From assembly GCF_019603315.1 (NCBI RefSeq), contig NZ_CP080649.1, forward strand, positions 1 to 64,000: a stretch of 64,000 bases of DNA, read 5' to 3'. Positions within the stretch are counted from its first letter, which is position 1; each line of letters starts with the position of its first letter. Of this stretch, positions 1 through 64,000 are shown piece by piece. The notes beneath the pieces were generated by a model that was not told the DNA's origin, searched no databases, and saw only the letters and a program-made list of their open reading frames with translations. The stretch is from Ruficoccus sp. ZRK36. GTDB lineage: Bacteria; Verrucomicrobiota; Verrucomicrobiia; Opitutales; Cerasicoccaceae. The position numbers were made by a program, and so were the translations under genes.

Positions 1-3618
<3,618 letters not shown>

Positions 3619-3742
3619 GTTTCTGCCTGGATGCTTGTTGATGGAGTGGCGTGCTCATCGCCACCGGAACTGCCCTACTCTGGCGGGCCGGACAGTCCCG
3701 GTGAAGATAAGCGATTAATTGAATGGGATAAAAACGCAGAGA

Positions 3743-3767
3743 GCGGACCCGCCGAGGGCGGGCCCGC
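3743..3767 (-). promoter_or_regulatory. GC-rich hairpin between rplL and rpoB (attenuator or processing site)
   Basis: Read on the minus strand, an 11-bp stem (GCGGGCCCGCC and GGCGGGTCCGC, with one G-U pair) closes a 3-nt loop. A TCTCTGCGTTTTT tract follows, so it has the form of a Rho-independent terminator. Its place downstream of rplL and about 125 nt before rpoB matches where other bacteria carry a partial terminator that sets the ratio of ribosomal protein to polymerase expression. Function is inferred from position and shape. Confidence 0.6.
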
Positions 3768-3823
3768 TTTTCCACGGATTAGAAAGCGCTGTTAGCAATT
3801 TCGTTATCGTCGATAATACGTAA

Positions 3824-4210
3824 TTACTTAACTTCGACTTCGGCGCCGGCGTCCTTCAGCTTCTTTTCAAGTTCAGCAGCCTCTTCCTTGGAGACGGCTT
3901 CCTTGACGGGCTTGGGAGCACCTTCGACCAGGTCCTTAGCTTCCTTGAGGCCCAGGCCGGTGATGCCACGGACTTCCTTAATGACGGCAATCTTATTACC
4001 GCCGGCAGCCTTCAGGATAACGTCGAATTCAGTTTTTTCCTCGGCAGGAGCAGCAGCGTCACCGCCAGCGGCGGGACCAGCAGCAACAGCGACCGGAGCA
4101 GCGGCGCTGACGCCCCACTTTTCTTCCAGGTCCTTGACGAGGCCGGCAATTTCGAGAACGGACTGGCCCGAGAGCCATTCGATGACTTGATCCTTAGTGA
4201 TGTCGCTCAT
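3824..4210 (-). CDS. rplL: 50S ribosomal protein L7/L12
   Basis: Stalk protein of the large ribosomal subunit that recruits translational GTPases. The 128-residue length is normal. An N-terminal dimerisation helix (about residues 1-32) is followed by an Ala/Gly/Pro-rich hinge (about 37-58), which is somewhat long. The C-terminal domain contains [13 protein letters not shown] and [17 protein letters not shown], the classical factor-binding helix. An AAGGAA Shine-Dalgarno lies about 5 nt before the ATG. It sits between rplJ, whose product it binds, and rpoB. Confidence 0.98.
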
Positions 4211-4334
4211 GATGTTTCCTTGAATGACAGGTGTGTTTTTTTAAGGAGCAGCTGCTCCCCTGCGCGGTTCTTTGGATACGTTTTAGAGTATCTTTACGTT
4301 GTTTATTTAATTTTCCGGAGTGGAAAGGTTTGGT
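4211..4334 (-). other. rplJ-rplL intergenic spacer with two small stem-loops
   Basis: This 124-nt spacer holds no gene. On the minus strand it contains GATAC...GTATC (5-bp stem) and then the self-complementary GGAGCAGCTGCTCC, followed by TTAAAAAAA and the rplL Shine-Dalgarno. The stems lie in the rplL leader and might affect its relative expression or mRNA processing. The sequence shows no more than that. Confidence 0.4.
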
Positions 4335-4856
4335 TTATTCTTCGCCGCCTTCTGCGCGAACCTTGGCCTGGAGCACGTTCACGAAGTCCTGAGGACCAGC
4401 GATAAGAACGCGGACCATCTGCGTACCGGGCTGTGTGAACAGACCCAGCAGCTGGCTGCGGAGGGCATCCAGGCTCGGGAGCTTGGAGAGGGCTTCGACT
4501 TCGTCGCGGGAGAGGGCCTTGTCCCCGAGCACGCCGGTCTTGATGTCGACCTTTTCCTTGTCCTTGAAGAACTTGAAAAGGACCTTGGCGACCTCGGAGG
4601 GGTTGGGCCCGCCCACCACAATCGCGGTCTGGCCGTTGAGGACGGCTTCGTCCACGGGCAGCTCACGGGCGCGGGAAGCGACCTTGAAGATATTGTTTTT
4701 GACGACGTGGAACTCGGCCTCCTTGGCGGCCAGCAGTCCACGCAGCTCGGCCGTGTCTTCCACGGTCAGGCGGCTGAAGTCCGTCAGAAAGACGTATTCG
4801 GACTTATCGAGGTGCTGATTAACCTCGTCGACGAGAAACTGTTTTTCGGGTCTCAT
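4335..4856 (-). CDS. rplJ: 50S ribosomal protein L10
   Basis: L10 anchors the L7/L12 dimers to the ribosome. The 173-residue protein opens MRPEKQFLVDEVNQHL and carries the RNA-binding segment FLTDFSRLTVEDTAELRGLL and FHVVKNNIFKVA (about residues 23-60). A C-terminal helical tail for L7/L12 binding ends VRAEGGEE. The start lies only 5 nt downstream of the rplA stop. There is therefore no room for the L10 autoregulatory leader that precedes rplJ in enterobacteria; translational coupling to rplA is more likely. Confidence 0.97.
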   Translation of the reverse strand: MRPEKQFLVDEVNQHLDKSEYVFLTDFSRLTVEDTAELRGLLAAKEAEFHVVKNNIFKVASRARELPVDEAVLNGQTAIVVGGPNPSEVAKVLFKFFKDKEKVDIKTGVLGDKALSRDEVEALSKLPSLDALRSQLLGLFTQPGTQMVRVLIAGPQDFVNVLQAKVRAEGGEE

Positions 4857-4861
4857 GGCGC

Positions 4862-5557
4862 TTAGTTGAGGCTGAGGGTTTTCGTGTCGACCTTAACGCC
4901 GGGGCTCATGGTCGAGCTGATGGTGACGCTCTTGATGAACACGCCGCCCTTGAAGGACTCGGGCTTGGCCTTGGCGATGACGTCGATCGCGGTGGTGGCA
5001 TTCTGCACCAGCTGGTCAACGCTGAAGGAGCGCTTACCCACGACAACGGCGAGGTTGGCGGTCTTGTCCATCTTGAACTCGACGCGGCCAGCCTTGACTT
5101 CCTGGATACCGCTGGCGATGTCGTCGGTCACGGTGCCGCTCTTCGGGTTCGGCATAAGGCCGCGCGGTCCGAGGACACGGGCGATCTTGCGAACTTCCTT
5201 CATAGCGGACGGAGTGGCGATGGCGACGTCGAAGTCCATCCAGCCTTCGCTGACCTTGGTGATCAGGTCGTCCATACCGGCGTAATCAGCGCCAGCGTCG
5301 AGGGCGGCCTGGGCATCCTCGGTGAAGACGGCGACGGTCACCTTCTTACCGCTGCCGTTGGGCAGGGAAACGGTGCCACGGACCATCTGGTCGGACTGCT
5401 TCGGGTTGACACCCAGACGGGCGTAAAGCTCTACGGTTTCGTCGAACTTGGCGGCGGGCATCTTCTGCAGAAGCTCGATGGCGTCCTGCAGGCCATGCGC
5501 GGCGGCGAGATCTCCGGCCTGAGCGGCGGATTGCATACGTTTGCTGATTTTGCTCAT
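4862..5557 (-). CDS. rplA: 50S ribosomal protein L1
   Basis: Forms the L1 stalk of the large subunit, binds 23S rRNA and guides release of deacylated tRNA. The 231-residue length is normal. The family segments KVGPRGLMPNPK-like (here VLGPRGLMPNPKSGT) and FKMDKTANLAVVVGK are present, ending with SSTMSPGVKVDTKTL. It follows rplK by 17 nt and directly precedes rplJ. L1 often represses its own operon by binding the leader; no L1 site was recognised in the 33 nt before rplK. Confidence 0.98.
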   Translation of the reverse strand: MSKISKRMQSAAQAGDLAAAHGLQDAIELLQKMPAAKFDETVELYARLGVNPKQSDQMVRGTVSLPNGSGKKVTVAVFTEDAQAALDAGADYAGMDDLITKVSEGWMDFDVAIATPSAMKEVRKIARVLGPRGLMPNPKSGTVTDDIASGIQEVKAGRVEFKMDKTANLAVVVGKRSFSVDQLVQNATTAIDVIAKAKPESFKGGVFIKSVTISSTMSPGVKVDTKTLSLN

Positions 5558-5574
5558 GCTGTCCTCCTTACCGG

Positions 5575-6000
5575 TTAGTCAACAACTTCGATCCCCATGG
5601 AACGTGCAGTTCCCTCGATCATGCGCGCGGCGTGATTCGGATCGGTAGCGTTGAGGTCATCCTTTTTGATTTCGACGATCTCCAGGATCTGCTTACGGGT
5701 CACCTTACCAACTTTTTCCTTGTTGGGGGTGCCGGAGGCCTTGGCGATGCCAGCGGCCTTCTTCAGCAGAACGGGAGCTGGCGGGCTCTTCGTGATGAAG
5801 GAGAAAGACCGGTCAGCGTAAACGGTGATGACGACCGGCAGAATCATGCCAGCCTCGCCCTTGGTCTTTGCGTTGAATTCCTTACAGAAGGCCATGATGT
5901 TGACCCCGGCAGCACCGAGAGCCGGGCCAACCGGCGGAGCCGGGTTGGCAGCACCAGCAGGCAGCTGTAAGCGTACGATTCCTGTTACTTTTTTAGCCAT
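5575..6000 (-). CDS. rplK: 50S ribosomal protein L11
   Basis: L11 forms the GTPase-associated centre with 23S rRNA and is the target of thiopeptides and a sensor in the stringent response. The 141-residue protein starts [16 protein letters not shown]. It carries the proline-rich PPVGPALG turn and the C-terminal RNA-binding part with [25 protein letters not shown]. Length and motifs are fully typical. It sits 33 nt after nusG and 17 nt before rplA, on the same strand. Confidence 0.98.
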
Positions 6001-6033
6001 GTTATGTATGCGGTGTTAGCGAGTCGTCTTGAT

Positions 6034-6618
6034 TTAAGACTCTTCCGCTCGTTCGACTTGCCAGTATTCCAGATCGACCGGGGTGAACCGGCCAAAGATG
6101 GAAACGGAAACTTTCAGGCGGCCACGCTCCGGATCGACTTCGTCGATCTTGCCAATGAGGTTGAGGAACGGACCATCGGTAATTTTGACCTCTTCGCCTA
6201 CTTCGTAGACGATTTTCGGTTTTTCGACGCCCTCGGCAGACTTGACCTGGTCGAGGATCGTGTTGACTTCGGACTGCTTGAGCGGCGTGGGCCGATCATC
6301 CTCGCCCCCGAGGAACCCGATAACTCCCTGGATGCTTTTAACGAAGTACCACGGCTTGTGGTTAAGCTTGCCGTGTTCGTCGTACATACGCATGCGGATG
6401 TACAGATAGCCGGGATAAAGCTTGCGGGTTTTCTGGCTCTTTTTGCCGTTCTTGACCTCGGTGACAACTTCGGTCGGCATAAGAACCTCCTCGATGTAGT
6501 CACCCATCTCCTCGACTTCGATGAACTTGTCGAGGTAGCGCTTAACCTTCCCCTCCATGTTCGAGAGGGTGTGAACGGCGTACCAGTGCAAACCGGCAAG
6601 TGATGAAGTGCTGGTCAT
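6034..6618 (-). CDS. nusG: Transcription termination/antitermination factor NusG
   Basis: Binds RNA polymerase, and couples it to ribosomes or Rho. The 194-residue protein has an N-terminal NGN domain (WYAVHTLSNMEGKVKRYL, about 10-27, and KLYPGYLYIRMRM, about 65-77). A C-terminal KOW domain begins EVGEEVKITDGPFLNLIGKIDEVD (about 140-163). The sequence has the usual length, without the large inserted domain seen in some phyla. It lies 22 nt after secE, in the conserved secE-nusG-rplK order. Confidence 0.97.
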   Translation of the reverse strand: MTSTSSLAGLHWYAVHTLSNMEGKVKRYLDKFIEVEEMGDYIEEVLMPTEVVTEVKNGKKSQKTRKLYPGYLYIRMRMYDEHGKLNHKPWYFVKSIQGVIGFLGGEDDRPTPLKQSEVNTILDQVKSAEGVEKPKIVYEVGEEVKITDGPFLNLIGKIDEVDPERGRLKVSVSIFGRFTPVDLEYWQVERAEES

Positions 6619-6640
6619 GGGCGTTAGGGGTGGGCGGCGA

Positions 6641-6856
6641 TCAACTCAGTCCGCGAACCAGATCGCTGAAGAAAGCTACGAAGTTGAAGTTCGCGAAGTC
6701 AACCAGGGCGACGTACACCCCGAGGATGACGACGGCTGCGATGACGACGGCCGTCAGCTCCTTCAGCTCCTTGAAGTTCGGCCATACGGACTTCTTGAAG
6801 ACCTCGGTCATGGTCTCCTGGAAAAAGAGCCGGATTTTGGAGAAAGGATTGGCCAT
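6641..6856 (-). CDS. secE: Preprotein translocase subunit SecE
   Basis: Essential clamp of the SecYEG channel in the inner membrane. At 71 residues it is the short, single-membrane-span form. An amphipathic N-terminus (NPFSKIRLFFQETMTEVFKK) with the conserved VWPNFKELK turn precedes a single hydrophobic helix (TAVVIAAVVILGVYVALVDF, about 34-53). Position between tRNA-Trp and nusG is conserved in bacteria and supports the call. Confidence 0.95.
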   Translation of the reverse strand: MANPFSKIRLFFQETMTEVFKKSVWPNFKELKELTAVVIAAVVILGVYVALVDFANFNFVAFFSDLVRGLS

Positions 6857-6965
6857 GGAACTGATGAAAAAAGTTTTGGTATCAGGCGTTCAACTTTTAT
6901 CCGCAGACAGGTTAAAGGCTCATGTGGCTGGTGCCACCGGTGCTTAAATATGTCTTCTTGCGTAG

Positions 6966-7041
6966 TGGCAGGGCGGGAGGGATTCGAACCCCCAACTTGC
7001 GGTTTTGGAGACCGCTGCTCTACCAATTGAACTACCGCCCT
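6966..7041 (-). tRNA. tRNA-Trp (anticodon CCA)
   Basis: The minus strand folds as a complete 76-nt cloverleaf. The acceptor stem pairs AGGGCGG with CCGCCCT, and discriminator G is followed by an encoded CCA. The anticodon arm is GCGGT-CTCCAAA-ACCGC with CCA at positions 34-36, and the T-arm contains GTTCGAATC. It lies between tuf and secE, where many bacteria carry tRNA-Trp. Confidence 0.97.
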
Positions 7042-7077
7042 ACGCTAAAAGTTGTCTGTCTTTCTGTTAATGAAGAA

Positions 7078-7106
7078 GCCGGGAACCCTTTTTCAAGGGC
7101 CCCGGC
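7078..7106 (-). terminator. Stem-loop downstream of tuf
   Basis: On the minus strand GCCGGG...CCCGGC with an inner CCTT...AAGG forms a stable hairpin 27 nt after the tuf stop. The tail (TTCTTCATT) is only moderately U-rich. It could therefore be a partial terminator that lowers read-through into tRNA-Trp and secE, or a processing or stability element. Confidence 0.45.
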
Positions 7107-7132
7107 GAAAAAGCTCAGACGCAGATGCGTCC

Positions 7133-8323
<1,191 letters not shown>

Positions 8324-8350
8324 GTTGATGTTGAGTGTTTGAAGAGATGC

Positions 8351-8426
8351 TGGAGCCCCAGAGCGGATTCGAACCGCCGACCTCGTCCTTACCAAGGACG
8401 CGCTCTGCCGACTGAGCTACCGGGGC
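8351..8426 (-). tRNA. tRNA-Thr (anticodon GGT)
   Basis: A complete 76-nt cloverleaf on the minus strand. The acceptor pairs GCCCCGG with CTGGGGC (one G-U pair), and CCA is encoded after discriminator T. The anticodon arm is CGTCC-TTGGTAA-GGACG with GGT, and the T-arm contains GGTTCGAATCC. It precedes tuf, as in the thrU/T-tufB type of arrangement. Confidence 0.97.
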
Positions 8427-8455
8427 CCGCGAAAGGGACAAAAATGAAGGGCAAG

Positions 8456-8484
8456 ACATTGGGCACCGAAAAATCTACAGTCAA
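8456..8484 (-). promoter_or_regulatory. Possible promoter of the tRNA-Thr/tuf/ribosomal operon
   Basis: On the minus strand TTGACT (complement of 8479-8484) is followed after 17 nt by CAATGT (complement of 8456-8461), about 30 nt before the mature tRNA 5' end. The -35 is close to consensus and the -10 is poor. Position supports the call more than the -10 sequence does. Confidence 0.4.
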
Positions 8485-8543
8485 CACTTTATGTGCAGGT
8501 TTTTTGAGATTTTTTCGTGCGGTCGAAATGAGTGAGTGGTTAA

Positions 8544-10058
8544 TCAGCTTTTTTCCGGGCGCAGTGCAGGGAAAAGAATCGTATCGCGGATATTGGCAGC
8601 ACCCGTCAACAGAATAATCAATCTATCGATGCCTACCCCCATGCCACCGGCCGGCGGCATGCCATGCTCGAGGGCCACGAGGAAGTCCTCGTCGAGGTTC
8701 TGGATCTCCTCGCCGACCTGCTCCTCCAGCATCTGGCGCTGGATGATCGGGTCATTCTGCTCGGAGTACGCCGGGGCGATTTCCTGACCGTTGATGGCCA
8801 GCTCAAAGATGTCCAAAGTCCCGTCGTTGCTGGCATTGAGCTTCGCCAGCGGGATCAGCTCCTTCGGGATACGCGTTACGAAAGTCGGCTGGATGAGCTT
8901 GGGCTCGATCATCTTCTCGTAAACGTCCTGGGTCACCTCGTAGTCGGCGGCTTCAGGGTTCACCTCGATGCCAAACTTCTGCGTGGCGGCGAGCTTCTCC
9001 TCGCGCGAGCGGGTAAACCAGTCGGCATCGCCGGTGGCCTCCTTGATCAGGGTCGAGTACTCGACCTCGCGCCAGTCACCGGACAAGTCGATCACCACGC
9101 CGTCATCGGCACGCTCGATCTGGTAGGTCCCGAGGACATTCTCACAGATGTGGTGCAGCAGGCCGTTGATGAGCTTCATCATGCCCCGGTGGTCAGTGTA
9201 GGCCTGGTAGACCTCCAGCATGGTAAACTCCGGGTTGTGGCGGCGGGAGATGCCCTCGTTGCGGAAGACACGACCCAGCTCAAAGACCCGGTCGAAACCA
9301 CCCACGAGCATACGCTTGAGGTGCAGCTCCAGGGCGATGCGCAGGTAGAAGTCGCAGTCCAACGCATTAAAGTGCGTGATGAACGGGCGGGCAGCGGCGC
9401 CACCGGCCACGCCGTGCAGGCTGGGTGTCTCGACCTCTACGAAGTCCTTACCCCAAAGATACTTGCGAATCTCCTGCAGGATCTTGCTGCGGGTGATGAA
9501 GCGCTTACGCGAATCCTGATTCGAGATCAGGTCGAGGTAGCGCTGGCGATAAATCTGCTCGCTGTCGGTAATCCCGTGGAACTTCTCGGGAAGCGGACGC
9601 AGGGCCTTGGAAACGAGCGCAAAGGACTGCACGCGCACGGTGATTTCACCGGTCTTGGTGCGGAAAAGCGGACCACGCACGCCGATGATGTCGCCCAGGT
9701 CGAGCTTCTTGAACTCGCTGTTGTAAATCCCCTCCGGCAGCGCATCACGCTGGACGTAGAGCTGAATGAGGCCGTCGCGGTCGAGGATCTTGACGAAGCT
9801 GGCCTTGCCCATGAGGCGAAAGGTCACGATACGGCCAGCCACGGAGACCTCGGGGCCGTCCGGGGCGTGGGCGTCTTCAGACTCGGCGGGGGGAAGCGTT
9901 TTCTCAAATTCGTCGTAGGCCGCCACCGCTGTTTTCGAGGTGTGCGTCTGGTCCCAGTTCGCGCGGAAGGGGTCGATCCCCCGCTCCCGCATGTCGTCCA
10001 GCTTCTTGCGGCGCACGGCCATCAGGTCGCTCGTATTATCTGTCGGTGCTTCGCTCAT
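8544..10058 (-). CDS. lysS: Lysyl-tRNA synthetase, class II
   Basis: Charges tRNA-Lys with lysine. The 504-residue protein from the ATG at 10058 (MSEAPTDNTSDLM) has an N-terminal OB-fold anticodon-binding domain (VSVAGRIVTFRLMGKASFVKI). The class II core follows, with motif 2 FRNEGISRRHNPEFTMLE and motif 3 GMGVGIDRLIILLTG near the C-terminus. A longer frame with a TTG start at 10100 exists but adds non-conserved sequence. Its last codons lie about 117 nt upstream of tRNA-Thr. Length and motifs are typical. Confidence 0.96.
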   Translation of the reverse strand: MSEAPTDNTSDLMAVRRKKLDDMRERGIDPFRANWDQTHTSKTAVAAYDEFEKTLPPAESEDAHAPDGPEVSVAGRIVTFRLMGKASFVKILDRDGLIQLYVQRDALPEGIYNSEFKKLDLGDIIGVRGPLFRTKTGEITVRVQSFALVSKALRPLPEKFHGITDSEQIYRQRYLDLISNQDSRKRFITRSKILQEIRKYLWGKDFVEVETPSLHGVAGGAAARPFITHFNALDCDFYLRIALELHLKRMLVGGFDRVFELGRVFRNEGISRRHNPEFTMLEVYQAYTDHRGMMKLINGLLHHICENVLGTYQIERADDGVVIDLSGDWREVEYSTLIKEATGDADWFTRSREEKLAATQKFGIEVNPEAADYEVTQDVYEKMIEPKLIQPTFVTRIPKELIPLAKLNASNDGTLDIFELAINGQEIAPAYSEQNDPIIQRQMLEEQVGEEIQNLDEDFLVALEHGMPPAGGMGVGIDRLIILLTGAANIRDTILFPALRPEKS

Positions 10059-10172
10059 GGAAAAAACGGATAGGCTGCGCGCCTCCGGGCCGTTTGGCAA
10101 ACCGATTTTATCGCTGTCCGAAAGTCCGGGAAAGAAGTTGGCAAGCCCGACGCAGGTGATAAATCATAGACC

Positions 10173-11186
10173 ATGTCTCCAACCGTATGCCTGGCCTGGT
10201 CGATGCCGGACCTCTCCCCCTCCCCTGCCCTGCGCACCGGCTTCCTTGTCGTTGTGGCCCTCGCTCTGGTGTTCAGCGTTCTGGATGGCTACCGCGACGG
10301 CCTCGGCCGCAAGGTATTTGGCATCATCGCGCTACTGGGTGGAATCGCCGCCGGATACTATGGCGCCAGCTTCTGGGGCGAGTTGGTCGGGAATTTTGTC
10401 ACCTACCCGCCACTCGTCCTGCGGATCATCGGTGGCATCAGCGGCTTCATGATTTTCAGCATCGGCTTCAGCCTGATCGGGATGCTGGTGTTTCGCCCGA
10501 CCCGTAAGGTCAAAGACCCTGAACTGCGGCGCATGGTCGGCATCGGCGGGATGGTTACCGGCACCCTGCTCGGCATCCTCAGCATCATGCTCCTCATCGT
10601 CATGATCCGCGTGACGGGCTCCTTTGGGGCAAGTTTCATCCGTAGCTATGGGCCGACCATCGCAGAGAACAGCCGCTCCGAGCAGCCCACAGAGGTGAAG
10701 CCCGAGGCAACGCTCGCCCTGGACGCACTGGCCTGGATCGCCCGACTGAATCATTCGCTGACGGGCCTGCCGGGCCTGAAGGCCCTTGATGTATTCGACC
10801 CGGTCCCTGTCGAGACCTACCGCGTCGCGGATAAATCCTTCCGCGTATTAGCAGACCCGACCGCCATTCTGGTGTTGGCCGATCTGCCGGAAACGCGCGA
10901 GCTGCTCAATGATCCCGCCGTGCAGGATCTGCTGCAAGACCCGGAGATTCTCGCTCTCGCTCAAAAGCGCGACATCAACGGGATCATCAGCCATCCGCGC
11001 GTGGTCGCCCTCGCCCAGAACGAGGACTTGGACGCCCTGCTGGAGCGATATAATTTTGAAGCCGCGCTCGATGCCACACTGGCTCAGCGTAAAGCCAATC
11101 AACAACAGCCAGCTCGCCGCTCTGAGGACCCTAATGCGCAGCCCAGCGAGCCGATTATTATCATCGAGCCCATCGATAATCCGTGA
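10173..11186 (+). CDS. CvpA-family membrane protein with long C-terminal extension
   Basis: The N-terminal half resembles CvpA (colicin V production) proteins. Four hydrophobic segments lie at about residues 19-37, 47-70, 80-105 and 125-150, and a glycine-rich motif (DGYRDGLGRKVFGIIALLGG) follows the first helix. The remaining 180 residues are soluble and contain repeated short helices (VQDLLQDPEILALAQKRDI) ending in a polar tail with EPIIIIEPIDNP. CvpA proteins are usually about 160-200 residues, so the 337-residue length is unusual. The biochemical role of the family is unknown. It is transcribed divergently from lysS. Confidence 0.75.
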   Translation: MSPTVCLAWSMPDLSPSPALRTGFLVVVALALVFSVLDGYRDGLGRKVFGIIALLGGIAAGYYGASFWGELVGNFVTYPPLVLRIIGGISGFMIFSIGFSLIGMLVFRPTRKVKDPELRRMVGIGGMVTGTLLGILSIMLLIVMIRVTGSFGASFIRSYGPTIAENSRSEQPTEVKPEATLALDALAWIARLNHSLTGLPGLKALDVFDPVPVETYRVADKSFRVLADPTAILVLADLPETRELLNDPAVQDLLQDPEILALAQKRDINGIISHPRVVALAQNEDLDALLERYNFEAALDATLAQRKANQQQPARRSEDPNAQPSEPIIIIEPIDNP

Positions 11187-11200
11187 GCGGGGGTGCGCCC

Positions 11201-11554
11201 TCAAGGGGCACCGTGCGGCCACTCTGTGTCATTGCGAACATACGCCCCATCCTCAAAGCTGGAAAAATACAGCTCCGTCCAGGGATGGATGATGCACTCG
11301 CCCGCGGTATCGGCGGTCAGGCTCTCTTGAGCCGCATAGGTGGAGTACGAGACACCATCCACCAGCACGTGATACCAAGGCTGGTTGCGATCCGGGCGAG
11401 TCTGATTGTGGGAATACCACGACTCCGAGGCCTGACAGACCTCATCGAAGGCAACCACCACTCCCCGGTAGCCGTAGCGGACATGGCGCACCAACTGCCC
11501 CACACGAAAGCGTGGTGTGCCTCTCTGCCTGAATGCTTCCCTGGGGGCGATCAT
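11201..11554 (-). CDS. hspQ: HspQ/YccV-family protein (hemimethylated-DNA-binding domain)
   Basis: Protein of 117 residues from the ATG at 11554. It matches the HspQ/YccV-like fold, with FRVGQLVRHVRYGYRGVVVAFD (about 15-36), NQPWYHVLVDGVSYSTYAAQESL (about 57-79) and a C-terminal FSSFEDGAYVRN. In E. coli HspQ binds hemimethylated oriC DNA in vitro and modulates Lon protease. The role here is inferred from family. The gene converges with the CvpA-like gene, leaving only 14 nt between stops. A TTG start 9 nt further upstream is possible. Confidence 0.85.
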   Translation of the reverse strand: MIAPREAFRQRGTPRFRVGQLVRHVRYGYRGVVVAFDEVCQASESWYSHNQTRPDRNQPWYHVLVDGVSYSTYAAQESLTADTAGECIIHPWTELYFSSFEDGAYVRNDTEWPHGAP

Positions 11555-11600
11555 TGTTCGCAAACATCCCTAGGCCATTGCCCACCTGCTGGACAACGCT

Positions 11601-11627
11601 AAAAAGCAAAGGCTACCAACTGTAGCC
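11601..11627 (-). terminator. Rho-independent terminator of the unknown gene at 11646
   Basis: On the minus strand GGCTAC-AGTTG-GTAGCC is followed by TTTGCTTTTT, 18 nt after the stop of the gene at 11646. Confidence 0.75.
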
Positions 11628-11645
11628 AGCCTCTGGCCTCGCAGG

Positions 11646-12194
11646 CTACTTTTTCCCGATAGCAGAGAAGATGGCCTTGAGGCGGTTGCCCCAGTTGGCC
11701 TTTTCCGCGGCAGAGGGCTTGGGGGCATCGAGCGCCCCCTCATCCCACCACTGCGGGCTCTCGGTCTTCAGGCCCGTGGACTTGCGCAGGCTGAAAAGAA
11801 TCATCGGGACCGATTCACGCAGGTCGATCTCCTTACCGCTGGGGAAGATCAGATCCATCTGGTGAATGTAGTGCTCCGAGTGGCGCATGCTGGCGGGTAC
11901 AGACGTGAGCGACTGGATGCTGGGGAGGTGCTCGCGCAGGGCTTTGATGTCAAACTTGGCCAGCAGCTTCTCGATCTGCTTCTCGGACTCATCGTTGGGG
12001 GTATCCACCACGAAGGTCAGACACAGGTAGTTAACCGTGTGCGGGCCGCTCGGTCGGGCCACTTTGCACAGTCCGGTCAGCATCTTGCCGCCGGAACCGG
12101 GCAGGTGAAAATCGAAAAAGGCCAGAAACTCCTCGTGCGAAAAGAAGTCGTTGAGTTCCTGCTGGACGTCGGGGTTGGGTAAATTATCGCTCAC
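11646..12194 (-). CDS. Conserved-looking protein of unknown function
   Basis: I do not recognise a family. From a GTG at 12194 the product is 182 residues (MSDNLPNPDVQQELNDFF...). A TTG at 12224 would add 10. It is predicted soluble, with no signal peptide or membrane helix. Visible segments are HEEFLAFFDFHLPGSGGKML, a middle region with VNYLCLTFVVDTPNDESEKQIEKL that may be a beta-strand followed by a helix, and a C-terminal lysine-rich end (LKAIFSAIGKK). It is followed by a good terminator and preceded by a divergent DUF456 gene 94 nt away, which supports it being a real gene. Confidence 0.65.
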   Translation of the reverse strand: MSDNLPNPDVQQELNDFFSHEEFLAFFDFHLPGSGGKMLTGLCKVARPSGPHTVNYLCLTFVVDTPNDESEKQIEKLLAKFDIKALREHLPSIQSLTSVPASMRHSEHYIHQMDLIFPSGKEIDLRESVPMILFSLRKSTGLKTESPQWWDEGALDAPKPSAAEKANWGNRLKAIFSAIGKK

Positions 12195-12288
12195 GGCAGA
12201 GAATAATAGGGTACGGATCAACAACTTATCACTTCAAGCCGTTTTGACTAGCAAAAACCGCCCCGGCGGGCAAACTCGGGCTGTTTTT

Positions 12289-12786
12289 ATGGAGCACGAA
12301 GGCATTCACTGGCTGCCCTTTCTGGTCACCGCGCTGATCATTTTCATCGGCGTACTGGGCTCGATCGTGCCGGTCCTGCCCGGCTGCGTCATCATCTGGT
12401 CCGGCATCTTCATCTACAAGCTGTGGGTGCCCGGCGATGTCTCCTGGAAGGTCGTCATCATCACCGGCCTACTCGCCGCCCTCGCGCAGGTCCTGGACTT
12501 TATCGCGGGCTACTGGGGCGCGAAGAAATTTGGAGGCAGCACACGTGGAGCCGTCGGTGCCGTGCTCGGGGGTATTATCGGGCCGTTTGTGATGTCTCCG
12601 TTTTTTGGGCTCGTGCTCGGGCCGATCATCGGGGCCATCATCGGTGAGCTGTCTGCCCGGCGTACTTTGCTGGAGTCCGGCAAGTCCGGCGTGGGCACCC
12701 TCGTCGGCGGCATCGCCTCCTTTATCATCAAGATCGGCATCTCCTTCTGTATGGTGGCGATGTTCTACTACTCGATGTTCGCGTAA
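12289..12786 (+). CDS. DUF456-family membrane protein
   Basis: Small inner-membrane protein of 165 residues starting MEHEGIHWLPFLVTALIIF. It has about five hydrophobic segments. Glycine-rich hallmarks of the DUF456 family are present: GVLGSIVPVLPGCVIIWSG near the N-terminus, DFIAGYWGAKKFGGSTRGAVG in the middle and FGLVLGPIIGAIIGE later. No biochemical function is established for the family. The frame extends upstream, but the ATG at 12289 aligns with the usual N-terminus. It is followed after 75 nt by lipB on the same strand. Confidence 0.85.
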   Translation: MEHEGIHWLPFLVTALIIFIGVLGSIVPVLPGCVIIWSGIFIYKLWVPGDVSWKVVIITGLLAALAQVLDFIAGYWGAKKFGGSTRGAVGAVLGGIIGPFVMSPFFGLVLGPIIGAIIGELSARRTLLESGKSGVGTLVGGIASFIIKIGISFCMVAMFYYSMFA

Positions 12787-12861
12787 GAACTGTTTTGCCC
12801 CGGAAGCGCCCTCCCCTTGCCATTTGGCAAAAATGCGTCACGCTGGACTTTTTGCACGAAC

Positions 12862-13515
12862 ATGGGTTTAACGATCGAAGACTGGGGCCGCACGGCCTAC
12901 ACGGACGCTTTTGAGCGGCAGCTGGAGCGCGTCGAGCAGCGCCTGGACGGCGAAATCGGCGACACGCTCATCCTGACCGAGCACGACTCGGTCTATACCA
13001 TCGGTGCCCGCCACGGGGCCGAGAAGCACCTGCTGCTCGCCCCCGATGCCCTGACGCAAAAGGGCATCACCGTGGCCAAGACCAACCGCGGCGGCGACAT
13101 CACCTGGCACGGCCCCGGCCAAATCGTAGGCTACCCGGTGGTCTCGCTGGCCGACACCCGCGACCTGCACGCCTACCTGCGCAATATCGAGCAGCTCATC
13201 ATCAATGTGCTCGGCTCGCTCGGGCTGGCCGCCGACCGCCGCGAGGGCTTGACCGGCATCTGGCTGGGCACCCGCAAGATCGCCGCCATCGGCGTGGCCG
13301 TAAAGCGCTGGGTCACCTACCACGGCTTCGCGCTCAACGTGAACTGCGACCTGGGCAACTTCGGGGGGATCGTCCCCTGCGGCATCACTCCGGCCGAGGG
13401 GACCGTCACCTCCGCCGCCGCCGAGCTGGGCCACGAAATCGACCTCACCGAGGTCAAACAACTCATCGCCACCGAGGCCGAGACACTGTTTGGAGTTGAA
13501 GCAACGAACGCATAA
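12862..13515 (+). CDS. lipB: Octanoyl-[ACP]:protein N-octanoyltransferase LipB
   Basis: Transfers octanoate from acyl carrier protein to lipoyl domains, the first step of lipoate assembly. The 217-residue protein carries EHDSVYTIGARHG, the signature TNRGGDITWHGPGQIVGYPV (about 74-93) and RKIAAIGVAVKRWVTYHGFALNV. The catalytic cysteine is in VPCGIT (about residue 174) with the lysine in GTRKIAAIG. The ATG at 12862 gives the normal length. It is adjacent to lipA on the same strand, the expected pathway pair. Confidence 0.96.
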   Translation: MGLTIEDWGRTAYTDAFERQLERVEQRLDGEIGDTLILTEHDSVYTIGARHGAEKHLLLAPDALTQKGITVAKTNRGGDITWHGPGQIVGYPVVSLADTRDLHAYLRNIEQLIINVLGSLGLAADRREGLTGIWLGTRKIAAIGVAVKRWVTYHGFALNVNCDLGNFGGIVPCGITPAEGTVTSAAAELGHEIDLTEVKQLIATEAETLFGVEATNA

Positions 13516-13593
13516 CCATCTTCCCGCCACGCGAGAAACCCCCATCGGCCTTTGACAAACGGCGCGGGTGTGGCAAAATTGACCTTTTCTCTC

Positions 13594-14493
13594 ATGAGCG
13601 ACAGCGATCTCCAACGCAAACCTTCCTGGCTGCGGGCCAAGCTTCCCAACGGTCCCGGCTACATGGAAACCCGCCGTAACGTAGACAGCCACAACCTGCA
13701 CACCGTCTGCCAGAGTGCCCAGTGCCCGAATATGGGCGAGTGCTGGAGCCGTGGCACCGCCACGGTGATGATCCTCGGTAACACCTGCACCCGCTCGTGC
13801 ACCTTTTGCGCCATCCACACCGGCCGTCCCACCGAGCTTGATCTGGGCGAACCGGCCCGCGTGGCCGACTCCGTCGCCCGCATGGGCCTGAAGCACGTGG
13901 TCGTCACCTCCGTGGCCCGCGATGACCTCAAGGACGGCGGTGCCAGCGTCTGGGCTGCCACCGTGCGCGCTATCCGCCACCGCTGCCCGAACACCGCCAT
14001 CGAGGTGCTCCCGGCGGACTTCCGCGGCAAGGCCGAGCACCTCGACATCCTGCTCGACGCCAAGCCCGACATTTTAAACCACAACATGGAGACGGTGAAG
14101 CGCCTCCAGCGCCCGATCCGCAAGACCGCCACCTATGACCGCTCCATGTGGGTCCTGAAGCACGCCAAGAGCCGCGGCTTCATCACCAAGAGCGGCATCA
14201 TGCTCGGCATCGGCGAGAAGGAAGAGGAAATGGTCGAACTGCTCAAGGACCTCCGCGCCATCGGCGTGAACATCCTGACCATCGGCCAGTACCTCCAGCC
14301 CACCAAGAACCACGAACCGATCGACCGCTGGGTCACTCCAGAGGAGTTTGCCCACTGGAAAAGCTTCGGGCTCGGCATGGGCTTCGATGTGATCGAAAGC
14401 GGTCCGCTCGTGCGCTCCTCCTACCACGCCGACGAGCAGAGCGACGGCTTCAAGCTCGTCGAACGCCGCTCCGGCGCTGCCGCCACCGCCTAA
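13594..14493 (+). CDS. lipA: Lipoyl synthase LipA (radical SAM)
   Basis: Inserts sulfur at C6 and C8 of protein-bound octanoate. The 299-residue protein has the auxiliary cluster motif CxxxxxCPNMGEC (CQSAQCPNMGEC, about 39-50) and the radical SAM motif CTRSCTFCAI (CxxxCxxC, about 65-74). A C-terminal RSSYHADE carries the arginine-serine that ligates the auxiliary cluster. Start chosen at MSDSDLQRKPSWLRAKLP, matching family N-termini. It lies 78 nt after lipB; the two enzymes act in sequence on the E2 and H proteins. Confidence 0.97.
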   Translation: MSDSDLQRKPSWLRAKLPNGPGYMETRRNVDSHNLHTVCQSAQCPNMGECWSRGTATVMILGNTCTRSCTFCAIHTGRPTELDLGEPARVADSVARMGLKHVVVTSVARDDLKDGGASVWAATVRAIRHRCPNTAIEVLPADFRGKAEHLDILLDAKPDILNHNMETVKRLQRPIRKTATYDRSMWVLKHAKSRGFITKSGIMLGIGEKEEEMVELLKDLRAIGVNILTIGQYLQPTKNHEPIDRWVTPEEFAHWKSFGLGMGFDVIESGPLVRSSYHADEQSDGFKLVERRSGAAATA

Positions 14494-14519
14494 GCAGGTT
14501 GAACCCGGTGCTACGCGCC

Positions 14520-14646
14520 CCGGACCCGCGGCAGGTCCGGCTGGACCACCATATATGCTTGTGGATGCGTTATCTCGTCCATGACATTTTCTCCTGAAAA
14601 TGTCATCAGTGATCCGGAAGGATCTCGGGTGCAGGGCTTGCCCTGC
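14520..14646. repeat. Intergenic hairpin cluster A
   Basis: Four inverted repeats lie between the convergent lipA and glycosidase genes. They are CCGGACC/GGTCCGG (14520-14540), ATGACATTTTC/GAAAATGTCAT (14581-14606), GATCC/GGATC (14611-14624) and GCAGGGC-TT-GCCCTGC (14631-14646). The second and fourth recur in similar form at the other clusters in this window. The last one runs into the glycosidase stop codon. They may act as bidirectional terminators. Confidence 0.75.
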
Positions 14647-17231
14647 TAATCCTGTAGTCGGACTTCGTACCAGAGCGTCTGGTCGTCGGGGCCGATAGTC
14701 CAGGTGGAGCTGCCGTCGGCAGCCTTGGTGACAGGCACGCTGCTCAACCGCTTGCCATCGCCGTCGAGCGCGTACACGGCGCTAACGGACGCATCGAGCG
14801 TGAAGGTGGCGGGGATGCCATTGACCTCCGCAGGCCCGCGCCCCCAGTCATTACCGACGGTGGTACGGTCTTCATTCCACGCCATGCCGGGGCTTTCGGC
14901 CCGGCCAACAGCCACCAGTACCAACCGCGAAGCCTCCTCCAGCGCGCTGCCGTCATAGCTGCTCACAAAGACGCAGGCGTAGTCTCGGTCCACGCTGCCG
15001 ATGCTCATCGTTAGGCCATCCAGCTTCGTCTCGGAATCAGCCACCAGACCGAACAACCCACGCGTCGCCGGGGTGTTAACGATCAGGCGAGCCTTGCGCG
15101 GAGCATCCGTCTGCCAGACGACTTGCCCGTCCGGGTCGGAGAGGAATTTGTCCGGCGAGGGTACCGTGGGATGCTCCAGCTCAGGATCAATCCCGATCTG
15201 CCGGTCAAACGCCAGCAGCGGCGAGGGGCGCTCATTGAGTGTACCAGCCGCGACCTTGGACAGCGGCTTCAAGTCCCCGCGCACGTAGAGGTTTGCGCTG
15301 ACGCCCATCAGGGCCAGCTTGACCGGGTCACCCGTGAGGTTGAAGAAACCGTACAGCCCCTGAATATCCCACTGCCCGCCCAGCGTGTGGTAGTTGAAGA
15401 AGAAGACGCCGTCCCAATCCTGAAGGGCCGCCAGGACCCCGGCGAAAGGCGCGGTGCTCGCCGCAAAGTTGTTCGGGCTCGGGATCATCCACTCGGACAC
15501 CGTAAAGGGCCGCCCTAGGATCCGCCATGTGCCAGCCCGCGTGAGCGTATCCTCACCGGGAAACTGCTCCATCGGGATGTTTTTTACGAACCAGTTGTTC
15601 CGGTCCCAGGACTTACCGGGGAAGCTCGGGTGGTGCCAATAGCCGTGCATATCGACATACTCGCAGGACTCTGCGGTGACATGCGCGCCGTGGTAGCTGG
15701 CCTGCGAACCGGTGATCGGCACCTTGACGCCGAGATCATCACGCAGGTAGCGGGTCATGTCCTGGATAAACTCGACCTCCACATCCATGAAGAACTGGTG
15801 CCCATCCTCCAGCATGGCGAGGCCGCTGCCAGTACCGGGCAGGGGCACATTCGCGGCCTCCAGGCTCTCGCCCTCTCCGAGCCCGACAAAGGCGGCCCCC
15901 TCCTGCAGCGTGACACCAGCCAGCTCCAGATTTGCAGCGCTCTTGCCAAACTTGAAGCACAGGCGCGCATCGCCATCATTTGTACTGGTGGCAATAAACG
16001 GTCTGATCACGTGCTGCCACTGCGTGGTTACACTGACTTTTTCCGTATAGCCGAGGCCATACCAGTTCGTCGGTCCACTGTTGGAGACATCCACATAGAG
16101 GCCCCGCGGCTCATCTGAGCGCACCCAGTAGCTGACGGTGTAGGCCTTGCCTTTCTCGATCGTCAGCCCCTGGCACATTAACTCCTGCGACTGAACATGC
16201 TCGCCCTGCTTGATGATATCCAAACGCAGGGCCGGAATACTCTTTTGCGGGCCGGGCTGATCGGGAACCATTTCGACATCGCCCTTAGCGGCGTGCAGCC
16301 ACCAGGGCTTCGCCGGTTTATTTTTACCAAAATCATCGCCTCCGACCATGACGGCCCCCAAGCGCTGCTCAGCGGTCGGTTCCCAAGCCTTCAGGAGCTT
16401 GGCCGTCGTACCATAGCGCTTGATCAGCCACGTATTCCACTGCTGCTGCAGCTCTTTCCGGTAAGGCTCGGCAAGGTCATCGATGATCGAAAGATCGTGG
16501 GTACTGAAGGCGTTCTCGTTTGTGATCTCGACCATGGCGATGCCGGGGTCGTCAACACGACGCATGTTGTCGCGGTAAGGGTTGCGGTGCCAGAGGTACT
16601 CGCGGCAGAACTCCTTAAAGCGCTCGCGCATCTCGGGCACGAAGTAGAGCAGGTACTTATCAAACATGAACGCCCGGCTGTCACCCCGGTCGATAAAGCC
16701 CTCCTCCTTCGTAAAGCTGCGGGAGACGTGCAGGTTCAGGTTCAGGTAGATACCGCGCTCATTGAGCTGGTTAAAAAAGTAGTCCTGTAGCTCAAGCTGA
16801 CCGGGGTCCATCTCGCGGTGTCCATCCTTGGCCGGCTGCCAGATACCCCGCGGGGTGTTGCCCATGTCATGGTGGTGGATGCGCACGGCGTTAACGCCGA
16901 GACCGGCCAGGCGCTTCGCCACCTTTTCCGCATCCTCGTGCGTGGGGAAGTTCGCCTCAAAGGTCACATTCACACCCCAGATGCGCAGGCGCTCATCGCC
17001 TGTGTAGAAGTGCCCGTCCTTGATCTCGACAAAGCCGTCCTCCCCGGCTGGCTCGCGCAAGAGCGCCGAAAAGTCCGTCACGCTATCGCCCTCCATATCC
17101 CCCGTGATCGCAAAGGGGAACCAGCCCGGACTACCCGGGCCTTCCTGGGCGGGGGCGGTATCCGCGAAAGCACCGACGTGGGCACTGGTTAAACCGAAGG
17201 CGAAAAGAGCGACGAGTTTTCTAATGAGCAT
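14646..17231 (-). CDS. Secreted clan-A (GH5-like) glycoside hydrolase with inserted CBM4/9-like domain
   Basis: Predicted exported polysaccharide-degrading enzyme of 861 residues. A signal peptide (MLIRKLVALFAFGLTSAHVGAFADT) precedes a TIM-barrel start with LRIWGVNVTFEANFP (about 82-96) and AVRIHHHDMGN. The putative acid/base is E239 in VEITNENAF and the nucleophile E580 in TVSEWMIP. A beta-sandwich module resembling CBM4/9 (about 310-445, with KAYTVSYWVRSDEPRG) is inserted between the two catalytic halves. A C-terminal beta-rich domain ends VRLQD. The substrate is unknown. The start at 17231 gives the best signal peptide. No PEP-CTERM or LPXTG tail is seen. Confidence 0.8.
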   Translation of the reverse strand: MLIRKLVALFAFGLTSAHVGAFADTAPAQEGPGSPGWFPFAITGDMEGDSVTDFSALLREPAGEDGFVEIKDGHFYTGDERLRIWGVNVTFEANFPTHEDAEKVAKRLAGLGVNAVRIHHHDMGNTPRGIWQPAKDGHREMDPGQLELQDYFFNQLNERGIYLNLNLHVSRSFTKEEGFIDRGDSRAFMFDKYLLYFVPEMRERFKEFCREYLWHRNPYRDNMRRVDDPGIAMVEITNENAFSTHDLSIIDDLAEPYRKELQQQWNTWLIKRYGTTAKLLKAWEPTAEQRLGAVMVGGDDFGKNKPAKPWWLHAAKGDVEMVPDQPGPQKSIPALRLDIIKQGEHVQSQELMCQGLTIEKGKAYTVSYWVRSDEPRGLYVDVSNSGPTNWYGLGYTEKVSVTTQWQHVIRPFIATSTNDGDARLCFKFGKSAANLELAGVTLQEGAAFVGLGEGESLEAANVPLPGTGSGLAMLEDGHQFFMDVEVEFIQDMTRYLRDDLGVKVPITGSQASYHGAHVTAESCEYVDMHGYWHHPSFPGKSWDRNNWFVKNIPMEQFPGEDTLTRAGTWRILGRPFTVSEWMIPSPNNFAASTAPFAGVLAALQDWDGVFFFNYHTLGGQWDIQGLYGFFNLTGDPVKLALMGVSANLYVRGDLKPLSKVAAGTLNERPSPLLAFDRQIGIDPELEHPTVPSPDKFLSDPDGQVVWQTDAPRKARLIVNTPATRGLFGLVADSETKLDGLTMSIGSVDRDYACVFVSSYDGSALEEASRLVLVAVGRAESPGMAWNEDRTTVGNDWGRGPAEVNGIPATFTLDASVSAVYALDGDGKRLSSVPVTKAADGSSTWTIGPDDQTLWYEVRLQD

Positions 17232-17292
17232 GGGGTCCGGGCAGACTGAGAAAAGTCCCGGCACAAATCAAGCCACCAATTCTCCTCACGGC

Positions 17293-17733
17293 CTATCCGA
17301 AGCGACCCGCACTCCAGGCATTCAGAATCACGCAAACCCACGTAAAAAAGACATTCACCAGCGCGAAGAATACAGCCGCGCTCCCCATATCCTTGGCCCG
17401 ACGGGCAAAGGGGTGCGTCTCCTGGCTCACGTAGTCCACCGTCCACTCGATCGCGGAGTTGAGCAGCTCAGTAATCAGCACGATAAAGAGGCTGCTGATC
17501 ATGAGGGCCGTCCCGATCCAGCCCACGGGCAGGAAGATAGCCACGGGCACGAGAATCACGCACAAAAGCAGCTCCTGCCGAAAGGCCGACTCCTGCTTCA
17601 TGGCGGCCCCGATCCCCTGCAGCGAATAGCGGAGGGCGTTATAAATACGTCGCAGGCCCCCGGTGGACTTGTCCTGACGGACGGTGTCCTCGATGGAGCG
17701 AGCGGCGGTTTCCGGTTGGCGTTCCTGCAGCAT
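17293..17733 (-). CDS. dgkA: Diacylglycerol kinase / undecaprenol kinase family (DgkA)
   Basis: Small integral membrane kinase, 146 residues, that phosphorylates diacylglycerol or undecaprenol. The family signature ELLNSAIEWTVDYVS (about 89-103) carries the catalytic Glu and Asn. It is followed by HPFARRAKDMGSAAVFFA, and three hydrophobic segments are seen. A cytosolic N-terminal extension of about 30 residues precedes RRIYNALRYSLQGIGAAMKQE. It sits downstream of hppA, separated by a strong terminator. Lipid-versus-undecaprenol specificity cannot be judged from sequence. Confidence 0.93.
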   Translation of the reverse strand: MLQERQPETAARSIEDTVRQDKSTGGLRRIYNALRYSLQGIGAAMKQESAFRQELLLCVILVPVAIFLPVGWIGTALMISSLFIVLITELLNSAIEWTVDYVSQETHPFARRAKDMGSAAVFFALVNVFFTWVCVILNAWSAGRFG

Positions 17734-17741
17734 AGGTGTGC

Positions 17742-17776
17742 AAAAAAGGAAAGCCGCGAACGTATCGCGGCTTTCC
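17742..17776 (-). terminator. Rho-independent terminator downstream of hppA
   Basis: On the minus strand GGAAAGCCGCG-ATACGTT-CGCGGCTTTCC (perfect 11-bp stem) is followed by TTTTTT. It lies between the hppA stop and the dgkA start. Confidence 0.92.
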
Positions 17777-17803
17777 CATAAGGCAAACTTTTAAGGCGCA
17801 GTA

Positions 17804-17826
17804 CACCGGTTTGTAACAAACCGGTG
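17804..17826 (-). terminator. Second hairpin after hppA
   Basis: A perfect 10-bp inverted repeat, CACCGGTTTG-TAA-CAAACCGGTG, begins 9 nt after the hppA stop. It has no U-tract directly behind it. It may block 3' exonucleases ahead of the true terminator. Confidence 0.6.
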
Positions 17827-17835
17827 CCGCTCCGA

Positions 17836-20064
17836 TTAAAGCAGGCTGAAGCTGACGGTCACACCGGCAACAACGATCGAGACCATGCTCATCAGCTTGA
17901 TGAGGATGTTCAGGCTCGGGCCGGAGGTGTCCTTGAAGGGGTCACCCACCGTATCACCGATGACGGAGGCCTTGTGGGCTTCGGAGCCCTTACCACCGTG
18001 GTGGCCTTCTTCGATGTGCTTCTTGGCGTTGTCCCAGGCACCACCACTGTTGGCCATGAAGACCGCCAGCGAGAAGCCGCCACAAAGGGCGCCACCGAGC
18101 AGACCGAGCACGCCCGGCACGCCGAAGACGATACCCACCAGCACCGGCACGACTACAGCCGTCAGCGCGGGGAAGAGCATTTCCTTCTGGGCAGCAAAGG
18201 TCGAGATGGTCACGCAGCGTGCGTAATCCGGCTCAGCCTTACCCTCGAGGATACCGGCGATCTCCTTAAACTGACGGCGAACTTCGTCCACCATCTGGGA
18301 GGCAGCGCGGCCCACAGCGTTCATGGTCAGACCGCAGAACAGGAACGCCATCATGCAGCCCAGAAACAGGCCGATGATCACCTTCGGGTTCATCAGGTTG
18401 ACTTCAAAGACATTCATCATGTCGAACAGGCTCAGGTTGGTCACCTGGTCGCTATTCACGACCGTCGTGCCGTCCGGGAAGAGGAAGCTGCCGGCCTGCG
18501 CCATGACGCGGTTGATGCCGATCTTCAGCTCTTCGATGTAGGAGGCCAGCAGGGCCAGAGCGGTCAGAGCGGCGGAGCCGATGGCGAAGCCCTTACCGGT
18601 CGCGGCCGTGGTGTTACCCAGCGAGTCGAGCAGGTCCGTGCGGCGGCGCACTTCAGGATCGAGGCCGCTCATTTCGGCGTTACCACCGGCGTTGTCGGCG
18701 ATGGGGCCGTAGGCGTCCGTGGCCAGGGTGATGCCCAGCGTGGAGAGCATACCGACAGCAGCGATGCCGATACCGTAGAGACCCTGCGACATGGTCGCCG
18801 AATCAAAGGAGAAGTTCGTCGAAAGCAGGTAAGCCAGCGTCGTACCGACACACACAGCCAGCACCGGGTAAGCGACAGAGAGCATCCCCTCGCCCATACC
18901 AGCGATGATAACTGTAGCCGGGCCTGTATTGGCCTGCTCAGCGATCTTCTGCGTCGGGCGGTAAGCCTGCGAGGTGTAGTACTCGGTAGCGCGACCGATA
19001 ACGATACCCGTGATCAAACCGACCACGATAGCGCCCCAGACACCGAGCCAATTCGGGATGTCGAGGAGGTACAGGACCCCAGCGGCGAAAACGATAACCA
19101 GCGCGGAGCTGATGTTGATACCCTTACCCAGAGCACCGAGCAGGACCTTGCTGTCAGCACCCTTTTTCACACGGACGCTGAAGATACCGAGAATGGACAG
19201 CAGCGTACCGAAGGCACCGATCAGCATCGGGGCGATAACGGCCTTCATCTGGACGTCCGTCCCCTGACCGAGGAACGCGGCAGCACCGAGCGAAGCGGTG
19301 GCCAGGATCGAGCCACAGTAGCTCTCGTACAGGTCAGCGCCCATACCGGCCACGTCACCGACGTTGTCACCGACGTTGTCAGCGATGGTAGCGGGGTTGC
19401 GCGGGTCGTCTTCCGGGATACCGGCTTCGACCTTACCGACGAGGTCGGCACCGACGTCAGCGGCCTTGGTAAAGATACCGCCGCCAACACGGGCGAACAG
19501 AGCCTGCAAAGAGGCACCCATACCGAAGGTCAGCATCGTGGTGGTGATGATGATGAGGTTATGGCCGCCGGCCTCGGCGATCGGGTAGAAGTTAGCCAGA
19601 ACCAGGAACCAGATGGAGATGTCCAGCAGGCCCAGACCGACCACAACCAGGCCCATAACGGCACCGGAGCGGAAGGCAACACGCAGACCGTGGTCGAGCG
19701 AGTCATTGGCGGCATTGGCAGCACGCGCACTGGCGTAGGTGGCGGTCTTCATACCGAAGAAGCCAGCCAGACCCGAGAAGAAGCCCCCCGTCAGGAACGC
19801 GAACGGCACCCAGGGGTTCTGAAGCTTCAGCCCGTAGGCGAGCACGGCGAAAACCAGCGTGAGGATAACGAAGACGATACCCACGATCTTGTACTGCTGG
19901 CGCAGATAAGCGTAGGCACCGGCGCGCACGTGCGCGGCGATCTTCTTCATGGTATCAGTGCCTTCGCTCTCCGCCATCATCTGACGGAAGAAGTACCAGG
20001 CAAAGGCCAGGGCGACGATCGAGCCGACCGGGACAAACCAAAATAGCGGATGAATGGATTGCAT
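17836..20064 (-). CDS. hppA: Membrane-bound ion-pumping pyrophosphatase
   Basis: Couples hydrolysis of cytosolic pyrophosphate to export of H+ and/or Na+. The 742-residue protein has about 16 hydrophobic segments. The substrate site is [11 protein letters not shown], followed by [19 protein letters not shown], and a later Asp/Lys-rich site is [13 protein letters not shown]. The motif [16 protein letters not shown] has Ala, not Lys, at the position that distinguishes K+-dependent enzymes, so K+ dependence is inferred. H+ versus Na+ specificity is not resolved. It lies 49 nt after an unknown gene on the same strand and ends before paired hairpins. Confidence 0.95.
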
Positions 20065-20113
20065 AACTAAACGGATAAGATTGTTCTATAAAATGTAGCG
20101 TAAACGGGATCCC

Positions 20114-20887
20114 TTAGCCCAGGGATGCCTCGGCAGAGCGCCACCACTCGTAGTATTCGCGCTGGAGCTGATCCATGCTCGGCATCGGGTAGAAGAGCAT
20201 CTTGTCGGAGCTGCCGACGAAGAAGCCGCTCTTGACCGTGCGGTACAGGATGTCACCAGGCATGGAACGGATAACAGCCTTGGTCTGCTTGACCTCGTTG
20301 TCCTTGACGGCCATGAGGCAGTCGCGCAGGTGGCTGATGTTCGGGTACGGCAGGTTGTCGGCCTTGGCGTTGGCCGGATCTTCAGCGAGACCGTCGAGTT
20401 CGAGGTCGCAGAAGACGATCTTATCCACAGAAACGGGGTCGTTGCGGTCGGTGATGCGCTTGCAGAAGGCATCGGGGCTCAGCGAGCTGGCCACACGCGG
20501 ACGCAGCGGGCAGATTTCCTGGTAGAGGTGAACCGCGTCGGTGCTCTTCGGTTCGTAAACCTCGGGCTCGATCGCGAGCATTTTGCCATCATCGGTGATC
20601 AGGTACAGCTTACCCAGCGCATCGAGCGGCACATGCTCAAGCACACGGTAGATCGACAGATAGGTCGACTTACGGGGGCGGCCATCCTCGTGCGGGACAC
20701 ACCGCTTTTCGATCTCGTCCATCTTGAGATAGTCCGAGGTGAAGTTGCGCTTTACCTCGAAAAAGAGGGCGCGACCACGGCTGCGTTTTTGTGTCCCGGT
20801 CGCGTAGTAAGCCCCGAACTGCTCAGGCGGCAGCATCGAGGCGATCAGCGACTCAGGGATGAGTGACAGATATAAGAACGTTTGCAT
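20114..20887 (-). CDS. Protein of unknown function upstream of hppA
   Basis: Not assigned to a named family. Predicted soluble, 257 residues, starting MQTFLYLSLIPESLIASMLP. It shows PEQFGAYYATGTQKRSRGRALFFEV (about 21-45), then VLEHVPLDALGKLYLITDDGKML, and later VFCDLELDGLAEDP. It ends with an amphipathic YYEWWRSAEASLG. No signal peptide, Walker motif or metal-ligand pattern is evident. I have a vague sense of similar hypothetical proteins in Verrucomicrobia. The 49-nt gap to hppA suggests cotranscription. The start ATG at 20887 is the first in frame. Confidence 0.75.
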   Translation of the reverse strand: MQTFLYLSLIPESLIASMLPPEQFGAYYATGTQKRSRGRALFFEVKRNFTSDYLKMDEIEKRCVPHEDGRPRKSTYLSIYRVLEHVPLDALGKLYLITDDGKMLAIEPEVYEPKSTDAVHLYQEICPLRPRVASSLSPDAFCKRITDRNDPVSVDKIVFCDLELDGLAEDPANAKADNLPYPNISHLRDCLMAVKDNEVKQTKAVIRSMPGDILYRTVKSGFFVGSSDKMLFYPMPSMDQLQREYYEWWRSAEASLG

Positions 20888-21112
20888 AACTCTTTATATT
20901 CCCGCTGTACCAAATTAGCTCTGCTTAACCTAGGCAAGACATTAATTAGTTTTAATAAACCTACTAATGGGCATGAAAACACGGCCTTAAGTTACCTATG
21001 GGTGACAAAATTTCCATTTTTGAGCACATACTTGTAACCGGTTTGTCATAATCCCGGCTTTGACGTGGCACACCTGACCTGTTTCACTGTTGTGCACCAA
21101 TCCCTTACCGCT

Positions 21113-22309
21113 ATGAGCAAATCTTCTCCGAAAAAATCCGCCTCCTCCAAATCTTCCGCTCGCACCTCCCCCGCTAAGGCTCCCAAGCCCAAGAGCACCC
21201 GTAGCACCAGCGCCAAACCGAAGGCGAAAAAGGCAACTCCGGGGCAGACCAAGGCCAAGGCAAAATCAGCGCTTTTGTCCGCGGAAAAAAAAGTGATCAA
21301 GGCCGCAGAAGAAGCTGCACAGACCGTGGAGGAAAAGCTCAGCCCCAAGAGTAAAAAGCAGCTCAAGAAGATCCTCAGCAAGGGTAAGCACTCCGCCTAC
21401 GAGAGCCTGCACGAGGAGATCATGGATGACCTGGTCGAGGAGATTGAGCACGACCTGGAGGATATTTTCGAGGAGCACATCGGCGCCAAGACAGGGCTCC
21501 GCCCCAAGGGTAACGAGCAGGAGCGCCGCGACTTCCGCCGCTTTTACTTTCAGGAGCTGCGCCGGCTCCAGATCGAGCTGGTCCAGATGCAGGACTGGGT
21601 CGTGGAAACCGGCGCAAAGATCGCCGTCATCTTCGAGGGTCGCGACGCCGCCGGTAAAGGCGGGGTCATTAAGCGCATCACCCAGCGCCTCAACCCGCGT
21701 GTCTGCCGCGTGACCGCCCTGCCCGCCCCCTCCGACCGCGAGAAGACGCAGTGGTATTTCCAGCGCTACGTCCCCCACCTGCCCGCCGGGGGCGAGATCG
21801 TGCTCTTTGACCGCAGTTGGTACAACCGCTCCGGCGTGGAGCGTGTGATGAAGTTCTGCACCGAGGAGCAGGTGGAGCAGTTTTTCCACGACGTGCCGAT
21901 GTTTGAGCAGATGCTCGTCAACTCCGGCGTACGCCTGATCAAGTACTGGTTCTCCATCTCCGACGACGAGCAGGAGTTCCGCTTCCAGTGCCGCATCCAT
22001 GACCCACTCAAACAGTGGAAACTCAGCCCGATGGACCTGCAGTCACGCATCCGCTGGGAGGACTACACCAAGGCGAAGGAGGATACCTTCGAGCGGACGA
22101 ACTTCCCCTATGCCCCGTGGAATGTCGTCGAGGGCAACGACAAGAAACGCGCCCGCCTCAACTGCATCCACCACCTGCTCGACCAGATTCCGTACAAGCC
22201 CGTCGAGCACGACGAAATCAAGCTGCCCAAGCGCGTCCACCACGAGGACTACCACCGCACCCCCGTCCCCGAGTCCATGAAGGTCCCGCACTACTACCAG
22301 GCAGGGTAA
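21113..22309 (+). CDS. ppk2: Polyphosphate kinase 2 family protein with lysine-rich N-terminal tail
   Basis: PPK2 enzymes transfer phosphate between polyphosphate and nucleoside di- or monophosphates. Walker A is EGRDAAGKGG (about 175-184), the second motif LFDRSWYNRSGVE (about 231-243), and the C-terminal segments WKLSPMDLQSRIRWEDYTKAK and PWNVVEGNDKKRARLN are typical. The first 54 residues contain 16 Lys/Arg and no Asp/Glu, with Ser, Ala and Pro, like histone H1 or AlgP tails. A charged helical linker (about 55-120) follows. The domain is single-copy PPK2. Class (ADP, GDP or AMP acceptor) is not determined. Start chosen at 21113 (MSKSSPKKS). Confidence 0.93.
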   Translation: MSKSSPKKSASSKSSARTSPAKAPKPKSTRSTSAKPKAKKATPGQTKAKAKSALLSAEKKVIKAAEEAAQTVEEKLSPKSKKQLKKILSKGKHSAYESLHEEIMDDLVEEIEHDLEDIFEEHIGAKTGLRPKGNEQERRDFRRFYFQELRRLQIELVQMQDWVVETGAKIAVIFEGRDAAGKGGVIKRITQRLNPRVCRVTALPAPSDREKTQWYFQRYVPHLPAGGEIVLFDRSWYNRSGVERVMKFCTEEQVEQFFHDVPMFEQMLVNSGVRLIKYWFSISDDEQEFRFQCRIHDPLKQWKLSPMDLQSRIRWEDYTKAKEDTFERTNFPYAPWNVVEGNDKKRARLNCIHHLLDQIPYKPVEHDEIKLPKRVHHEDYHRTPVPESMKVPHYYQAG

Positions 22310-22319
22310 ACCCTGCACC

Positions 22320-22540
22320 TGTGATTCTATGGATCACATTGGCATTTTCAGTAGAAAATGCCAAGGAGGAGCACCTGCCATCTGGCAACGAATAGTAATC
22401 TAAATGGAGCAATCCAGTTTTGATGCTCTGCTCAGCGACTTCTTGAACCAGCGTTGCTGGTTCAAGAAGTCGCTGACACGATGCGAAGCATCGAAAGTGC
22501 AGCCTGCGGCTGTTGCGGGTTCGGGCTGCATAAGCCCGAA
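22320..22540. repeat. Intergenic hairpin cluster B (seven inverted repeats)
   Basis: This lies between the convergent ppk2 and sulfatase genes. It contains TGTGAT/ATCACA (22320-22338), TTGGCATTTTC-AGTA-GAAAATGCCAA (22339-22364), TGCCA/TGGCA (22376-22387), a perfect 21-bp repeat (22432-22476), CGATGC-GAA-GCATCG (22479-22493), CAGCC/GGCTG (22500-22512) and TTCGGGCT/AGCCCGAA (22520-22540). The second and fifth modules recur at the other clusters. No open frame or terminator-type T-run dominates. Confidence 0.8.
22432..22476. repeat. Perfect 21-bp inverted repeat with 3-nt loop
   Basis: The arm beginning TCAGCGACTTCTTGAACC and ending CAGC (22432-22452) is exactly reverse-complementary to 22456-22476, separated by GTT. 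It is the longest perfect palindrome I found in the window. Confidence 0.9.
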
Positions 22541-22556
22541 AACAGATGTCCTGCGC

Positions 22557-24002
22557 TTACAGGGTGGCGGCGGTAAAGGTATCGTTGGTGGCGCGCAAGT
22601 GCTGGCGCAGGAGCTCGCGATGTTGCTCCACGAGGGCCGCATTGGCGGGGTCGAGGGTGAGGTCGTTCAGTTCACCCGGATCAGCTTTGAGGTCAAAGAG
22701 CTGCTCGGGGTTTTCACCTTCGGAGTAGACCACGTACTTGTAGCGTGGGCTGCGCAGCATGCGTCCGTAAATACCGCCAGTATGGTTGTAGCGCGGGGCG
22801 AGGTCGTTTTCGCTGACCACGTAGGGATGGGTCGGTGCATTGGCCTGCTCCTCGACGATGCCCTTGACGGAAACACCGTGGTAATCATCCGGCAGACCGT
22901 CCCCGGCATAGTCGGCAAAGGTCGCCGCCAGGTCTAGGCCGGAGGAGACGAGCGCCGTATCGTTGACACTGCCGGGGTTCTTCACACCCGGGCCTGCCAC
23001 CATGAAGGGCACGCGAGCGCTCTCCTCGTAAAAGAGCGTCTTCTGATTCCACTGGTGAGACCCAAGGCCGTCGCCGTGGTCGGAGGTAAAAGCGATAATC
23101 GTGTTGTCGAGCTGACCGTTAGCGGCGAGCGCATCGAGGATTTTCTGGATCTCGGCGTCGACCTTTTCGACCAGACGATAGTAAGCCCACTGGTACTGGC
23201 GCCACTTCTCCTCGTCCCAGCCACGCACCGGGTAGGTACGGACGGCCTCGGCCTGCAACTCGCGGATAACGGATGGCTCGCCCTCTGGGATGGCAAAGTT
23301 CTCAGGGATGGGCGGGCACTGGCTAGCGTCCGGCGCAGGCGGGATGCTGCCATTTTTATATTCATCCTTAATCCCGGAAGCCATGCGTGCCCACTCGCAG
23401 ATATCGTGCGGGTTGACGAAGGACGCCACGAGGAACCACGGCTCCGCCGGATCGCTCTTGAGAAACTCTTCGCACGAATCCGCCACCAGCCAGTCCAGCT
23501 TGTTCGGCAGCGCATGACGGATGTAGTCAAAGCCGTGCCAGGAGGCATCGTCGGCGGGCATCGGGATGTGCCACTTACCGACGTAGCCGGTGGAATAGCC
23601 ACGGTCTTTCATCAGCATGCCCAGGCTCGGGCTATCCAGCTCGTGCTCGTCAATATTCGTGGTCATACCCACTTCGTGGGGATAACGCCCGGTGATCATC
23701 CCGGCACGGGAGGGGATGCAGATCGGGTTGGTGCAATAGGCGTTAGTAAAGCGGACGCCACGGGCGGCAATACTGTCCATGGCCGGTGTGCGCACCCAGG
23801 GGTTCCCGGCGCAGCTCATCGCCCCGGCAAACTGCTGGTCCGTCATGATCCAGAGGATATTCGGGCGCTTGGCAGGCGTCTGCGAAGCGGCCTGCGCAAC
23901 GGCAGGGCCAAAGAACATCACGCCGGACAGGGCCGCCAGTGATTCCAGAAAGGTGCGGCGGTTCAGGCTAGGGTTGAAAGAAGGTCTGGAGTGCTGGGAC
24001 AT
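22557..24002 (-). CDS. Exported sulfatase (alkaline-phosphatase fold)
   Basis: Hydrolyses sulfate esters, probably of polysaccharides. The 481-residue protein has a Tat-type leader (NRRTFLESLAALSG, about 14-27) with cleavage likely after AVAQA. Metal ligands lie in MTDQQ (about 53-57) and FTSDHGDGLGSHQ. The active-site motif is C95-I-P-S-R, the Cys form converted to formylglycine by a sulfatase-maturing enzyme (none seen in this window). Histidines in VGKWHIPM and VNPHD are also typical. The C-terminal YKYVVYSEGENPEQLFDLKADPGELNDL tail is usual for the family. Substrate unknown. Confidence 0.92.
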   Translation of the reverse strand: MSQHSRPSFNPSLNRRTFLESLAALSGVMFFGPAVAQAASQTPAKRPNILWIMTDQQFAGAMSCAGNPWVRTPAMDSIAARGVRFTNAYCTNPICIPSRAGMITGRYPHEVGMTTNIDEHELDSPSLGMLMKDRGYSTGYVGKWHIPMPADDASWHGFDYIRHALPNKLDWLVADSCEEFLKSDPAEPWFLVASFVNPHDICEWARMASGIKDEYKNGSIPPAPDASQCPPIPENFAIPEGEPSVIRELQAEAVRTYPVRGWDEEKWRQYQWAYYRLVEKVDAEIQKILDALAANGQLDNTIIAFTSDHGDGLGSHQWNQKTLFYEESARVPFMVAGPGVKNPGSVNDTALVSSGLDLAATFADYAGDGLPDDYHGVSVKGIVEEQANAPTHPYVVSENDLAPRYNHTGGIYGRMLRSPRYKYVVYSEGENPEQLFDLKADPGELNDLTLDPANAALVEQHRELLRQHLRATNDTFTAATL

Positions 24003-24136
24003 GAGATAAAAATTGTAGCTGGGGTGGGACTGGTAGCAACGGAATCAGCCGTCACACAGGTTAACCATGCAGGACCAGCGTACTCATTCTGGTACGGCTG
24101 TCCACCCCGCTTTCGACCATCACTGATGGAGATTGT

Positions 24137-26473
24137 TCAAACCTCGAGCGTTATCGTCTCCGAGACGGCGTGGTTCTGCTCCTGAAAGCGCCGGATACCC
24201 TCGCTGTTACCGGTCACGTAGAGCACATCCCCGGGCTGGAGGATCTCGTCCGGCAGCGGCCCGGTAATGCGGCGCTCCCCGCGCTGGATACCCAGCACGG
24301 TGACTCCGTAATCCTTACGCAGGTTGGCGCCGGCCAGGGTGTTGTCCGCGATCTCCGAGTCACGGTCGAGGTAGATCGTCTCGATCTTGAAGGTCGGCGT
24401 CCCCGGCGAGTCCACACCGGCATCCTCACTGCGCTCGGCCTGGAGCATTTCCATCGCCTGATTCGTCTCCTCCTCACTGCCAAACAGATAAAGGTGGTCG
24501 AGCGGGAAAATCACCGTACCGGGGCCGGGATCGTACTGGACCTGCCCGGCACGGCCAAGCGCGATGATGGAGGCGCGGGTGATCTTACGGATATCCAGGT
24601 CACGGATGCGCTTACCGCAGGCATCGGCGTTGGCCTTGATCATCACGTCCCGGATCGAAACCGGCCAGGGATACTGGCGCTTGATCTCCTCCAGTGTCTT
24701 CTGGCGGCGGGCGGGCTCCTCGATCTCGGCGCGCCGGTTAAAACTCTCCATAAACAGCAGCTCCAGGCGGCTCTGGATGTTCACCATGCGCTTCCAGAAG
24801 ACCACCCCGGCCAGTAAGAGCAGCAGGAAGAATCCCGCCAGTGCCACCCCACCCGGCAGGTACTGCGCAGTCAGTGAAAGATACAGCCCACCCAGCAGGA
24901 TGATCAGCACGGCCAGCACAAAGGTATTGAAAATATTGCGCAGGCGTCCGCGGAAGTACTGCCGCTCGGCCGTCGTCGAAAAGAGCGAGTCCGTCAGCAG
25001 TAAAACAATGGCGTTCAGGTTACGCAGGATCGCCGTGATGAACGGCAGGCACAGTAGCGCCGAAACCCACCAGATCACCGGCACCAGCCATCCCCGCTGC
25101 TCAGCGAGCACCGGGTACCGGTCCAGCGACCCGGTCAGGATGTAGGCCAGCAGCACAATGCCGTTGAGTAGTAAAAAGGTGAACAGGATTTGCAGGACGG
25201 GGCGTTTGGCCAGCTTGAGAAAGGAATTACGGCCGATCTGCGAGTGCACGTCGTCGTAGAAGTTGCGGTAGAACCGCCCCAGCACCCCGACGGGCTTGGG
25301 CATGCGCACAGCCAGCCCCTTGTAGATCGGGTCGGCGTTTACCGTCAGCCCGAGGGCCATCAGGGTACTCAGTAGAGACACCCCGACCGCCACTGCGACG
25401 AGGCCATCGCCGGTCACACCGGTCTTTTGCCCCATAGCCGCGATAATGAAACTGAACTCCCCGATCTGCGCCTTGGCGACAGCGGCCCGGAAGGCCGTGT
25501 CCGGATTCTGCCCGGCGAGGAAAAAACCGCCCCACACCGTCAGCACCTTGATCAACACCACCAGCAGGCTCAGCCCCACGATCAACTGCCAGTTCTCCAT
25601 CAGCAGATGCGGCTCGATCAGCATCCCGATCGCCACAAAGAACACCGCGCAGAAGATATTTCGCAGGGGCTCGGTCGCATTCTCGATCCGGTGCGCCAAC
25701 GGCGTCTGTGAAAGAATCGACCCGGCGAGGAACGCTCCCAGCGCCTCCGAAAACTCCAGCTTCATGGCGAGCACGCTAACCCCGAGCATCAGGGCCACCA
25801 CTGAGAGGGTGATCAGCTCGATGCTCCCGATCCGGTTCAGTAGGTCGAGGAAGTGCGGCGCGATGAGCTTACCCACGTAGTAGGTCACCACGACGAACAC
25901 CGCGATGAAGAACGTGATCTTGCCCACCGCGAAAAAGCTGACCTCACCCGAGACCGCGATACCGGAGAGCACGACCAGCAGTGTCACCGCGAGAATATCC
26001 TCCAGAATAAGAACGCCCACCGTAAGCTGCGCATGAGGCTTGTCCAGCCTGCCCAGGTCGCGCAGCACGGCCACCGTCACCATCGAGGAACTGATCGCAA
26101 GCAGTGAGCCCAGGAAAATACCCTGCACCGGCGTCCACCCCAGTAGCGGCGCTATCTGCGCACCGACAAAGAGCAGCACCACCGTTTGCAGCGTGACCGC
26201 CAGCACAGCAGGGCCCATCACCCTTCGCAGTCGGCGCAGGTCGAACTCCAGCCCGATGTAGAACATGAGGAAGATCACCCCCAGCTCGCTCAGCTCATTA
26301 ACCGTAGCCAGATCGTGGATAGGCGACTTTTCCCACAAGTTCGGGCCAATCAAAAAACCGCTGACCAGATACCCCAAAAAGACCGGAAGCTTGATGCGCT
26401 GAAAGACCAGTGAGACCGCAGCCGCACACATCAGCACAATCGCCAAGTCGCCGATAAAAAATCCGTGTTCCAA
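24137..26473 (-). CDS. CPA2-family cation:proton antiporter with C-terminal RCK_C domains
   Basis: Inner-membrane monovalent cation/H+ antiporter, 778 residues. The N-terminal part (about 1-390) has about 12 helices with LPVFLGYLVSGFLIGP, LGVIFLMFYIGLEFDLRRLRR and FSEALGAFLAGSIL, characteristic of KefB/RosB-type exchangers. A second membrane segment of 4-5 helices (about 425-560) is extra to the core. Two RCK_C/TrkA_C-like domains follow (about 600-670 and 695-775, with LPDEILQPGDVLYVTG). No RCK_N nucleotide-binding domain is seen. The start appears to be TTG (26471-26473), as the family N-terminus aligns there. Ion specificity is unknown. Confidence 0.88.
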   Translation of the reverse strand: MEHGFFIGDLAIVLMCAAAVSLVFQRIKLPVFLGYLVSGFLIGPNLWEKSPIHDLATVNELSELGVIFLMFYIGLEFDLRRLRRVMGPAVLAVTLQTVVLLFVGAQIAPLLGWTPVQGIFLGSLLAISSSMVTVAVLRDLGRLDKPHAQLTVGVLILEDILAVTLLVVLSGIAVSGEVSFFAVGKITFFIAVFVVVTYYVGKLIAPHFLDLLNRIGSIELITLSVVALMLGVSVLAMKLEFSEALGAFLAGSILSQTPLAHRIENATEPLRNIFCAVFFVAIGMLIEPHLLMENWQLIVGLSLLVVLIKVLTVWGGFFLAGQNPDTAFRAAVAKAQIGEFSFIIAAMGQKTGVTGDGLVAVAVGVSLLSTLMALGLTVNADPIYKGLAVRMPKPVGVLGRFYRNFYDDVHSQIGRNSFLKLAKRPVLQILFTFLLLNGIVLLAYILTGSLDRYPVLAEQRGWLVPVIWWVSALLCLPFITAILRNLNAIVLLLTDSLFSTTAERQYFRGRLRNIFNTFVLAVLIILLGGLYLSLTAQYLPGGVALAGFFLLLLLAGVVFWKRMVNIQSRLELLFMESFNRRAEIEEPARRQKTLEEIKRQYPWPVSIRDVMIKANADACGKRIRDLDIRKITRASIIALGRAGQVQYDPGPGTVIFPLDHLYLFGSEEETNQAMEMLQAERSEDAGVDSPGTPTFKIETIYLDRDSEIADNTLAGANLRKDYGVTVLGIQRGERRITGPLPDEILQPGDVLYVTGNSEGIRRFQEQNHAVSETITLEV

Positions 26474-26664
26474 ACGAAGAGAATGTTTACGTGAATGTCA
26501 GCCGCCACTGTGAGAGTGCGGGAGAAGATTCAGCCTTGAGCAAAATCTGGGCCGACCTCGCTCCCGGGGCAACGGAAAATATATCTCCTGCGAGAAATTG
26601 CTCCTTTCAACGGGTCCAGACCTTTCGGGTTTGCCTGATCCGGGACGGGCTCAACAATGCACGC

Positions 26665-27441
26665 ATGCCCTTCACTCCCGGACTCGTCTCCATCAGCTTT
26701 CGCCAACTCGATCCCGCCGGTATCGCCGACCTGGCCAACCGCGCCGGTCTGAAAGCTATAGAATGGGGGGCTGACGTCCATGTGCCATCCGGTGACCTCG
26801 CCCGCGCACGCGAAGTGGCGGCCATCACTGCTGATGCAGGCCTGCGGACCGCCTGCTATGGCTCCTACTACCGCCTAAGCGTTTCCGAGCAGAATGGCAT
26901 GCCCTTCAGTCAGGTCCTGGAGACGGCAGCCGCACTGGAGGCCCCGAGCATTCGCGTCTGGGCGGGGAATACGCCCTCGGCCACCATTACTGAAGAGGCC
27001 CGGCAGGCCGTCGTCGAGGATGCCCTGCGCTGCGCCGACCTCGCCGCCTCAGCGGGCATTAAGCTCACGGTCGAGTACCATGGCGGCACGTTAACGGACT
27101 GCGACGCCTCCGCTGTGCGCTTCCTCAATGAAGCGCCCCACCCCAACCTCTTTACGCTCTGGCAGCCCATCAATGGCGAGACCCGCGCCAACAACCTGAC
27201 CGCTCTGGAGCACGTCCTCCCGCGCCTGCTCAACCTCCACGTCTTTCACTGGAGCAAACCCGCCGACCCGATTATTCGTCACCCGCTGGCCGAAGGCCGC
27301 GAGAACTGGAGCGCCTACCTTGAGCTGGCTAACACCCCTGACGTCGAGCGCTTCTGCCTGATGGAGTTTGTCCTCGGGGACGACCCCGAGCAGCTCCTCA
27401 CGGACGCAGCCACCTTACGCGAGTGGCTGAAGGGCTACTAG
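26665..27441 (+). CDS. Sugar phosphate isomerase/epimerase-like TIM-barrel protein
   Basis: Resembles xylose-isomerase-like (AP endonuclease 2 fold) proteins. The protein is 258 residues, from MPFTPGLVSISFRQLDP. The barrel has GLKAIEWGADVHVPSGD (about 31-47), a metal-ligand candidate in LTVEYHGGTLTD, then LFTLWQPINGE and LNLHVFHWS, with a final acidic FCLMEFVLGDD. Substrate unknown. The frame is open 174 nt upstream, but that extension does not resemble the fold. Its stop codon overlaps that of the convergent deacetylase-like gene by 4 nt (CTAG). Confidence 0.8.
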   Translation: MPFTPGLVSISFRQLDPAGIADLANRAGLKAIEWGADVHVPSGDLARAREVAAITADAGLRTACYGSYYRLSVSEQNGMPFSQVLETAAALEAPSIRVWAGNTPSATITEEARQAVVEDALRCADLAASAGIKLTVEYHGGTLTDCDASAVRFLNEAPHPNLFTLWQPINGETRANNLTALEHVLPRLLNLHVFHWSKPADPIIRHPLAEGRENWSAYLELANTPDVERFCLMEFVLGDDPEQLLTDAATLREWLKGY

Positions 27442-28385
27442 CCCTCGCCCAGCAGCGCACGCAGATGCTCCTGCACACTGGCCGCCAGTGCGTCCAGGTG
27501 GTACCCACCCTCCAGCACACTGACAATGCGCCCGCCGCATTGCTCCTCAGCCAGTTGGCAGACCGTTCGAGTCATGGCACCGAAGTCTTCCTCGGTCAGC
27601 TCCAGGTTTGCGATCGGGTCCAGGTGATGCGCATCAAACCCGGCGGACACCAAAATCATCTCGGGACGAAACGCCGTCACCGCATCCGCAACCGGACCGT
27701 TGATGAGGTTTAGAAAGTCCCTCCCACTCGTGCGAGGGGGCAGCGGCAGATTCAGCGTAGCGCCCTTTCCCGCTCCGATGCCCTGCTCGGCAGCTTCGCC
27801 CGTACCGGGATAAAACGGGTACTGGTGCAGGCTACAGAAAAACACCTGCCCATCATCATAAAAGCTGTGCTGCGTGCCGTTGCCATGATGCACATCCCAG
27901 TCCAGGATAAAGACGCGCTCCAGGCCATGCTGTTTCCGCGCGTAGTGCGCCGCGATAGCCACATTGTTAAACAGGCAAAACCCCATCGGCCGGGCACGCT
28001 CCGCATGGTGGCCGGGGGGGCGTATCGCGCAAAAGGCATTCTCACAAGCCCCCGCCATGACCGCATCCACCGCTCCGGTCGCTGCCCCTGCTGCCAGTAG
28101 AGCGACCTGGAAGGAGTCATGCGAGACACGCGTCTCTCCCTTGTCCAGCTGCGAGCTACCCGAGAGGCAGGCCTCCTCGATATGGCGGATATACGCGGTA
28201 TCGTGATTCTCCTCTACCCACCGCAGCTCGACAGGGTCCGGCCTCCACCACTGGAGCTGTTGCTGCAGGGGCGAGTTCTCAAGGGCATCGATAATCGCGC
28301 GGTAACGCTCCAGGCACTCCGGGTGATCGCTCCCAGTCTCATGGTGAACGAAATCTGGATGCTGAAAAAGCGCGGTCCGCCTCAT
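27438..28385 (-). CDS. Histone-deacetylase-family (class II type) amidohydrolase
   Basis: Zinc-dependent deacetylase fold, 315 residues. Family signatures are HPECLERYRAI near the N-terminus, the RPPGHHAE charge-relay motif (about 121-128), FILDWDVHHGNGT with the Asp-His zinc ligands, GFDAHHLDP with a further Asp, and VSVLEGGYHLDAL. Bacterial members deacetylate polyamines, acetoin-related substrates or proteins; the target here is unknown. It lies 94 nt after a fused oxoprolinase on the same strand, with no terminator evident between them, so cotranscription is possible. Confidence 0.93.
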   Translation of the reverse strand: MRRTALFQHPDFVHHETGSDHPECLERYRAIIDALENSPLQQQLQWWRPDPVELRWVEENHDTAYIRHIEEACLSGSSQLDKGETRVSHDSFQVALLAAGAATGAVDAVMAGACENAFCAIRPPGHHAERARPMGFCLFNNVAIAAHYARKQHGLERVFILDWDVHHGNGTQHSFYDDGQVFFCSLHQYPFYPGTGEAAEQGIGAGKGATLNLPLPPRTSGRDFLNLINGPVADAVTAFRPEMILVSAGFDAHHLDPIANLELTEEDFGAMTRTVCQLAEEQCGGRIVSVLEGGYHLDALAASVQEHLRALLGEG

Positions 28386-28479
28386 AGCCCAAACATACCA
28401 TAAGCAGCCGTACTGCCAAGCGGTTTTCTTCTTAATAGCTACCGCAACCTGTCATGTTATCGGTGAGGAATCGGGCCGC

Positions 28480-31400
28480 TTACTTCCGCTGCCTCTCACC
28501 GAAAGCACCGCCACCGGGCGTCTCAATCCGCAGGCGCTGGCCAGGCCGCGCATCGAGCTGTGCAGCGTAGCCCAGGGTTTCCTCACTCCCGTCAGGATGG
28601 ATCAGCGTCTGGCAACCGGGCTGGCCACTACCACCGCCCTCAATCCCCTCCGGGCCACTCGCCCGACGCTGTGTTAAGAGGGAAACAGAGAGCGGCTCCA
28701 GAAACTCCAGCTCACGCACGAGCCCGTCTCCCCCGCCCCAGCGGCCCACACCGCCGGAGCCATCCCGCAGGCCGAAACGCCAAAGTCGCACCGGATAGCG
28801 ATGCTCCAGAATCTCCGGGTCGGTGATGGCCGTATTCGTCATGTGGCAATGCACGCCCCCCGCACCGGCGAAGCCCTCGCCCGCTCCGGCCCCGCCGCCA
28901 ATCGTTTCGTAGTAACTCCTGTGCTCATCGCCAAAGACCAGGTTGTTCATCGTCCCCTGACTGCACGCCACACGCCCCAGCGCCAGCAGAAGCGTATCGA
29001 CCAGCCGCTGGCTGACCTCGACATTTCCGCCCATCACAGCCGGGGCCTCCGCCGGGTTGTCCGGGAATACCGGGTTGAGCATACAGTCTTCCGGCAAGCG
29101 GACATCGATCCCTGCCAAGAGCCCGTCATTGAGGGGAATATCCTCATCGACCAGCAGGCGCAGCACATAGATCAACGCGCTGTTCACAATAGCGGGTGTC
29201 GCATTCAGGCTGTTGGCCTGGACCGCTGACGTACCGGAAAAATCAATACAAACGCCCTCTCCCTTTTGCTCCTCCACACGGACGACAATCCGTGCACCAC
29301 CGTCGAGCCATTGCTCGGCATGGAGCTGCTCAGTAAGTTTTCCCTCAAGCGCACGCCTCAGGCTCTGTGCGGAAAAGGCTTTCAAGTCCTCCATCTGGTC
29401 CGTGACCACGCGCGCCCCAAACTCTCCCGCCAGCGCCAGCAGCGTCTGCGCGCCCCGGCGATTTGCGGCGACCTGCGCGCGTATATCCGCGAGGTTCTGC
29501 TCCGGGTTACGGCTCGGCCAGGGACCATTCGAGAGCCACTGCTCCAGATCATCGAAACGATTCTCTCCCTCCCTCAGTAAATAACGCGGGGCAATCACCA
29601 CCCCCTCCTCGGCCAGGTTTTCCGCATCAATCGGCATGGAGCCGGGCCGTTTGCCACCGATTTCCGCGTGGTGAGCACGGCTCACCACGTAGCCCAACAG
29701 CGAGCCATCATCCTGATAAACCGGCGTGATCACTGTCACATCCGGCAGGTGTGATCCTCCATAGGCGGGGTGGTTCGTCACGATCACATCGCCGGATTTC
29801 AGATCCAGCGTTTCAGCGACGCGACGCACACACAGCCCAAGCGCCCCCAGATGCACAGGGATGTGGGGGGCATTCGCGATCAGCTCTCCACCGGCATCAA
29901 GCAGCGCGCACGAGTAGTCGAGCCGCTCCTTCACATTCGTGGAGACCGCCGTGCGCTGGAGCTGCATTCCCATCTCCTCGACTACACGGCGGAAGCGGTT
30001 AGTAAAAAGCTCGCGACGCACGAGAGCGTTGGCCTCTGACGTATCCGTTTTATGATACGTTTTTAAATCCAGCCGGACTGTACCGCTATCCCCTCGGCTT
30101 AGCGTCCAACCCGGATCGACGACCAGCGTTGCCGTTTCGTCTGCCAGCACCCGCGCATGATCGGACGCGGAATCGCCCGGAGAAAATGTTTCCTCATCGG
30201 TAGCCGAAGACGCCGCCGCCACGACGACGCGGACCTTAACGACCTCAAGCTTACTGCTCTGCTGCCAATAGCCGAACACCTGCCGATAGCGTTCGCCAAA
30301 GACATCAACCAGATCAACCCCCGGTGCCCACGAAATCTCCAGCGGAGACTCCTGCCCGGCCAGCCGCAGAAGTATCTCACAGCGCACCCTTTCGCAGCCT
30401 TTCGGGTCAATGCCCTCGGCTTCCAGTTCGCGTAATCCCTCTGTCTCAAGGGCCGAGATGAGACTGGGCAGCTCATGCTCAGTCGCATCGAGAGGCTGCA
30501 GCACCTGACGCTCGCAGATACGCTCCATGCGGGCATTTCGCAGCCCGTAGGCACTAAGCAGGCCGGCGTCCTGTGGAAAGATCACCGTGCGGATACCGAG
30601 GTTTTCAGCCACCGGGCAGGCGTGCAGTCCACCGGCCCCACCGAAGGCCACCAGCGCATAGTCTGCCGGATCGTAGCCCTCGCGCACGGAGATGGCGCGG
30701 ATGGCATCAGCCATGCGCTCGTTGGCGATGTCGAGATAGCCCTTCAGAAGCGTTTCGCGGTCGCTTCCTGTCTGCGCAGCGATTTCATCCAGGCGTGTGG
30801 CCGCTGCCTCGGGGTCAACCGGGATGCCGAAGTGCTCCGGGTCGAGCCGCCCCGCGAGCAGGTTCACATCTGTCAGCGTGAGCGGGCCGCCCGCCCCATA
30901 GCAGGCCGGGCCCGGCTGCGCCCCGGCACTCTCGGGGCCGACGAAAAGGGATTTACCGTCAAAGCCACAAATCGACCCACCACCGGCGGCCACTGTCTCG
31001 ATACTCAGGGCCGGAGCCACGATCAGCGAGTCACCGACGCGTTGCACATCGCGATAGGAAAACTCCCCCTCATAGCGCGACACATCTGTACTCGTCCCTC
31101 CCATATCAAAAGCGATGATACGCGAAAAACCAGCCTGCCGAGCAGCCGCAGCCGCACCGACCACCCCACCCGCCGGGCCACTCAGCAGGCTGTCCTTGGG
31201 GCGAAACTGCGCGCGCCCCACCAGGCCGCCCGCACTGGTCATGACGTGGAGGCGGCCTGTCGGCACCGCCGCCTCGACACGATCGAGATAGGCCTGCATG
31301 ACCGGCCCGAGATAGGCATCAGTCACCGCAGTCTGGGCACGCGGCATGAGCTTGATAAAGGGGGCCAGCTCAGCCGAAAGCGAAACCGTCTCAAAGCCCT

Positions 31401-32142
31401 CCTCCAGCAGAATGTCACCCAGATGCTTCTCGTGAACATCGTTGCTGTAGCTGTGCATGAGCGCCACTGCAGCGGCGACACATCCGTCTTTGCGAGCGGC
31501 ACGTATCTGTGCGCGCAGCGCCTCTGAGTCCTCCAGCACATGCAGCACGGAGCCATCCTCGCGCAGCCGCTCGTCCACCTCGATCACACGATCATAGAGA
31601 GGACGCGGCTTCACGATGTTGAGGGCAAACAAATCCGGTCGTCGCTGATCACCGATCACAAGCAGGTCCTTAAAACCCGCCGTGACCAGAAACAGCGTGC
31701 GCGCCCCGCGACGCTCCAGCAGCGCATTTGTGCCCCGCGTCGTACCCAGGCGCAGGGCGATGGGCGGTAGCGGCTCGTCGCCCGGAGTACCCGTGAGGAC
31801 ACGCGCCCCAACAACCGGGGCCTCCTCCCCTGTCAGCAGCTCAACCAGTGTGCCGGGTGTGAGCCCATCCACTGGAGCCTCAAGCTCGACCATACCTTTG
31901 TCATGAAAAACCACGACACTCCCCTCGCTACCATCGCCAGCCAGCCGCAGGCGAAAGCCCCGCAGCACACCATCGGCCATCTGGGGAAGCGCTTCCAGAC
32001 GGAGGCTTTTACCCGCGACTTCCGACACCCGAGCCCGCAGGCAGCCACTGGACAGCACCTTGGTCCGGCAGGGGTTCCCTGCCGGGTCCAGGCCAATCAG
32101 GTCTGTAAACGTGCCGCCCGTGTCCGCTCCGATGTGCCACAT
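28480..32142 (-). CDS. Hydantoinase/5-oxoprolinase, fused HyuA-HyuB type
   Basis: ATP-dependent opening of 5-oxoproline or a hydantoin-like ring. The 1220-residue protein joins a HyuA-like ATPase half (WHIGADTGGTFTDLIG at the N-terminus, LRLGTTRGTNALLERRG, AFDMGGTSTDVSRYEG, AFGGAGGLHACPVAENLG) to a HyuB-like half. The latter starts about residue 700 (ALVRRELFTNRFRRVVEEMG) and includes VTNHPAYGGSHLPDVTVI and a C-terminal ETPGGGAFGERQ. This is the eukaryotic/OplAH-like fused arrangement. The frame extends to 32271, but that stretch is the cysN terminator, so I place the start at 32142 (32190 is an alternative). Substrate unproven. Confidence 0.9.
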   Translation of the reverse strand: MWHIGADTGGTFTDLIGLDPAGNPCRTKVLSSGCLRARVSEVAGKSLRLEALPQMADGVLRGFRLRLAGDGSEGSVVVFHDKGMVELEAPVDGLTPGTLVELLTGEEAPVVGARVLTGTPGDEPLPPIALRLGTTRGTNALLERRGARTLFLVTAGFKDLLVIGDQRRPDLFALNIVKPRPLYDRVIEVDERLREDGSVLHVLEDSEALRAQIRAARKDGCVAAAVALMHSYSNDVHEKHLGDILLEEGFETVSLSAELAPFIKLMPRAQTAVTDAYLGPVMQAYLDRVEAAVPTGRLHVMTSAGGLVGRAQFRPKDSLLSGPAGGVVGAAAAARQAGFSRIIAFDMGGTSTDVSRYEGEFSYRDVQRVGDSLIVAPALSIETVAAGGGSICGFDGKSLFVGPESAGAQPGPACYGAGGPLTLTDVNLLAGRLDPEHFGIPVDPEAAATRLDEIAAQTGSDRETLLKGYLDIANERMADAIRAISVREGYDPADYALVAFGGAGGLHACPVAENLGIRTVIFPQDAGLLSAYGLRNARMERICERQVLQPLDATEHELPSLISALETEGLRELEAEGIDPKGCERVRCEILLRLAGQESPLEISWAPGVDLVDVFGERYRQVFGYWQQSSKLEVVKVRVVVAAASSATDEETFSPGDSASDHARVLADETATLVVDPGWTLSRGDSGTVRLDLKTYHKTDTSEANALVRRELFTNRFRRVVEEMGMQLQRTAVSTNVKERLDYSCALLDAGGELIANAPHIPVHLGALGLCVRRVAETLDLKSGDVIVTNHPAYGGSHLPDVTVITPVYQDDGSLLGYVVSRAHHAEIGGKRPGSMPIDAENLAEEGVVIAPRYLLREGENRFDDLEQWLSNGPWPSRNPEQNLADIRAQVAANRRGAQTLLALAGEFGARVVTDQMEDLKAFSAQSLRRALEGKLTEQLHAEQWLDGGARIVVRVEEQKGEGVCIDFSGTSAVQANSLNATPAIVNSALIYVLRLLVDEDIPLNDGLLAGIDVRLPEDCMLNPVFPDNPAEAPAVMGGNVEVSQRLVDTLLLALGRVACSQGTMNNLVFGDEHRSYYETIGGGAGAGEGFAGAGGVHCHMTNTAITDPEILEHRYPVRLWRFGLRDGSGGVGRWGGGDGLVRELEFLEPLSVSLLTQRRASGPEGIEGGGSGQPGCQTLIHPDGSEETLGYAAQLDARPGQRLRIETPGGGAFGERQRK

Positions 32143-32218
32143 AGGTGTGCCAGTGAAGCGCACCGCCCGCCCCGGCGCAAGCGCGGGCATGGTTTCTTTT
32201 GCCAAATCCAGCCCCCCC

Positions 32219-32269
32219 AAAAAAAGAGAACCCCCGCCGGAGCTTGATGGATGCTCACTGGCGGGGGTC
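32219..32269 (-). terminator. Rho-independent terminator of the cys operon
   Basis: Minus strand: ACCCCCGCC, a 4-base interruption-containing inner stem (GAGC/GCTC), then GGCGGGGGT, followed by TCTC and seven T. It is about 47 nt downstream of the cysN stop. Its sequence is open in the oxoprolinase frame, which can mislead start prediction. Confidence 0.9.
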
Positions 32270-32315
32270 ATTGGTCCGGCATAAACAAACCAATATCTCG
32301 CTATAAAACGTATGC

Positions 32316-33590
<1,275 letters not shown>

Positions 33591-33665
33591 TTTCTAAAGT
33601 GTATTAAAGTTTAACTACGTTGTTTCGTTAACGGGTCCGGCTCTGAATCGCGTCCGGCTCATCAA

Positions 33666-34577
33666 TTAGAAGTAACCCTGTTTCTTGCGGTCCTCCATGG
33701 CGGTCTCGGAACGGCGGTCATCGGCGCGGCCTCCGCGCTCGGTCTGCCGGGCAGCGGCCACCTCCTCAATGATGTCGTCGAGGGTAGCGGCGCTGGACTC
33801 AACCGCACCCGTGCAGGTGGCGTCCCCGATGGTCCGGAAGCGCACGGTCTTCTTCTCCAGGGTCGGCTCCTCTTCGGGCAGGAGGTTGATAAAGTCCGTC
33901 TTGGCCAGAAGGGTTCCGTCGCGGACGAAGACCTCGCGCTCGTGGGCGAAGTAGAGGCTCGGCAGCGGGATGTCCTCCTGCTTGATGTACTGCCAGATGT
34001 CCATCTCGGTCCAGTTCGAGAGCGGGAAGACCCGGAAGTGCTCACCGTGGTGCTTGCGGCCGTTGAAGATATTCCAGAGCTCGGGGCGCTGGTTCTTCGG
34101 GTCCCACTGGCCGAACTCGTCGCGGTGCGAGAAGAAGCGCTCCTTGGCGCGTGCCTTTTCCTCGTCGCGGCGACCACCGCCGAGCGCGGCATCAAAGCCG
34201 TGCTCCTCGATGCCGTCGAGCAGGGTGACGGTCTGCAGGCCGTTACGGCTGGCCTTCGGGCCTTTTTCCTCGACTACGCGGCCCTTGTCGATGGACTCCT
34301 GCACGCTGGCCACGATCAGCTCGGCGCGGATGTCCTTAATAAACGCGTCGCGGTACTGCATCGTCTCGTCGAAGTTGTGCCCCGTGTCCACGTGCATAAG
34401 CGGGAAAGGCATGCGTGCGGGCCAGAAAGCCTTGCGGGCGAGCCAGGCCATGACGATGGAGTCCTTGCCCCCGGAAAAGAGCAGGACCGGCTTTTCGAAC
34501 TGAGCGGCGAACTCGCGCAAGACGTAGATCGACTCGGCTTCGAGCTGCTTGAGGTGGGTGACGCGGTAGTTATGCAT
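33666..34577 (-). CDS. cysD: Sulfate adenylyltransferase catalytic subunit CysD
   Basis: Makes adenylylsulfate (APS) from ATP and sulfate with CysN. The 303-residue PP-loop enzyme carries LFSGGKDSIVMAWLARKAF (about 33-51, SGGKDS loop), then FPLMHVDTGHNFDE and GGGRRDEEKARAKER. FRVFPLSNWTEMDIWQYI is followed by FRTIGDATCTGAVES. It ends with RKKQGYF, typical of the family. It sits between cysC and cysN. Confidence 0.97.
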   Translation of the reverse strand: MHNYRVTHLKQLEAESIYVLREFAAQFEKPVLLFSGGKDSIVMAWLARKAFWPARMPFPLMHVDTGHNFDETMQYRDAFIKDIRAELIVASVQESIDKGRVVEEKGPKASRNGLQTVTLLDGIEEHGFDAALGGGRRDEEKARAKERFFSHRDEFGQWDPKNQRPELWNIFNGRKHHGEHFRVFPLSNWTEMDIWQYIKQEDIPLPSLYFAHEREVFVRDGTLLAKTDFINLLPEEEPTLEKKTVRFRTIGDATCTGAVESSAATLDDIIEEVAAARQTERGGRADDRRSETAMEDRKKQGYF

Positions 34578-34648
34578 GGGAAAATTCGTTTAAAAGTTGT
34601 TGGGTGCGGTATAAATAAACGGTGAAAGCGATGGTACGGGAGCGGTTG

Positions 34649-34691
34649 AAACGAAAACGGATCGGGCACGCGTGCCTTTGTCTTTTCGTTT
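34649..34691. other. Stem-loop in the cysC-cysD spacer
   Basis: An outer 9-bp repeat, AAACGAAAA (34649-34657) and TTTTCGTTT (34683-34691), encloses the perfect palindrome GGCACGCGTGCC (34665-34676). A T-rich stretch follows the palindrome on the plus strand only. Within a minus-strand operon it could be a leader structure or processing site for cysDN mRNA. Confidence 0.45.
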
Positions 34692-34714
34692 GATCGCGAA
34701 CTGGCCCAGGCGGC

Positions 34715-35323
34715 TCAGCTCGCGATGCGCATACAGGCGTAGTCCATCAGGCGCTGCAGGCTCTGCTCGACAGACTCGGCCTCGGTGTCGATCAGCAGGT
34801 CCGGCGTGGTCGGCTCCTCAAAGCCCGAGTCTTTACCGGTGAACTGCTTGACCTGCCCGGCCTTGACCTTGGCATAGAGCCCCTTGGGGTCGCGCTCGGC
34901 GCAGGTCTCGAAAGACGCTTTGACGTAGATATCCGAAAAATCCTCAGCCCCGACAATGCCGCGGGCCAGTTCGCGCAGTTCCTCACGCGGCGTGATAAAC
35001 GAGGCAATCGTGATCACCCCCGAGTCGGCGTAAAGCTTCGCCACGTGGGCAATGCGGCGGATGTTCTCCAGCCGGTCCTCATCGCTGAAGCCGAGGTTGC
35101 TGTTCAGGCCGGTGCGGATGTTATCACCATCGAGCACCTGAGCGAACTTGCCCTGCGCGAAGAGCGCCTTTTCCAGGGCGATAGCCAGTGTGCTCTTACC
35201 CGAGCCGGAGAGGCCGTAAAGCCAGAACACATGTGAACGCTGCCCGAGCCGCTCCTCACGCTGCTGGCGTGAGAGCATCCGCTCGAATTGCGGGTAAAGA
35301 TGTTCTGAGGAGGTCTGGTTCAT
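34715..35323 (-). CDS. cysC: Adenylylsulfate kinase CysC
   Basis: Phosphorylates APS to PAPS. The 202-residue P-loop kinase has an N-terminal lead of about 30 residues, then VFWLYGLSGSGKST (Walker A GLSGSGKST, about 39-47). LDGDNIRTGLNSNLGFSDEDRLENIRRI is the APS-binding signature, followed by ASFITPREELRELAR and YVKASFETCAERDPKGLYAK. The start is the ATG at 35323; a TTG 21 nt upstream is less likely. It is the first gene of cysC-cysD-cysN, preceded by AT-rich DNA. Confidence 0.96.
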   Translation of the reverse strand: MNQTSSEHLYPQFERMLSRQQREERLGQRSHVFWLYGLSGSGKSTLAIALEKALFAQGKFAQVLDGDNIRTGLNSNLGFSDEDRLENIRRIAHVAKLYADSGVITIASFITPREELRELARGIVGAEDFSDIYVKASFETCAERDPKGLYAKVKAGQVKQFTGKDSGFEEPTTPDLLIDTEAESVEQSLQRLMDYACMRIAS

Positions 35324-35344
35324 TGCGGTATGCCAGACACTCAA

Positions 35345-35465
35345 TCCACCTTTTACCGAATGGCAAGAGATATTTTTAGTATTTTAGGTAATTTAGTATA
35401 GTTAATATAAAAATCTCCGAACATAAGCCATCTAAGCCATTGCTTATCAGTTCTTTAATAAACAT
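35345..35465 (-). promoter_or_regulatory. AT-rich upstream region of cysC
   Basis: This is markedly AT-richer than the flanking genes. On the minus strand a TATACT (complement of 35395-35400) could serve as a -10 about 70 nt before cysC, but no good -35 is found at 16-18 nt. It probably contains the cys promoter; the exact elements are uncertain. Confidence 0.35.
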
Positions 35466-35493
35466 AAAAAAGCCGCCCACGAATGGACGGCTC
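35466..35493 (-). terminator. Rho-independent terminator after the HAD gene
   Basis: Minus strand AGCCGTCCA-TTCG-TGGGCGGCT followed by TTTTT. The UUCG tetraloop and U-run are classical. It closes the minus-strand unit ending with the HAD hydrolase. Confidence 0.92.
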
Positions 35494-35537
35494 TCTGAAA
35501 AACATTTAAAACTCCTGAAGCGATCGAGCACTCAGAC

Positions 35538-36440
35538 TCAGAAGCACTCCAGCAGCTGCTCGAGCTCGGTAATGACCAGGTCGGGCTTCACACCCTTGCA
35601 GGACTCGTCGTCCTTGCGCAGGCGCAGGGAGCGCTTGTCCCCGGCGAAGAGCGCGGTCTTGAAGCCGAGCTTAGACGCGGGGGCGATGTCATTGCGCATG
35701 TCATTGCCGATGTAGAGCGTCTCCTTCGGGGCGATACCGTCCAGTGCCTGCAGACGCTCAGCTGCCACCTCAAAGAGCTTCGGTGAGGGCTTGGCGACGG
35801 TTTCCTGATAGGACCAGACGCAGAGGATCTCCTCGAAGCCGAGGTCATGCGGGGAGCCCTCCAGGAAGGCTTCGAAAAGCAGCGGCGTGTAGAACTGGGC
35901 GTTCGAGACGATGCCGAGGCTCTGCTTCTTGTCGAGCAGGCCCTCGATGGTTTCGAGTGCACCGGGCATGGGCGCGGCGGGATTCACACAGGCCTCATAG
36001 TGGACAGCGAGCGAGCGCAGGGCGGCACGGCTGGCGCGGCCACGGATCAACTCATAGGCCTCAAGCTGGCCGACGAGGTCCTCCCAGACACCGAGGATAT
36101 CCACCTCCGGGAAGTCCACACCCTGCTCGCGGCGGATGTCCTGCTCGGCACGGATCGTGTCGTGAAAGAGTTCTGCCACGGGTGTCTTCTGGTCGGTCAC
36201 CTGGAGGCCGGCTTCTTTCATGCAGGCGCGGATGATCTTCTCACGGCGGTCATCACGGCCCTCCTCGGCCAGCGAAATATCGCCTACGCCGGACTGAAAG
36301 AGAGTACCATACACATCGAACAACACGGCACGGATACCGGAGAGCTTCTTTACAGAGGGCTTTTGACCGGTGGATTCGGGCTCCATAGCCTCGAGAGCAT
36401 TTTCGCGGAAAATTTCCGGCAGGGGGGTCTTTACGGACAT
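35538..36440 (-). CDS. HAD-superfamily hydrolase
   Basis: Probable phosphatase of 300 residues. Motif I is AVLFDVYGTLF with nucleophile D42. The second Asp is replaced by Tyr (DVYGT), as seen in part of the haloacid-dehalogenase-like group. A helical cap (about 60-150) is followed by motif II GIVSNAQF, motif III lysine in ETVAKPSPKLFEVA and motif IV LYIGNDMRNDIAPA. It is the last gene before a strong terminator, downstream of a glycosyltransferase and gpgS on the same strand. A role dephosphorylating glucosyl-3-phosphoglycerate or its mannosyl derivative is a contextual guess only. Confidence 0.88.
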   Translation of the reverse strand: MSVKTPLPEIFRENALEAMEPESTGQKPSVKKLSGIRAVLFDVYGTLFQSGVGDISLAEEGRDDRREKIIRACMKEAGLQVTDQKTPVAELFHDTIRAEQDIRREQGVDFPEVDILGVWEDLVGQLEAYELIRGRASRAALRSLAVHYEACVNPAAPMPGALETIEGLLDKKQSLGIVSNAQFYTPLLFEAFLEGSPHDLGFEEILCVWSYQETVAKPSPKLFEVAAERLQALDGIAPKETLYIGNDMRNDIAPASKLGFKTALFAGDKRSLRLRKDDESCKGVKPDLVITELEQLLECF

Positions 36441-36653
36441 GGGGCGTGTTTATACCGGAATGGCTCAGGGATTGAAGCAAAAAACGCTGCGGGTCTTCCC
36501 CAGCTGCAATGATGGGTGCGCACACCTACCCCACGACACAGAAAACCACCCCAGTCCCAAAACGACGCACAGGAAGAACAGCCGCTGTGCCGCTAGCTCA
36601 TAAAAAACAAAAAATCATGGGCGCAGCCCATCAATGTCCTGTGCGGTCACGCA

Positions 36654-38090
36654 CTAGGTGCGCAGGAGGCAGAAACGGGCCGGGTCGAGAAAGGCGTCGA
36701 GCACCCGGGCCGGGTCGAGCGAATCCGTCGCCGCGGGCTCAGCGTCGATGAGCTGGCGGTAAATCCCCAGCAGGCGCTGCCCGTACTGCTCCAGATTGAA
36801 ATGCGCGGCAATGGCCTCGCGGTTGGCGACAGCCGTGGTGGCGTCCTGACGCTCAAGCGTGGGCGGGCGCACATCGTCCGCCGGATTGGTTAAGCTGCGC
36901 AAGTGGGCGATAGCCCGCTCCTGCAGGGCCTCGTCCAGCCGCCCGAACTCCACGCGGTCGCCCTTGATGGCGGCGGTCAGGGCGGCGTCGATCTCGACCT
37001 CGCCGCATGAGCGCCCGTAAGCGGAAAAACTTTTCTCCAGCGTCGGGGCCACTTTTGTCCGCAGCTCCCCTGCCCCGCCGATCCACGCCAGCGGCACGTC
37101 GAGCCGGTCATAGAGGCCGGATAGTTTCACGCCATGCTCGGAGAAGTCACCCGTGATGTCCGGCAGGTCACGCCCGCATAGCGTTTTACCAAAGAGGAAC
37201 GGCTCAAGGAATGCCATCCCGAAGCCCTCGCCCACGCTGGTCGTGATAATCGTCTCGGCGGCGGCCATCACCTCGGGGAAGGACAGGTCCACCGCCTGCG
37301 CCAGCTCGAACTTCGCGGGCAGCTGCTGCTCAGCGGCAAAGGCCATCCAGCGCTCGTACACCGGGCGGGCCGTCGGGTTGGCCGGGGCCAGCGTGGTGGC
37401 AAAGGTTTCGCCATCTCTTGCCAGCGCAGCCCAGAAAAGAAACTCGCCCATGTTTTTGCGGCGAATGGCGCGCGTCGGGTACAGAAACAGCCGCTCCATA
37501 CCGTCAATCTTCGGGGCCTCGCCCTCGGGTGTCGCCGGGACAGACACCGGGTTGGGGAGCAGGTGCAGGAACTCGGCGGGCATGCCAGCGCCACGCAGAA
37601 AAGATTCATCCCGGCGGTTGAGGACCGTGGTGTGCACACGCGGACCGTAGGGGTAGAGGTTTTTCCAGTCGGCAATCCCCTCCCCGATCAGCTCATAGTT
37701 GGCGGGGCGCCCATCCTCGGCGAAGTCGTGAATCTGCAGCAGGACCGGCGTCTGGCTTTTGACCAGCAGCGCCACCACATCGGCCATCACGGCGTTCTTG
37801 CCCAGCGAGTGGTTGTGAATGTGCCACAGGTCCGGCTCGCCCCCGAGCAGGCGCTTCGCCTCGGCCTTAATCTCGTGCAGCAGGTACTTCGGGTCCACGT
37901 ACTCGGACTCGGCGGTGGTGTATTGTAAACCTGATACGACACCGGCTTTTAAATCCGTGTCCCCCGTGTACGGCTCGCCGGAAATCGCGCACAGCTCCAC
38001 CCCATGCGGAGCCAGCGCCGCCGCCGCACTCTCAACGATCCGCGTCACCCCGCCGGGCTTTAGATGGTAATGGACGACAGCGACACGCAT
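36654..38090 (-). CDS. GT4-family glycosyltransferase
   Basis: GT-B fold transferase, 478 residues. The N-terminal nucleotide-acceptor half opens MRVAVVHYHLKPGGVTRIVESAA, the PGGV loop of GT4 enzymes. Then come DLWHIHNHSLGKN and PVLLQIHDFAEDG. The donor half has LFLYPTRAIRRKNMGEFL and the EX7E-type motif in SVGEGFGMAFLEPFLFGK (about 285-302). The C-terminal 130 residues are longer than a minimal GT4. It is 87 nt downstream of a small membrane gene and lies in the gpgS unit. It may build mannosylglucosylglycerate or a related polyglucosylated product; donor and acceptor are unproven. Confidence 0.85.
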   Translation of the reverse strand: MRVAVVHYHLKPGGVTRIVESAAAALAPHGVELCAISGEPYTGDTDLKAGVVSGLQYTTAESEYVDPKYLLHEIKAEAKRLLGGEPDLWHIHNHSLGKNAVMADVVALLVKSQTPVLLQIHDFAEDGRPANYELIGEGIADWKNLYPYGPRVHTTVLNRRDESFLRGAGMPAEFLHLLPNPVSVPATPEGEAPKIDGMERLFLYPTRAIRRKNMGEFLFWAALARDGETFATTLAPANPTARPVYERWMAFAAEQQLPAKFELAQAVDLSFPEVMAAAETIITTSVGEGFGMAFLEPFLFGKTLCGRDLPDITGDFSEHGVKLSGLYDRLDVPLAWIGGAGELRTKVAPTLEKSFSAYGRSCGEVEIDAALTAAIKGDRVEFGRLDEALQERAIAHLRSLTNPADDVRPPTLERQDATTAVANREAIAAHFNLEQYGQRLLGIYRQLIDAEPAATDSLDPARVLDAFLDPARFCLLRT

Positions 38091-38164
38091 GGGGGGGGAA
38101 ATATTTATCTGGTCACAGAGGAGGCACGGAGAACGCAGAGATGCAAAATCGAATATGAACTAAA

Positions 38165-38191
38165 ACCGCAAAGGACGCTAAGGGCGCGAAG
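38165..38191 (-). repeat. 27-nt purine-rich repeat, copy 1
   Basis: The plus strand reads ACCGCAAAG, GACGCTAAG, GGCGCGAAG, three 9-nt units of the form (A/G)(C/A)CGC(A/T/G)AAG. Close copies lie at 42131-42157 (same orientation) and 42191-42217 (inverted). It overlaps the 3' end of the small open frame at 38178. Confidence 0.8.
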
Positions 38192-38477
38192 CGTCTTTGA
38201 GACGCTCCACCTCGCGCTCTAAAATGGAAAGCCTCTTACCCAAGTGTTGAAGGATAATCAGGCTAATCCCGCTTAGTAGGAAGAAGATGATGTTCGCATA
38301 AGGAACCCAAGCCATGCTTTGAGGCACATAGGTGTGGCCAATAACATTCTCTTGAGCATCAAACACGACATACTCTTCGCCACGCCCACTCATAACCGGG
38401 CTTGAAATCAGGAGAAAGCCTGAGCACAGGAAAACTAAAACAAGAAACAAACGCAGAATCTTGAAAGACAGGCTCAT
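38178..38477 (-). CDS. Small two-span membrane protein (hypothetical)
   Basis: Candidate protein of 99 residues from ATG 38477. The first hydrophobic segment is LFLVLVFLCSGFLLISSPV (about 9-27). A polar loop (YVVFDAQENVIGHTYVPQ) precedes a second span, WVPYANIIFFLLSGISLIIL, and a charged helix, KRLSILEREVERLK. This periodicity looks genuine, but its last codons fall in the 27-nt repeat and upstream DNA is CACAGAG-type repeat. An in-frame N-terminal extension to 38531 encodes only that repeat. Not recognised as any family. It lies between gpgS and the GT4 gene; function unknown. Confidence 0.5.
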   Translation of the reverse strand: MSLSFKILRLFLVLVFLCSGFLLISSPVMSGRGEEYVVFDAQENVIGHTYVPQSMAWVPYANIIFFLLSGISLIILQHLGKRLSILEREVERLKDASRP

Positions 38478-38495
38478 GACTCTTTTATCCTCTGT

Positions 38496-38527
38496 GCTCT
38501 CTGTGCCTACTCTGTGCTCTCTGTGGC
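38496..38527. repeat. CACAGAG-type direct repeats
   Basis: The plus strand has CTCTGTGCTCTCTGTGCC, then CTCTGTGCTCTCTGTGGC, two near-identical units. A related degenerate stretch (CACAGAGGAGGCACGGAG) lies at about 38114-38131 in the opposite sense. With the latter it brackets the small membrane gene. Confidence 0.7.
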
Positions 38528-38540
38528 CCAATAAAAAAAC

Positions 38541-39521
38541 CTACCCGTCGTAGCCCATTTTTTCGCGGTACTCGGGGATGTCGATCATGGGCGGGCGCTC
38601 TTCCTCGACGATTTCGTGGCAGATCTGCTCGTACTGCTGGTCCTTGGCGATGAACTGGCGCAGGGTGTTGGTCATTTCGGGCAGATCGCCCTCCATGCCC
38701 ATCAGCTTGAGGCGACCGAGAAAGCTCTGGAGAATACCAAAGGACATTTTTCCGAGCGAAAGGGTCTCTTGGTTGCGGTGCACGCGCTGGTCCAGGTCGG
38801 TCTGGCCAAAGGCTTCGAGGCCCCACTGGCGGTACACGTCCATGATGTGCGAGGTCTCCACGCCGTAGCCGATGGGGAACGGCAGGCGCTCCAGCACCTC
38901 GCGGCGCACGGCGTACTCGCCGGAGAGCGGCTGCACAAGGCCGGTCAACTCCGGGAAGAAAAGCGAAAAGAGCGGGCGCACGAGAATCTCCGTCACGCGG
39001 CCACCACCGGAAGGGCGCACGCCCTGCGAGAAGGCCAGCGGGCGATCATAGAATGCCTTCACGTAGTGCATCTCGGGGCGGTAGAGCAGCGGCGCGACCA
39101 GCCCGTAGCAGAAGCGCGGGTGGATGTTTTTAATGTCCGCATCCACGTAGCAGATGATGTCACCCTTGAGCTGGTGAATGGCCTTCCAGAGGTTTTCCCC
39201 CTTGCCGCGCTTGTGGCCCTGCGAGGGCAGGATGTCCCCGGCGAAGTACGTATCCGCCCCGAAGGACGAGGCGACCTCAAGGGTCTTGTCCGTCGAGCCG
39301 GAGTCGATCACGGCGATCTCGTCGATCAGCGGGTAGCGCTCCATCAGCTCGGAGCGGAAGATCACGATCTCCTTACCGATGGTGGCTTCCTCGTTGAGCG
39401 TGGGGATGCACAGCGAGATCGTCAGCCCGGTTTTTTCCTTCTGCTTGAGAAGCTCAAGCTGATCGTAAAACTGGCTGTGGTGAAAGGTGTTGTGCTGAAT
39501 CCAGGACTCAAGCTTCGTCAT
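38541..39521 (-). CDS. gpgS: Glucosyl-3-phosphoglycerate synthase (GT81)
   Basis: Transfers glucose from an NDP-glucose to 3-phosphoglycerate, the first step to glucosylglycerate. The 326-residue GT-A enzyme has ISLCIPTLNEEATIGK (about 35-50), VIDSGSTDKTLEVA, the GKGENLWKAIH loop, and the metal-binding D127-A-D129 in CYVDADIKNIHPRF. PLSGEYAVRRE, GYGVETSHIMDVY and DLDQRVHRNQ are typical of GpgS. The start at 39521 has an AAAGGAA Shine-Dalgarno and overlaps the upstream M20-like gene by 14 nt, indicating translational coupling. Confidence 0.92.
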   Translation of the reverse strand: MTKLESWIQHNTFHHSQFYDQLELLKQKEKTGLTISLCIPTLNEEATIGKEIVIFRSELMERYPLIDEIAVIDSGSTDKTLEVASSFGADTYFAGDILPSQGHKRGKGENLWKAIHQLKGDIICYVDADIKNIHPRFCYGLVAPLLYRPEMHYVKAFYDRPLAFSQGVRPSGGGRVTEILVRPLFSLFFPELTGLVQPLSGEYAVRREVLERLPFPIGYGVETSHIMDVYRQWGLEAFGQTDLDQRVHRNQETLSLGKMSFGILQSFLGRLKLMGMEGDLPEMTNTLRQFIAKDQQYEQICHEIVEEERPPMIDIPEYREKMGYDG

Positions 39522-40686
39522 GGCAGATTCCTTTATCAATGGCTTGGAGAACGGCCAGCAGTTGCGCCAGGCCAGTGAAAATCGGGTCGATGGCGACAAG
39601 CTCGTCCTGCATGTGACGGTTTTCGCCGTAGGTCATGCCGAGCGTGACACCCGGGATGTTGTTCTCGATCAGGGCGGCCAGCTCACCGGTGGTGGGGGCC
39701 ACGATCGTATCCACATTGAGCACCTCCATCACCGCACGGCAGGTGCTCACGAGCGGATCAGTGTAGGTGAGCCCGCCATTGTGACGGCGAGCGACCTCGT
39801 CGAGCCGGAGCGTCACGCCCGAGGAGGAGCGAATCTCGCCCAACAGGCTCTCGATCTGGCGGTTAATGTCGCCGACCAGGCCGCTCTGCTCACTACGGAT
39901 CTCGTAGCGCAGGGTGCCGCTTTTCGCGATGGTGTTAAAGCTCGTCCCCCCCTCGACCGAGCCGAGGATGATCTGCGTGACCGGCTCCTTAGGCGTGCGG
40001 ATGTTGAGGATGCCGCTGATCACGCGGTTGAGGATGGCGACTGCGCCCGCCGCGCCGAAGCGGCTGAAGTCGTAGCCGTGCGGGATGCGGCAGTTCACCA
40101 CTCCGCGGCTCATGCCCAGAGAGGCGTAGCTCAGGCGCCCGAGGGTCGCACCCTCGACAATGACACCTGCCTCGATGGGCAGCTTGTTATTATTTAAAAA
40201 GAAACGCATCCCCTCGATATCACCCGAGCCAAGGCTGCGGGTGGAGCCCATCAGCAGCAGGTCGTGCTCGAACTCGATGCCGAGCTTTTCCAGGATGATG
40301 GGCAGCGAGGCGATGACGGCCACCCCGAGGGCGTTGTCCAGGATACCGGCCCCGGCGAGGCCGTTTTTCTGCACTGTCACCGTGTGGTCCACGCTCTTGG
40401 CGAAGGGGGTGTCGAGGTGGGCAGCCAAAAGGATACAGCCGCTGCCGCTTTTCGTACCGGGGACGATGCCCACGGCGTTACCGACCTCATCAGTCGAAGC
40501 GCTCAGGCATCCGCCCTCCGTGAAGCGGTCCATCAAGAAGCGCGCGCGCGCAGCCTCCGCAAACGTGGGTGCAGGAATCTCCCCGAACATAACCGCGTTG
40601 GCCAGGAGAATTTCTCGCATCTCCTTCAGGCGCTTACGGGTGTCGGGCAAAGTCTCCAGAATGGGTGAGAGTGCGTCGTCCGGCAT
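39508..40686 (-). CDS. M20-type peptidase homologue lacking the catalytic Glu pair
   Basis: Fold of M20/PepT-like metallopeptidases, 392 residues from ATG 40686. Metal ligands are present at H90-L-D92 (LLAAHLDTPF), D117 (GILDNALG), E178 (VIVEGATLG) and H358 (GENRHMQDE). The usual EE general-base region instead reads LMGSTRSLGSGDIEG (about 146-160), with no adjacent glutamates. The dimerisation domain lies at about 195-310. It is cotranscribed and overlapping with gpgS. It may be a non-peptidase or have altered chemistry. A TTG 42 nt upstream is an alternative start. Confidence 0.8.
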   Translation of the reverse strand: MPDDALSPILETLPDTRKRLKEMREILLANAVMFGEIPAPTFAEAARARFLMDRFTEGGCLSASTDEVGNAVGIVPGTKSGSGCILLAAHLDTPFAKSVDHTVTVQKNGLAGAGILDNALGVAVIASLPIILEKLGIEFEHDLLLMGSTRSLGSGDIEGMRFFLNNNKLPIEAGVIVEGATLGRLSYASLGMSRGVVNCRIPHGYDFSRFGAAGAVAILNRVISGILNIRTPKEPVTQIILGSVEGGTSFNTIAKSGTLRYEIRSEQSGLVGDINRQIESLLGEIRSSSGVTLRLDEVARRHNGGLTYTDPLVSTCRAVMEVLNVDTIVAPTTGELAALIENNIPGVTLGMTYGENRHMQDELVAIDPIFTGLAQLLAVLQAIDKGICHDEA

Positions 40687-40840
40687 AGTGGTTGCAGGGA
40701 CGCTAGCGGGGTGCTTTTGACCTGCCAATTGTTTTTTGCGTCAATAATGCCGTTCAGGTCTTGCCCCCGCACAGACCGGCATGTAACTTGCAGTCCGTTA
40801 GCCGCTAACGCATGTAACCTATTCGTCAAGCAGCCTGACC

Positions 40841-42109
40841 ATGCCCAAAAATATCGGTTTTATCTCGACGCGCTTTGCTGGAACGGACGGCGTATCTCTG
40901 GAAAGCGCCAAATGGGCGGAAGTCCTCTGGGACGACCGGCACGTGAGCTACTGGTACAGCGGACGCAGCGACCGCGAGCCGGGCATCTCCTATGTCGTGC
41001 CCGAGGCGTACTTCGGCCACCCGGAGATCGAGTGGATCAACGAGCGCATCTGGGGCCGCACCTCACGCGAGCCACTGGTCACGACCCGCATCCGCGAGAT
41101 GACGGACTACCTGAAGACCTCGCTCTACCACTTCGTTAAAAAGTTCCAGATCGACTTCATCATCCCGCAGAACGTGCTCACCATCCCGATGCACCTGCCG
41201 CTGGGCTTGGCGGTGACGGAGTTCCTGGCCGAGACGGGGATGCCCGCCATCGCACACCATCACGACTTTTTCTGGGAGCGCACGCGCTTCTCGGTCAACG
41301 GCGTCGGCGACTATCTCGACAGCGCCTTTCCGCCGAGTCTAAATAACATCCGCAGTGTGGTCATTAACCGGCCCGCCGAAGAGCAGATCGCCCTGCGCAA
41401 GGGTCTGGCCTCGCTGCTGATCCCGAACGTCTTCGACTTTGACAAGCCCGCTCCGCAGCCGGACGAGTACTCCGCCGATGTGCGCGAGGAGATCGGTCTG
41501 AAGCCGGACGATGTCTTTATCCTCCAACCCACGCGCATCGTGCCGCGCAAGGGCATCGAGCACGCCATCAAGATGGTCGGCATGCTCAAAGATCCGCGCT
41601 ACAAGCTCGTCATCTCGCACGATGCCGGGGACGAGGGCCTCGACTACCTGCACATGCTCAACGAGCTGGCCAAGGAAGAAAACGTGGACGTGCGCTTCAT
41701 CGCCGACCGCGTCTCGGAAGTGCGCCAGTACGACAGCCTCGGCCGCAAGATGTACACGCTGTGGGACCTGTACCCGCACGCGGACTTCGTCACCTACCCG
41801 AGCACCTACGAGGGCTTCGGTAACGCGCTGCTGGAGACGGTCTACTTCCGAAAGCCGATGATGGTAAACCGCTACTCGATCTACATTCAGGACATCGAGC
41901 CGCGCGGGTTCAGGTTCGCGGAGATGGACGGCATCGTGACCAAGAAAGTCGTCGCCCACGTCCAGCGCATCCTGGAGGACTCGCACTACCGCGACGAGAT
42001 GGTTGAGCACAACTACCGCGTCGCCCGCCGCTTCTATTCTTATACCGTGCTGCGGCGCTCCCTGCGCACGCTCATGACCAGCCTCACCGGCTGGGGTAAC
42101 GGCGGCTGA
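40841..42109 (+). CDS. GT4 glycosyltransferase, candidate mannosylglucosylglycerate synthase
   Basis: GT-B transferase of 422 residues. The N-terminal half shows NIGFISTRFAGTDGVSLESAKW with the acceptor-side GTDGVS loop, and PAIAHHHDFFWERTRFS. The donor half has ILQPTRIVPRKGIEHAIKMV and the EX7E-like EGFGNALLE (about 325-333). Such GT4 enzymes with FAGTDGVSLE occur with gpgS in organisms that make mannosylglucosylglycerate; assignment to that step is inference. It is divergent from the M20-like/gpgS unit and followed by a glucosylglycerate phosphorylase candidate. Confidence 0.82.
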   Translation: MPKNIGFISTRFAGTDGVSLESAKWAEVLWDDRHVSYWYSGRSDREPGISYVVPEAYFGHPEIEWINERIWGRTSREPLVTTRIREMTDYLKTSLYHFVKKFQIDFIIPQNVLTIPMHLPLGLAVTEFLAETGMPAIAHHHDFFWERTRFSVNGVGDYLDSAFPPSLNNIRSVVINRPAEEQIALRKGLASLLIPNVFDFDKPAPQPDEYSADVREEIGLKPDDVFILQPTRIVPRKGIEHAIKMVGMLKDPRYKLVISHDAGDEGLDYLHMLNELAKEENVDVRFIADRVSEVRQYDSLGRKMYTLWDLYPHADFVTYPSTYEGFGNALLETVYFRKPMMVNRYSIYIQDIEPRGFRFAEMDGIVTKKVVAHVQRILEDSHYRDEMVEHNYRVARRFYSYTVLRRSLRTLMTSLTGWGNGG

Positions 42110-42130
42110 GCTTTTTATAAAATTAAAAAA

Positions 42131-42217
42131 ACCGCAAAGAGCGCAAAGGACGCAAAGTAATGAGTGGAAGACCCAGATTTCCCCAAAGCACTTCGCGCTC
42201 TTCGCGTCCTTAGCGGT
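42131..42217. repeat. Inverted pair of the 27-nt purine-rich repeat
   Basis: 42131-42157 (ACCGCAAAG, AGCGCAAAG, GACGCAAAG) and the reverse complement of 42191-42217 (ACCGCTAAG, GACGCGAAG, AGCGCGAAG) match except at a few positions, separated by 33 nt. It sits in the 155-nt spacer between the GT4 and GH13 genes and can form a long hairpin. A third copy is at 38165. Confidence 0.88.
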
Positions 42218-42264
42218 AAAAAAATCAAGAGTGGCTTCGGCACTTTACAACCACTGACATTCTC

Positions 42265-44004
42265 ATGATTAAACCGATTTCCCAGGCCCAACTCGACCGC
42301 GTCCGGCGGCGGCTGCGATTCCTCTATGGCGAGCGTGCCAACTGGCTCGTGGACCGTTTTTACCACTTGATCGGTCGCTACGGCGTAGGCATGGAGCCAC
42401 CGGCCACCTCGGCCCGGCGCTGGGACCAGAAGGACGTGCTGCTGATCACCTACGCGGACATGGTCCACACCAAGGGCGAGACGCCGCTCAAGACCTTGCA
42501 CGGGTTCGCACTGGAGCACCTCAAGGGAGCGGTCAGCACGGTGCACATCCTGCCCTTTTACCCGTGGTCGAGTGACGACGGCTTCTCTGTCATCGACTAC
42601 CGCCAGGTCAAGCGCGAGTACGGAACCTGGAGCGATGTGGAAAAGCTGGGCGAAGACTTCAACCTGGCCTTTGACCTCGTGCTCAACCACTGCTCGGCCA
42701 AGAGCGCGTGGTTCCAGGACTTCATTCTGGGTATCTCGCCCGCACGTCACTACTTTCTGGAGATGGACCCGAAGACGGACCTCTCCGCGGTGGTCCGCCC
42801 GCGCACCTCTCCCCTGCTGACCAAGACTACGACCCGCTTTGGCGAGAGCCATGTGTGGACGACCTTCAGCGCCGACCAGGTGGACCTCAACTGGCAAAAC
42901 TCGGACCTGCTCTTTGAGTTCCTGGACATCCTGCTCTTTTACATCAGCAAGGGCGTGCGCACCCTGCGGCTCGACGCCGTAGCCTTTGCGTGGAAGGAGA
43001 TCGGCACCGACTGCCTGCACCGCCCGCAGACCCACGAGATCGTCAAGCTCCTGCGCGACGTCTGCGAGATCGTGGACCCGCAGGTCAATATCCTGACCGA
43101 GACAAACGTCCCCCACGCCGAGAACATCAGCTACTTTGGCGAGGGCGACGAGGCGCACGTGGTCTATAACTTCAGCCTGCCGCCCCTGCTGCTGCACGCG
43201 CTGCTGACCGACAACTGCGACTATCTCTACGACTGGCTCAGCAACCTCGAATACCCCGAGGGCGCGTGCACGTACCTGAACTTTACCGCCTCGCATGACG
43301 GCATCGGCGTACGCCCGCTTCAGGGCCTGCTGCCGGACAAGGAATTCGACAAGCTGATCAAGGCTGTCGAAAAGCGCGGCGCCCATGTCTCGCGCAAGGC
43401 CAACCCCGACGGCTCGCAGAGCCCCTACGAGCTGAACATCACCTACGCCTCCGCGCTAAGCGAGGCCGACGATGCCAAACTCGGGACAGCCCGCTTCCTG
43501 TGCTCGCAGTACTTCGCCCTCTCGCTCAAGGGCATCCCGGCGGTCTATTTCCACAGCCTGATGGCGACGCCTAACTACGACGAAGGCGTGGAGAAAACCG
43601 GCGCGCCGCGCTCCATCAACCGCCGCAAGTGGGATCTCGACGAGCTCGAAGAAGTGCTGGACGCCAAGAAGGCTCCGCAGGCCGACACCTTCCGCCAGTA
43701 CGTCCAGGTGCTCCGCCGCCGCGCCAACTACCCGGCCTTTAACCCGGACGGCTCGCAGGAGCTCTACCGGCTGGGCGAGTCCGTGCTCGTGCTTGTGCGC
43801 ACCTCCACCCTCGGCAACCAGACCGTGTACTGCGTCTTCAACTTCTCCTCGGAGCCTCAGACCGTGACCCGCCCGGCGGACTTCGCCCCCCTGAAGGATA
43901 CGAAGAAGTTCTACGACGTGATCTCAGCCAAGACCCTCAGTAACGGCAAGCGCGGCATCACCCTCAAGCCGTATCAGGCGATGTGGCTCGTCCCGCGCGC
44001 GTAA
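42265..44004 (+). CDS. GH13_18 phosphorylase, probable glucosylglycerate phosphorylase
   Basis: Alpha-retaining glycoside phosphorylase of the sucrose-phosphorylase subfamily, 579 residues. The barrel has HILPFYPWSSDDGFSVIDY (about 94-112), FDLVLNHCS, nucleophile D237 in LRLDAVAFAWK, acid/base E279 in LTETNVPH and stabilising D345 in TASHDGIG. The RPRTSPLLT loop (about 178-186) fits glucosylglycerate rather than sucrose phosphorylases in my recollection. With gpgS nearby, cleavage of glucosylglycerate by phosphate to glucose-1-phosphate and glycerate is the likely reaction. A long reverse-strand frame here is a shadow. Confidence 0.85.
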   Translation: MIKPISQAQLDRVRRRLRFLYGERANWLVDRFYHLIGRYGVGMEPPATSARRWDQKDVLLITYADMVHTKGETPLKTLHGFALEHLKGAVSTVHILPFYPWSSDDGFSVIDYRQVKREYGTWSDVEKLGEDFNLAFDLVLNHCSAKSAWFQDFILGISPARHYFLEMDPKTDLSAVVRPRTSPLLTKTTTRFGESHVWTTFSADQVDLNWQNSDLLFEFLDILLFYISKGVRTLRLDAVAFAWKEIGTDCLHRPQTHEIVKLLRDVCEIVDPQVNILTETNVPHAENISYFGEGDEAHVVYNFSLPPLLLHALLTDNCDYLYDWLSNLEYPEGACTYLNFTASHDGIGVRPLQGLLPDKEFDKLIKAVEKRGAHVSRKANPDGSQSPYELNITYASALSEADDAKLGTARFLCSQYFALSLKGIPAVYFHSLMATPNYDEGVEKTGAPRSINRRKWDLDELEEVLDAKKAPQADTFRQYVQVLRRRANYPAFNPDGSQELYRLGESVLVLVRTSTLGNQTVYCVFNFSSEPQTVTRPADFAPLKDTKKFYDVISAKTLSNGKRGITLKPYQAMWLVPRA

Positions 44005-44309
44005 GCACACAGGACAACGACTTTCATGAAAGCCTTTTTGTGGAGGCAAGGCTCTTGCTTTATGTGCTGACTCCAGCGCATAAATGGTAGATTACGCGCA
44101 CGCTCAGAAGGCACGTTTTTCTGAGCTCGGTTACCTTCTTCGAGAAAAGAAAGGACGGATGCAACTTTCATTCCTAACGCCTGTTTATACAGGGGTAAAA
44201 TTGTTGCACAACTCATTGTTCAAACGAGCCTTAGAATAATACATAAAATGAAAATAAAACTTGCTGACACATTGGTTCAGGATTAGTTTCAGGACGTTGC
44301 TTACCCCCC
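44005..44309. other. Intergenic region without a gene
   Basis: This 305-nt gap separates the phosphorylase from the ADP-ribosylglycohydrolase-like gene. It begins with a weak terminator-like element (CTTTCATGAAAG then CCTTTTT, 44021-44039). Next is TTATGTGC...GCGCATAA (44059-44083), then AT-rich DNA toward the next start. A short reverse frame in it has no protein-like features. I see no RNA gene. Confidence 0.5.
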
Positions 44310-45389
44310 ATGAATAAGTCTCCGCGCGATACCCCAATCGTCGGTGGCCCCGACGAGATCAGCTTCAGCTCCCGACTTTACGGAGCCTTCTGGGGCTATT
44401 TTATCGGAGATGCCCTTTCGATGCCCTGCCACGGCTACGCATTGTCCAAACGCATCCGTAATGACTACGGGCGGATTGATGGCTACTGCGACCCGGTCCT
44501 CCCCCACCCGCAGAGTACGCTCTTCCGTACGCGCTACACGCCGACCGGCGAAAAGGGTGAGATCATGCACGGACGCGAAGAAGAATGGCGCATCCCGGGC
44601 ACGCACTTTCATCAGCACCTTAAAGGTGGTGACAATACCGTAAATGTCCTCCTCGGTCGCGAGCTGCTCAAAACACTTGTCGATCATCGGCGCTACGAGC
44701 CGGGCGCCTACGTGGACACCTACACCTCGTTTTTCCTCACCCCGGGCAAACATAACGATACCTACATCCCCACCTCGCACCGTGCGTTCTTCGAGAACTA
44801 CGGACGGGGTAAAGATCCTTGGGTCTGCGGCGAAGAGTCCAACCGCATGGGTGGCATTGCTATGGTGCTACCGCTGGCTCTGTACTATGCGCGCGACCTG
44901 CAGGAAGCATGTAAATACGTCACTCAGGCCCTCTCGCTGACCCACAAGGGTGAGCCAGAGGGCCGGGCGGCGGTGCTTATCGTTGAGCTTTTGATCTATC
45001 TGCTCCACGGCTACGAGCCCGAAGCAGCTCTCTACGAACACATCCGAAACTGGCATGCGCACCCGGCCCTGAACTTCACCTACCGCCGCTGGCGTGAGCG
45101 CCTCAGCGACGAAGAAGTCGCCGAGCATCACTGCCGGAACGGGGCGGGCATCGACGACGCCATTCCGCTCGTCCTGTTCCTTATCCTGAAGTATGGGGGG
45201 AACTTTGAAGAGGCTATGCTCGCCAATGCAAATCTGGGCGGCGATAACTGCCCGCGCGGAGCCGTACTGGGCATGCTGGCGGGAGCAGCCGGTGGCTGCG
45301 GCGAAATCCCCGGCGAGTGGGTCCAGGGACTGAGCGACGACGAAGAGCTCGACGTGCTCGCAGACCGCCTCGTCTCAGACGTCTGCTAA
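44310..45389 (+). CDS. ADP-ribosylglycohydrolase-family protein with atypical metal motifs
   Basis: All-helical DraG/ARH-like fold, 359 residues. It shows YGAFWGYFIGDALSMPCHG (about 24-42), HNDTYIPTSHRAFFENY, GGIAMVLPLALYYA and the C-terminal LANANLGGDNCPRGAVLGMLAGAAGG. In active family members the first motif is normally S/T-D-D-T and the last D-x-D-T. Here they read G-D108-N109-T110 and G-D312-N313-C314, with Asn in place of the second Asp each time. Mg2+ binding and ADP-ribose hydrolysis are therefore uncertain. It is monocistronic and followed by a hairpin cluster. Confidence 0.82.
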   Translation: MNKSPRDTPIVGGPDEISFSSRLYGAFWGYFIGDALSMPCHGYALSKRIRNDYGRIDGYCDPVLPHPQSTLFRTRYTPTGEKGEIMHGREEEWRIPGTHFHQHLKGGDNTVNVLLGRELLKTLVDHRRYEPGAYVDTYTSFFLTPGKHNDTYIPTSHRAFFENYGRGKDPWVCGEESNRMGGIAMVLPLALYYARDLQEACKYVTQALSLTHKGEPEGRAAVLIVELLIYLLHGYEPEAALYEHIRNWHAHPALNFTYRRWRERLSDEEVAEHHCRNGAGIDDAIPLVLFLILKYGGNFEEAMLANANLGGDNCPRGAVLGMLAGAAGGCGEIPGEWVQGLSDDEELDVLADRLVSDVC

Positions 45390-45391
45390 CA

Positions 45392-45556
45392 GCAGGGCAT
45401 GCCCTGCCTCTGGATAGGCCGAAGCCCCATGGGCACGGCGTCCCTGTCCCGGCAGCAGACGATTAAAAGCCGAGGCCTCGTTTTGAATGAAATGCCGCCG
45501 TGTTGGCGGCGACAGCTGTGATGCATAAGCATCACAGATCCAGGACGAAGCCCTGG
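45392..45556. repeat. Intergenic hairpin cluster C
   Basis: This lies between convergent genes. It contains GCAGGGC-AT-GCCCTGC (45392-45407), CGAGGCCTCG (45471-45480), GCCGCC-GTGTT-GGCGGC (45494-45510), CTGTGATGC-ATAA-GCATCACAG (45516-45537) and CCAGG/CCTGG (45540-45556). The first and fourth share their cores with clusters A, B and D. Confidence 0.78.
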
Positions 45557-45560
45557 CGGG

Positions 45561-46319
45561 CTACTCCTGCGCGAGGACGTTTTCGATCACACCGGCGACT
45601 TCCTTGCCCTGAGCCTGACGGCCAACCGGGGCGTAGTGGACATTGCCGGGCTTCTGCCACCACTCCTGCTGATGCGGCAGCGTAAATGCGTAGAGGTCGT
45701 TCACGGTGATCTCGGGGTAGTCCTTCATCACTTCGAGGGCCACCTCGTTATAGCGGGCGGCATCCCCATGCTTGCGACCGGTGGAGTTCTCGGGAACCGG
45801 CGTGGTGGTGACAAAGATCAGCTTCGCCTCCGGAGCCACGTGCTTGAGGTAGCCGATGATGACGCGAAGGTTTTTAGCATACTGCTCAAGCGAGGTCACC
45901 TGCTCACCGCTCACATCCAGCTTATTGTTTTTCATGTACTTGAGATCATGCAGGCCTACGTTAAACTGGATGACGTCCCACTTAAATGTCCACGGGTCAT
46001 CCAGCCGATCATCACGCATGGTCTTCTGCATTTGTGAGACCTTACCGACGACGCTACCGGATTCCCCGCCATTACAGTAGAGGCGGTAGACGTTGGCCTT
46101 ACCCTGGAGCAGCTCCCGGACTGTAGGGGTGTAGTGGATCGAGATCGAATCCCCATAGATCAGGACATTCGGGAGGCTGGGATCGTTTTCCACGTAGGCG
46201 TATGCCGGGTCGTCCCTCTTGTTGGGCTTAACAAGCCCTTCCCAGGCATCGCGGGCAGAGTCGGCAAAGACCGCAGTCGTTAAAACAAGACAGGATAAGA
46301 CCAAGCATACGGATTTCAT
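45561..46319 (-). CDS. Exported SGNH/GDSL-type hydrolase
   Basis: Probable esterase or deacetylase of 252 residues. A signal peptide (MKSVCLVLSCLVLTTAVFADS) starts at ATG 46319; another ATG at 46331 is possible. Block I is VLIYGDSISIHYTP with the nucleophile Ser (GDS), block II the Gly in CNGGESGSVV, block III NVGLHDLKYM with Asn, and block V GNVHYAPVGRQ with His. The acid and oxyanion residues are thus all visible. Substrate unknown; periplasmic or surface carbohydrate esters are plausible. It converges with the ADP-ribosylglycohydrolase-like gene. Confidence 0.85.
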   Translation of the reverse strand: MKSVCLVLSCLVLTTAVFADSARDAWEGLVKPNKRDDPAYAYVENDPSLPNVLIYGDSISIHYTPTVRELLQGKANVYRLYCNGGESGSVVGKVSQMQKTMRDDRLDDPWTFKWDVIQFNVGLHDLKYMKNNKLDVSGEQVTSLEQYAKNLRVIIGYLKHVAPEAKLIFVTTTPVPENSTGRKHGDAARYNEVALEVMKDYPEITVNDLYAFTLPHQQEWWQKPGNVHYAPVGRQAQGKEVAGVIENVLAQE

Positions 46320-46469
46320 TAATGAGAGCATCAATATCTAACGCCTGTAGCGTCAAGAGACTTCCTTCTCCCGCCAAAAGCATACATATGAGTATCTAGT
46401 CCATGAGGCTCAACCTTTGAGATTTTGCTTGTCGCATGGCTTCATCAGGATGGATATAACCTGTATTCC

Positions 46470-48050
46470 ATGTTTCGAACTCTGCTATTGTCAGTTGCTT
46501 TCGCCGTTGTGGTGGCGGGGCCGCTGCTGAATCTGGGCCACTACTGGAACCACAACCCGCTGTACGGCTTTGGGTGGTTCGTGCTCGTACTGTCGGGAGT
46601 ACTGGTCCTGCAGAGAATGGATCAACTGCCCAATATTCGCCCCGCCCGGAGCCGCCTGCCGGGCCTGATCGTCGTCCTCATGCTGGTACTGATGATCCCG
46701 CTGCGGGTGGTACAGGTCGGGAACCCCGACTGGCGCGTGCTCGATACGCTCTACATGCTCGTGACGGTCTGCGTCCTGCTGCTGATGACGGGGGTATTTT
46801 TCGGCTGGCGCTGGGCACGCATTCTGGCCTTTCCCATTCTGTTTCTCCTGGTAGGGCTGCCCTGGCCCGTAAAGCTGGAAAACGCCGTCACCCTCCACTC
46901 TCTGCTAAGTGTAGGGCAAACAGCCCAGACCCTCCTCGGTTGGGCAGGCTATCAGGTGCAGGCAAACGGCTACGAGATTCAGACCGCTTACGGGGTCTCC
47001 CACCTGGCAGAAGCCTGTAGCGGCATCCGGTCGTTTCACCTCGCACTGGTGGGCGGACTGTTTCTGGGGGCACTGTTCAGGCTCTCCCTGAAGCGACGTG
47101 CCATCCTGCTGATCCTGTGTATACTCACGGCCTACCTCGTGAATGTCGCACGCGTCGTCGCACTGGTCGCCGTCATGGTGCGGTACCAGTCACAAGGGGC
47201 GATGGACGACTGGCACGACGTCATCGGCTGGAGCACACAATTGGGCTTCATCGTGCTGATGTTCATTGAGGCCAAGTTGCTGAGCATCTTTATCTGGGAA
47301 CCACGACGCACCCGGGTCGACGGCGAGTCCGGCGTCATCCGCAAGGCTCTACGCGAAGCCCCACGCGGCCATGTCTTTCTCCTGCTGATTATTATCTTAC
47401 TGACCGTCGGGACTCATGTCCTGGCGGAGGGCTGGTACCGCTGGCACGAGCAACGTGCACCGGCGATGACCTACACCACGGGCTGGAAGCTCGTCGATGA
47501 GCTTCCCGACCCCAACGTACGCGAGCAGGAAATACCGCTACTCGTGCGCGAGCAGCTCCCGTACGAAGAAGCGCGCATGTACACCTGGCTCGACCCGAAC
47601 GGCGCGCTCTGGCAGCTCATGTGGCTGCGTTTCGATGGGAGCACGTACTCGGCCTTCGCGCACAACATCCACCAGCCGGAAACCTGCCTGCCCTCCCAGA
47701 ACTTTGCGCTTAAGGAAATCTGCCCGCCGCTGGAGCTGAATATCGACGGGCAGACCTTTACCTGGCAGCATCAGGTCTACGAGCGCGAGGGCATCGTCCT
47801 GCAGTTGTTCTTTAACAAGACGGCGACCGGTCCGCTACTGGTGGACGGGAGTGAACGCGACTGGAGCGCCATGGGGCGACTCCATCAGGCCGCTCAGGGG
47901 CTGCGTATCATTGATGCCCAGGTCATGCACTTGTCGGTCTTCGCACCCTACCCTCCCGAGACCGCCAAGGTGCTGGCTCAGGGGTATCTGAGCCGGTTTA
48001 TCCAAGATGCCGTCCTGCCTGCCGAGGCAAGAGAGTCCGCCCGCCCCTGA
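46470..48050 (+). CDS. Exosortase fused to an EpsI-like domain
   Basis: Membrane transpeptidase of the exosortase family, which processes PEP-CTERM-type surface proteins, often with exopolysaccharide loci. The 526-residue protein has about eight hydrophobic segments. The catalytic triad is visible: C183 in LAEACSGIRSFHLAL, R228 in VNVARVVAL and H249 in DDWHDVIGWS. After a further helix (about 325-345) a soluble domain resembles EpsI/DUF3485, with NIHQPETCLPSQNFAL. Start chosen at MFRTLLLSVAF. No PEP-CTERM substrate is encoded nearby; the target genes are presumably elsewhere. Confidence 0.88.
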   Translation: MFRTLLLSVAFAVVVAGPLLNLGHYWNHNPLYGFGWFVLVLSGVLVLQRMDQLPNIRPARSRLPGLIVVLMLVLMIPLRVVQVGNPDWRVLDTLYMLVTVCVLLLMTGVFFGWRWARILAFPILFLLVGLPWPVKLENAVTLHSLLSVGQTAQTLLGWAGYQVQANGYEIQTAYGVSHLAEACSGIRSFHLALVGGLFLGALFRLSLKRRAILLILCILTAYLVNVARVVALVAVMVRYQSQGAMDDWHDVIGWSTQLGFIVLMFIEAKLLSIFIWEPRRTRVDGESGVIRKALREAPRGHVFLLLIIILLTVGTHVLAEGWYRWHEQRAPAMTYTTGWKLVDELPDPNVREQEIPLLVREQLPYEEARMYTWLDPNGALWQLMWLRFDGSTYSAFAHNIHQPETCLPSQNFALKEICPPLELNIDGQTFTWQHQVYEREGIVLQLFFNKTATGPLLVDGSERDWSAMGRLHQAAQGLRIIDAQVMHLSVFAPYPPETAKVLAQGYLSRFIQDAVLPAEARESARP

Positions 48051-48108
48051 GCAATCCCGGATTGCCCTTAGGCACTCGGCGCGGATAATGGACGGAATAT
48101 TTGTATCC

Positions 48109-49161
48109 ATGGATTGTGACGCAGACTATTTAATCATCGGCCAAGGCATTGCCGGTAGTGTATTGGCGGACAAGCTCCTCGCACGCGGGCAGCGCGTGCT
48201 CGTGGTGGACGACGGGCACCGCACCAGCTCCACCCGGGTAGCTGCGGGGATGATTAACCCGCTGGCGGGTAAGCGACTGGCGCTGTCGCCGGGATCGGAT
48301 TGGCTCCTGCCTGCGGCGAAGGGCTACTTCGCACAGCTTGAGGCACGCACAGGCACACGCGTTTTTCACCCGCTGCCCATCCGGCGCGTCCTGCGCAACA
48401 CCAACGAACGCAAGCGGCTGGAGAAAAAGCGCGCGATCCCGACCTACACCCCCTACATCGGCGAGGTCAGCCCTCCGGGCTCTCTCGGGGACGTGAATGA
48501 CCCGCATGGCAGCTTTATCACTCTGGGTGGCGGCTATGTCGCCAGCGGTCCACTCTTGAGCAGCCTGCGTGAACGTCTCCGACAGGCAAATGCGCTGGCC
48601 GAGGTAGAGTTTCATCACGAGGACCTGGAGCTGCTCCCCGCAGGCGTACGCTGGCAGGGCCGCGTTTACCAGACGGTCGTTTTCTGTGAAGGGATGCGCC
48701 TGCGCGACAACCCGTGGTTCTCGGACATCGTGACTGACCCGGTCAAAGGCGAGATCCTCGACCTGAAGCTACCCAACCCGCCGGAAGGCGAGATCCTGAA
48801 TAAGGGCAAATGGCTCCTGCCACAAGAAAACGGGCAGGTGCGGCTGGGGGCCACCTATGAGCGCAGCTGTCTGGACACCGAGCCAACGCCTGAAGGACGG
48901 GAGCAGCTAATGGACGCGCTGAGGCAGATTTTTCCCGAACATCCGGGGGAGCAAGTCGTCGCGCAAGCAGCGGGCGTGCGGGTATGTACGCCGGACAATC
49001 AGCCGCTCATAGGCCGTCACCGCGAGCACCCGGCGCTGGCTCTCTTTAACGGTTTCGGGTCGAAGGGAAATAGTCTTGTGCCGGGTTGGGCAGAGGTTTT
49101 CACTGCCTCGCTGGTGGGAGCAGAAATGGACCAACCGCTGCCCACCCTCTACCGCTCATGA
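48109..49161 (+). CDS. FAD-dependent oxidoreductase (DAO family)
   Basis: Flavoprotein of 350 residues. The dinucleotide-binding N-terminus is DYLIIGQGIAGSVLADKLLARGQRVLVVDD (GxGxxG at about 10-15), followed by TRVAAGMINPLAGKR. The C-terminal FAD-binding segment is VRVCTPDNQPLIGRH and LALFNGFGSKGNSLVPGWAE. The fold resembles glycine oxidase and the FAD domain of MnmC. Substrate unknown. Start 48109 (MDCDADYLII) is preferred; ATG 48088 is possible. Its stop overlaps the next gene (ATGA), so the two are translationally coupled. Confidence 0.82.
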   Translation: MDCDADYLIIGQGIAGSVLADKLLARGQRVLVVDDGHRTSSTRVAAGMINPLAGKRLALSPGSDWLLPAAKGYFAQLEARTGTRVFHPLPIRRVLRNTNERKRLEKKRAIPTYTPYIGEVSPPGSLGDVNDPHGSFITLGGGYVASGPLLSSLRERLRQANALAEVEFHHEDLELLPAGVRWQGRVYQTVVFCEGMRLRDNPWFSDIVTDPVKGEILDLKLPNPPEGEILNKGKWLLPQENGQVRLGATYERSCLDTEPTPEGREQLMDALRQIFPEHPGEQVVAQAAGVRVCTPDNQPLIGRHREHPALALFNGFGSKGNSLVPGWAEVFTASLVGAEMDQPLPTLYRS

Positions 49162-49748
49162 ACCCGCCGACCGAACCCATGCCTCTATCGATGACCGCGA
49201 TGGCTCAGAAGATGATCGCGGAGGTCATCGAGCCAGGCGACATCGCCATCGACGCGACCGTCGGCAATGGGCTGGATACGTTTTTCCTCGCAGATCGAGT
49301 CGGCCCGGACGGCCACGTCATCGGGTTCGACATCCAGGAAATGGCGCATCACCGCACCAACCTCATGCTCGGCGAGGCTGGGCTGCTGACGCGGGTGCGA
49401 CTCGTGCGGACCGGTCACGAGAACATGGATGACCACATGCCGGGCAACTGGCAGGGTCATATCAAGGCCGTGATGTTTAACCTCGGCTACCTGCCGCGCG
49501 GGGATAAAAGCATCATCACACGACCGGAAACAACCGTGCCCGCGCTGGAGTCTGCCGCGAACTGCCTGTGCGCAGGTGGCCGGATGAGTATCGTCATCTA
49601 CCCCGGACACGAGGGGGGCGCAGACGAAGCCGCCAAGGTCATGGAATGGGCCGACACCCTCGACAAGATGGAGTTCGAGAGCGAGCTGATCGCCTCTCCC
49701 AAAGCCAGCGATAACGCGCCTCGCCTGCTGGTGGTTACCCGGCGCTAG
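49158..49748 (+). CDS. Class I SAM-dependent methyltransferase (YtqB/putative rRNA methylase family)
   Basis: Protein of 196 residues. The AdoMet motif I is IAIDATVGNGLDTFFLADRV (about 29-48), motif II HVIGFDIQEMAHHRT, then VRLVRTGHENMDDH and the motif IV-like KAVMFNLGYLPRGDKSIIT. The C-terminus has MSIVIYPGHEGGADEAAKVMEWA, typical of the YtqB-type family that modifies tRNA or rRNA. The RNA target is not known. Start ATG overlaps the oxidoreductase stop by 4 nt. Confidence 0.87.
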   Translation: MNPPTEPMPLSMTAMAQKMIAEVIEPGDIAIDATVGNGLDTFFLADRVGPDGHVIGFDIQEMAHHRTNLMLGEAGLLTRVRLVRTGHENMDDHMPGNWQGHIKAVMFNLGYLPRGDKSIITRPETTVPALESAANCLCAGGRMSIVIYPGHEGGADEAAKVMEWADTLDKMEFESELIASPKASDNAPRLLVVTRR

Positions 49749-49803
49749 ATGCGATTAACGTCTAGACAGCTGCCGGGTCGAAAAAGATAATGCCGGGCTT
49801 GTC

Positions 49804-50748
49804 ATGGTCGACTACGGCACGATTTTCTCCGCAGTGCTGCCCGTGTTCCTACTGGTGGGAATGGGCTGGATCATGCGCGCGCGTGGGTGGTTCAGCGCCC
49901 GCAGCGAAAAGGACGTCATGCGCCTGGTCGTCTTTGTGCTGTACCCGAGCCTGATCTTTCGCTTTGTCCTCGGTAATGAGGAGCTGCGGACCGGTTCGCT
50001 GGTCTTTCAGGCCATCGGTATCGGCTACCTGTTCATCGCCGTCAGCGCCCTGGTCGTCGCGGTGATCGCGCCGCTCTTTGGCATGCGGGACTCGCGCGAA
50101 CGGGGGACATTTGCCTTCGTTTCAGCCGTCTACAACTACGGCTACATTGCCATCCCGGTGGCGGGCCTGCTGTTCCCGCCGGAGATCATCGGGGTCCTGC
50201 TCGTGGTCAATGTCGGGGTGGACCTGGCGATATGGACCGTGGGCGTGACCATCGTCTCAGGCACTTTTAATCGCCAAAACCTGAAAAAGGCTTTCTCCCC
50301 GCCAGCCGTGGCTGTGCTCATCGGGCTTCCGCTCAACTACATGGGTGGGCGGGACCTGCTGCCGGTAACGGTCCTGAACCTGATCGACATGCTGGCCGTA
50401 TGCGCCATCCCGATTGGCATCTTCATCATCGGGGTCGCCTTTTGTGAGCTGGCCCGTGAGAGCGGCGCCAAGCTTCGGCCCGGCGCGATTGTGGGCATCC
50501 TTTTCACACGCCATCTGCTGCTCCCGGCCGGGATGCTGGCCACGGTTTGGATTCTTCCTCTCTCGCCTGCGGTACGAGACGTGGTCCTCATCCACGCAGC
50601 GATGCCCTGCGGCATCTTTCCGGTCGTATTGGCCAAGCACTACGGTGGCGCCGGAAACCTCGCCTTTCAGGCGGTGGCCGCGAGCTCACTGGTCGGGATG
50701 CTTACGATCCCGCTGTGGATCAAGATCGGCTTCTGGGTGCTGGGTTAA
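49804..50748 (+). CDS. AEC-family transporter (auxin efflux carrier type)
   Basis: Inner-membrane transporter of 314 residues with about ten hydrophobic segments. Family features are VLPVFLLVGMGWIMRARGWF at the N-terminus, VFVLYPSLIFRFVLGNEEL, the mid-protein SAVYNYGYIAIPVAGLLF with the conserved Asn/Gly discontinuity, and a repeat-symmetric C-terminal half with HAAMPCGIFPVVLAKHYGG. The bacterial substrates of AEC proteins are often malate or related anions; here unknown. It converges with the LAB_N gene 24 nt away. Confidence 0.88.
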   Translation: MVDYGTIFSAVLPVFLLVGMGWIMRARGWFSARSEKDVMRLVVFVLYPSLIFRFVLGNEELRTGSLVFQAIGIGYLFIAVSALVVAVIAPLFGMRDSRERGTFAFVSAVYNYGYIAIPVAGLLFPPEIIGVLLVVNVGVDLAIWTVGVTIVSGTFNRQNLKKAFSPPAVAVLIGLPLNYMGGRDLLPVTVLNLIDMLAVCAIPIGIFIIGVAFCELARESGAKLRPGAIVGILFTRHLLLPAGMLATVWILPLSPAVRDVVLIHAAMPCGIFPVVLAKHYGGAGNLAFQAVAASSLVGMLTIPLWIKIGFWVLG

Positions 50749-50771
50749 GAGCGCCTTAACCCAACCTTCTC

Positions 50772-51155
50772 TCATTCACTCGGCGCTATCTGCTGGCTCT
50801 TGGCGTGGCGGATGTCCGTGATGAGATTGTAGAAGGCAATCGTGGCCGGGAAGAGGTTCGAGAGGATACCGACAGAGTCGTTTTTCCCCCAGATGAAATA
50901 GGAGATCAGGCAGAGGCTGCCGGTCAGGCTCATGTACCAGAAGAGCCGGGGCATGGTGACCTTTTTCGCCCGGTGTGTGGCGAAGACCTGAACCAGCCAG
51001 CGTGAGCCGAAGACCGCGACCCCGAAGTATCCGATGATCTTCCACATCGTAATCGTCAGCCCGAGGCTGGGCACTTCAAACAGCGGGCTATCCATAAAGC
51101 CCGTTTGCGCCGCGGCCGGATCGGCAGCAGCCAGAAAGTTCAAACATTCGATCAT
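50772..51155 (-). CDS. LAB_N-domain membrane protein (stand-alone lipid-A-disaccharide-synthase N-terminal domain)
   Basis: Small membrane protein, 127 residues. It has [62 protein letters not shown], in three spans, matching the LAB_N domain that precedes LpxB in some bacteria but occurs alone next to GT2 genes in others. No LpxB catalytic region follows. It overlaps the GT2 gene by 4 nt (ATGA) at the end of a four-gene operon. A flippase or sugar-lipid helper role is speculative. Confidence 0.85.
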
Positions 51156-51850
51156 GCCTGGTGCTCCTCTATCGAGGGATAATGGACCTTGCGCTTGAGC
51201 AACCAGCTCACGCCAATCAGGTCGTAAATGCCCCGCAGGGCACGGTCCCAGTTGGTGTACTTGGAGGTACCCTGGGCGCGGGGACGGTGGTTGACCGGGA
51301 CCTGCTCGATGCGCAGCCCGGCTTTTTTAAAGATAGCCGGCAGGTAGCGGTGCAGTCCGTTGAAAGGAACCAGGTACTGCACGGCTTCGCGGCGGAAAAT
51401 TTTCAGCGAGCAGCCGGTATCGCGCACACCGTCGTCCAGAAACATACGGCGGATGCGGTTGGCGATCTTCGAGGCCGCCCGACGGCTGAAGGTGTCCTTG
51501 CGCTTGGCCCGGTAGCCAACGACGACATCGGCCCCGTCCTTCATACCCTCCAGCAGCTTGGCGAAGTCGGCCGGATCGTTCTGCCCGTCACCGTCCATCA
51601 AGCCCACAATCGGGGCCCGTGCGGCCTGCAGGCCAGCGTACATGGCCGCGCTTTGGCCACGGTTGGCCGAGGGGCGCAGGCCCCGCACACCGGGCACGGA
51701 GCAGATTTTTTCCCAGGTCGAGTCGCTACTGCCGTCATCGACGGCGATGACTTCGGCCTCGGGCTGACAGCGCCGGACCTCTTCCAGCACGGCGACAACG
51801 CTTTCTTCTTCGTTGTAAAACGGGATAATAATGGAAAAGGACGGTTGCAT
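51152..51850 (-). CDS. GT2-family polyprenyl-phosphate glycosyltransferase (DPM1/ArnC-like)
   Basis: Cytoplasmic-face transferase that probably loads a sugar onto undecaprenyl phosphate. The protein is 232 residues. The GT-A core has [14 protein letters not shown] (about 5-18), [16 protein letters not shown], the metal-binding [12 protein letters not shown] (about 85-96) and the acceptor-side [14 protein letters not shown]. There is no C-terminal transmembrane pair, unlike ArnC. It lies between the PAP2 and LAB_N genes and overlaps the latter. Sugar identity is unknown. Confidence 0.88.
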
Positions 51851-51907
51851 GTCAGACGGTCGCTAAACCTGTGATCAAAGCCGCTGAGCGAACCCCACGC
51901 AAGACGA

Positions 51908-52693
51908 TTATGGGCGCGCGCCCTGGCGGCGTGATAACGAGCCAGATGCCGTTGCCGGACGACTGAAAACCGACCGCACAAAAGATCTGCTTCCCGTGCG
52001 CACACTGAGCGGTGGACGCCAACGGCCCAGACGCAGCAGGTAGTACAAGGCATAATCCACCAGATACACCATTCCCGCTGCCCAGACGACATCTGTCATA
52101 AAATGCGCCCCCTGCACCATCCGGGCCAACCCCATGATCGTACCATAAGCGAGGCCACAAAAGAGAAAGCCGTAAGCCAGACGACGTCGGGAAGCCAGAA
52201 ACACAAAATACGGGCTCATCAGGTAAAAGGCGATGGAGGAATGCCCCGAAGGAAATGAGTGCCCCTTTTGCTTCCCCGGCACCCAGACCTCCAGGTACTG
52301 CTGCTGACCTCCAAACTCCACGACTTCACGTGGACGAGGGCGTCCATAGTGGTCCTTGAAGATGAAGTTCACGACCACAGCTGGCCCGATCAGGGCCGCA
52401 AGAGACAGGAAGATCAGCGGGAGTCGCCAGGCACGCAGCGAGCTCCAGAAAAAGCCGCCCACAAATCCGAGAAACGCACCCGCCCCCAGCACAATACCCA
52501 GCGAGGGGCCAACCTCGTAGAGCATGCGCCACAGACGGCTCTCTCCAATCGGCCATGCGCCACCTCCGCCATAAAACGCCTGCGCCAATCGCATGTCCAC
52601 GGGCGTCAACCAGCTTATAAGGCTAACCACAGCCAGCACGGCGAGGGGTATCCAAATCATGGGCCGCGCGGGGCGGGAAGTCTGTTCACTCAT
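51908..52693 (-). CDS. PAP2-family membrane phosphatase (LpxE/undecaprenyl-pyrophosphatase-like)
   Basis: Integral membrane phosphatase of 261 residues with about six spans. The three PAP2 motifs are intact: KDHYGRPRP, PSGHSSIAFY and the SRX5HX3D-type ARMVQGAHFMTD. The insert EFGGQQQYLEVWVPGKQKGH between the first two motifs is typical of lipid A phosphatases. The ATG at 52693 overlaps the upstream GT39 stop (ATGA) and has GGAAG 5 nt ahead. Substrate (lipid A 1- or 4'-phosphate, or polyprenyl pyrophosphate) is not determined. Confidence 0.88.
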   Translation of the reverse strand: MSEQTSRPARPMIWIPLAVLAVVSLISWLTPVDMRLAQAFYGGGGAWPIGESRLWRMLYEVGPSLGIVLGAGAFLGFVGGFFWSSLRAWRLPLIFLSLAALIGPAVVVNFIFKDHYGRPRPREVVEFGGQQQYLEVWVPGKQKGHSFPSGHSSIAFYLMSPYFVFLASRRRLAYGFLFCGLAYGTIMGLARMVQGAHFMTDVVWAAGMVYLVDYALYYLLRLGRWRPPLSVRTGSRSFVRSVFSRPATASGSLSRRQGARP

Positions 52694-54228
52694 GGCTTCC
52701 ATTGCTTAAAATCGTTACCGGCAAAGGCTGTAAAGCCTTTGGCGTTTTTGGTTCCGGGCTGAACGGTAAAACCACCCAACCGATTGGTCTGGGCAAAAGC
52801 AGCATTGATGTCTTCGGGGAGTGTTTCAACCTCGCCCGGCCAGAGGATTAAGGCGTTCTTGCCGTGCGCGTCTTTAGGGCCACCCCAGATCTCGTACTGC
52901 GACTCGACACGCTCGTAGGGAAACCAGCGGTAGACACGCGGCTGTCCCGGCAGGTAAAAGGCCAGCTCAGCAGCCGTGTGCCGATGGCCACCTGCGATAA
53001 CGAGCTGTGGCTCGCCTCCGGGGAAATCCGCATAAAAGGCACCTGCCTCACGGCCGACCTCGCTCCACCCCTCCATCCGTCTACCGGGGTCCTTGGCCAT
53101 GCCTTCCCAGCCCCCGGCCTTGACCGCAAAGGGCATGGCGTATGCCACCACAGCCAGCGCCGCACCGAGGTAGACACCGGGCTTGAAGAGCCAGCGCAGG
53201 CGCTCGAAGCCTTTCTTAGGGGAGGCAAACGCCCCGACGCCCCAGGCTCCCAGCAGCGCGTATGCCGCCGGGAAATAAACGGCGGGCCAGTTGGGGTTAA
53301 TATTCTGGCGCAGGGACAGGATCAGAACTGCTACGAGCCCCGGCACCGAAAAGATCAGCAGATAGCGTTCACGTCGCCCACACGCACGCCACCCCAACAC
53401 TGCCGCCACAAGCAGGCCGAAGAGCAGGATCCCCGTAATGGGCGAACCGAGAGCAATCTGTACCAGCACGAACACCACTGGACGCAGCAAGACCTCTACC
53501 AGATCGGTTTTACCGGGCTGGAAGTGGTCCTCCATATGCACGAAGGTGATCCAGTCGTTCTGCCAGTTCCACCACAGGGGCGGCAGTAAAAACAGCAAGG
53601 CCACCAGAGCCACCAGCCAGGTGGCGGGATGCTTCAACAGACCACGCGCCTCTCGGTCTATGGCCAGAAAGATCAGCGCCATCACCCAGAACACCAGCAT
53701 CATCTGTTTACTGAGCACACCACAGCCCAAGAGCAGGATCAGGACCACTGCCCAGCCCGCACGGGGGGTCGCTTCGCCGGGCTCAGCCAGCCGCCAGAAA
53801 ACATAGAGGGCACCGCTCCAGCAGAACAACAGCGGCGCATCGATGGTGAAAAGCACGTTGAGGGCGACATTACCCAGTGAGGCCATCATCAGCGCCGCCG
53901 TCCAGAAGCCTGCACGCGCCCCATACATACGCCGGGCCAAGAGAAAAAGCCAGATACACGTCCCTGCTCCGAAGAGGATCGGAGCCAGCTTGATACCCGT
54001 CAGGGTACCGCCCCCGAGCCAGTTAAAGAAGCCCATCAGCCAGCCGATCATCGGCGGTTTGGAGAAGTAGCCCCAGTCGAGCTGGCGACCCCAGTCCCAG
54101 TAGTAGGCCTCGTCACCGACCAGGTCGTACGGGAAGACAGCCAGGTAGCCCACCCGCAGCAGCGTAACCACTCCGAGCAGTTGCCAGAAACGTCGGCTCC
54201 ATATGGCCTCTGTCTGATCCTCTATCAT
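52690..54228 (-). CDS. GT39-type (ArnT-like) integral membrane glycosyltransferase
   Basis: Polyprenyl-phosphate-sugar-dependent transferase of the GT-C fold, 512 residues with about 11 spans. The first periplasmic loop has the catalytic-type VGDEAYYWDWGRQLDWGYFSKPPMIGW (Asp-Glu about residues 39-40, then a YFSKPP turn), as in ArnT. The soluble C-terminal domain (about 390-512) is periplasmic. It is the first gene of the four-gene unit and would transfer the sugar loaded by the GT2 enzyme to lipid A or another envelope acceptor. Confidence 0.88.
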   Translation of the reverse strand: MIEDQTEAIWSRRFWQLLGVVTLLRVGYLAVFPYDLVGDEAYYWDWGRQLDWGYFSKPPMIGWLMGFFNWLGGGTLTGIKLAPILFGAGTCIWLFLLARRMYGARAGFWTAALMMASLGNVALNVLFTIDAPLLFCWSGALYVFWRLAEPGEATPRAGWAVVLILLLGCGVLSKQMMLVFWVMALIFLAIDREARGLLKHPATWLVALVALLFLLPPLWWNWQNDWITFVHMEDHFQPGKTDLVEVLLRPVVFVLVQIALGSPITGILLFGLLVAAVLGWRACGRRERYLLIFSVPGLVAVLILSLRQNINPNWPAVYFPAAYALLGAWGVGAFASPKKGFERLRWLFKPGVYLGAALAVVAYAMPFAVKAGGWEGMAKDPGRRMEGWSEVGREAGAFYADFPGGEPQLVIAGGHRHTAAELAFYLPGQPRVYRWFPYERVESQYEIWGGPKDAHGKNALILWPGEVETLPEDINAAFAQTNRLGGFTVQPGTKNAKGFTAFAGNDFKQWKP

Positions 54229-54315
54229 AAAAACGTGCTTCGTTTAGCATAAAGTCCCCCCCGTGTGAAGTCTGTATATCCGCTGAATGTTACCGTAGGG
54301 CAAATTCTGCGCCCC

Positions 54316-54666
54316 TCATGCAAGTTTGCTGCGAAAGATGAAATAGACTGCTCCCACCAGACAAAGTCCGGCCCACAAATAGTCCCACTTGAGAGGCTCC
54401 CGCATGTAGAAGACCGAAAAAGGCACGAAAACCGTCAGCGTAATAACCTCCTGGATGATCTTGAGCTGACCGACACTCAGGACCGTGTAGCCAATGCGAT
54501 TGGCGGGCACCTGAAAGAGATACTCAAACAAGGCAATGCCCCAACTCACGAGCGCCGCCACGATCCAGGGCCGGTTGTTCATTTCCTTCAGGTGAGCATA
54601 CCAGGCGAAGGTCATGAATATGTTACTGCAGCACAGCAGCAGGATCAGCTTGAGGACAGGGCTCAT
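54316..54666 (-). CDS. DUF486/DMT-type small membrane protein
   Basis: Four-helix membrane protein of 116 residues resembling DUF486 and small DMT transporters. MSPVLKLILLLCCSNIFMTFAWYAHLK opens it, with a central WGIALFEYLFQVPANRIGY and LKIIQEVITLTVFVPFSVFYMREPLKWDYLWAG, the family hallmark. It ends in a short FRSKLA tail. No function is established for the family. It is on the same strand as the lipid operon, 87 nt upstream of the GT39 start. Confidence 0.85.
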   Translation of the reverse strand: MSPVLKLILLLCCSNIFMTFAWYAHLKEMNNRPWIVAALVSWGIALFEYLFQVPANRIGYTVLSVGQLKIIQEVITLTVFVPFSVFYMREPLKWDYLWAGLCLVGAVYFIFRSKLA

Positions 54667-54798
54667 GGCAAAGACACCGGATAGGCAAGAGATGCGTGAA
54701 TGGCCGTCGATACGTCAGCCGTCTCAAAGCCCTTCATTAAAGCCTTTCCATCCTGGGTAAAGCTAACCCATACCCTTGACGCCATCGGGCGCACTTCC

Positions 54799-54906
54799 TT
54801 GACGCAGGTCATTTTCTGTATAAATTATTTTCTCAGGAGCCTGTTTGGTTGAACCACCGTTGGGGAATTGGACCCCTGAGTGTCGTAACCAACCGGGCTC
54901 TTTTTG
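54799..54906 (+). ncRNA. Candidate small RNA with its own promoter and terminator
   Basis: TTGACG (54799-54804), 16 nt, then TAAATT (54821-54826) form a plausible promoter. About 7-10 nt later a structured element begins: an outer stem GAGCC..GGTTG with CAACC.GGGCTC (54837-54900), an inner GGGG-AATTGGA-CCCC, then TTTTT (54901-54905). The predicted transcript is about 74 nt in a 276-nt gap between genes on the opposite strand. No known RNA family recognised; it is not a tRNA, since no 7-bp acceptor or anticodon arm can be drawn. Confidence 0.35.
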
Positions 54907-54942
54907 TGTATTAAGGTGAGAGAAGGATCAATCGCGCGCCGG

Positions 54943-55647
54943 TCAGGTATGATCACTGCCGATACTGATGGGATCGCCGGTAAACTTCGCACGACGCTCA
55001 AAGACATGCACGTCGAGGAGGACCTTGACCCGGGCCAGCGACTCGCGGAAGCGCACCCAGCGCCCACCGGCCCCACTCACCTCCCTGGCCACATAGCCGG
55101 TGGCATCCATGCCATTACCACGGGCGATGTAGAGAGCACGGCGCACATGAAAGTCCTGCGAGACCACGACAAAGCGATCCAACCCGAAGACATCATGCGC
55201 CCGCAGGATCGAGTCCAACGTGCTAAAACCAGCATAATCGCGCACGATACGGTCCGCCGGCACCCCCAGCTCCATCAGAGCGGCACGCATGTCCGAGCTT
55301 TCATCGTAGTCGGGCCGGGAGTTATCCCCGCTCACCAGCAGGTACTCGACCTTTCCTGCCCGGTAAAGCTCCGAGGCCGCGTTCATACGGTTGGCGAAAA
55401 AAGGATTCTCGCGGCCATCCTCGAATGTACGCGAGCAGCCAAGGACGAGCCCGACACGCGTGGCCGGGACATCCCCGCTCTGCGTCGCGACTCTCCCCTC
55501 GGCCGCTGCCTCTACCTCGCGCTTGGCGTAGACGATCAGCACCAGCGCCGAGAGCGGAAACGTCACCAGGATGGCGAGCGTCCACCCCAACAGGCGCAGG
55601 CGCTTGCGGGCTCGCGAGGTGCGGGTCGATGGCACAGAGGTGGTCAC
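54943..55647 (-). CDS. SanA/YdcF-family (DUF218) membrane-anchored protein
   Basis: Single-span protein of 234 residues. A basic N-terminus precedes the span WTLAILVTFPLSALVLIVYA (about 22-41). The periplasmic DUF218 domain has VGLVLGCSRTFEDGRENPFFANRMNAASELYRAG and LLVSGDNSRPDYDESSDMRAALMELGVP, then VSQDFHVRRALYIAR, all typical of SanA. SanA affects envelope permeability to vancomycin in enterobacteria; the chemistry is unclear. The start codon is GTG at 55647. It follows the prepilin peptidase gene by 53 nt on the same strand. Confidence 0.88.
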   Translation of the reverse strand: MTTSVPSTRTSRARKRLRLLGWTLAILVTFPLSALVLIVYAKREVEAAAEGRVATQSGDVPATRVGLVLGCSRTFEDGRENPFFANRMNAASELYRAGKVEYLLVSGDNSRPDYDESSDMRAALMELGVPADRIVRDYAGFSTLDSILRAHDVFGLDRFVVVSQDFHVRRALYIARGNGMDATGYVAREVSGAGGRWVRFRESLARVKVLLDVHVFERRAKFTGDPISIGSDHT

Positions 55648-55700
55648 GGGATTGCTTGAGTCAGGTTAAGGTCCGGTCGGTTCCCCGCATGATGACACGA

Positions 55701-56735
55701 TCAGGCCGGGCCGCCGAAGGGCGCAAAAATCAGGGCGCGTAGCGTGGACAGGTAGGCATCCGTCGGCCCACGCATGAAAAGGAAATACACCAGCCCGCCC
55801 AGCGCCAGCCACGGCCCAAACGGAATAGCCACGCCCATCCCGAGCTGCGCCTCGGCTTCGGCGCTTTCGCTGCCGTCTGCAGGAGCCTCCCCGGCAGCGG
55901 CTTTAGCGCGGGCCTCGGCCTCTTCTTTGTCGAGGGCAGCCGAGACACCTTCGGCCCCGGCCTTGACGACCTTACCCGGTCCGGGCAGGGCCAGGCCAAA
56001 GAGCTTTTGCAGGATCATCATGGGGATGACCACGATGGTCCCGAGCAGGGCTCCTCCGAAAATCGCGAACAGCGCCCCCTGCCAACCGCAGAAGGCCCCG
56101 ATGCAGCCCATCAGGATCACATCGCCAAAGCCCATCGCCTCCCTACGCAGAACGGCCTCCGCACTCAGGGCAATCCACAGAAGGACGCCCGAGCCAACCG
56201 CTGCACCCGTCATGCCCATGACGACGGAGCGCATGGCACGCAGCAGCCAGGGCTCGTCCCCTCCAAAGCCGTGCAGCTCCGGTAGTGCGAACGACAGCAC
56301 CACCCCGGCGATACAGCCGCCCACGGTGATGGCGTCCGGGAGGGTCATGGTGTCGAGGTCGATAAAAGTTGCCGCAAGCAGCAGTGCGATAAAGACGAAT
56401 CCGGCCAGTGCCACCTGAGGCGGCAGCAGGCACCAGGCAGCCAGATAGAGCAGCGCGGTCAGCAGCTCTACCATCGGGTAGCGGATGCTGAACTTACTAC
56501 CGCAGCAACGGGCCTTCCCACGCAGCAGACACCATGAAAGAATCGGGATGTTGTCGTACCAGGCGATAGGCTGGCCACAGGCACAGTGCGAGCCGGGGTG
56601 CACGACGGACTTACCCGCCGGTACGCGGTAGATGACCACGTTTAAAAAACTCCCCCAGCAGGCACCGAACAAAAAGGCCATCACCGGAAAAAACCAAGGC
56701 ACGAGGCCGTCGACTTCGCTGATCCACTCAAACAT
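55701..56735 (-). CDS. Prepilin peptidase (A24 family) with modified zinc knuckle
   Basis: Membrane aspartic protease and methylase that matures type IV pilins or pseudopilins. The 344-residue protein has the N-terminal segment FGACWGSFLNVVIYRVPAGKS and IAWYDNIPILSWCLLRGKARCC. Catalytic aspartates are in FIDLDTMTLPD and MGFGDVILMG. The two CxxC knuckles are shortened to C-A-C and C-C. An Ala/Glu-rich loop (about 262-300) is inserted before the last spans. The ATG at 56735 overlaps the aroE stop by 8 nt. No pilin genes lie in the window. Confidence 0.88.
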   Translation of the reverse strand: MFEWISEVDGLVPWFFPVMAFLFGACWGSFLNVVIYRVPAGKSVVHPGSHCACGQPIAWYDNIPILSWCLLRGKARCCGSKFSIRYPMVELLTALLYLAAWCLLPPQVALAGFVFIALLLAATFIDLDTMTLPDAITVGGCIAGVVLSFALPELHGFGGDEPWLLRAMRSVVMGMTGAAVGSGVLLWIALSAEAVLRREAMGFGDVILMGCIGAFCGWQGALFAIFGGALLGTIVVIPMMILQKLFGLALPGPGKVVKAGAEGVSAALDKEEAEARAKAAAGEAPADGSESAEAEAQLGMGVAIPFGPWLALGGLVYFLFMRGPTDAYLSTLRALIFAPFGGPA

Positions 56736-57678
56736 GACGTACGGGGCAGCCGGAGCCTTCGCACACGGCATTCATCATAGGTTGGGCGGGCACCGAAGTG
56801 CCGCTGTAAATTTCCATCGCACGCACGCCCTGCCAGACGAGCATCGAGGCTCCGTCGGCATAGCTCATGCCGCGCTCCCTTGCAGCGAGGCAGAGGGCGT
56901 TCTCGTGGCCATAGGGCATATCGTAGATTTTCAGACTCTCCTCAAAGCGATCCAACGCGATCGGCATGGGGTCGCCCCGGTGCAGGCCAAGCGAGGTGCC
57001 GTTGACCATCAGGCCGGTTGTGGGAAGCGCGGCGGGTGGGTTGGTCAGGTCAAAGCCATGCAGTCGGCCTCCCGCCACGGGCGCGAGCCCCTCCAGGACA
57101 CGCGCCAGACGGTCCTGACTGCGATTACCGATCCACAGCGACTTGCAGCCACTACGGAGGATGTGGTGAGCGACCGCCTGCGAAGCCCCTCCGGCCCCCA
57201 GCAGGATCACGTCCTGTCCAGCCAGTTCAGATCCCAGATCGCGGCGCACAGCCTCCTCCAGCCCAAAGGTGTCGGTATTGTACCCGCGGTAGCCGCCCTC
57301 GGGCAGGCGCAGCAGGGTGTTCACAGCGCCCACGGCAGCGGCGTTCTCGTCGAGCTCGGCCGCGAGACTGACCGCAGCCACCTTGTGCGGGAGCACGAGG
57401 TTCATGCCGAGGAAACCTGCCTCCCAGAGCTGCTCCAGAGCGGGGCCGAGCTGCCCCTCGGGGACGAACATTTTCACGTAATGCCAATCCGCAAACACGG
57501 GCTGCGTCTGCGCCATGCAGGCCAGCGCGGCATGGTACATGCGCGGGCTCAGAGAGTGTGCGACCGGGTCGCCCAGCACAGCCATTGAAACGCCTTCGCG
57601 CGGCCAGTGCTTTAAATCCTCCAGGGTGTATACGGTGTCCTGATCAAGCTTTTCGCTTGTAAGCATTTTCAAATTCAT
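56728..57678 (-). CDS. aroE: Shikimate dehydrogenase
   Basis: Reduces 3-dehydroshikimate with NADPH in the aromatic amino acid pathway. The 316-residue protein has the substrate site AVLGDPVAHSLSPRMYHAAL (about 38-57), NLVLPHKVAAVSLA with the catalytic lysine, and AVNTLLR. YRGYNTDTFGLEEAV carries the catalytic Asp, and the nucleotide fold has ILLGAGGASQAVAHHIL. It is somewhat longer than E. coli AroE because of an N-terminal extension. Start set at 57678 (MNLKML), which overlaps the SirB1-like gene by 35 nt; ATG 57666 is an alternative. Confidence 0.93.
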   Translation of the reverse strand: MNLKMLTSEKLDQDTVYTLEDLKHWPREGVSMAVLGDPVAHSLSPRMYHAALACMAQTQPVFADWHYVKMFVPEGQLGPALEQLWEAGFLGMNLVLPHKVAAVSLAAELDENAAAVGAVNTLLRLPEGGYRGYNTDTFGLEEAVRRDLGSELAGQDVILLGAGGASQAVAHHILRSGCKSLWIGNRSQDRLARVLEGLAPVAGGRLHGFDLTNPPAALPTTGLMVNGTSLGLHRGDPMPIALDRFEESLKIYDMPYGHENALCLAARERGMSYADGASMLVWQGVRAMEIYSGTSVPAQPMMNAVCEGSGCPVRHV

Positions 57679-58588
57679 GGACGAAATCGGCATAGAGGCG
57701 AGCCGATTCCGAATCCCGCGCACGGGTAAACTGGTTGACGAGGTTACGGCAGCAGCGCACCAGCACCTCACCGACGCTGATCGGAGCGAGCAGAGAGGGA
57801 TCGACCTCGACGTGGTGCGTTTCGAGCATCGACTCCAGCTCCTCGGCCGTGCGGAAAACGCCCCCCTCGAAGACATCGATGAAGAACGGCTCGCCCTCCG
57901 TGTAGCAGCCGATCATGAAGCGCCCTGGGAAGCCCACCGGCTCAACGGCCACGCCACAGCGATACGCCACCAGCAGGTAAACGATCGAAAGGGTGATCGG
58001 CAGCCCGCGCCGACGCTCAATCACGCGGTGCAGGAAGCTGTTGTCAGGGTGGTAGAAATCGTCCTGCGCGCCACGGAAGCCATACTCGTGAAAAATCACG
58101 CGGTTGAGCACGCGGCACTTCTCAAAGTCGGTCGAGGGCTCGCAGAAGAGCTGCTCACAGCGGCTCGCCACCTCATCCAGAAACAGACAGCAGAAGGTCG
58201 GGTCCAGGTCCGGGTACCAGGTGCGGTTGAGCATGAGCGATCCGGTCTCCAGCTCGTAGCGGTAGGAGTGGATGAACTCGATAAAGGCTGCCTTCGGGTC
58301 GTCCTCACGGAGCTCGTGCAGCATACGGCGCGCATGCTCGGCCATCGTGCCTTCCTGGCGGGAGGTTTCCCGCAACCAGCCGACACCGATGTCTCCCAGC
58401 TCCTTGTAGGCCTCGAGCACAGCAGTGCGTACGGCCTTCGAAGGGTCGTCCAGCAGGGCATGAAGAGCGGCTTTGCGCTCGGGTGTGCTCACAGGTTCCA
58501 TATCAACCTCTACCCTATCAGTTCCTCTATCTTCGGCAATGCTAAAGCGACGGTGCCCCTTTAGCCTTTGATGCCCGGACCACTCCAT
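57644..58588 (-). CDS. SirB1-like transglutaminase-fold protein
   Basis: Protein of 314 residues. The N-terminal part (about 30-100) looks like HEAT-type helices (RTAVLEAYKELGDIGVGWLRE). The rest matches the SirB1/UPF0162 domain: LNRVIFHEYGFRGAQDDFYHPDNSFLHRVIERRRGLPITLSIVYLLVAYRCGV and VGFPGRFMIG. The catalytic cysteine typical of transglutaminases is not evident where expected, as is common in this family. The start at 58588 shares a base with the YggS stop (TAATG), which favours coupling; ATG 58501 is an alternative. Function unknown. Confidence 0.82.
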   Translation of the reverse strand: MEWSGHQRLKGHRRFSIAEDRGTDRVEVDMEPVSTPERKAALHALLDDPSKAVRTAVLEAYKELGDIGVGWLRETSRQEGTMAEHARRMLHELREDDPKAAFIEFIHSYRYELETGSLMLNRTWYPDLDPTFCCLFLDEVASRCEQLFCEPSTDFEKCRVLNRVIFHEYGFRGAQDDFYHPDNSFLHRVIERRRGLPITLSIVYLLVAYRCGVAVEPVGFPGRFMIGCYTEGEPFFIDVFEGGVFRTAEELESMLETHHVEVDPSLLAPISVGEVLVRCCRNLVNQFTRARDSESARLYADFVHEFENAYKRKA

Positions 58589-59286
58589 TAATACCCCGGT
58601 CGGCTGCCAAAAAGCGCGGTGCCGATACGCACGAGAGTGCTGCCAGCTTTGACGGCCTCCTCCAGGTCATCCGTCATCCCCATGGAGAGAACGGGTAACG
58701 GCGTGCAAAAGCTCGCACTGAGCCGGTCACGAGTCTCCCTGAGACGCTCGAAGCAGCGCGCTGCCACGGACTTGTCCTCATCGAGAGGGGCAATCGTCAT
58801 CAATCCGTCCACCTGGAGGTTTGCGCATTCTAACGCCTGCTCCAGCAACGCATCGGCCTCGGAGCACTCGACGCCAAACTTGGCCGGGTCGTCACCGGCG
58901 TTGATCTGCAAGAGGACGGCAAGAGTCTTGCCCGCCTCTGCCGCGGCGACATCGAGCTTGCGAAGCAGCTTTTCGCTGTCCACGGACTGGATGCGGTCAA
59001 AATGCTCGGCAGCCACCTTGGCCTTGTTCGACTGGAGGTGGCCGATCAGCTCCCAGCGGATGGCCTTCCCCACCAGAGGCTGCTTATCCATCGCCTCCTG
59101 CACCCGGTTCTCCCCCACCGCACTAAAGCCGTAGCGGGCTGCATAAAGAGGAGCATCGGCCGGATGATTCTTTGTAACCGGCAGTATGGAGACCTCCTCA
59201 GGGCTGCGTCCTGACGCCTCACAGGTGAGCGTGATTCGCTCCTGGATCTGCTGACAGCGGGCGGCGAATTCGGCGTATTCAATCAT
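58588..59286 (-). CDS. yggS: YggS-family pyridoxal-phosphate homeostasis protein
   Basis: PLP-binding protein with the alanine-racemase-type barrel, 232 residues. It carries SILPVTKNHPADAPLYAARYGFSAVGENRVQEAMDK (PLP lysine in VTKNHP, about residue 38), RWELIGHLQSNKAKVAAEHFDRIQSVDS, and the C-terminal LSMGMTDDLEEAVKAGSTLVRIGTALFG. No enzymatic activity is known; the protein buffers PLP. It is the first gene of the yggS-sirB1-aroE-pilD(-sanA) string and is divergent from a LysR gene, 60 nt away. Confidence 0.94.
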   Translation of the reverse strand: MIEYAEFAARCQQIQERITLTCEASGRSPEEVSILPVTKNHPADAPLYAARYGFSAVGENRVQEAMDKQPLVGKAIRWELIGHLQSNKAKVAAEHFDRIQSVDSEKLLRKLDVAAAEAGKTLAVLLQINAGDDPAKFGVECSEADALLEQALECANLQVDGLMTIAPLDEDKSVAARCFERLRETRDRLSASFCTPLPVLSMGMTDDLEEAVKAGSTLVRIGTALFGSRPGY

Positions 59287-59346
59287 AGTGAGGAAATAAA
59301 GATAAGATTCGCTAAATTTATTATTGATTCGCAATAAGAATCCATT

Positions 59347-60261
59347 ATGCAATTTTCCATGCACATCGAAAATTTCAAAATTTTCAGCGATCTGGTCGAA
59401 AGCCAGAGCTTTTCTCGTGCCGCCAAGCTTAATGGCATTACCCAATCCGCCGTCAGCCAGCAGCTTCGGGCAATGGAGAAACACTTCAATGTCCTGATCG
59501 TTGACCGTAGTCAAAAACAATTTCGTCTAACCCGTGAGGGCTCCAAGCTCTACGAATCAGCGAAAGAACTCCTGCACATGTATGAAAAGCTCACCAGTGA
59601 GCTGCAGGAAATGAAGAAGGTCATTAGCGGGACGATTCACATCTCCACCATTTACAGCATCGGTCTGCACGAGCTACCTCCCTATGTGAAGGAGTTTCTG
59701 CAGGAGTTCCCGTCGGTCAATGTCCGCGTGGAATACCGGCGCTCGAACCTCGTCTACGAAGATGTGCTGCACAATGCCGTCGATCTCGGCCTGGTCGCCT
59801 ATCCCAACAAGATTCGCCAGCTTGAGGTCATCCCCTTCCAGGAGGACCACCTCGTCGTCATCTGCAGCCCGAATCACCCCCTGGCCCGACAAAAGTCTGT
59901 GGAGGTAAAGGATTTGGCCGAGCATCGCTTCATCGGCTTCGAGCAGGACATCCCGACCCGTAAGGCCACGGACCAGTTCTTCAAGGAAGTGAAGCTCGAT
60001 ATCGAGCCGGTGATGGAGTTTGACAACATCGAGACCGTGAAGCGCGCCGTCGAAATTGACGCCGGCATCTCGATCGTCCCCTCGACCACCGTGCAGCAGG
60101 AAGTCAAGCAAGGCCTGATCTGCGCCCTCAACATCAAGGGCAAAAAGCTGTCTCGCCCGCTGGCCATCGTCCACCGCAAGGGCCGTGTCCTGACTCCGGC
60201 AATGAAAAAGCTGATCAGCCTGTTAACCGGAAAGAATCTGGTCAAGTCGGCCGCAGCCTAA
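59347..60261 (+). CDS. LysR-family transcriptional regulator
   Basis: DNA-binding regulator of 304 residues. The winged helix-turn-helix (about 6-66) has FKIFSDLVESQSFSRAAKLNGITQSAVSQQLRAMEKHFNVLIVDRS. A linker helix and a periplasmic-binding-like effector domain follow, with TIHISTIYSIGLHELPPYVKEFLQEFPSVNVRVEY and AVEIDAGISIVPSTTVQQEV. The effector is unknown. The divergent yggS operon is a candidate target. The ATG at 59359 would start at MHIENF, closer to the usual LysR N-terminus. A strong terminator follows. Confidence 0.92.
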   Translation: MQFSMHIENFKIFSDLVESQSFSRAAKLNGITQSAVSQQLRAMEKHFNVLIVDRSQKQFRLTREGSKLYESAKELLHMYEKLTSELQEMKKVISGTIHISTIYSIGLHELPPYVKEFLQEFPSVNVRVEYRRSNLVYEDVLHNAVDLGLVAYPNKIRQLEVIPFQEDHLVVICSPNHPLARQKSVEVKDLAEHRFIGFEQDIPTRKATDQFFKEVKLDIEPVMEFDNIETVKRAVEIDAGISIVPSTTVQQEVKQGLICALNIKGKKLSRPLAIVHRKGRVLTPAMKKLISLLTGKNLVKSAAA

Positions 60262-60283
60262 GCTCAACGAGCCTCTTTTTTAC

Positions 60284-60340
60284 TGGCCGTTACGGCGCTT
60301 TCCCAAAAAGGGATTGCACCGTAACGGCCATTTCTTTTTC
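60284..60340 (+). terminator. Strong terminator after LysR, directly before the DUF481 gene
   Basis: TGGCCGTTACGG (60284-60295) pairs perfectly with CCGTAACGGCCA (60319-60330). An inner TCCCAAAAAGGGA hairpin lies in the loop, and TTTCTTTTTC follows. Only 12 nt separate the U-tract from the DUF481 start codon. Confidence 0.88.
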
Positions 60341-60352
60341 GTCGTAAACTTC

Positions 60353-61423
60353 ATGAGCAAGCTACGAGCACTGATATTTCTTATGTTTCTGCCACTGAGC
60401 GCCGTTGGACTGCACGGCGCCGATGTCCTCGTTCTGCAGAACGGCGACACCATCTCTGGGCAGTATGTGAGCCAGGCCAATGGGGTCATCACCTTCAAAA
60501 GCCCGATCCTGGGCACCATCCGCATCTCTGATAAACTCGCCGAAGTGCAGAGCCCTGCTGAAACGACCGAGGAAGTCGACGGTCCCTCAATCCCCGCAGC
60601 GGGTGAGCAGCTGGCCGATGCAGCCGCAGGCACACCTCCTGCCGCCAATGCTGAAGCCGAGCCGACCAAGACGGCTGAGCAGATAGCGGCCGAGAAACAA
60701 GCCGAGTACTACGACAAGCTCTTTGCTGAGTGGAAAGAAACCTTCCAGTCGATCATCCCCGAAGGCTGGAGCGGTAAGATCAATGTCGGCTACACCTACA
60801 CCGACTCAGACTCGACGACCACCTCGCTCATCACTGGCTTCAAGGCGAAGAAAGACTCGGGTAAGAACCACTACGAGATGGCAGCGTTCTACGAGTTCGG
60901 CGACACGGTCAACTCCAAGGGCGTCAAGACCGTCAATACCGACAAATACGGTGGCGGCTTTAACTACAAGTACGACCTCTCCGAGGTTTGGTTCATCACC
61001 TCGACCAGCAGCTACCTGCATGACCAGGTGAAGGAGATCAACAACCAGGCAACCGAGCAGGTGGGCGTTGGTTATCGCATCTTTAACGACGACGACATGA
61101 AGCTGAGCGTCAACGGTGGTATGGCTCTCCAGTACAACAACGTCTCCGGCGTCTCGCAAAAGTGGTACTACTACATGACGCTCGGGAACGACTTCGAGTA
61201 CCACTTCAATAAGTACTTCCGCGCCGAGCAGAACTTCAACGTGCGCCTCGACCCCTCCGAAACCAGCCAGTACCAGATCTACTTCCGCGTGGCCGGTATC
61301 GCCAAGCTCACCGACTGGGTCGAAGCCAGCCTGAGCTACAACTACTCCTACGACAGCACCGTAGGGGTCGGCTCCACCAAGGACGAACAGCGCATCATCT
61401 TCGCGCTGGGCATTCCCTTCTAA
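60353..61423 (+). CDS. DUF481-family outer-membrane beta-barrel protein
   Basis: Predicted outer-membrane protein of 356 residues. A signal peptide (MSKLRALIFLMFLPLSAVGLHGAD) is followed by a small domain (VLVLQNGDTISGQYVSQANGVITFKSPILGTIRI) and an acidic Ala/Pro linker (about 65-125). The DUF481 barrel has alternating aromatic strands such as INVGYTYTDSDSTTTSL and FYEFGDTVNSK, and the protein ends in a terminal Phe (LGIPF), as outer-membrane barrels do. Function of the family is unknown. No Shine-Dalgarno precedes the ATG; the leader is U-rich. Confidence 0.85.
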   Translation: MSKLRALIFLMFLPLSAVGLHGADVLVLQNGDTISGQYVSQANGVITFKSPILGTIRISDKLAEVQSPAETTEEVDGPSIPAAGEQLADAAAGTPPAANAEAEPTKTAEQIAAEKQAEYYDKLFAEWKETFQSIIPEGWSGKINVGYTYTDSDSTTTSLITGFKAKKDSGKNHYEMAAFYEFGDTVNSKGVKTVNTDKYGGGFNYKYDLSEVWFITSTSSYLHDQVKEINNQATEQVGVGYRIFNDDDMKLSVNGGMALQYNNVSGVSQKWYYYMTLGNDFEYHFNKYFRAEQNFNVRLDPSETSQYQIYFRVAGIAKLTDWVEASLSYNYSYDSTVGVGSTKDEQRIIFALGIPF

Positions 61424-61454
61424 GCCAGCCTGAGGCGACGCAGCTCTTCTTTCC

Positions 61455-61491
61455 AAGCCCGTGATGCTCCTTGCGTCACGGGTTTTCTTTT
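61455..61491 (+). terminator. Rho-independent terminator of the DUF481 gene
   Basis: AGCCCGTGA...TCACGGGTT stem with an 11-nt loop, followed by TTCTTTTAG. It lies 32 nt after the stop. Confidence 0.85.
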
Positions 61492-61635
61492 AGCCTCCGT
61501 TCTCTATACCTTCTCCCCCCTAGAGAGACTTAACAGTGGTACGAAACGATGGCTTTGCACCACAGGTGCAGCCTCTCAGCCCATGCAGTCCCTCTAGAGC
61601 TAGAGAACTGCCGCACCCTCTGAAACCCAGACATC

Positions 61636-61667
61636 AAAAAGGCCGCCTCGATAAACGAGACGGCCTT
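61636..61667 (-). terminator. Rho-independent terminator of pgk-tpiA
   Basis: Minus strand AAGGCCGTCTCG-TTTAT-CGAGGCGGCCTT (one G-U pair) followed by TTT. It is about 160 nt after tpiA, past a first inverted repeat. Confidence 0.85.
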
Positions 61668-61778
61668 AATGGTATGGGGTGTGGGCTTGAGAAAAGTTAA
61701 CTGATTCGCGTAGCTATCGCAACTAGTGCGAGAAGTTGAATCCAGTGTAGAGTCCGGCCCACGCTTGCCAAGAGTTTT

Positions 61779-61814
61779 TTCCCGGTTTTCCGAAATTTTT
61801 CAGAAAACCGGGAA
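61779..61814. repeat. 12-bp inverted repeat 12 nt after tpiA
   Basis: TTCCCGGTTTTC (61779-61790) and GAAAACCGGGAA (61803-61814) are perfectly complementary around a 12-nt loop. There is no T-run on the exit side for either strand, so it is not a canonical terminator; 3'-end stabilisation is possible. Confidence 0.7.
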
Positions 61815-61825
61815 GTCTCTTAAAC

Positions 61826-62614
61826 TTAGCTTTCAGACTTGGTCTGAGCCGAAGCGGCTTCGACCAGCTTGGCGAAGGATTTGGCCTCCAGAGCAGCGCC
61901 CCCGATCAAACCACCGTCGATGTCCTTCTCGGCCAGCAGCTCGGTTGCGTTGGCGGGCTTCATGGAGCCGCCGTAGAGGATGCGGATCTTGTCAGCGGCT
62001 TCAGCACCGAGGGTGTCAGCCAGCATCTTGCGGATGGCGGCGTGAACTTCCTGAGCCATTTCCGGCGTAGCGGTCTTACCCGTGCCGATCGCCCAGACGG
62101 GCTCGTAGGCTACGACGATGTTGTCGGCGTGCTTCTTATCCACACCGGCGAGGCCGCCCTTGACCTGCTCTTCGATGACCTCGAGGGTCTTGCCGCCTTC
62201 GCGCTGCTCGATGGTTTCACCGACGCAGAGGATGGGCTTGAGGCTGTTTTCGAGGGAGGCGATGACCTTCTGGTTGATGAAGGCGTCGGTCTCACCGAAG
62301 TACTGACGACGCTCGCTGTGACCGAGGATCACGTAGCTGACGTAGAAGGTGCGCAGCATAGCGGCGGAAATCTCGCCGGTGTAGGCACCTTCGGGCTCGG
62401 GGTGCATGTTCTGCGCACCGAGCTGAATGTTGTTGGCTTCGGACAGGGCCTTGGCCGCGCTCTCAAGCGCGGTGAACGGCGGGCAGATAGCCACGCCGAC
62501 ATCAGTCTGGCTGCCGATCTCGGCGAGAATGCCATTGATCAGCTCCACGCCGTCAGGCGCGGTCTTGTTCATCTTCCAGTTCCCCGCGATCAGATATTTA
62601 CGCTTGGTAGCCAT
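61826..62614 (-). CDS. tpiA: Triosephosphate isomerase
   Basis: Interconverts dihydroxyacetone phosphate and glyceraldehyde-3-phosphate. The 262-residue TIM barrel has LIAGNWKMNKTAP (Asn/Lys of the active site, about 9-21), VILGHSERRQYFGE with the electrophilic His, YEPVWAIGTGKTATPEMAQEVH with the catalytic Glu and loop 6 (about 170-191), and ILYGGSMKPANA plus GGLIGGAALE binding phosphate. It follows pgk by 38 nt on the same strand, the common glycolytic pairing. Confidence 0.97.
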   Translation of the reverse strand: MATKRKYLIAGNWKMNKTAPDGVELINGILAEIGSQTDVGVAICPPFTALESAAKALSEANNIQLGAQNMHPEPEGAYTGEISAAMLRTFYVSYVILGHSERRQYFGETDAFINQKVIASLENSLKPILCVGETIEQREGGKTLEVIEEQVKGGLAGVDKKHADNIVVAYEPVWAIGTGKTATPEMAQEVHAAIRKMLADTLGAEAADKIRILYGGSMKPANATELLAEKDIDGGLIGGAALEAKSFAKLVEAASAQTKSES

Positions 62615-62652
62615 AGTCTTAAAATTGATAGAAATTCCGGTTGGTTGGAGGG

Positions 62653-63855
62653 TTAAGCCTGCTCCAGAGCAGCCACACCCGGCAAGGTTTTTCCTTCGAG
62701 GAACTCGAGGCTCGCGCCCCCACCCGTGCTGATGAAGGAGACCTTGTCGCCATAGCCACTCTTCTTGATGGCCTTGACGGAGTCACCACCACCGATGATC
62801 GAGATGGCGTCGGCTTCAGCGACGGTCTCGGCCACAGCAAAGGTACCCTTGGAGCATTCCTTGATCTCGAAGATGCCCATCGGACCGTTCCAGAGGATGG
62901 TCTTGGACTTGGCGGCTTCGGCCTTGTAGAGCTCGATGGTCTTGGGGCCGATGTCGACGCCCTGCCAGCCTTCGGGGATGTCCTCACCGCAGACCTTGAC
63001 TTCACCGACCGTGCCGGCGCCGAAGTCCACCTTGTCGGTGATGACGTTGTCCACGGGCAGCAGGAAGTTCACGCCCTTTTCCTTGGCCTTCGCGAGGCAA
63101 GCCTTGGCGGTCTCGATCTTGTCGGGCTCGTTGAGGCTGGAACCGACCTGGTGGTCGAGGGCCAGTGCAAAGGTGTAGGCCATGGCGCCACCGATCAGCA
63201 TGGTGTCGCACTTTTCGAGCAGGGCCTCGATGACGGTGATCTTGTCGGAGACCTTGGCACCGCCAAGGATGACGGTGAAGGGGCGCTCGGGCTTGGCGGT
63301 CTTGTCGCCGAGGAAGTCCAGTTCCTTCTCGATGAGGAAGCCGGAGACCTTCGGGCCGGAAATATACTTGGTGATGCCTTCCGTGGTGGCGTGCGCGCGG
63401 TGCGCGGTGCCGAAAGCATCGTTGACGTAAGCGTCGGCGAACTTGGCCAGGGCCTGGCAGAACTCGGGCTCGTTCTTTTCCTCACCCTTGTAGAAGCGGG
63501 CGTTCTCCAGCAGGATGACGCCGCCGTCGGCGAGATCATTGGCAGCCTTTTCGGCTTCCGGGCCGATGCAGTCGGGCACGAACAGGACGGGCTGGCCGAG
63601 GCGCTCGGAGAGGGCCTTGGCGACGGGAGCCAGAGTGAACTTCAGGTTCTTCTCGCCCTTCGGACGGCCCAGGTGGCTGGCCAGGATGACCTTGGCGCCC
63701 TGGCCGACGAGGTGCTTGATCGTGGGCAGTGCGCCCATGATGCGGGTGTCGTCGGAAATGTTACCCTGCGCGTCGAAGGGCACATTGAAGTCCACGCGCA
63801 CGAAGACACGCTTACCGGCGAGATTGACGTCCTTGATGGTTTTTACGGAAGCCAT
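62653..63855 (-). CDS. pgk: Phosphoglycerate kinase
   Basis: Makes ATP from 1,3-bisphosphoglycerate. The 400-residue protein has RVFVRVDFNVPFDAQGNISDDTRI at the N-terminus (substrate Arg and Asp), ASHLGRPKG (about 60-68), LENARFYKGEEKN, PFTVILGGAKVSDKITVIEALL in the hinge, and LWNGPMGIFE and GGGDSVKAI near the nucleotide site. It ends with FISTGGGASLEFLEGKTLPGVAALE. Length and motifs are normal. A gap gene may lie further right, outside the window. Confidence 0.97.
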   Translation of the reverse strand: MASVKTIKDVNLAGKRVFVRVDFNVPFDAQGNISDDTRIMGALPTIKHLVGQGAKVILASHLGRPKGEKNLKFTLAPVAKALSERLGQPVLFVPDCIGPEAEKAANDLADGGVILLENARFYKGEEKNEPEFCQALAKFADAYVNDAFGTAHRAHATTEGITKYISGPKVSGFLIEKELDFLGDKTAKPERPFTVILGGAKVSDKITVIEALLEKCDTMLIGGAMAYTFALALDHQVGSSLNEPDKIETAKACLAKAKEKGVNFLLPVDNVITDKVDFGAGTVGEVKVCGEDIPEGWQGVDIGPKTIELYKAEAAKSKTILWNGPMGIFEIKECSKGTFAVAETVAEADAISIIGGGDSVKAIKKSGYGDKVSFISTGGGASLEFLEGKTLPGVAALEQA

Positions 63856-63943
63856 AGCAAATGCAGTTATTCAGTTCTCGGTTGTGCAGTTAAACAGTAT
63901 TGGGGGCGGCTTTCAGGCAAAGCAAGAAATGCTCTCCCAAAAG

Positions 63944-63980
63944 GTGATGCGAAGCATCACGGGTGCAGGGCTTGCCCTGC
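63944..63980. repeat. Intergenic hairpin cluster D
   Basis: GTGATGC-GAA-GCATCAC (63944-63960) is followed by GCAGGGC-TT-GCCCTGC (63965-63980). The first matches modules in clusters B and C, and the second is identical to that of cluster A. This is upstream of pgk at the right edge of the window. Confidence 0.8.
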
Positions 63981-64000
63981 TTGGGGAAAGCGAGGCCGCC

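Follow-up and report, generated by a model that had tools for sequence, protein, structure and literature searches.

A candidate three-component glycosylation system with a putative lipid A phosphatase in Ruficoccus sp. ZRK36

Four adjacent genes of the verrucomicrobial Ruficoccus sp. ZRK36 probably encode a periplasmic glycosylation system of three components together with a phosphatase for lipid A, a reading to which we give a probability of about 0.55. The genes lie in a stretch of 64,000 nucleotides (assembly GCF_019603315.1, contig NZ_CP080649.1, positions 1 to 64,000 of the forward strand), which in its full length is called the window here. An earlier note on this DNA had described GT39, PAP2, GT2 and LAB_N genes between 50772 and 54228 with two ATGA overlaps; all four were recovered there on the minus strand, both overlaps are present in the sequence, and the four proteins scored above the Pfam cut-offs. 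The features are as follows.

52690 to 54228, minus strand: GT39 (GT-C) glycosyltransferase, type A; 512 aa; PF13231 (PMT_2), 92.9 bits
51908 to 52702, minus strand: PAP2 phosphatase, LpxF-like, type A; 264 aa; PF01569, 82.9 bits
51152 to 51850, minus strand: GT2, predicted polyprenyl-phosphate sugar synthase, ArnC/DPMS-like; 232 aa; PF00535, 103.6 bits
50772 to 51155, minus strand: stand-alone LAB_N protein, candidate flippase or utilization factor; 127 aa; PF07578, 72.0 bits
52690 to 52693, minus strand: ATGA overlap of the GT39 stop with the second possible start of PAP2, read from the sequence
51152 to 51155, minus strand: ATGA overlap of the GT2 stop with the LAB_N start, read from the sequence
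54316 to 54666, minus strand: small membrane protein with DUF486 (DMT_6), a neighbor of GT39 on its upstream side at the genus level; PF04342, 163.5 bits

If PAP2 begins at 52702, it overlaps GT39 by 13 bases, while the alternative start, an ATG at 52693, gives a protein of 261 aa; a gap of 57 bases (51851 to 51907) separates PAP2 from GT2. Promoter- and terminator-like sites occurred in the stretch at a frequency no higher than that expected by chance.

The roles that the earlier note had assigned by family (GT2 loading a sugar, GT39 transferring it, and PAP2 removing a phosphate) and the parallel that it drew with lipid A modification hold, given the separation of PAP2 with LpxF and the ArnT-like fold of GT39 described below. 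In the proposed scheme, GT2 works at the cytoplasmic face of the inner membrane, where it would charge polyprenyl phosphate with a sugar taken from a nucleotide sugar. LAB_N, a SemiSWEET-type protein of three helices that probably acts as a dimer, would carry this lipid-linked sugar across to the periplasm or render it usable there. PAP2, as an LpxF-type enzyme, would take a phosphate off lipid A, most likely the 4'-phosphate, and GT39 would attach the sugar to lipid A, in all likelihood at the freed hydroxyl. The cluster holds together a GT-C enzyme and a predicted polyprenyl-phosphate sugar synthase, the combination expected of a three-component system.

The translation of the window PAP2 contains K-x6-RP, PSGH, and R-x5-H-x3-D, which we take to be the PAP2 motif. 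Its best NCBIfam model was LpxF (NF045633) at 92.5 bits, below the cut-off of 400, and LpxF was likewise the best NCBIfam model for all six type A PAP2 proteins tested. In a tree of 52 rows the window protein fell on the side of LpxF references that pass the NCBI cut-off (L174 and L175, at 433 and 422 bits), apart from PgpB, YbjG, and LpxT of E. coli, with support of 99/97; support for the same split was 99/99 with 54 rows, after the long-branched L139 had been dropped and three fused PAP2 pairs had been divided into two rows each. A PDB sequence search with PAP2 returned only YodM/PgpB, at 0.006, and a plasmid search for PAP2 found no named LpxE or LpxF.

Type A GT39 proteins, which carry the motif DEAYYWDWGR..WGYFSKPP, form a clade with support of 100/98 in a tree from which matches shorter than 250 aa were left out. 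The window protein scored 14.4 bits against the NCBIfam ArnT model (NF009784; cut-off, 567), and a PDB sequence search gave no match at an E value of 0.001. The best PDB folds for its AlphaFold model (pLDDT, 88.8) were those of ArnT (5ezm at 1.9e-9 and 5f15 at 3.1e-9), with protein O-mannosyltransferases behind (best, 7.4e-5), and GT39 is accordingly modeled as a GT-C fold closest to ArnT. The earlier note had named two results as speaking against its proposal, a grouping of PAP2 with undecaprenyl pyrophosphatases and one of GT39 with protein O-mannosyltransferases; since PAP2 lies on the LpxF side and the fold of GT39 is nearest ArnT, neither was found.

Judged from its sequence, GT2 resembles ArnC as a synthase of polyprenyl-phosphate sugars but has no membrane tail. 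It matched ArnC (3e-25) and DPMS (7e-17) among PDB sequences and scored 95.4 bits with the NCBIfam ArnC model (NF007986), below the cut-off of 529. The E. coli ArnC-ArnT-ArnE/F system, which places Ara4N on lipid A, likewise combines an ArnC-like GT2 with an ArnT-fold GT39, but the Arn operon is without PAP2 and LAB_N, its annotated flippase is the ArnE/ArnF pair, and E. coli ArnC, our control, ends in two C-terminal transmembrane-like stretches where the window GT2 has none. Such a tail was missing from all 128 GT2 frames adjacent to LAB_N (duplicates included), whereas the seven ArnC-like GT2 proteins with two or three such stretches in the fetched loci all stood away from LAB_N. Of the 170 LAB_N loci with enough flank, which come from several phyla, 118 have GT2 as the gene immediately preceding LAB_N and 124 have it within 4 kb; in a first survey, 43 of 141 LAB_N loci were without a GT2 match.

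LAB_N scored 72.0 bits against a PF07578 gathering score of 26.7, and has three transmembrane helices (37-63, 70-91, and 94-123). A profile search against PDB sequences found five at E values up to 1, all of the SemiSWEET type, with 4qnc the best (2.9e-5); 4qnc and 4x5m are presumably SemiSWEETs. In addition, 13 of 71 LAB_N members also matched MtN3_slv (best, 3.5e-4). By these profiles LAB_N is akin to SemiSWEET and PQ-loop transporters, with the difference that the PQ doublet is incomplete: glutamine Q56 is invariant and the proline is replaced. SWEETs headed the Foldseek list for the single-chain model (pLDDT, 89.2), at nonsignificant E values of 0.7 to 1.4, and in VIA-align cystinosin ranked 37th with a Z of 6.4, within noise, among rows that were common helical bundles; the kinship is therefore drawn from sequence profiles only. 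The suggestion of the earlier note that LAB_N is a flippase or a partner of GT2 gains from this kinship and from the frequent position of LAB_N beside a tail-less GT2. Literature searches found no work tying the LAB_N domain to a glycosyltransferase or a flippase and, judged by abstract, nothing on topic for SemiSWEETs with undecaprenyl.

The same gene pairing would fit a different role, in which LAB_N anchors or stabilizes the tail-less GT2, much as DPM2 and DPM3 anchor and stabilize the soluble DPM1, and another protein flips the donor. The absence of the ArnC-type transmembrane pair from every LAB_N-adjacent GT2 and the usual side-by-side placement of the two genes are what an anchor would predict. 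However, GT2 is fused to type A PAP2 as one frame in L065 and L117 and is thereby already tied to the membrane, yet LAB_N follows directly; tail-less GT2 also occurs in genomes without LAB_N or with LAB_N far away; and the relatives of LAB_N are transporters. On balance, we regard an anchor as somewhat doubtful.

ArnT-like GT39 proteins of the type in the second pair described below occurred without a detectable LAB_N in 10 of 387 genomes, the ten being Verrucomicrobiota (threshold, E ≤ 1e-30, chosen after the list had been viewed and lying in a gap between 7.5e-39 and 2.8e-22). Seven of the ten have a GT2 whose tail was checked and found missing, and the other three have frames of 249 to 254 aa. 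LAB_N was also not detected in the control genome of Caulobacter vibrioides, for which homologs of rgtD, rgtE, rgtF, and lpxE have been reported (PMC7663294). Caulobacter and these ten genomes argue against a strict rule for LAB_N.

The way in which monosaccharides linked to polyprenyl or dolichol phosphate pass through membranes has long been in question. GtrA/GtrB/Gtr systems resemble the present cluster in combining a donor synthase, a transporter (for which LAB_N is the candidate here), and a GT-C enzyme; the transporters proposed in the portions of a 2024 paper available to us are of the GtrA, SMR, or MATE types, and direct flippase evidence is described there as not yet shown for them (PMC11127046). 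MPDU1 belongs to the PQ-loop family and is reported to be needed for all known mammalian dolichol-phosphate-monosaccharide transferases (Saudek 2012, PMC3281891). The LAB_N profile likewise finds SemiSWEETs, although the substrate of LAB_N would be a lipid-linked rather than a free sugar. We tentatively suggest that LAB_N may be a flippase of SemiSWEET descent that moves polyprenyl-phosphate monosaccharides, thereby corresponding in bacteria to MPDU1 and serving tail-less GT2 proteins in several phyla, and that one GT2-LAB_N unit may feed two phosphatase-transferase pairs, with both ends of lipid A being rebuilt. If so, it would be a transporter type other than those named in PMC11127046, with relevance to MPDU1 as a human disease gene. 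A small, widespread relative of transporters, whose gene often neighbors that of a tail-less donor synthase, would make the question testable in simple bacteria.

The order GT39-PAP2-GT2-LAB_N recurs in three other Verrucomicrobiota loci (L057, L065, and L117) and, with GT39 and PAP2 of the other type, in an alphaproteobacterium (L214), and the cluster is therefore beyond chance. The single four-gene unit proposed earlier is not borne out within the genus. Among the three congeners examined, all of which keep GT2-LAB_N, two (G001 and G002) have the arrangement DUF486-GT2-LAB_N and no match to this GT39 or PAP2 in their genomes, and the third (G003) carries GT39-PAP2 on a separate contig, behind the same A24-SanA genes. 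Because GT39-PAP2 and GT2-LAB_N separate in this way, there is no fixed four-gene unit; the cluster consists of two modules.

A second, different GT39-PAP2 pair, made up of an ArnT-like GT39 and another PAP2, lies unlinked at 2.57 Mb in the same genome, and related clusters hold both pairs around a single GT2-LAB_N. It is therefore suggested, by analogy with LpxF/RgtD and LpxE/RgtF in rhizobia, that one sugar donor serves two pairs that dephosphorylate and then glycosylate; the second pair would probably use that donor to modify another site, which may be the 1-position. Both PAP2 types were present in 11 of the 29 LAB_N loci with typed PAP2 and GT39. In L203, L204, and L208 the two types are fused as one frame, PAP2(B)-PAP2(A). 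All 8 loci whose PAP2 is exclusively type A have a type A GT39, compared with 3 of the 10 whose PAP2 is exclusively type B, and the link between type A PAP2 and type A GT39 over all 29 loci was not significant (12/19, p 0.13). The 170-locus and 29-locus counts leave out seven named loci judged to duplicate whole-genome loci and still include a few identical LAB_N proteins (L041/L042 and L148/L149).

The rhizobial systems that add galacturonic acid to lipid A, RgtE/RgtF/LpxE and RgtD/LpxF, likewise comprise a GT2 polyprenyl-phosphate sugar synthase, a GT39, and a PAP2 lipid A phosphatase, often clustered, as are rgtE, rgtF, and lpxE in M. loti (PMC5644692) and lpxE, lpxF, rgtD, rgtE, and rgtF in Oligotropha, which is reported to have a lipid A with two GalA residues (PMC7663294). 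There, as here, two phosphatase/transferase pairs are found, in rhizobia for the two ends of lipid A. In contrast, the present host belongs to the Verrucomicrobiota, its GT39 and PAP2 of type A differ widely from the curated models, and GT2 is joined by LAB_N, of which the portions of PMC5644692 and PMC7663294 available to us make no mention.

The acceptor might instead be a protein or another surface glycan, with PAP2 recycling the polyprenyl phosphate carrier. A type A GT39 in L010 scored equally low for ArnT (23.5 bits) and protein O-mannosyltransferase (22.7 bits), the ArnT score of the window GT39 is low as well, the PAP2-GT2 fusions could also mean carrier recycling, and GT2-LAB_N stays in G001 and G002 without this GT39. 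We nevertheless consider such an acceptor unlikely: PAP2 lies away from PgpB, YbjG, and LpxT, the GT39 fold is nearest ArnT, and lpxK was present in all four genomes of the genus. With lipid A as the preferred acceptor, the genes allow lipid A structure to be predicted, in a form that can be tested, for the Verrucomicrobiota that carry them.

That the DUF486 protein is the flippase is highly improbable. Its gene and GT39 share a strand, with 87 bases between the two and DUF486 on the upstream side; in G001 and G002 it immediately precedes GT2, and the DMT superfamily, to which DMT_6 belongs, also holds ArnE/ArnF; it is absent, however, from the GT39-PAP2 place of G003, and it was rejected as a conserved partner, a profile seeded from it having matched in the survey nothing beyond the window, L007, and L008 (apart from L076, which duplicates L007), whereas LAB_N was present in 141 survey loci.

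The earlier note had described four overlapping genes encoding GT39 (a transferase), PAP2 (a phosphatase), GT2 (polyprenyl-phosphate sugar synthase family) and LAB_N (a small membrane protein and candidate flippase or GT2 partner), and this arrangement was confirmed by the ATGA overlaps, a 57-base spacer between PAP2 and GT2 in the window sequence, and Pfam matches. The features discussed here, in the window and at other surveyed loci (L numbers), are as follows.

50772-54228, minus strand: GT39-PAP2-GT2-LAB_N in reading order, all above Pfam cut-offs
52690-52693, minus strand: ATGA overlap, from the sequence
51152-51155, minus strand: ATGA overlap, from the sequence
L164:3458-6187, at 2.57 Mb in the window genome: facing pair of a second, ArnT-like GT39 and a second PAP2
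L065:3344-5002 and L117:3956-5605: PAP2 (LpxF side)-GT2 fusion in one frame, then LAB_N directly
L203:6949-8577, L204:6864-8492 and L208:1743-3371, alphaproteobacterial: PAP2-PAP2 fusion in one frame behind GT2-LAB_N-GT39

Genes for DUF486, SanA (DUF218) and a prepilin peptidase (A24) lie upstream of GT39 on the same strand, and a convergent membrane transport protein gene (MemTrans) lies downstream of LAB_N. The DUF486/DMT_6 gene (54316-54666) has 91% identity in two congeners and is absent from the corresponding place in the third. An exosortase of 541 aa (46425-48050, plus strand; PF09721, 133 bits) carries its family domain at residues 25-285, followed by a long extra part.

The four genes are two modules, GT39-PAP2 and GT2-LAB_N, rather than the single unit previously proposed, as the modules come apart among three congeners. 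G001 and G002 share the order A24-SanA-DUF486-GT2-LAB_N-MemTrans, with 82-91% identity to the window GT2 and LAB_N, but neither genome yielded a match to the window-type GT39 at E up to 1e-8, or to the window-type PAP2 at E up to 1e-5. In G003, one contig has GT2-LAB_N by MemTrans and another has GT39-PAP2 behind A24-SanA. The simplest account would be that the window order is old, that two relatives then lost GT39-PAP2 and that the block came apart in the third. Because G001 and G002 kept GT2-LAB_N without a window-type GT39 or PAP2, the donor module should have another customer.

The second GT39 scores 96 bits against the NCBIfam ArnT model, versus 14 bits for the window GT39. G002 and G003 carry strong matches to it, and G001, which is outside the 387-genome sample, matches PMT_2 over almost identical profile positions. 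Among 387 phylum genomes, 27 had both LAB_N and a second-type GT39 (E up to 1e-30), 32 had only LAB_N, 10 only the GT39 and 318 neither (p 2.5e-17, with relatedness not corrected for). Elsewhere in the window genome (L156:5022-9586, ~1.40 Mb, ~15 kb from lpxK), an ArnC-like GT2 with a TM tail lies next to two large PMT_2-matching proteins, which looks like a separate donor system.

In a 91-row tree, the window GT39 falls in a type A clade (support 100/98; five alphaproteobacterial rows join at 100/99) and the second GT39 in a type B clade (100/100; twelve such rows join at 98/92). Phylogeny had been suggested as a check on PAP2, and it placed the window protein (type A) with LpxF: the 54-row tree split at 99/99 into an LpxF side of 28 rows and a side of 26 rows holding the second-pair PAP2 (type B) and Escherichia coli PgpB, YbjG and LpxT. 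The best NCBIfam models agree with this split, although below curated cut-offs: LpxF for 6/6 type A proteins tested (87-117 bits) and undecaprenyl-diphosphatase for 5/5 type B proteins (28-42 bits), one of which had LpxE as its second match.

Of the LAB_N loci, 29 have a GT39 as well as a PAP2 that was typed, and 11 of these contain both PAP2 types; L053, L073 and L082, for example, have two GT39 and two PAP2 genes round one GT2-LAB_N. Over all 29 loci, type B PAP2 was paired with type B GT39 in 18/21 (p 5e-4, related rows not being independent) and type A with type A in 12/19 (p 0.13); at loci with a single PAP2 type, type A GT39 accompanied 8/8 type A versus 3/10 type B (p 0.004, again with nonindependent related rows). 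In the L203, L204 and L208 fusions, the N-terminal PAP2 is type B and the C-terminal one type A, suggesting a single substrate that, like lipid A, carries phosphate at two ends. The gene for the 4'-kinase, lpxK, was found in 4/4 genomes of the genus.

These findings are best explained by a three-component system joined to a lipid A phosphatase, in which one GT2-LAB_N donor module would be common to two phosphatase-transferase pairs; the flipping step, like the sugar and the position that accepts it, is a part that we infer. This arrangement can be likened to the rhizobial Rgt/Lpx system, for which the portions of the two papers drawn on here do not mention LAB_N (PMC5644692, PMC7663294), whereas here LAB_N adjoins GT2.

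The association of LAB_N with GT2 was counted at 170 loci that had 1.1 kb or more of upstream sequence: 59 from Verrucomicrobiota whole genomes, 69 named loci (best hits to the query, hence biased), 40 alphaproteobacterial loci picked by hand out of 106 genomes with a match, and 2 plasmids. At 118 of these, LAB_N is immediately preceded by GT2 on the same strand, and 124 have GT2 within 4 kb. Of the latter, 71 had GT39 within ~4 kb (27 Verrucomicrobiota, 11 named, 31 alphaproteobacterial, 2 plasmids) and 32 had PAP2 (14, 8, 10 and 0, respectively). Two Paracoccus plasmids carry LAB_N-GT39-GT2-epimerase operons (L167:4986-8944, L168:4989-8597). All 128 LAB_N-adjacent GT2 frames were without a TM tail, and none of seven ArnC-like GT2 with tails from the fetched loci adjoined LAB_N. 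That LAB_N is only an anchor is argued against by L065 and L117, where GT2 is fused to PAP2 and LAB_N is still next.

In the first survey, 43 of 141 LAB_N loci had no GT2 match. A GT2 homologue was present, nearly always elsewhere, in all 30 tested genomes without GT2 directly upstream of LAB_N (24 Verrucomicrobiota, 6 alphaproteobacterial), and the TM tail was absent from 30/30 homologue loci checked, seven of them from LAB_N-negative genomes. Ten of the 387 genomes have a type B GT39 and a GT2 of this kind (seven were checked for the tail) with no LAB_N match found, and none was found in the control genome Caulobacter vibrioides; therefore, LAB_N is not the only solution.

With a cut-off of E 1, a profile built from 71 LAB_N proteins matched five PDB sequences, the best of them at 2.9e-5. 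Three are named SemiSWEET; we take the remaining two, 4qnc and 4x5m, to be SemiSWEETs as well. The SWEET family MtN3_slv was also matched by 13/71 members. Fold searches with the LAB_N AlphaFold model (pLDDT 89, three long helices) gave no significant match. The PQ proline is absent, and Q56 is invariant. The LAB_N family also matches the archaeal control genome Methanocaldococcus jannaschii, so LAB_N-like proteins may not be confined to organisms that make lipid A.
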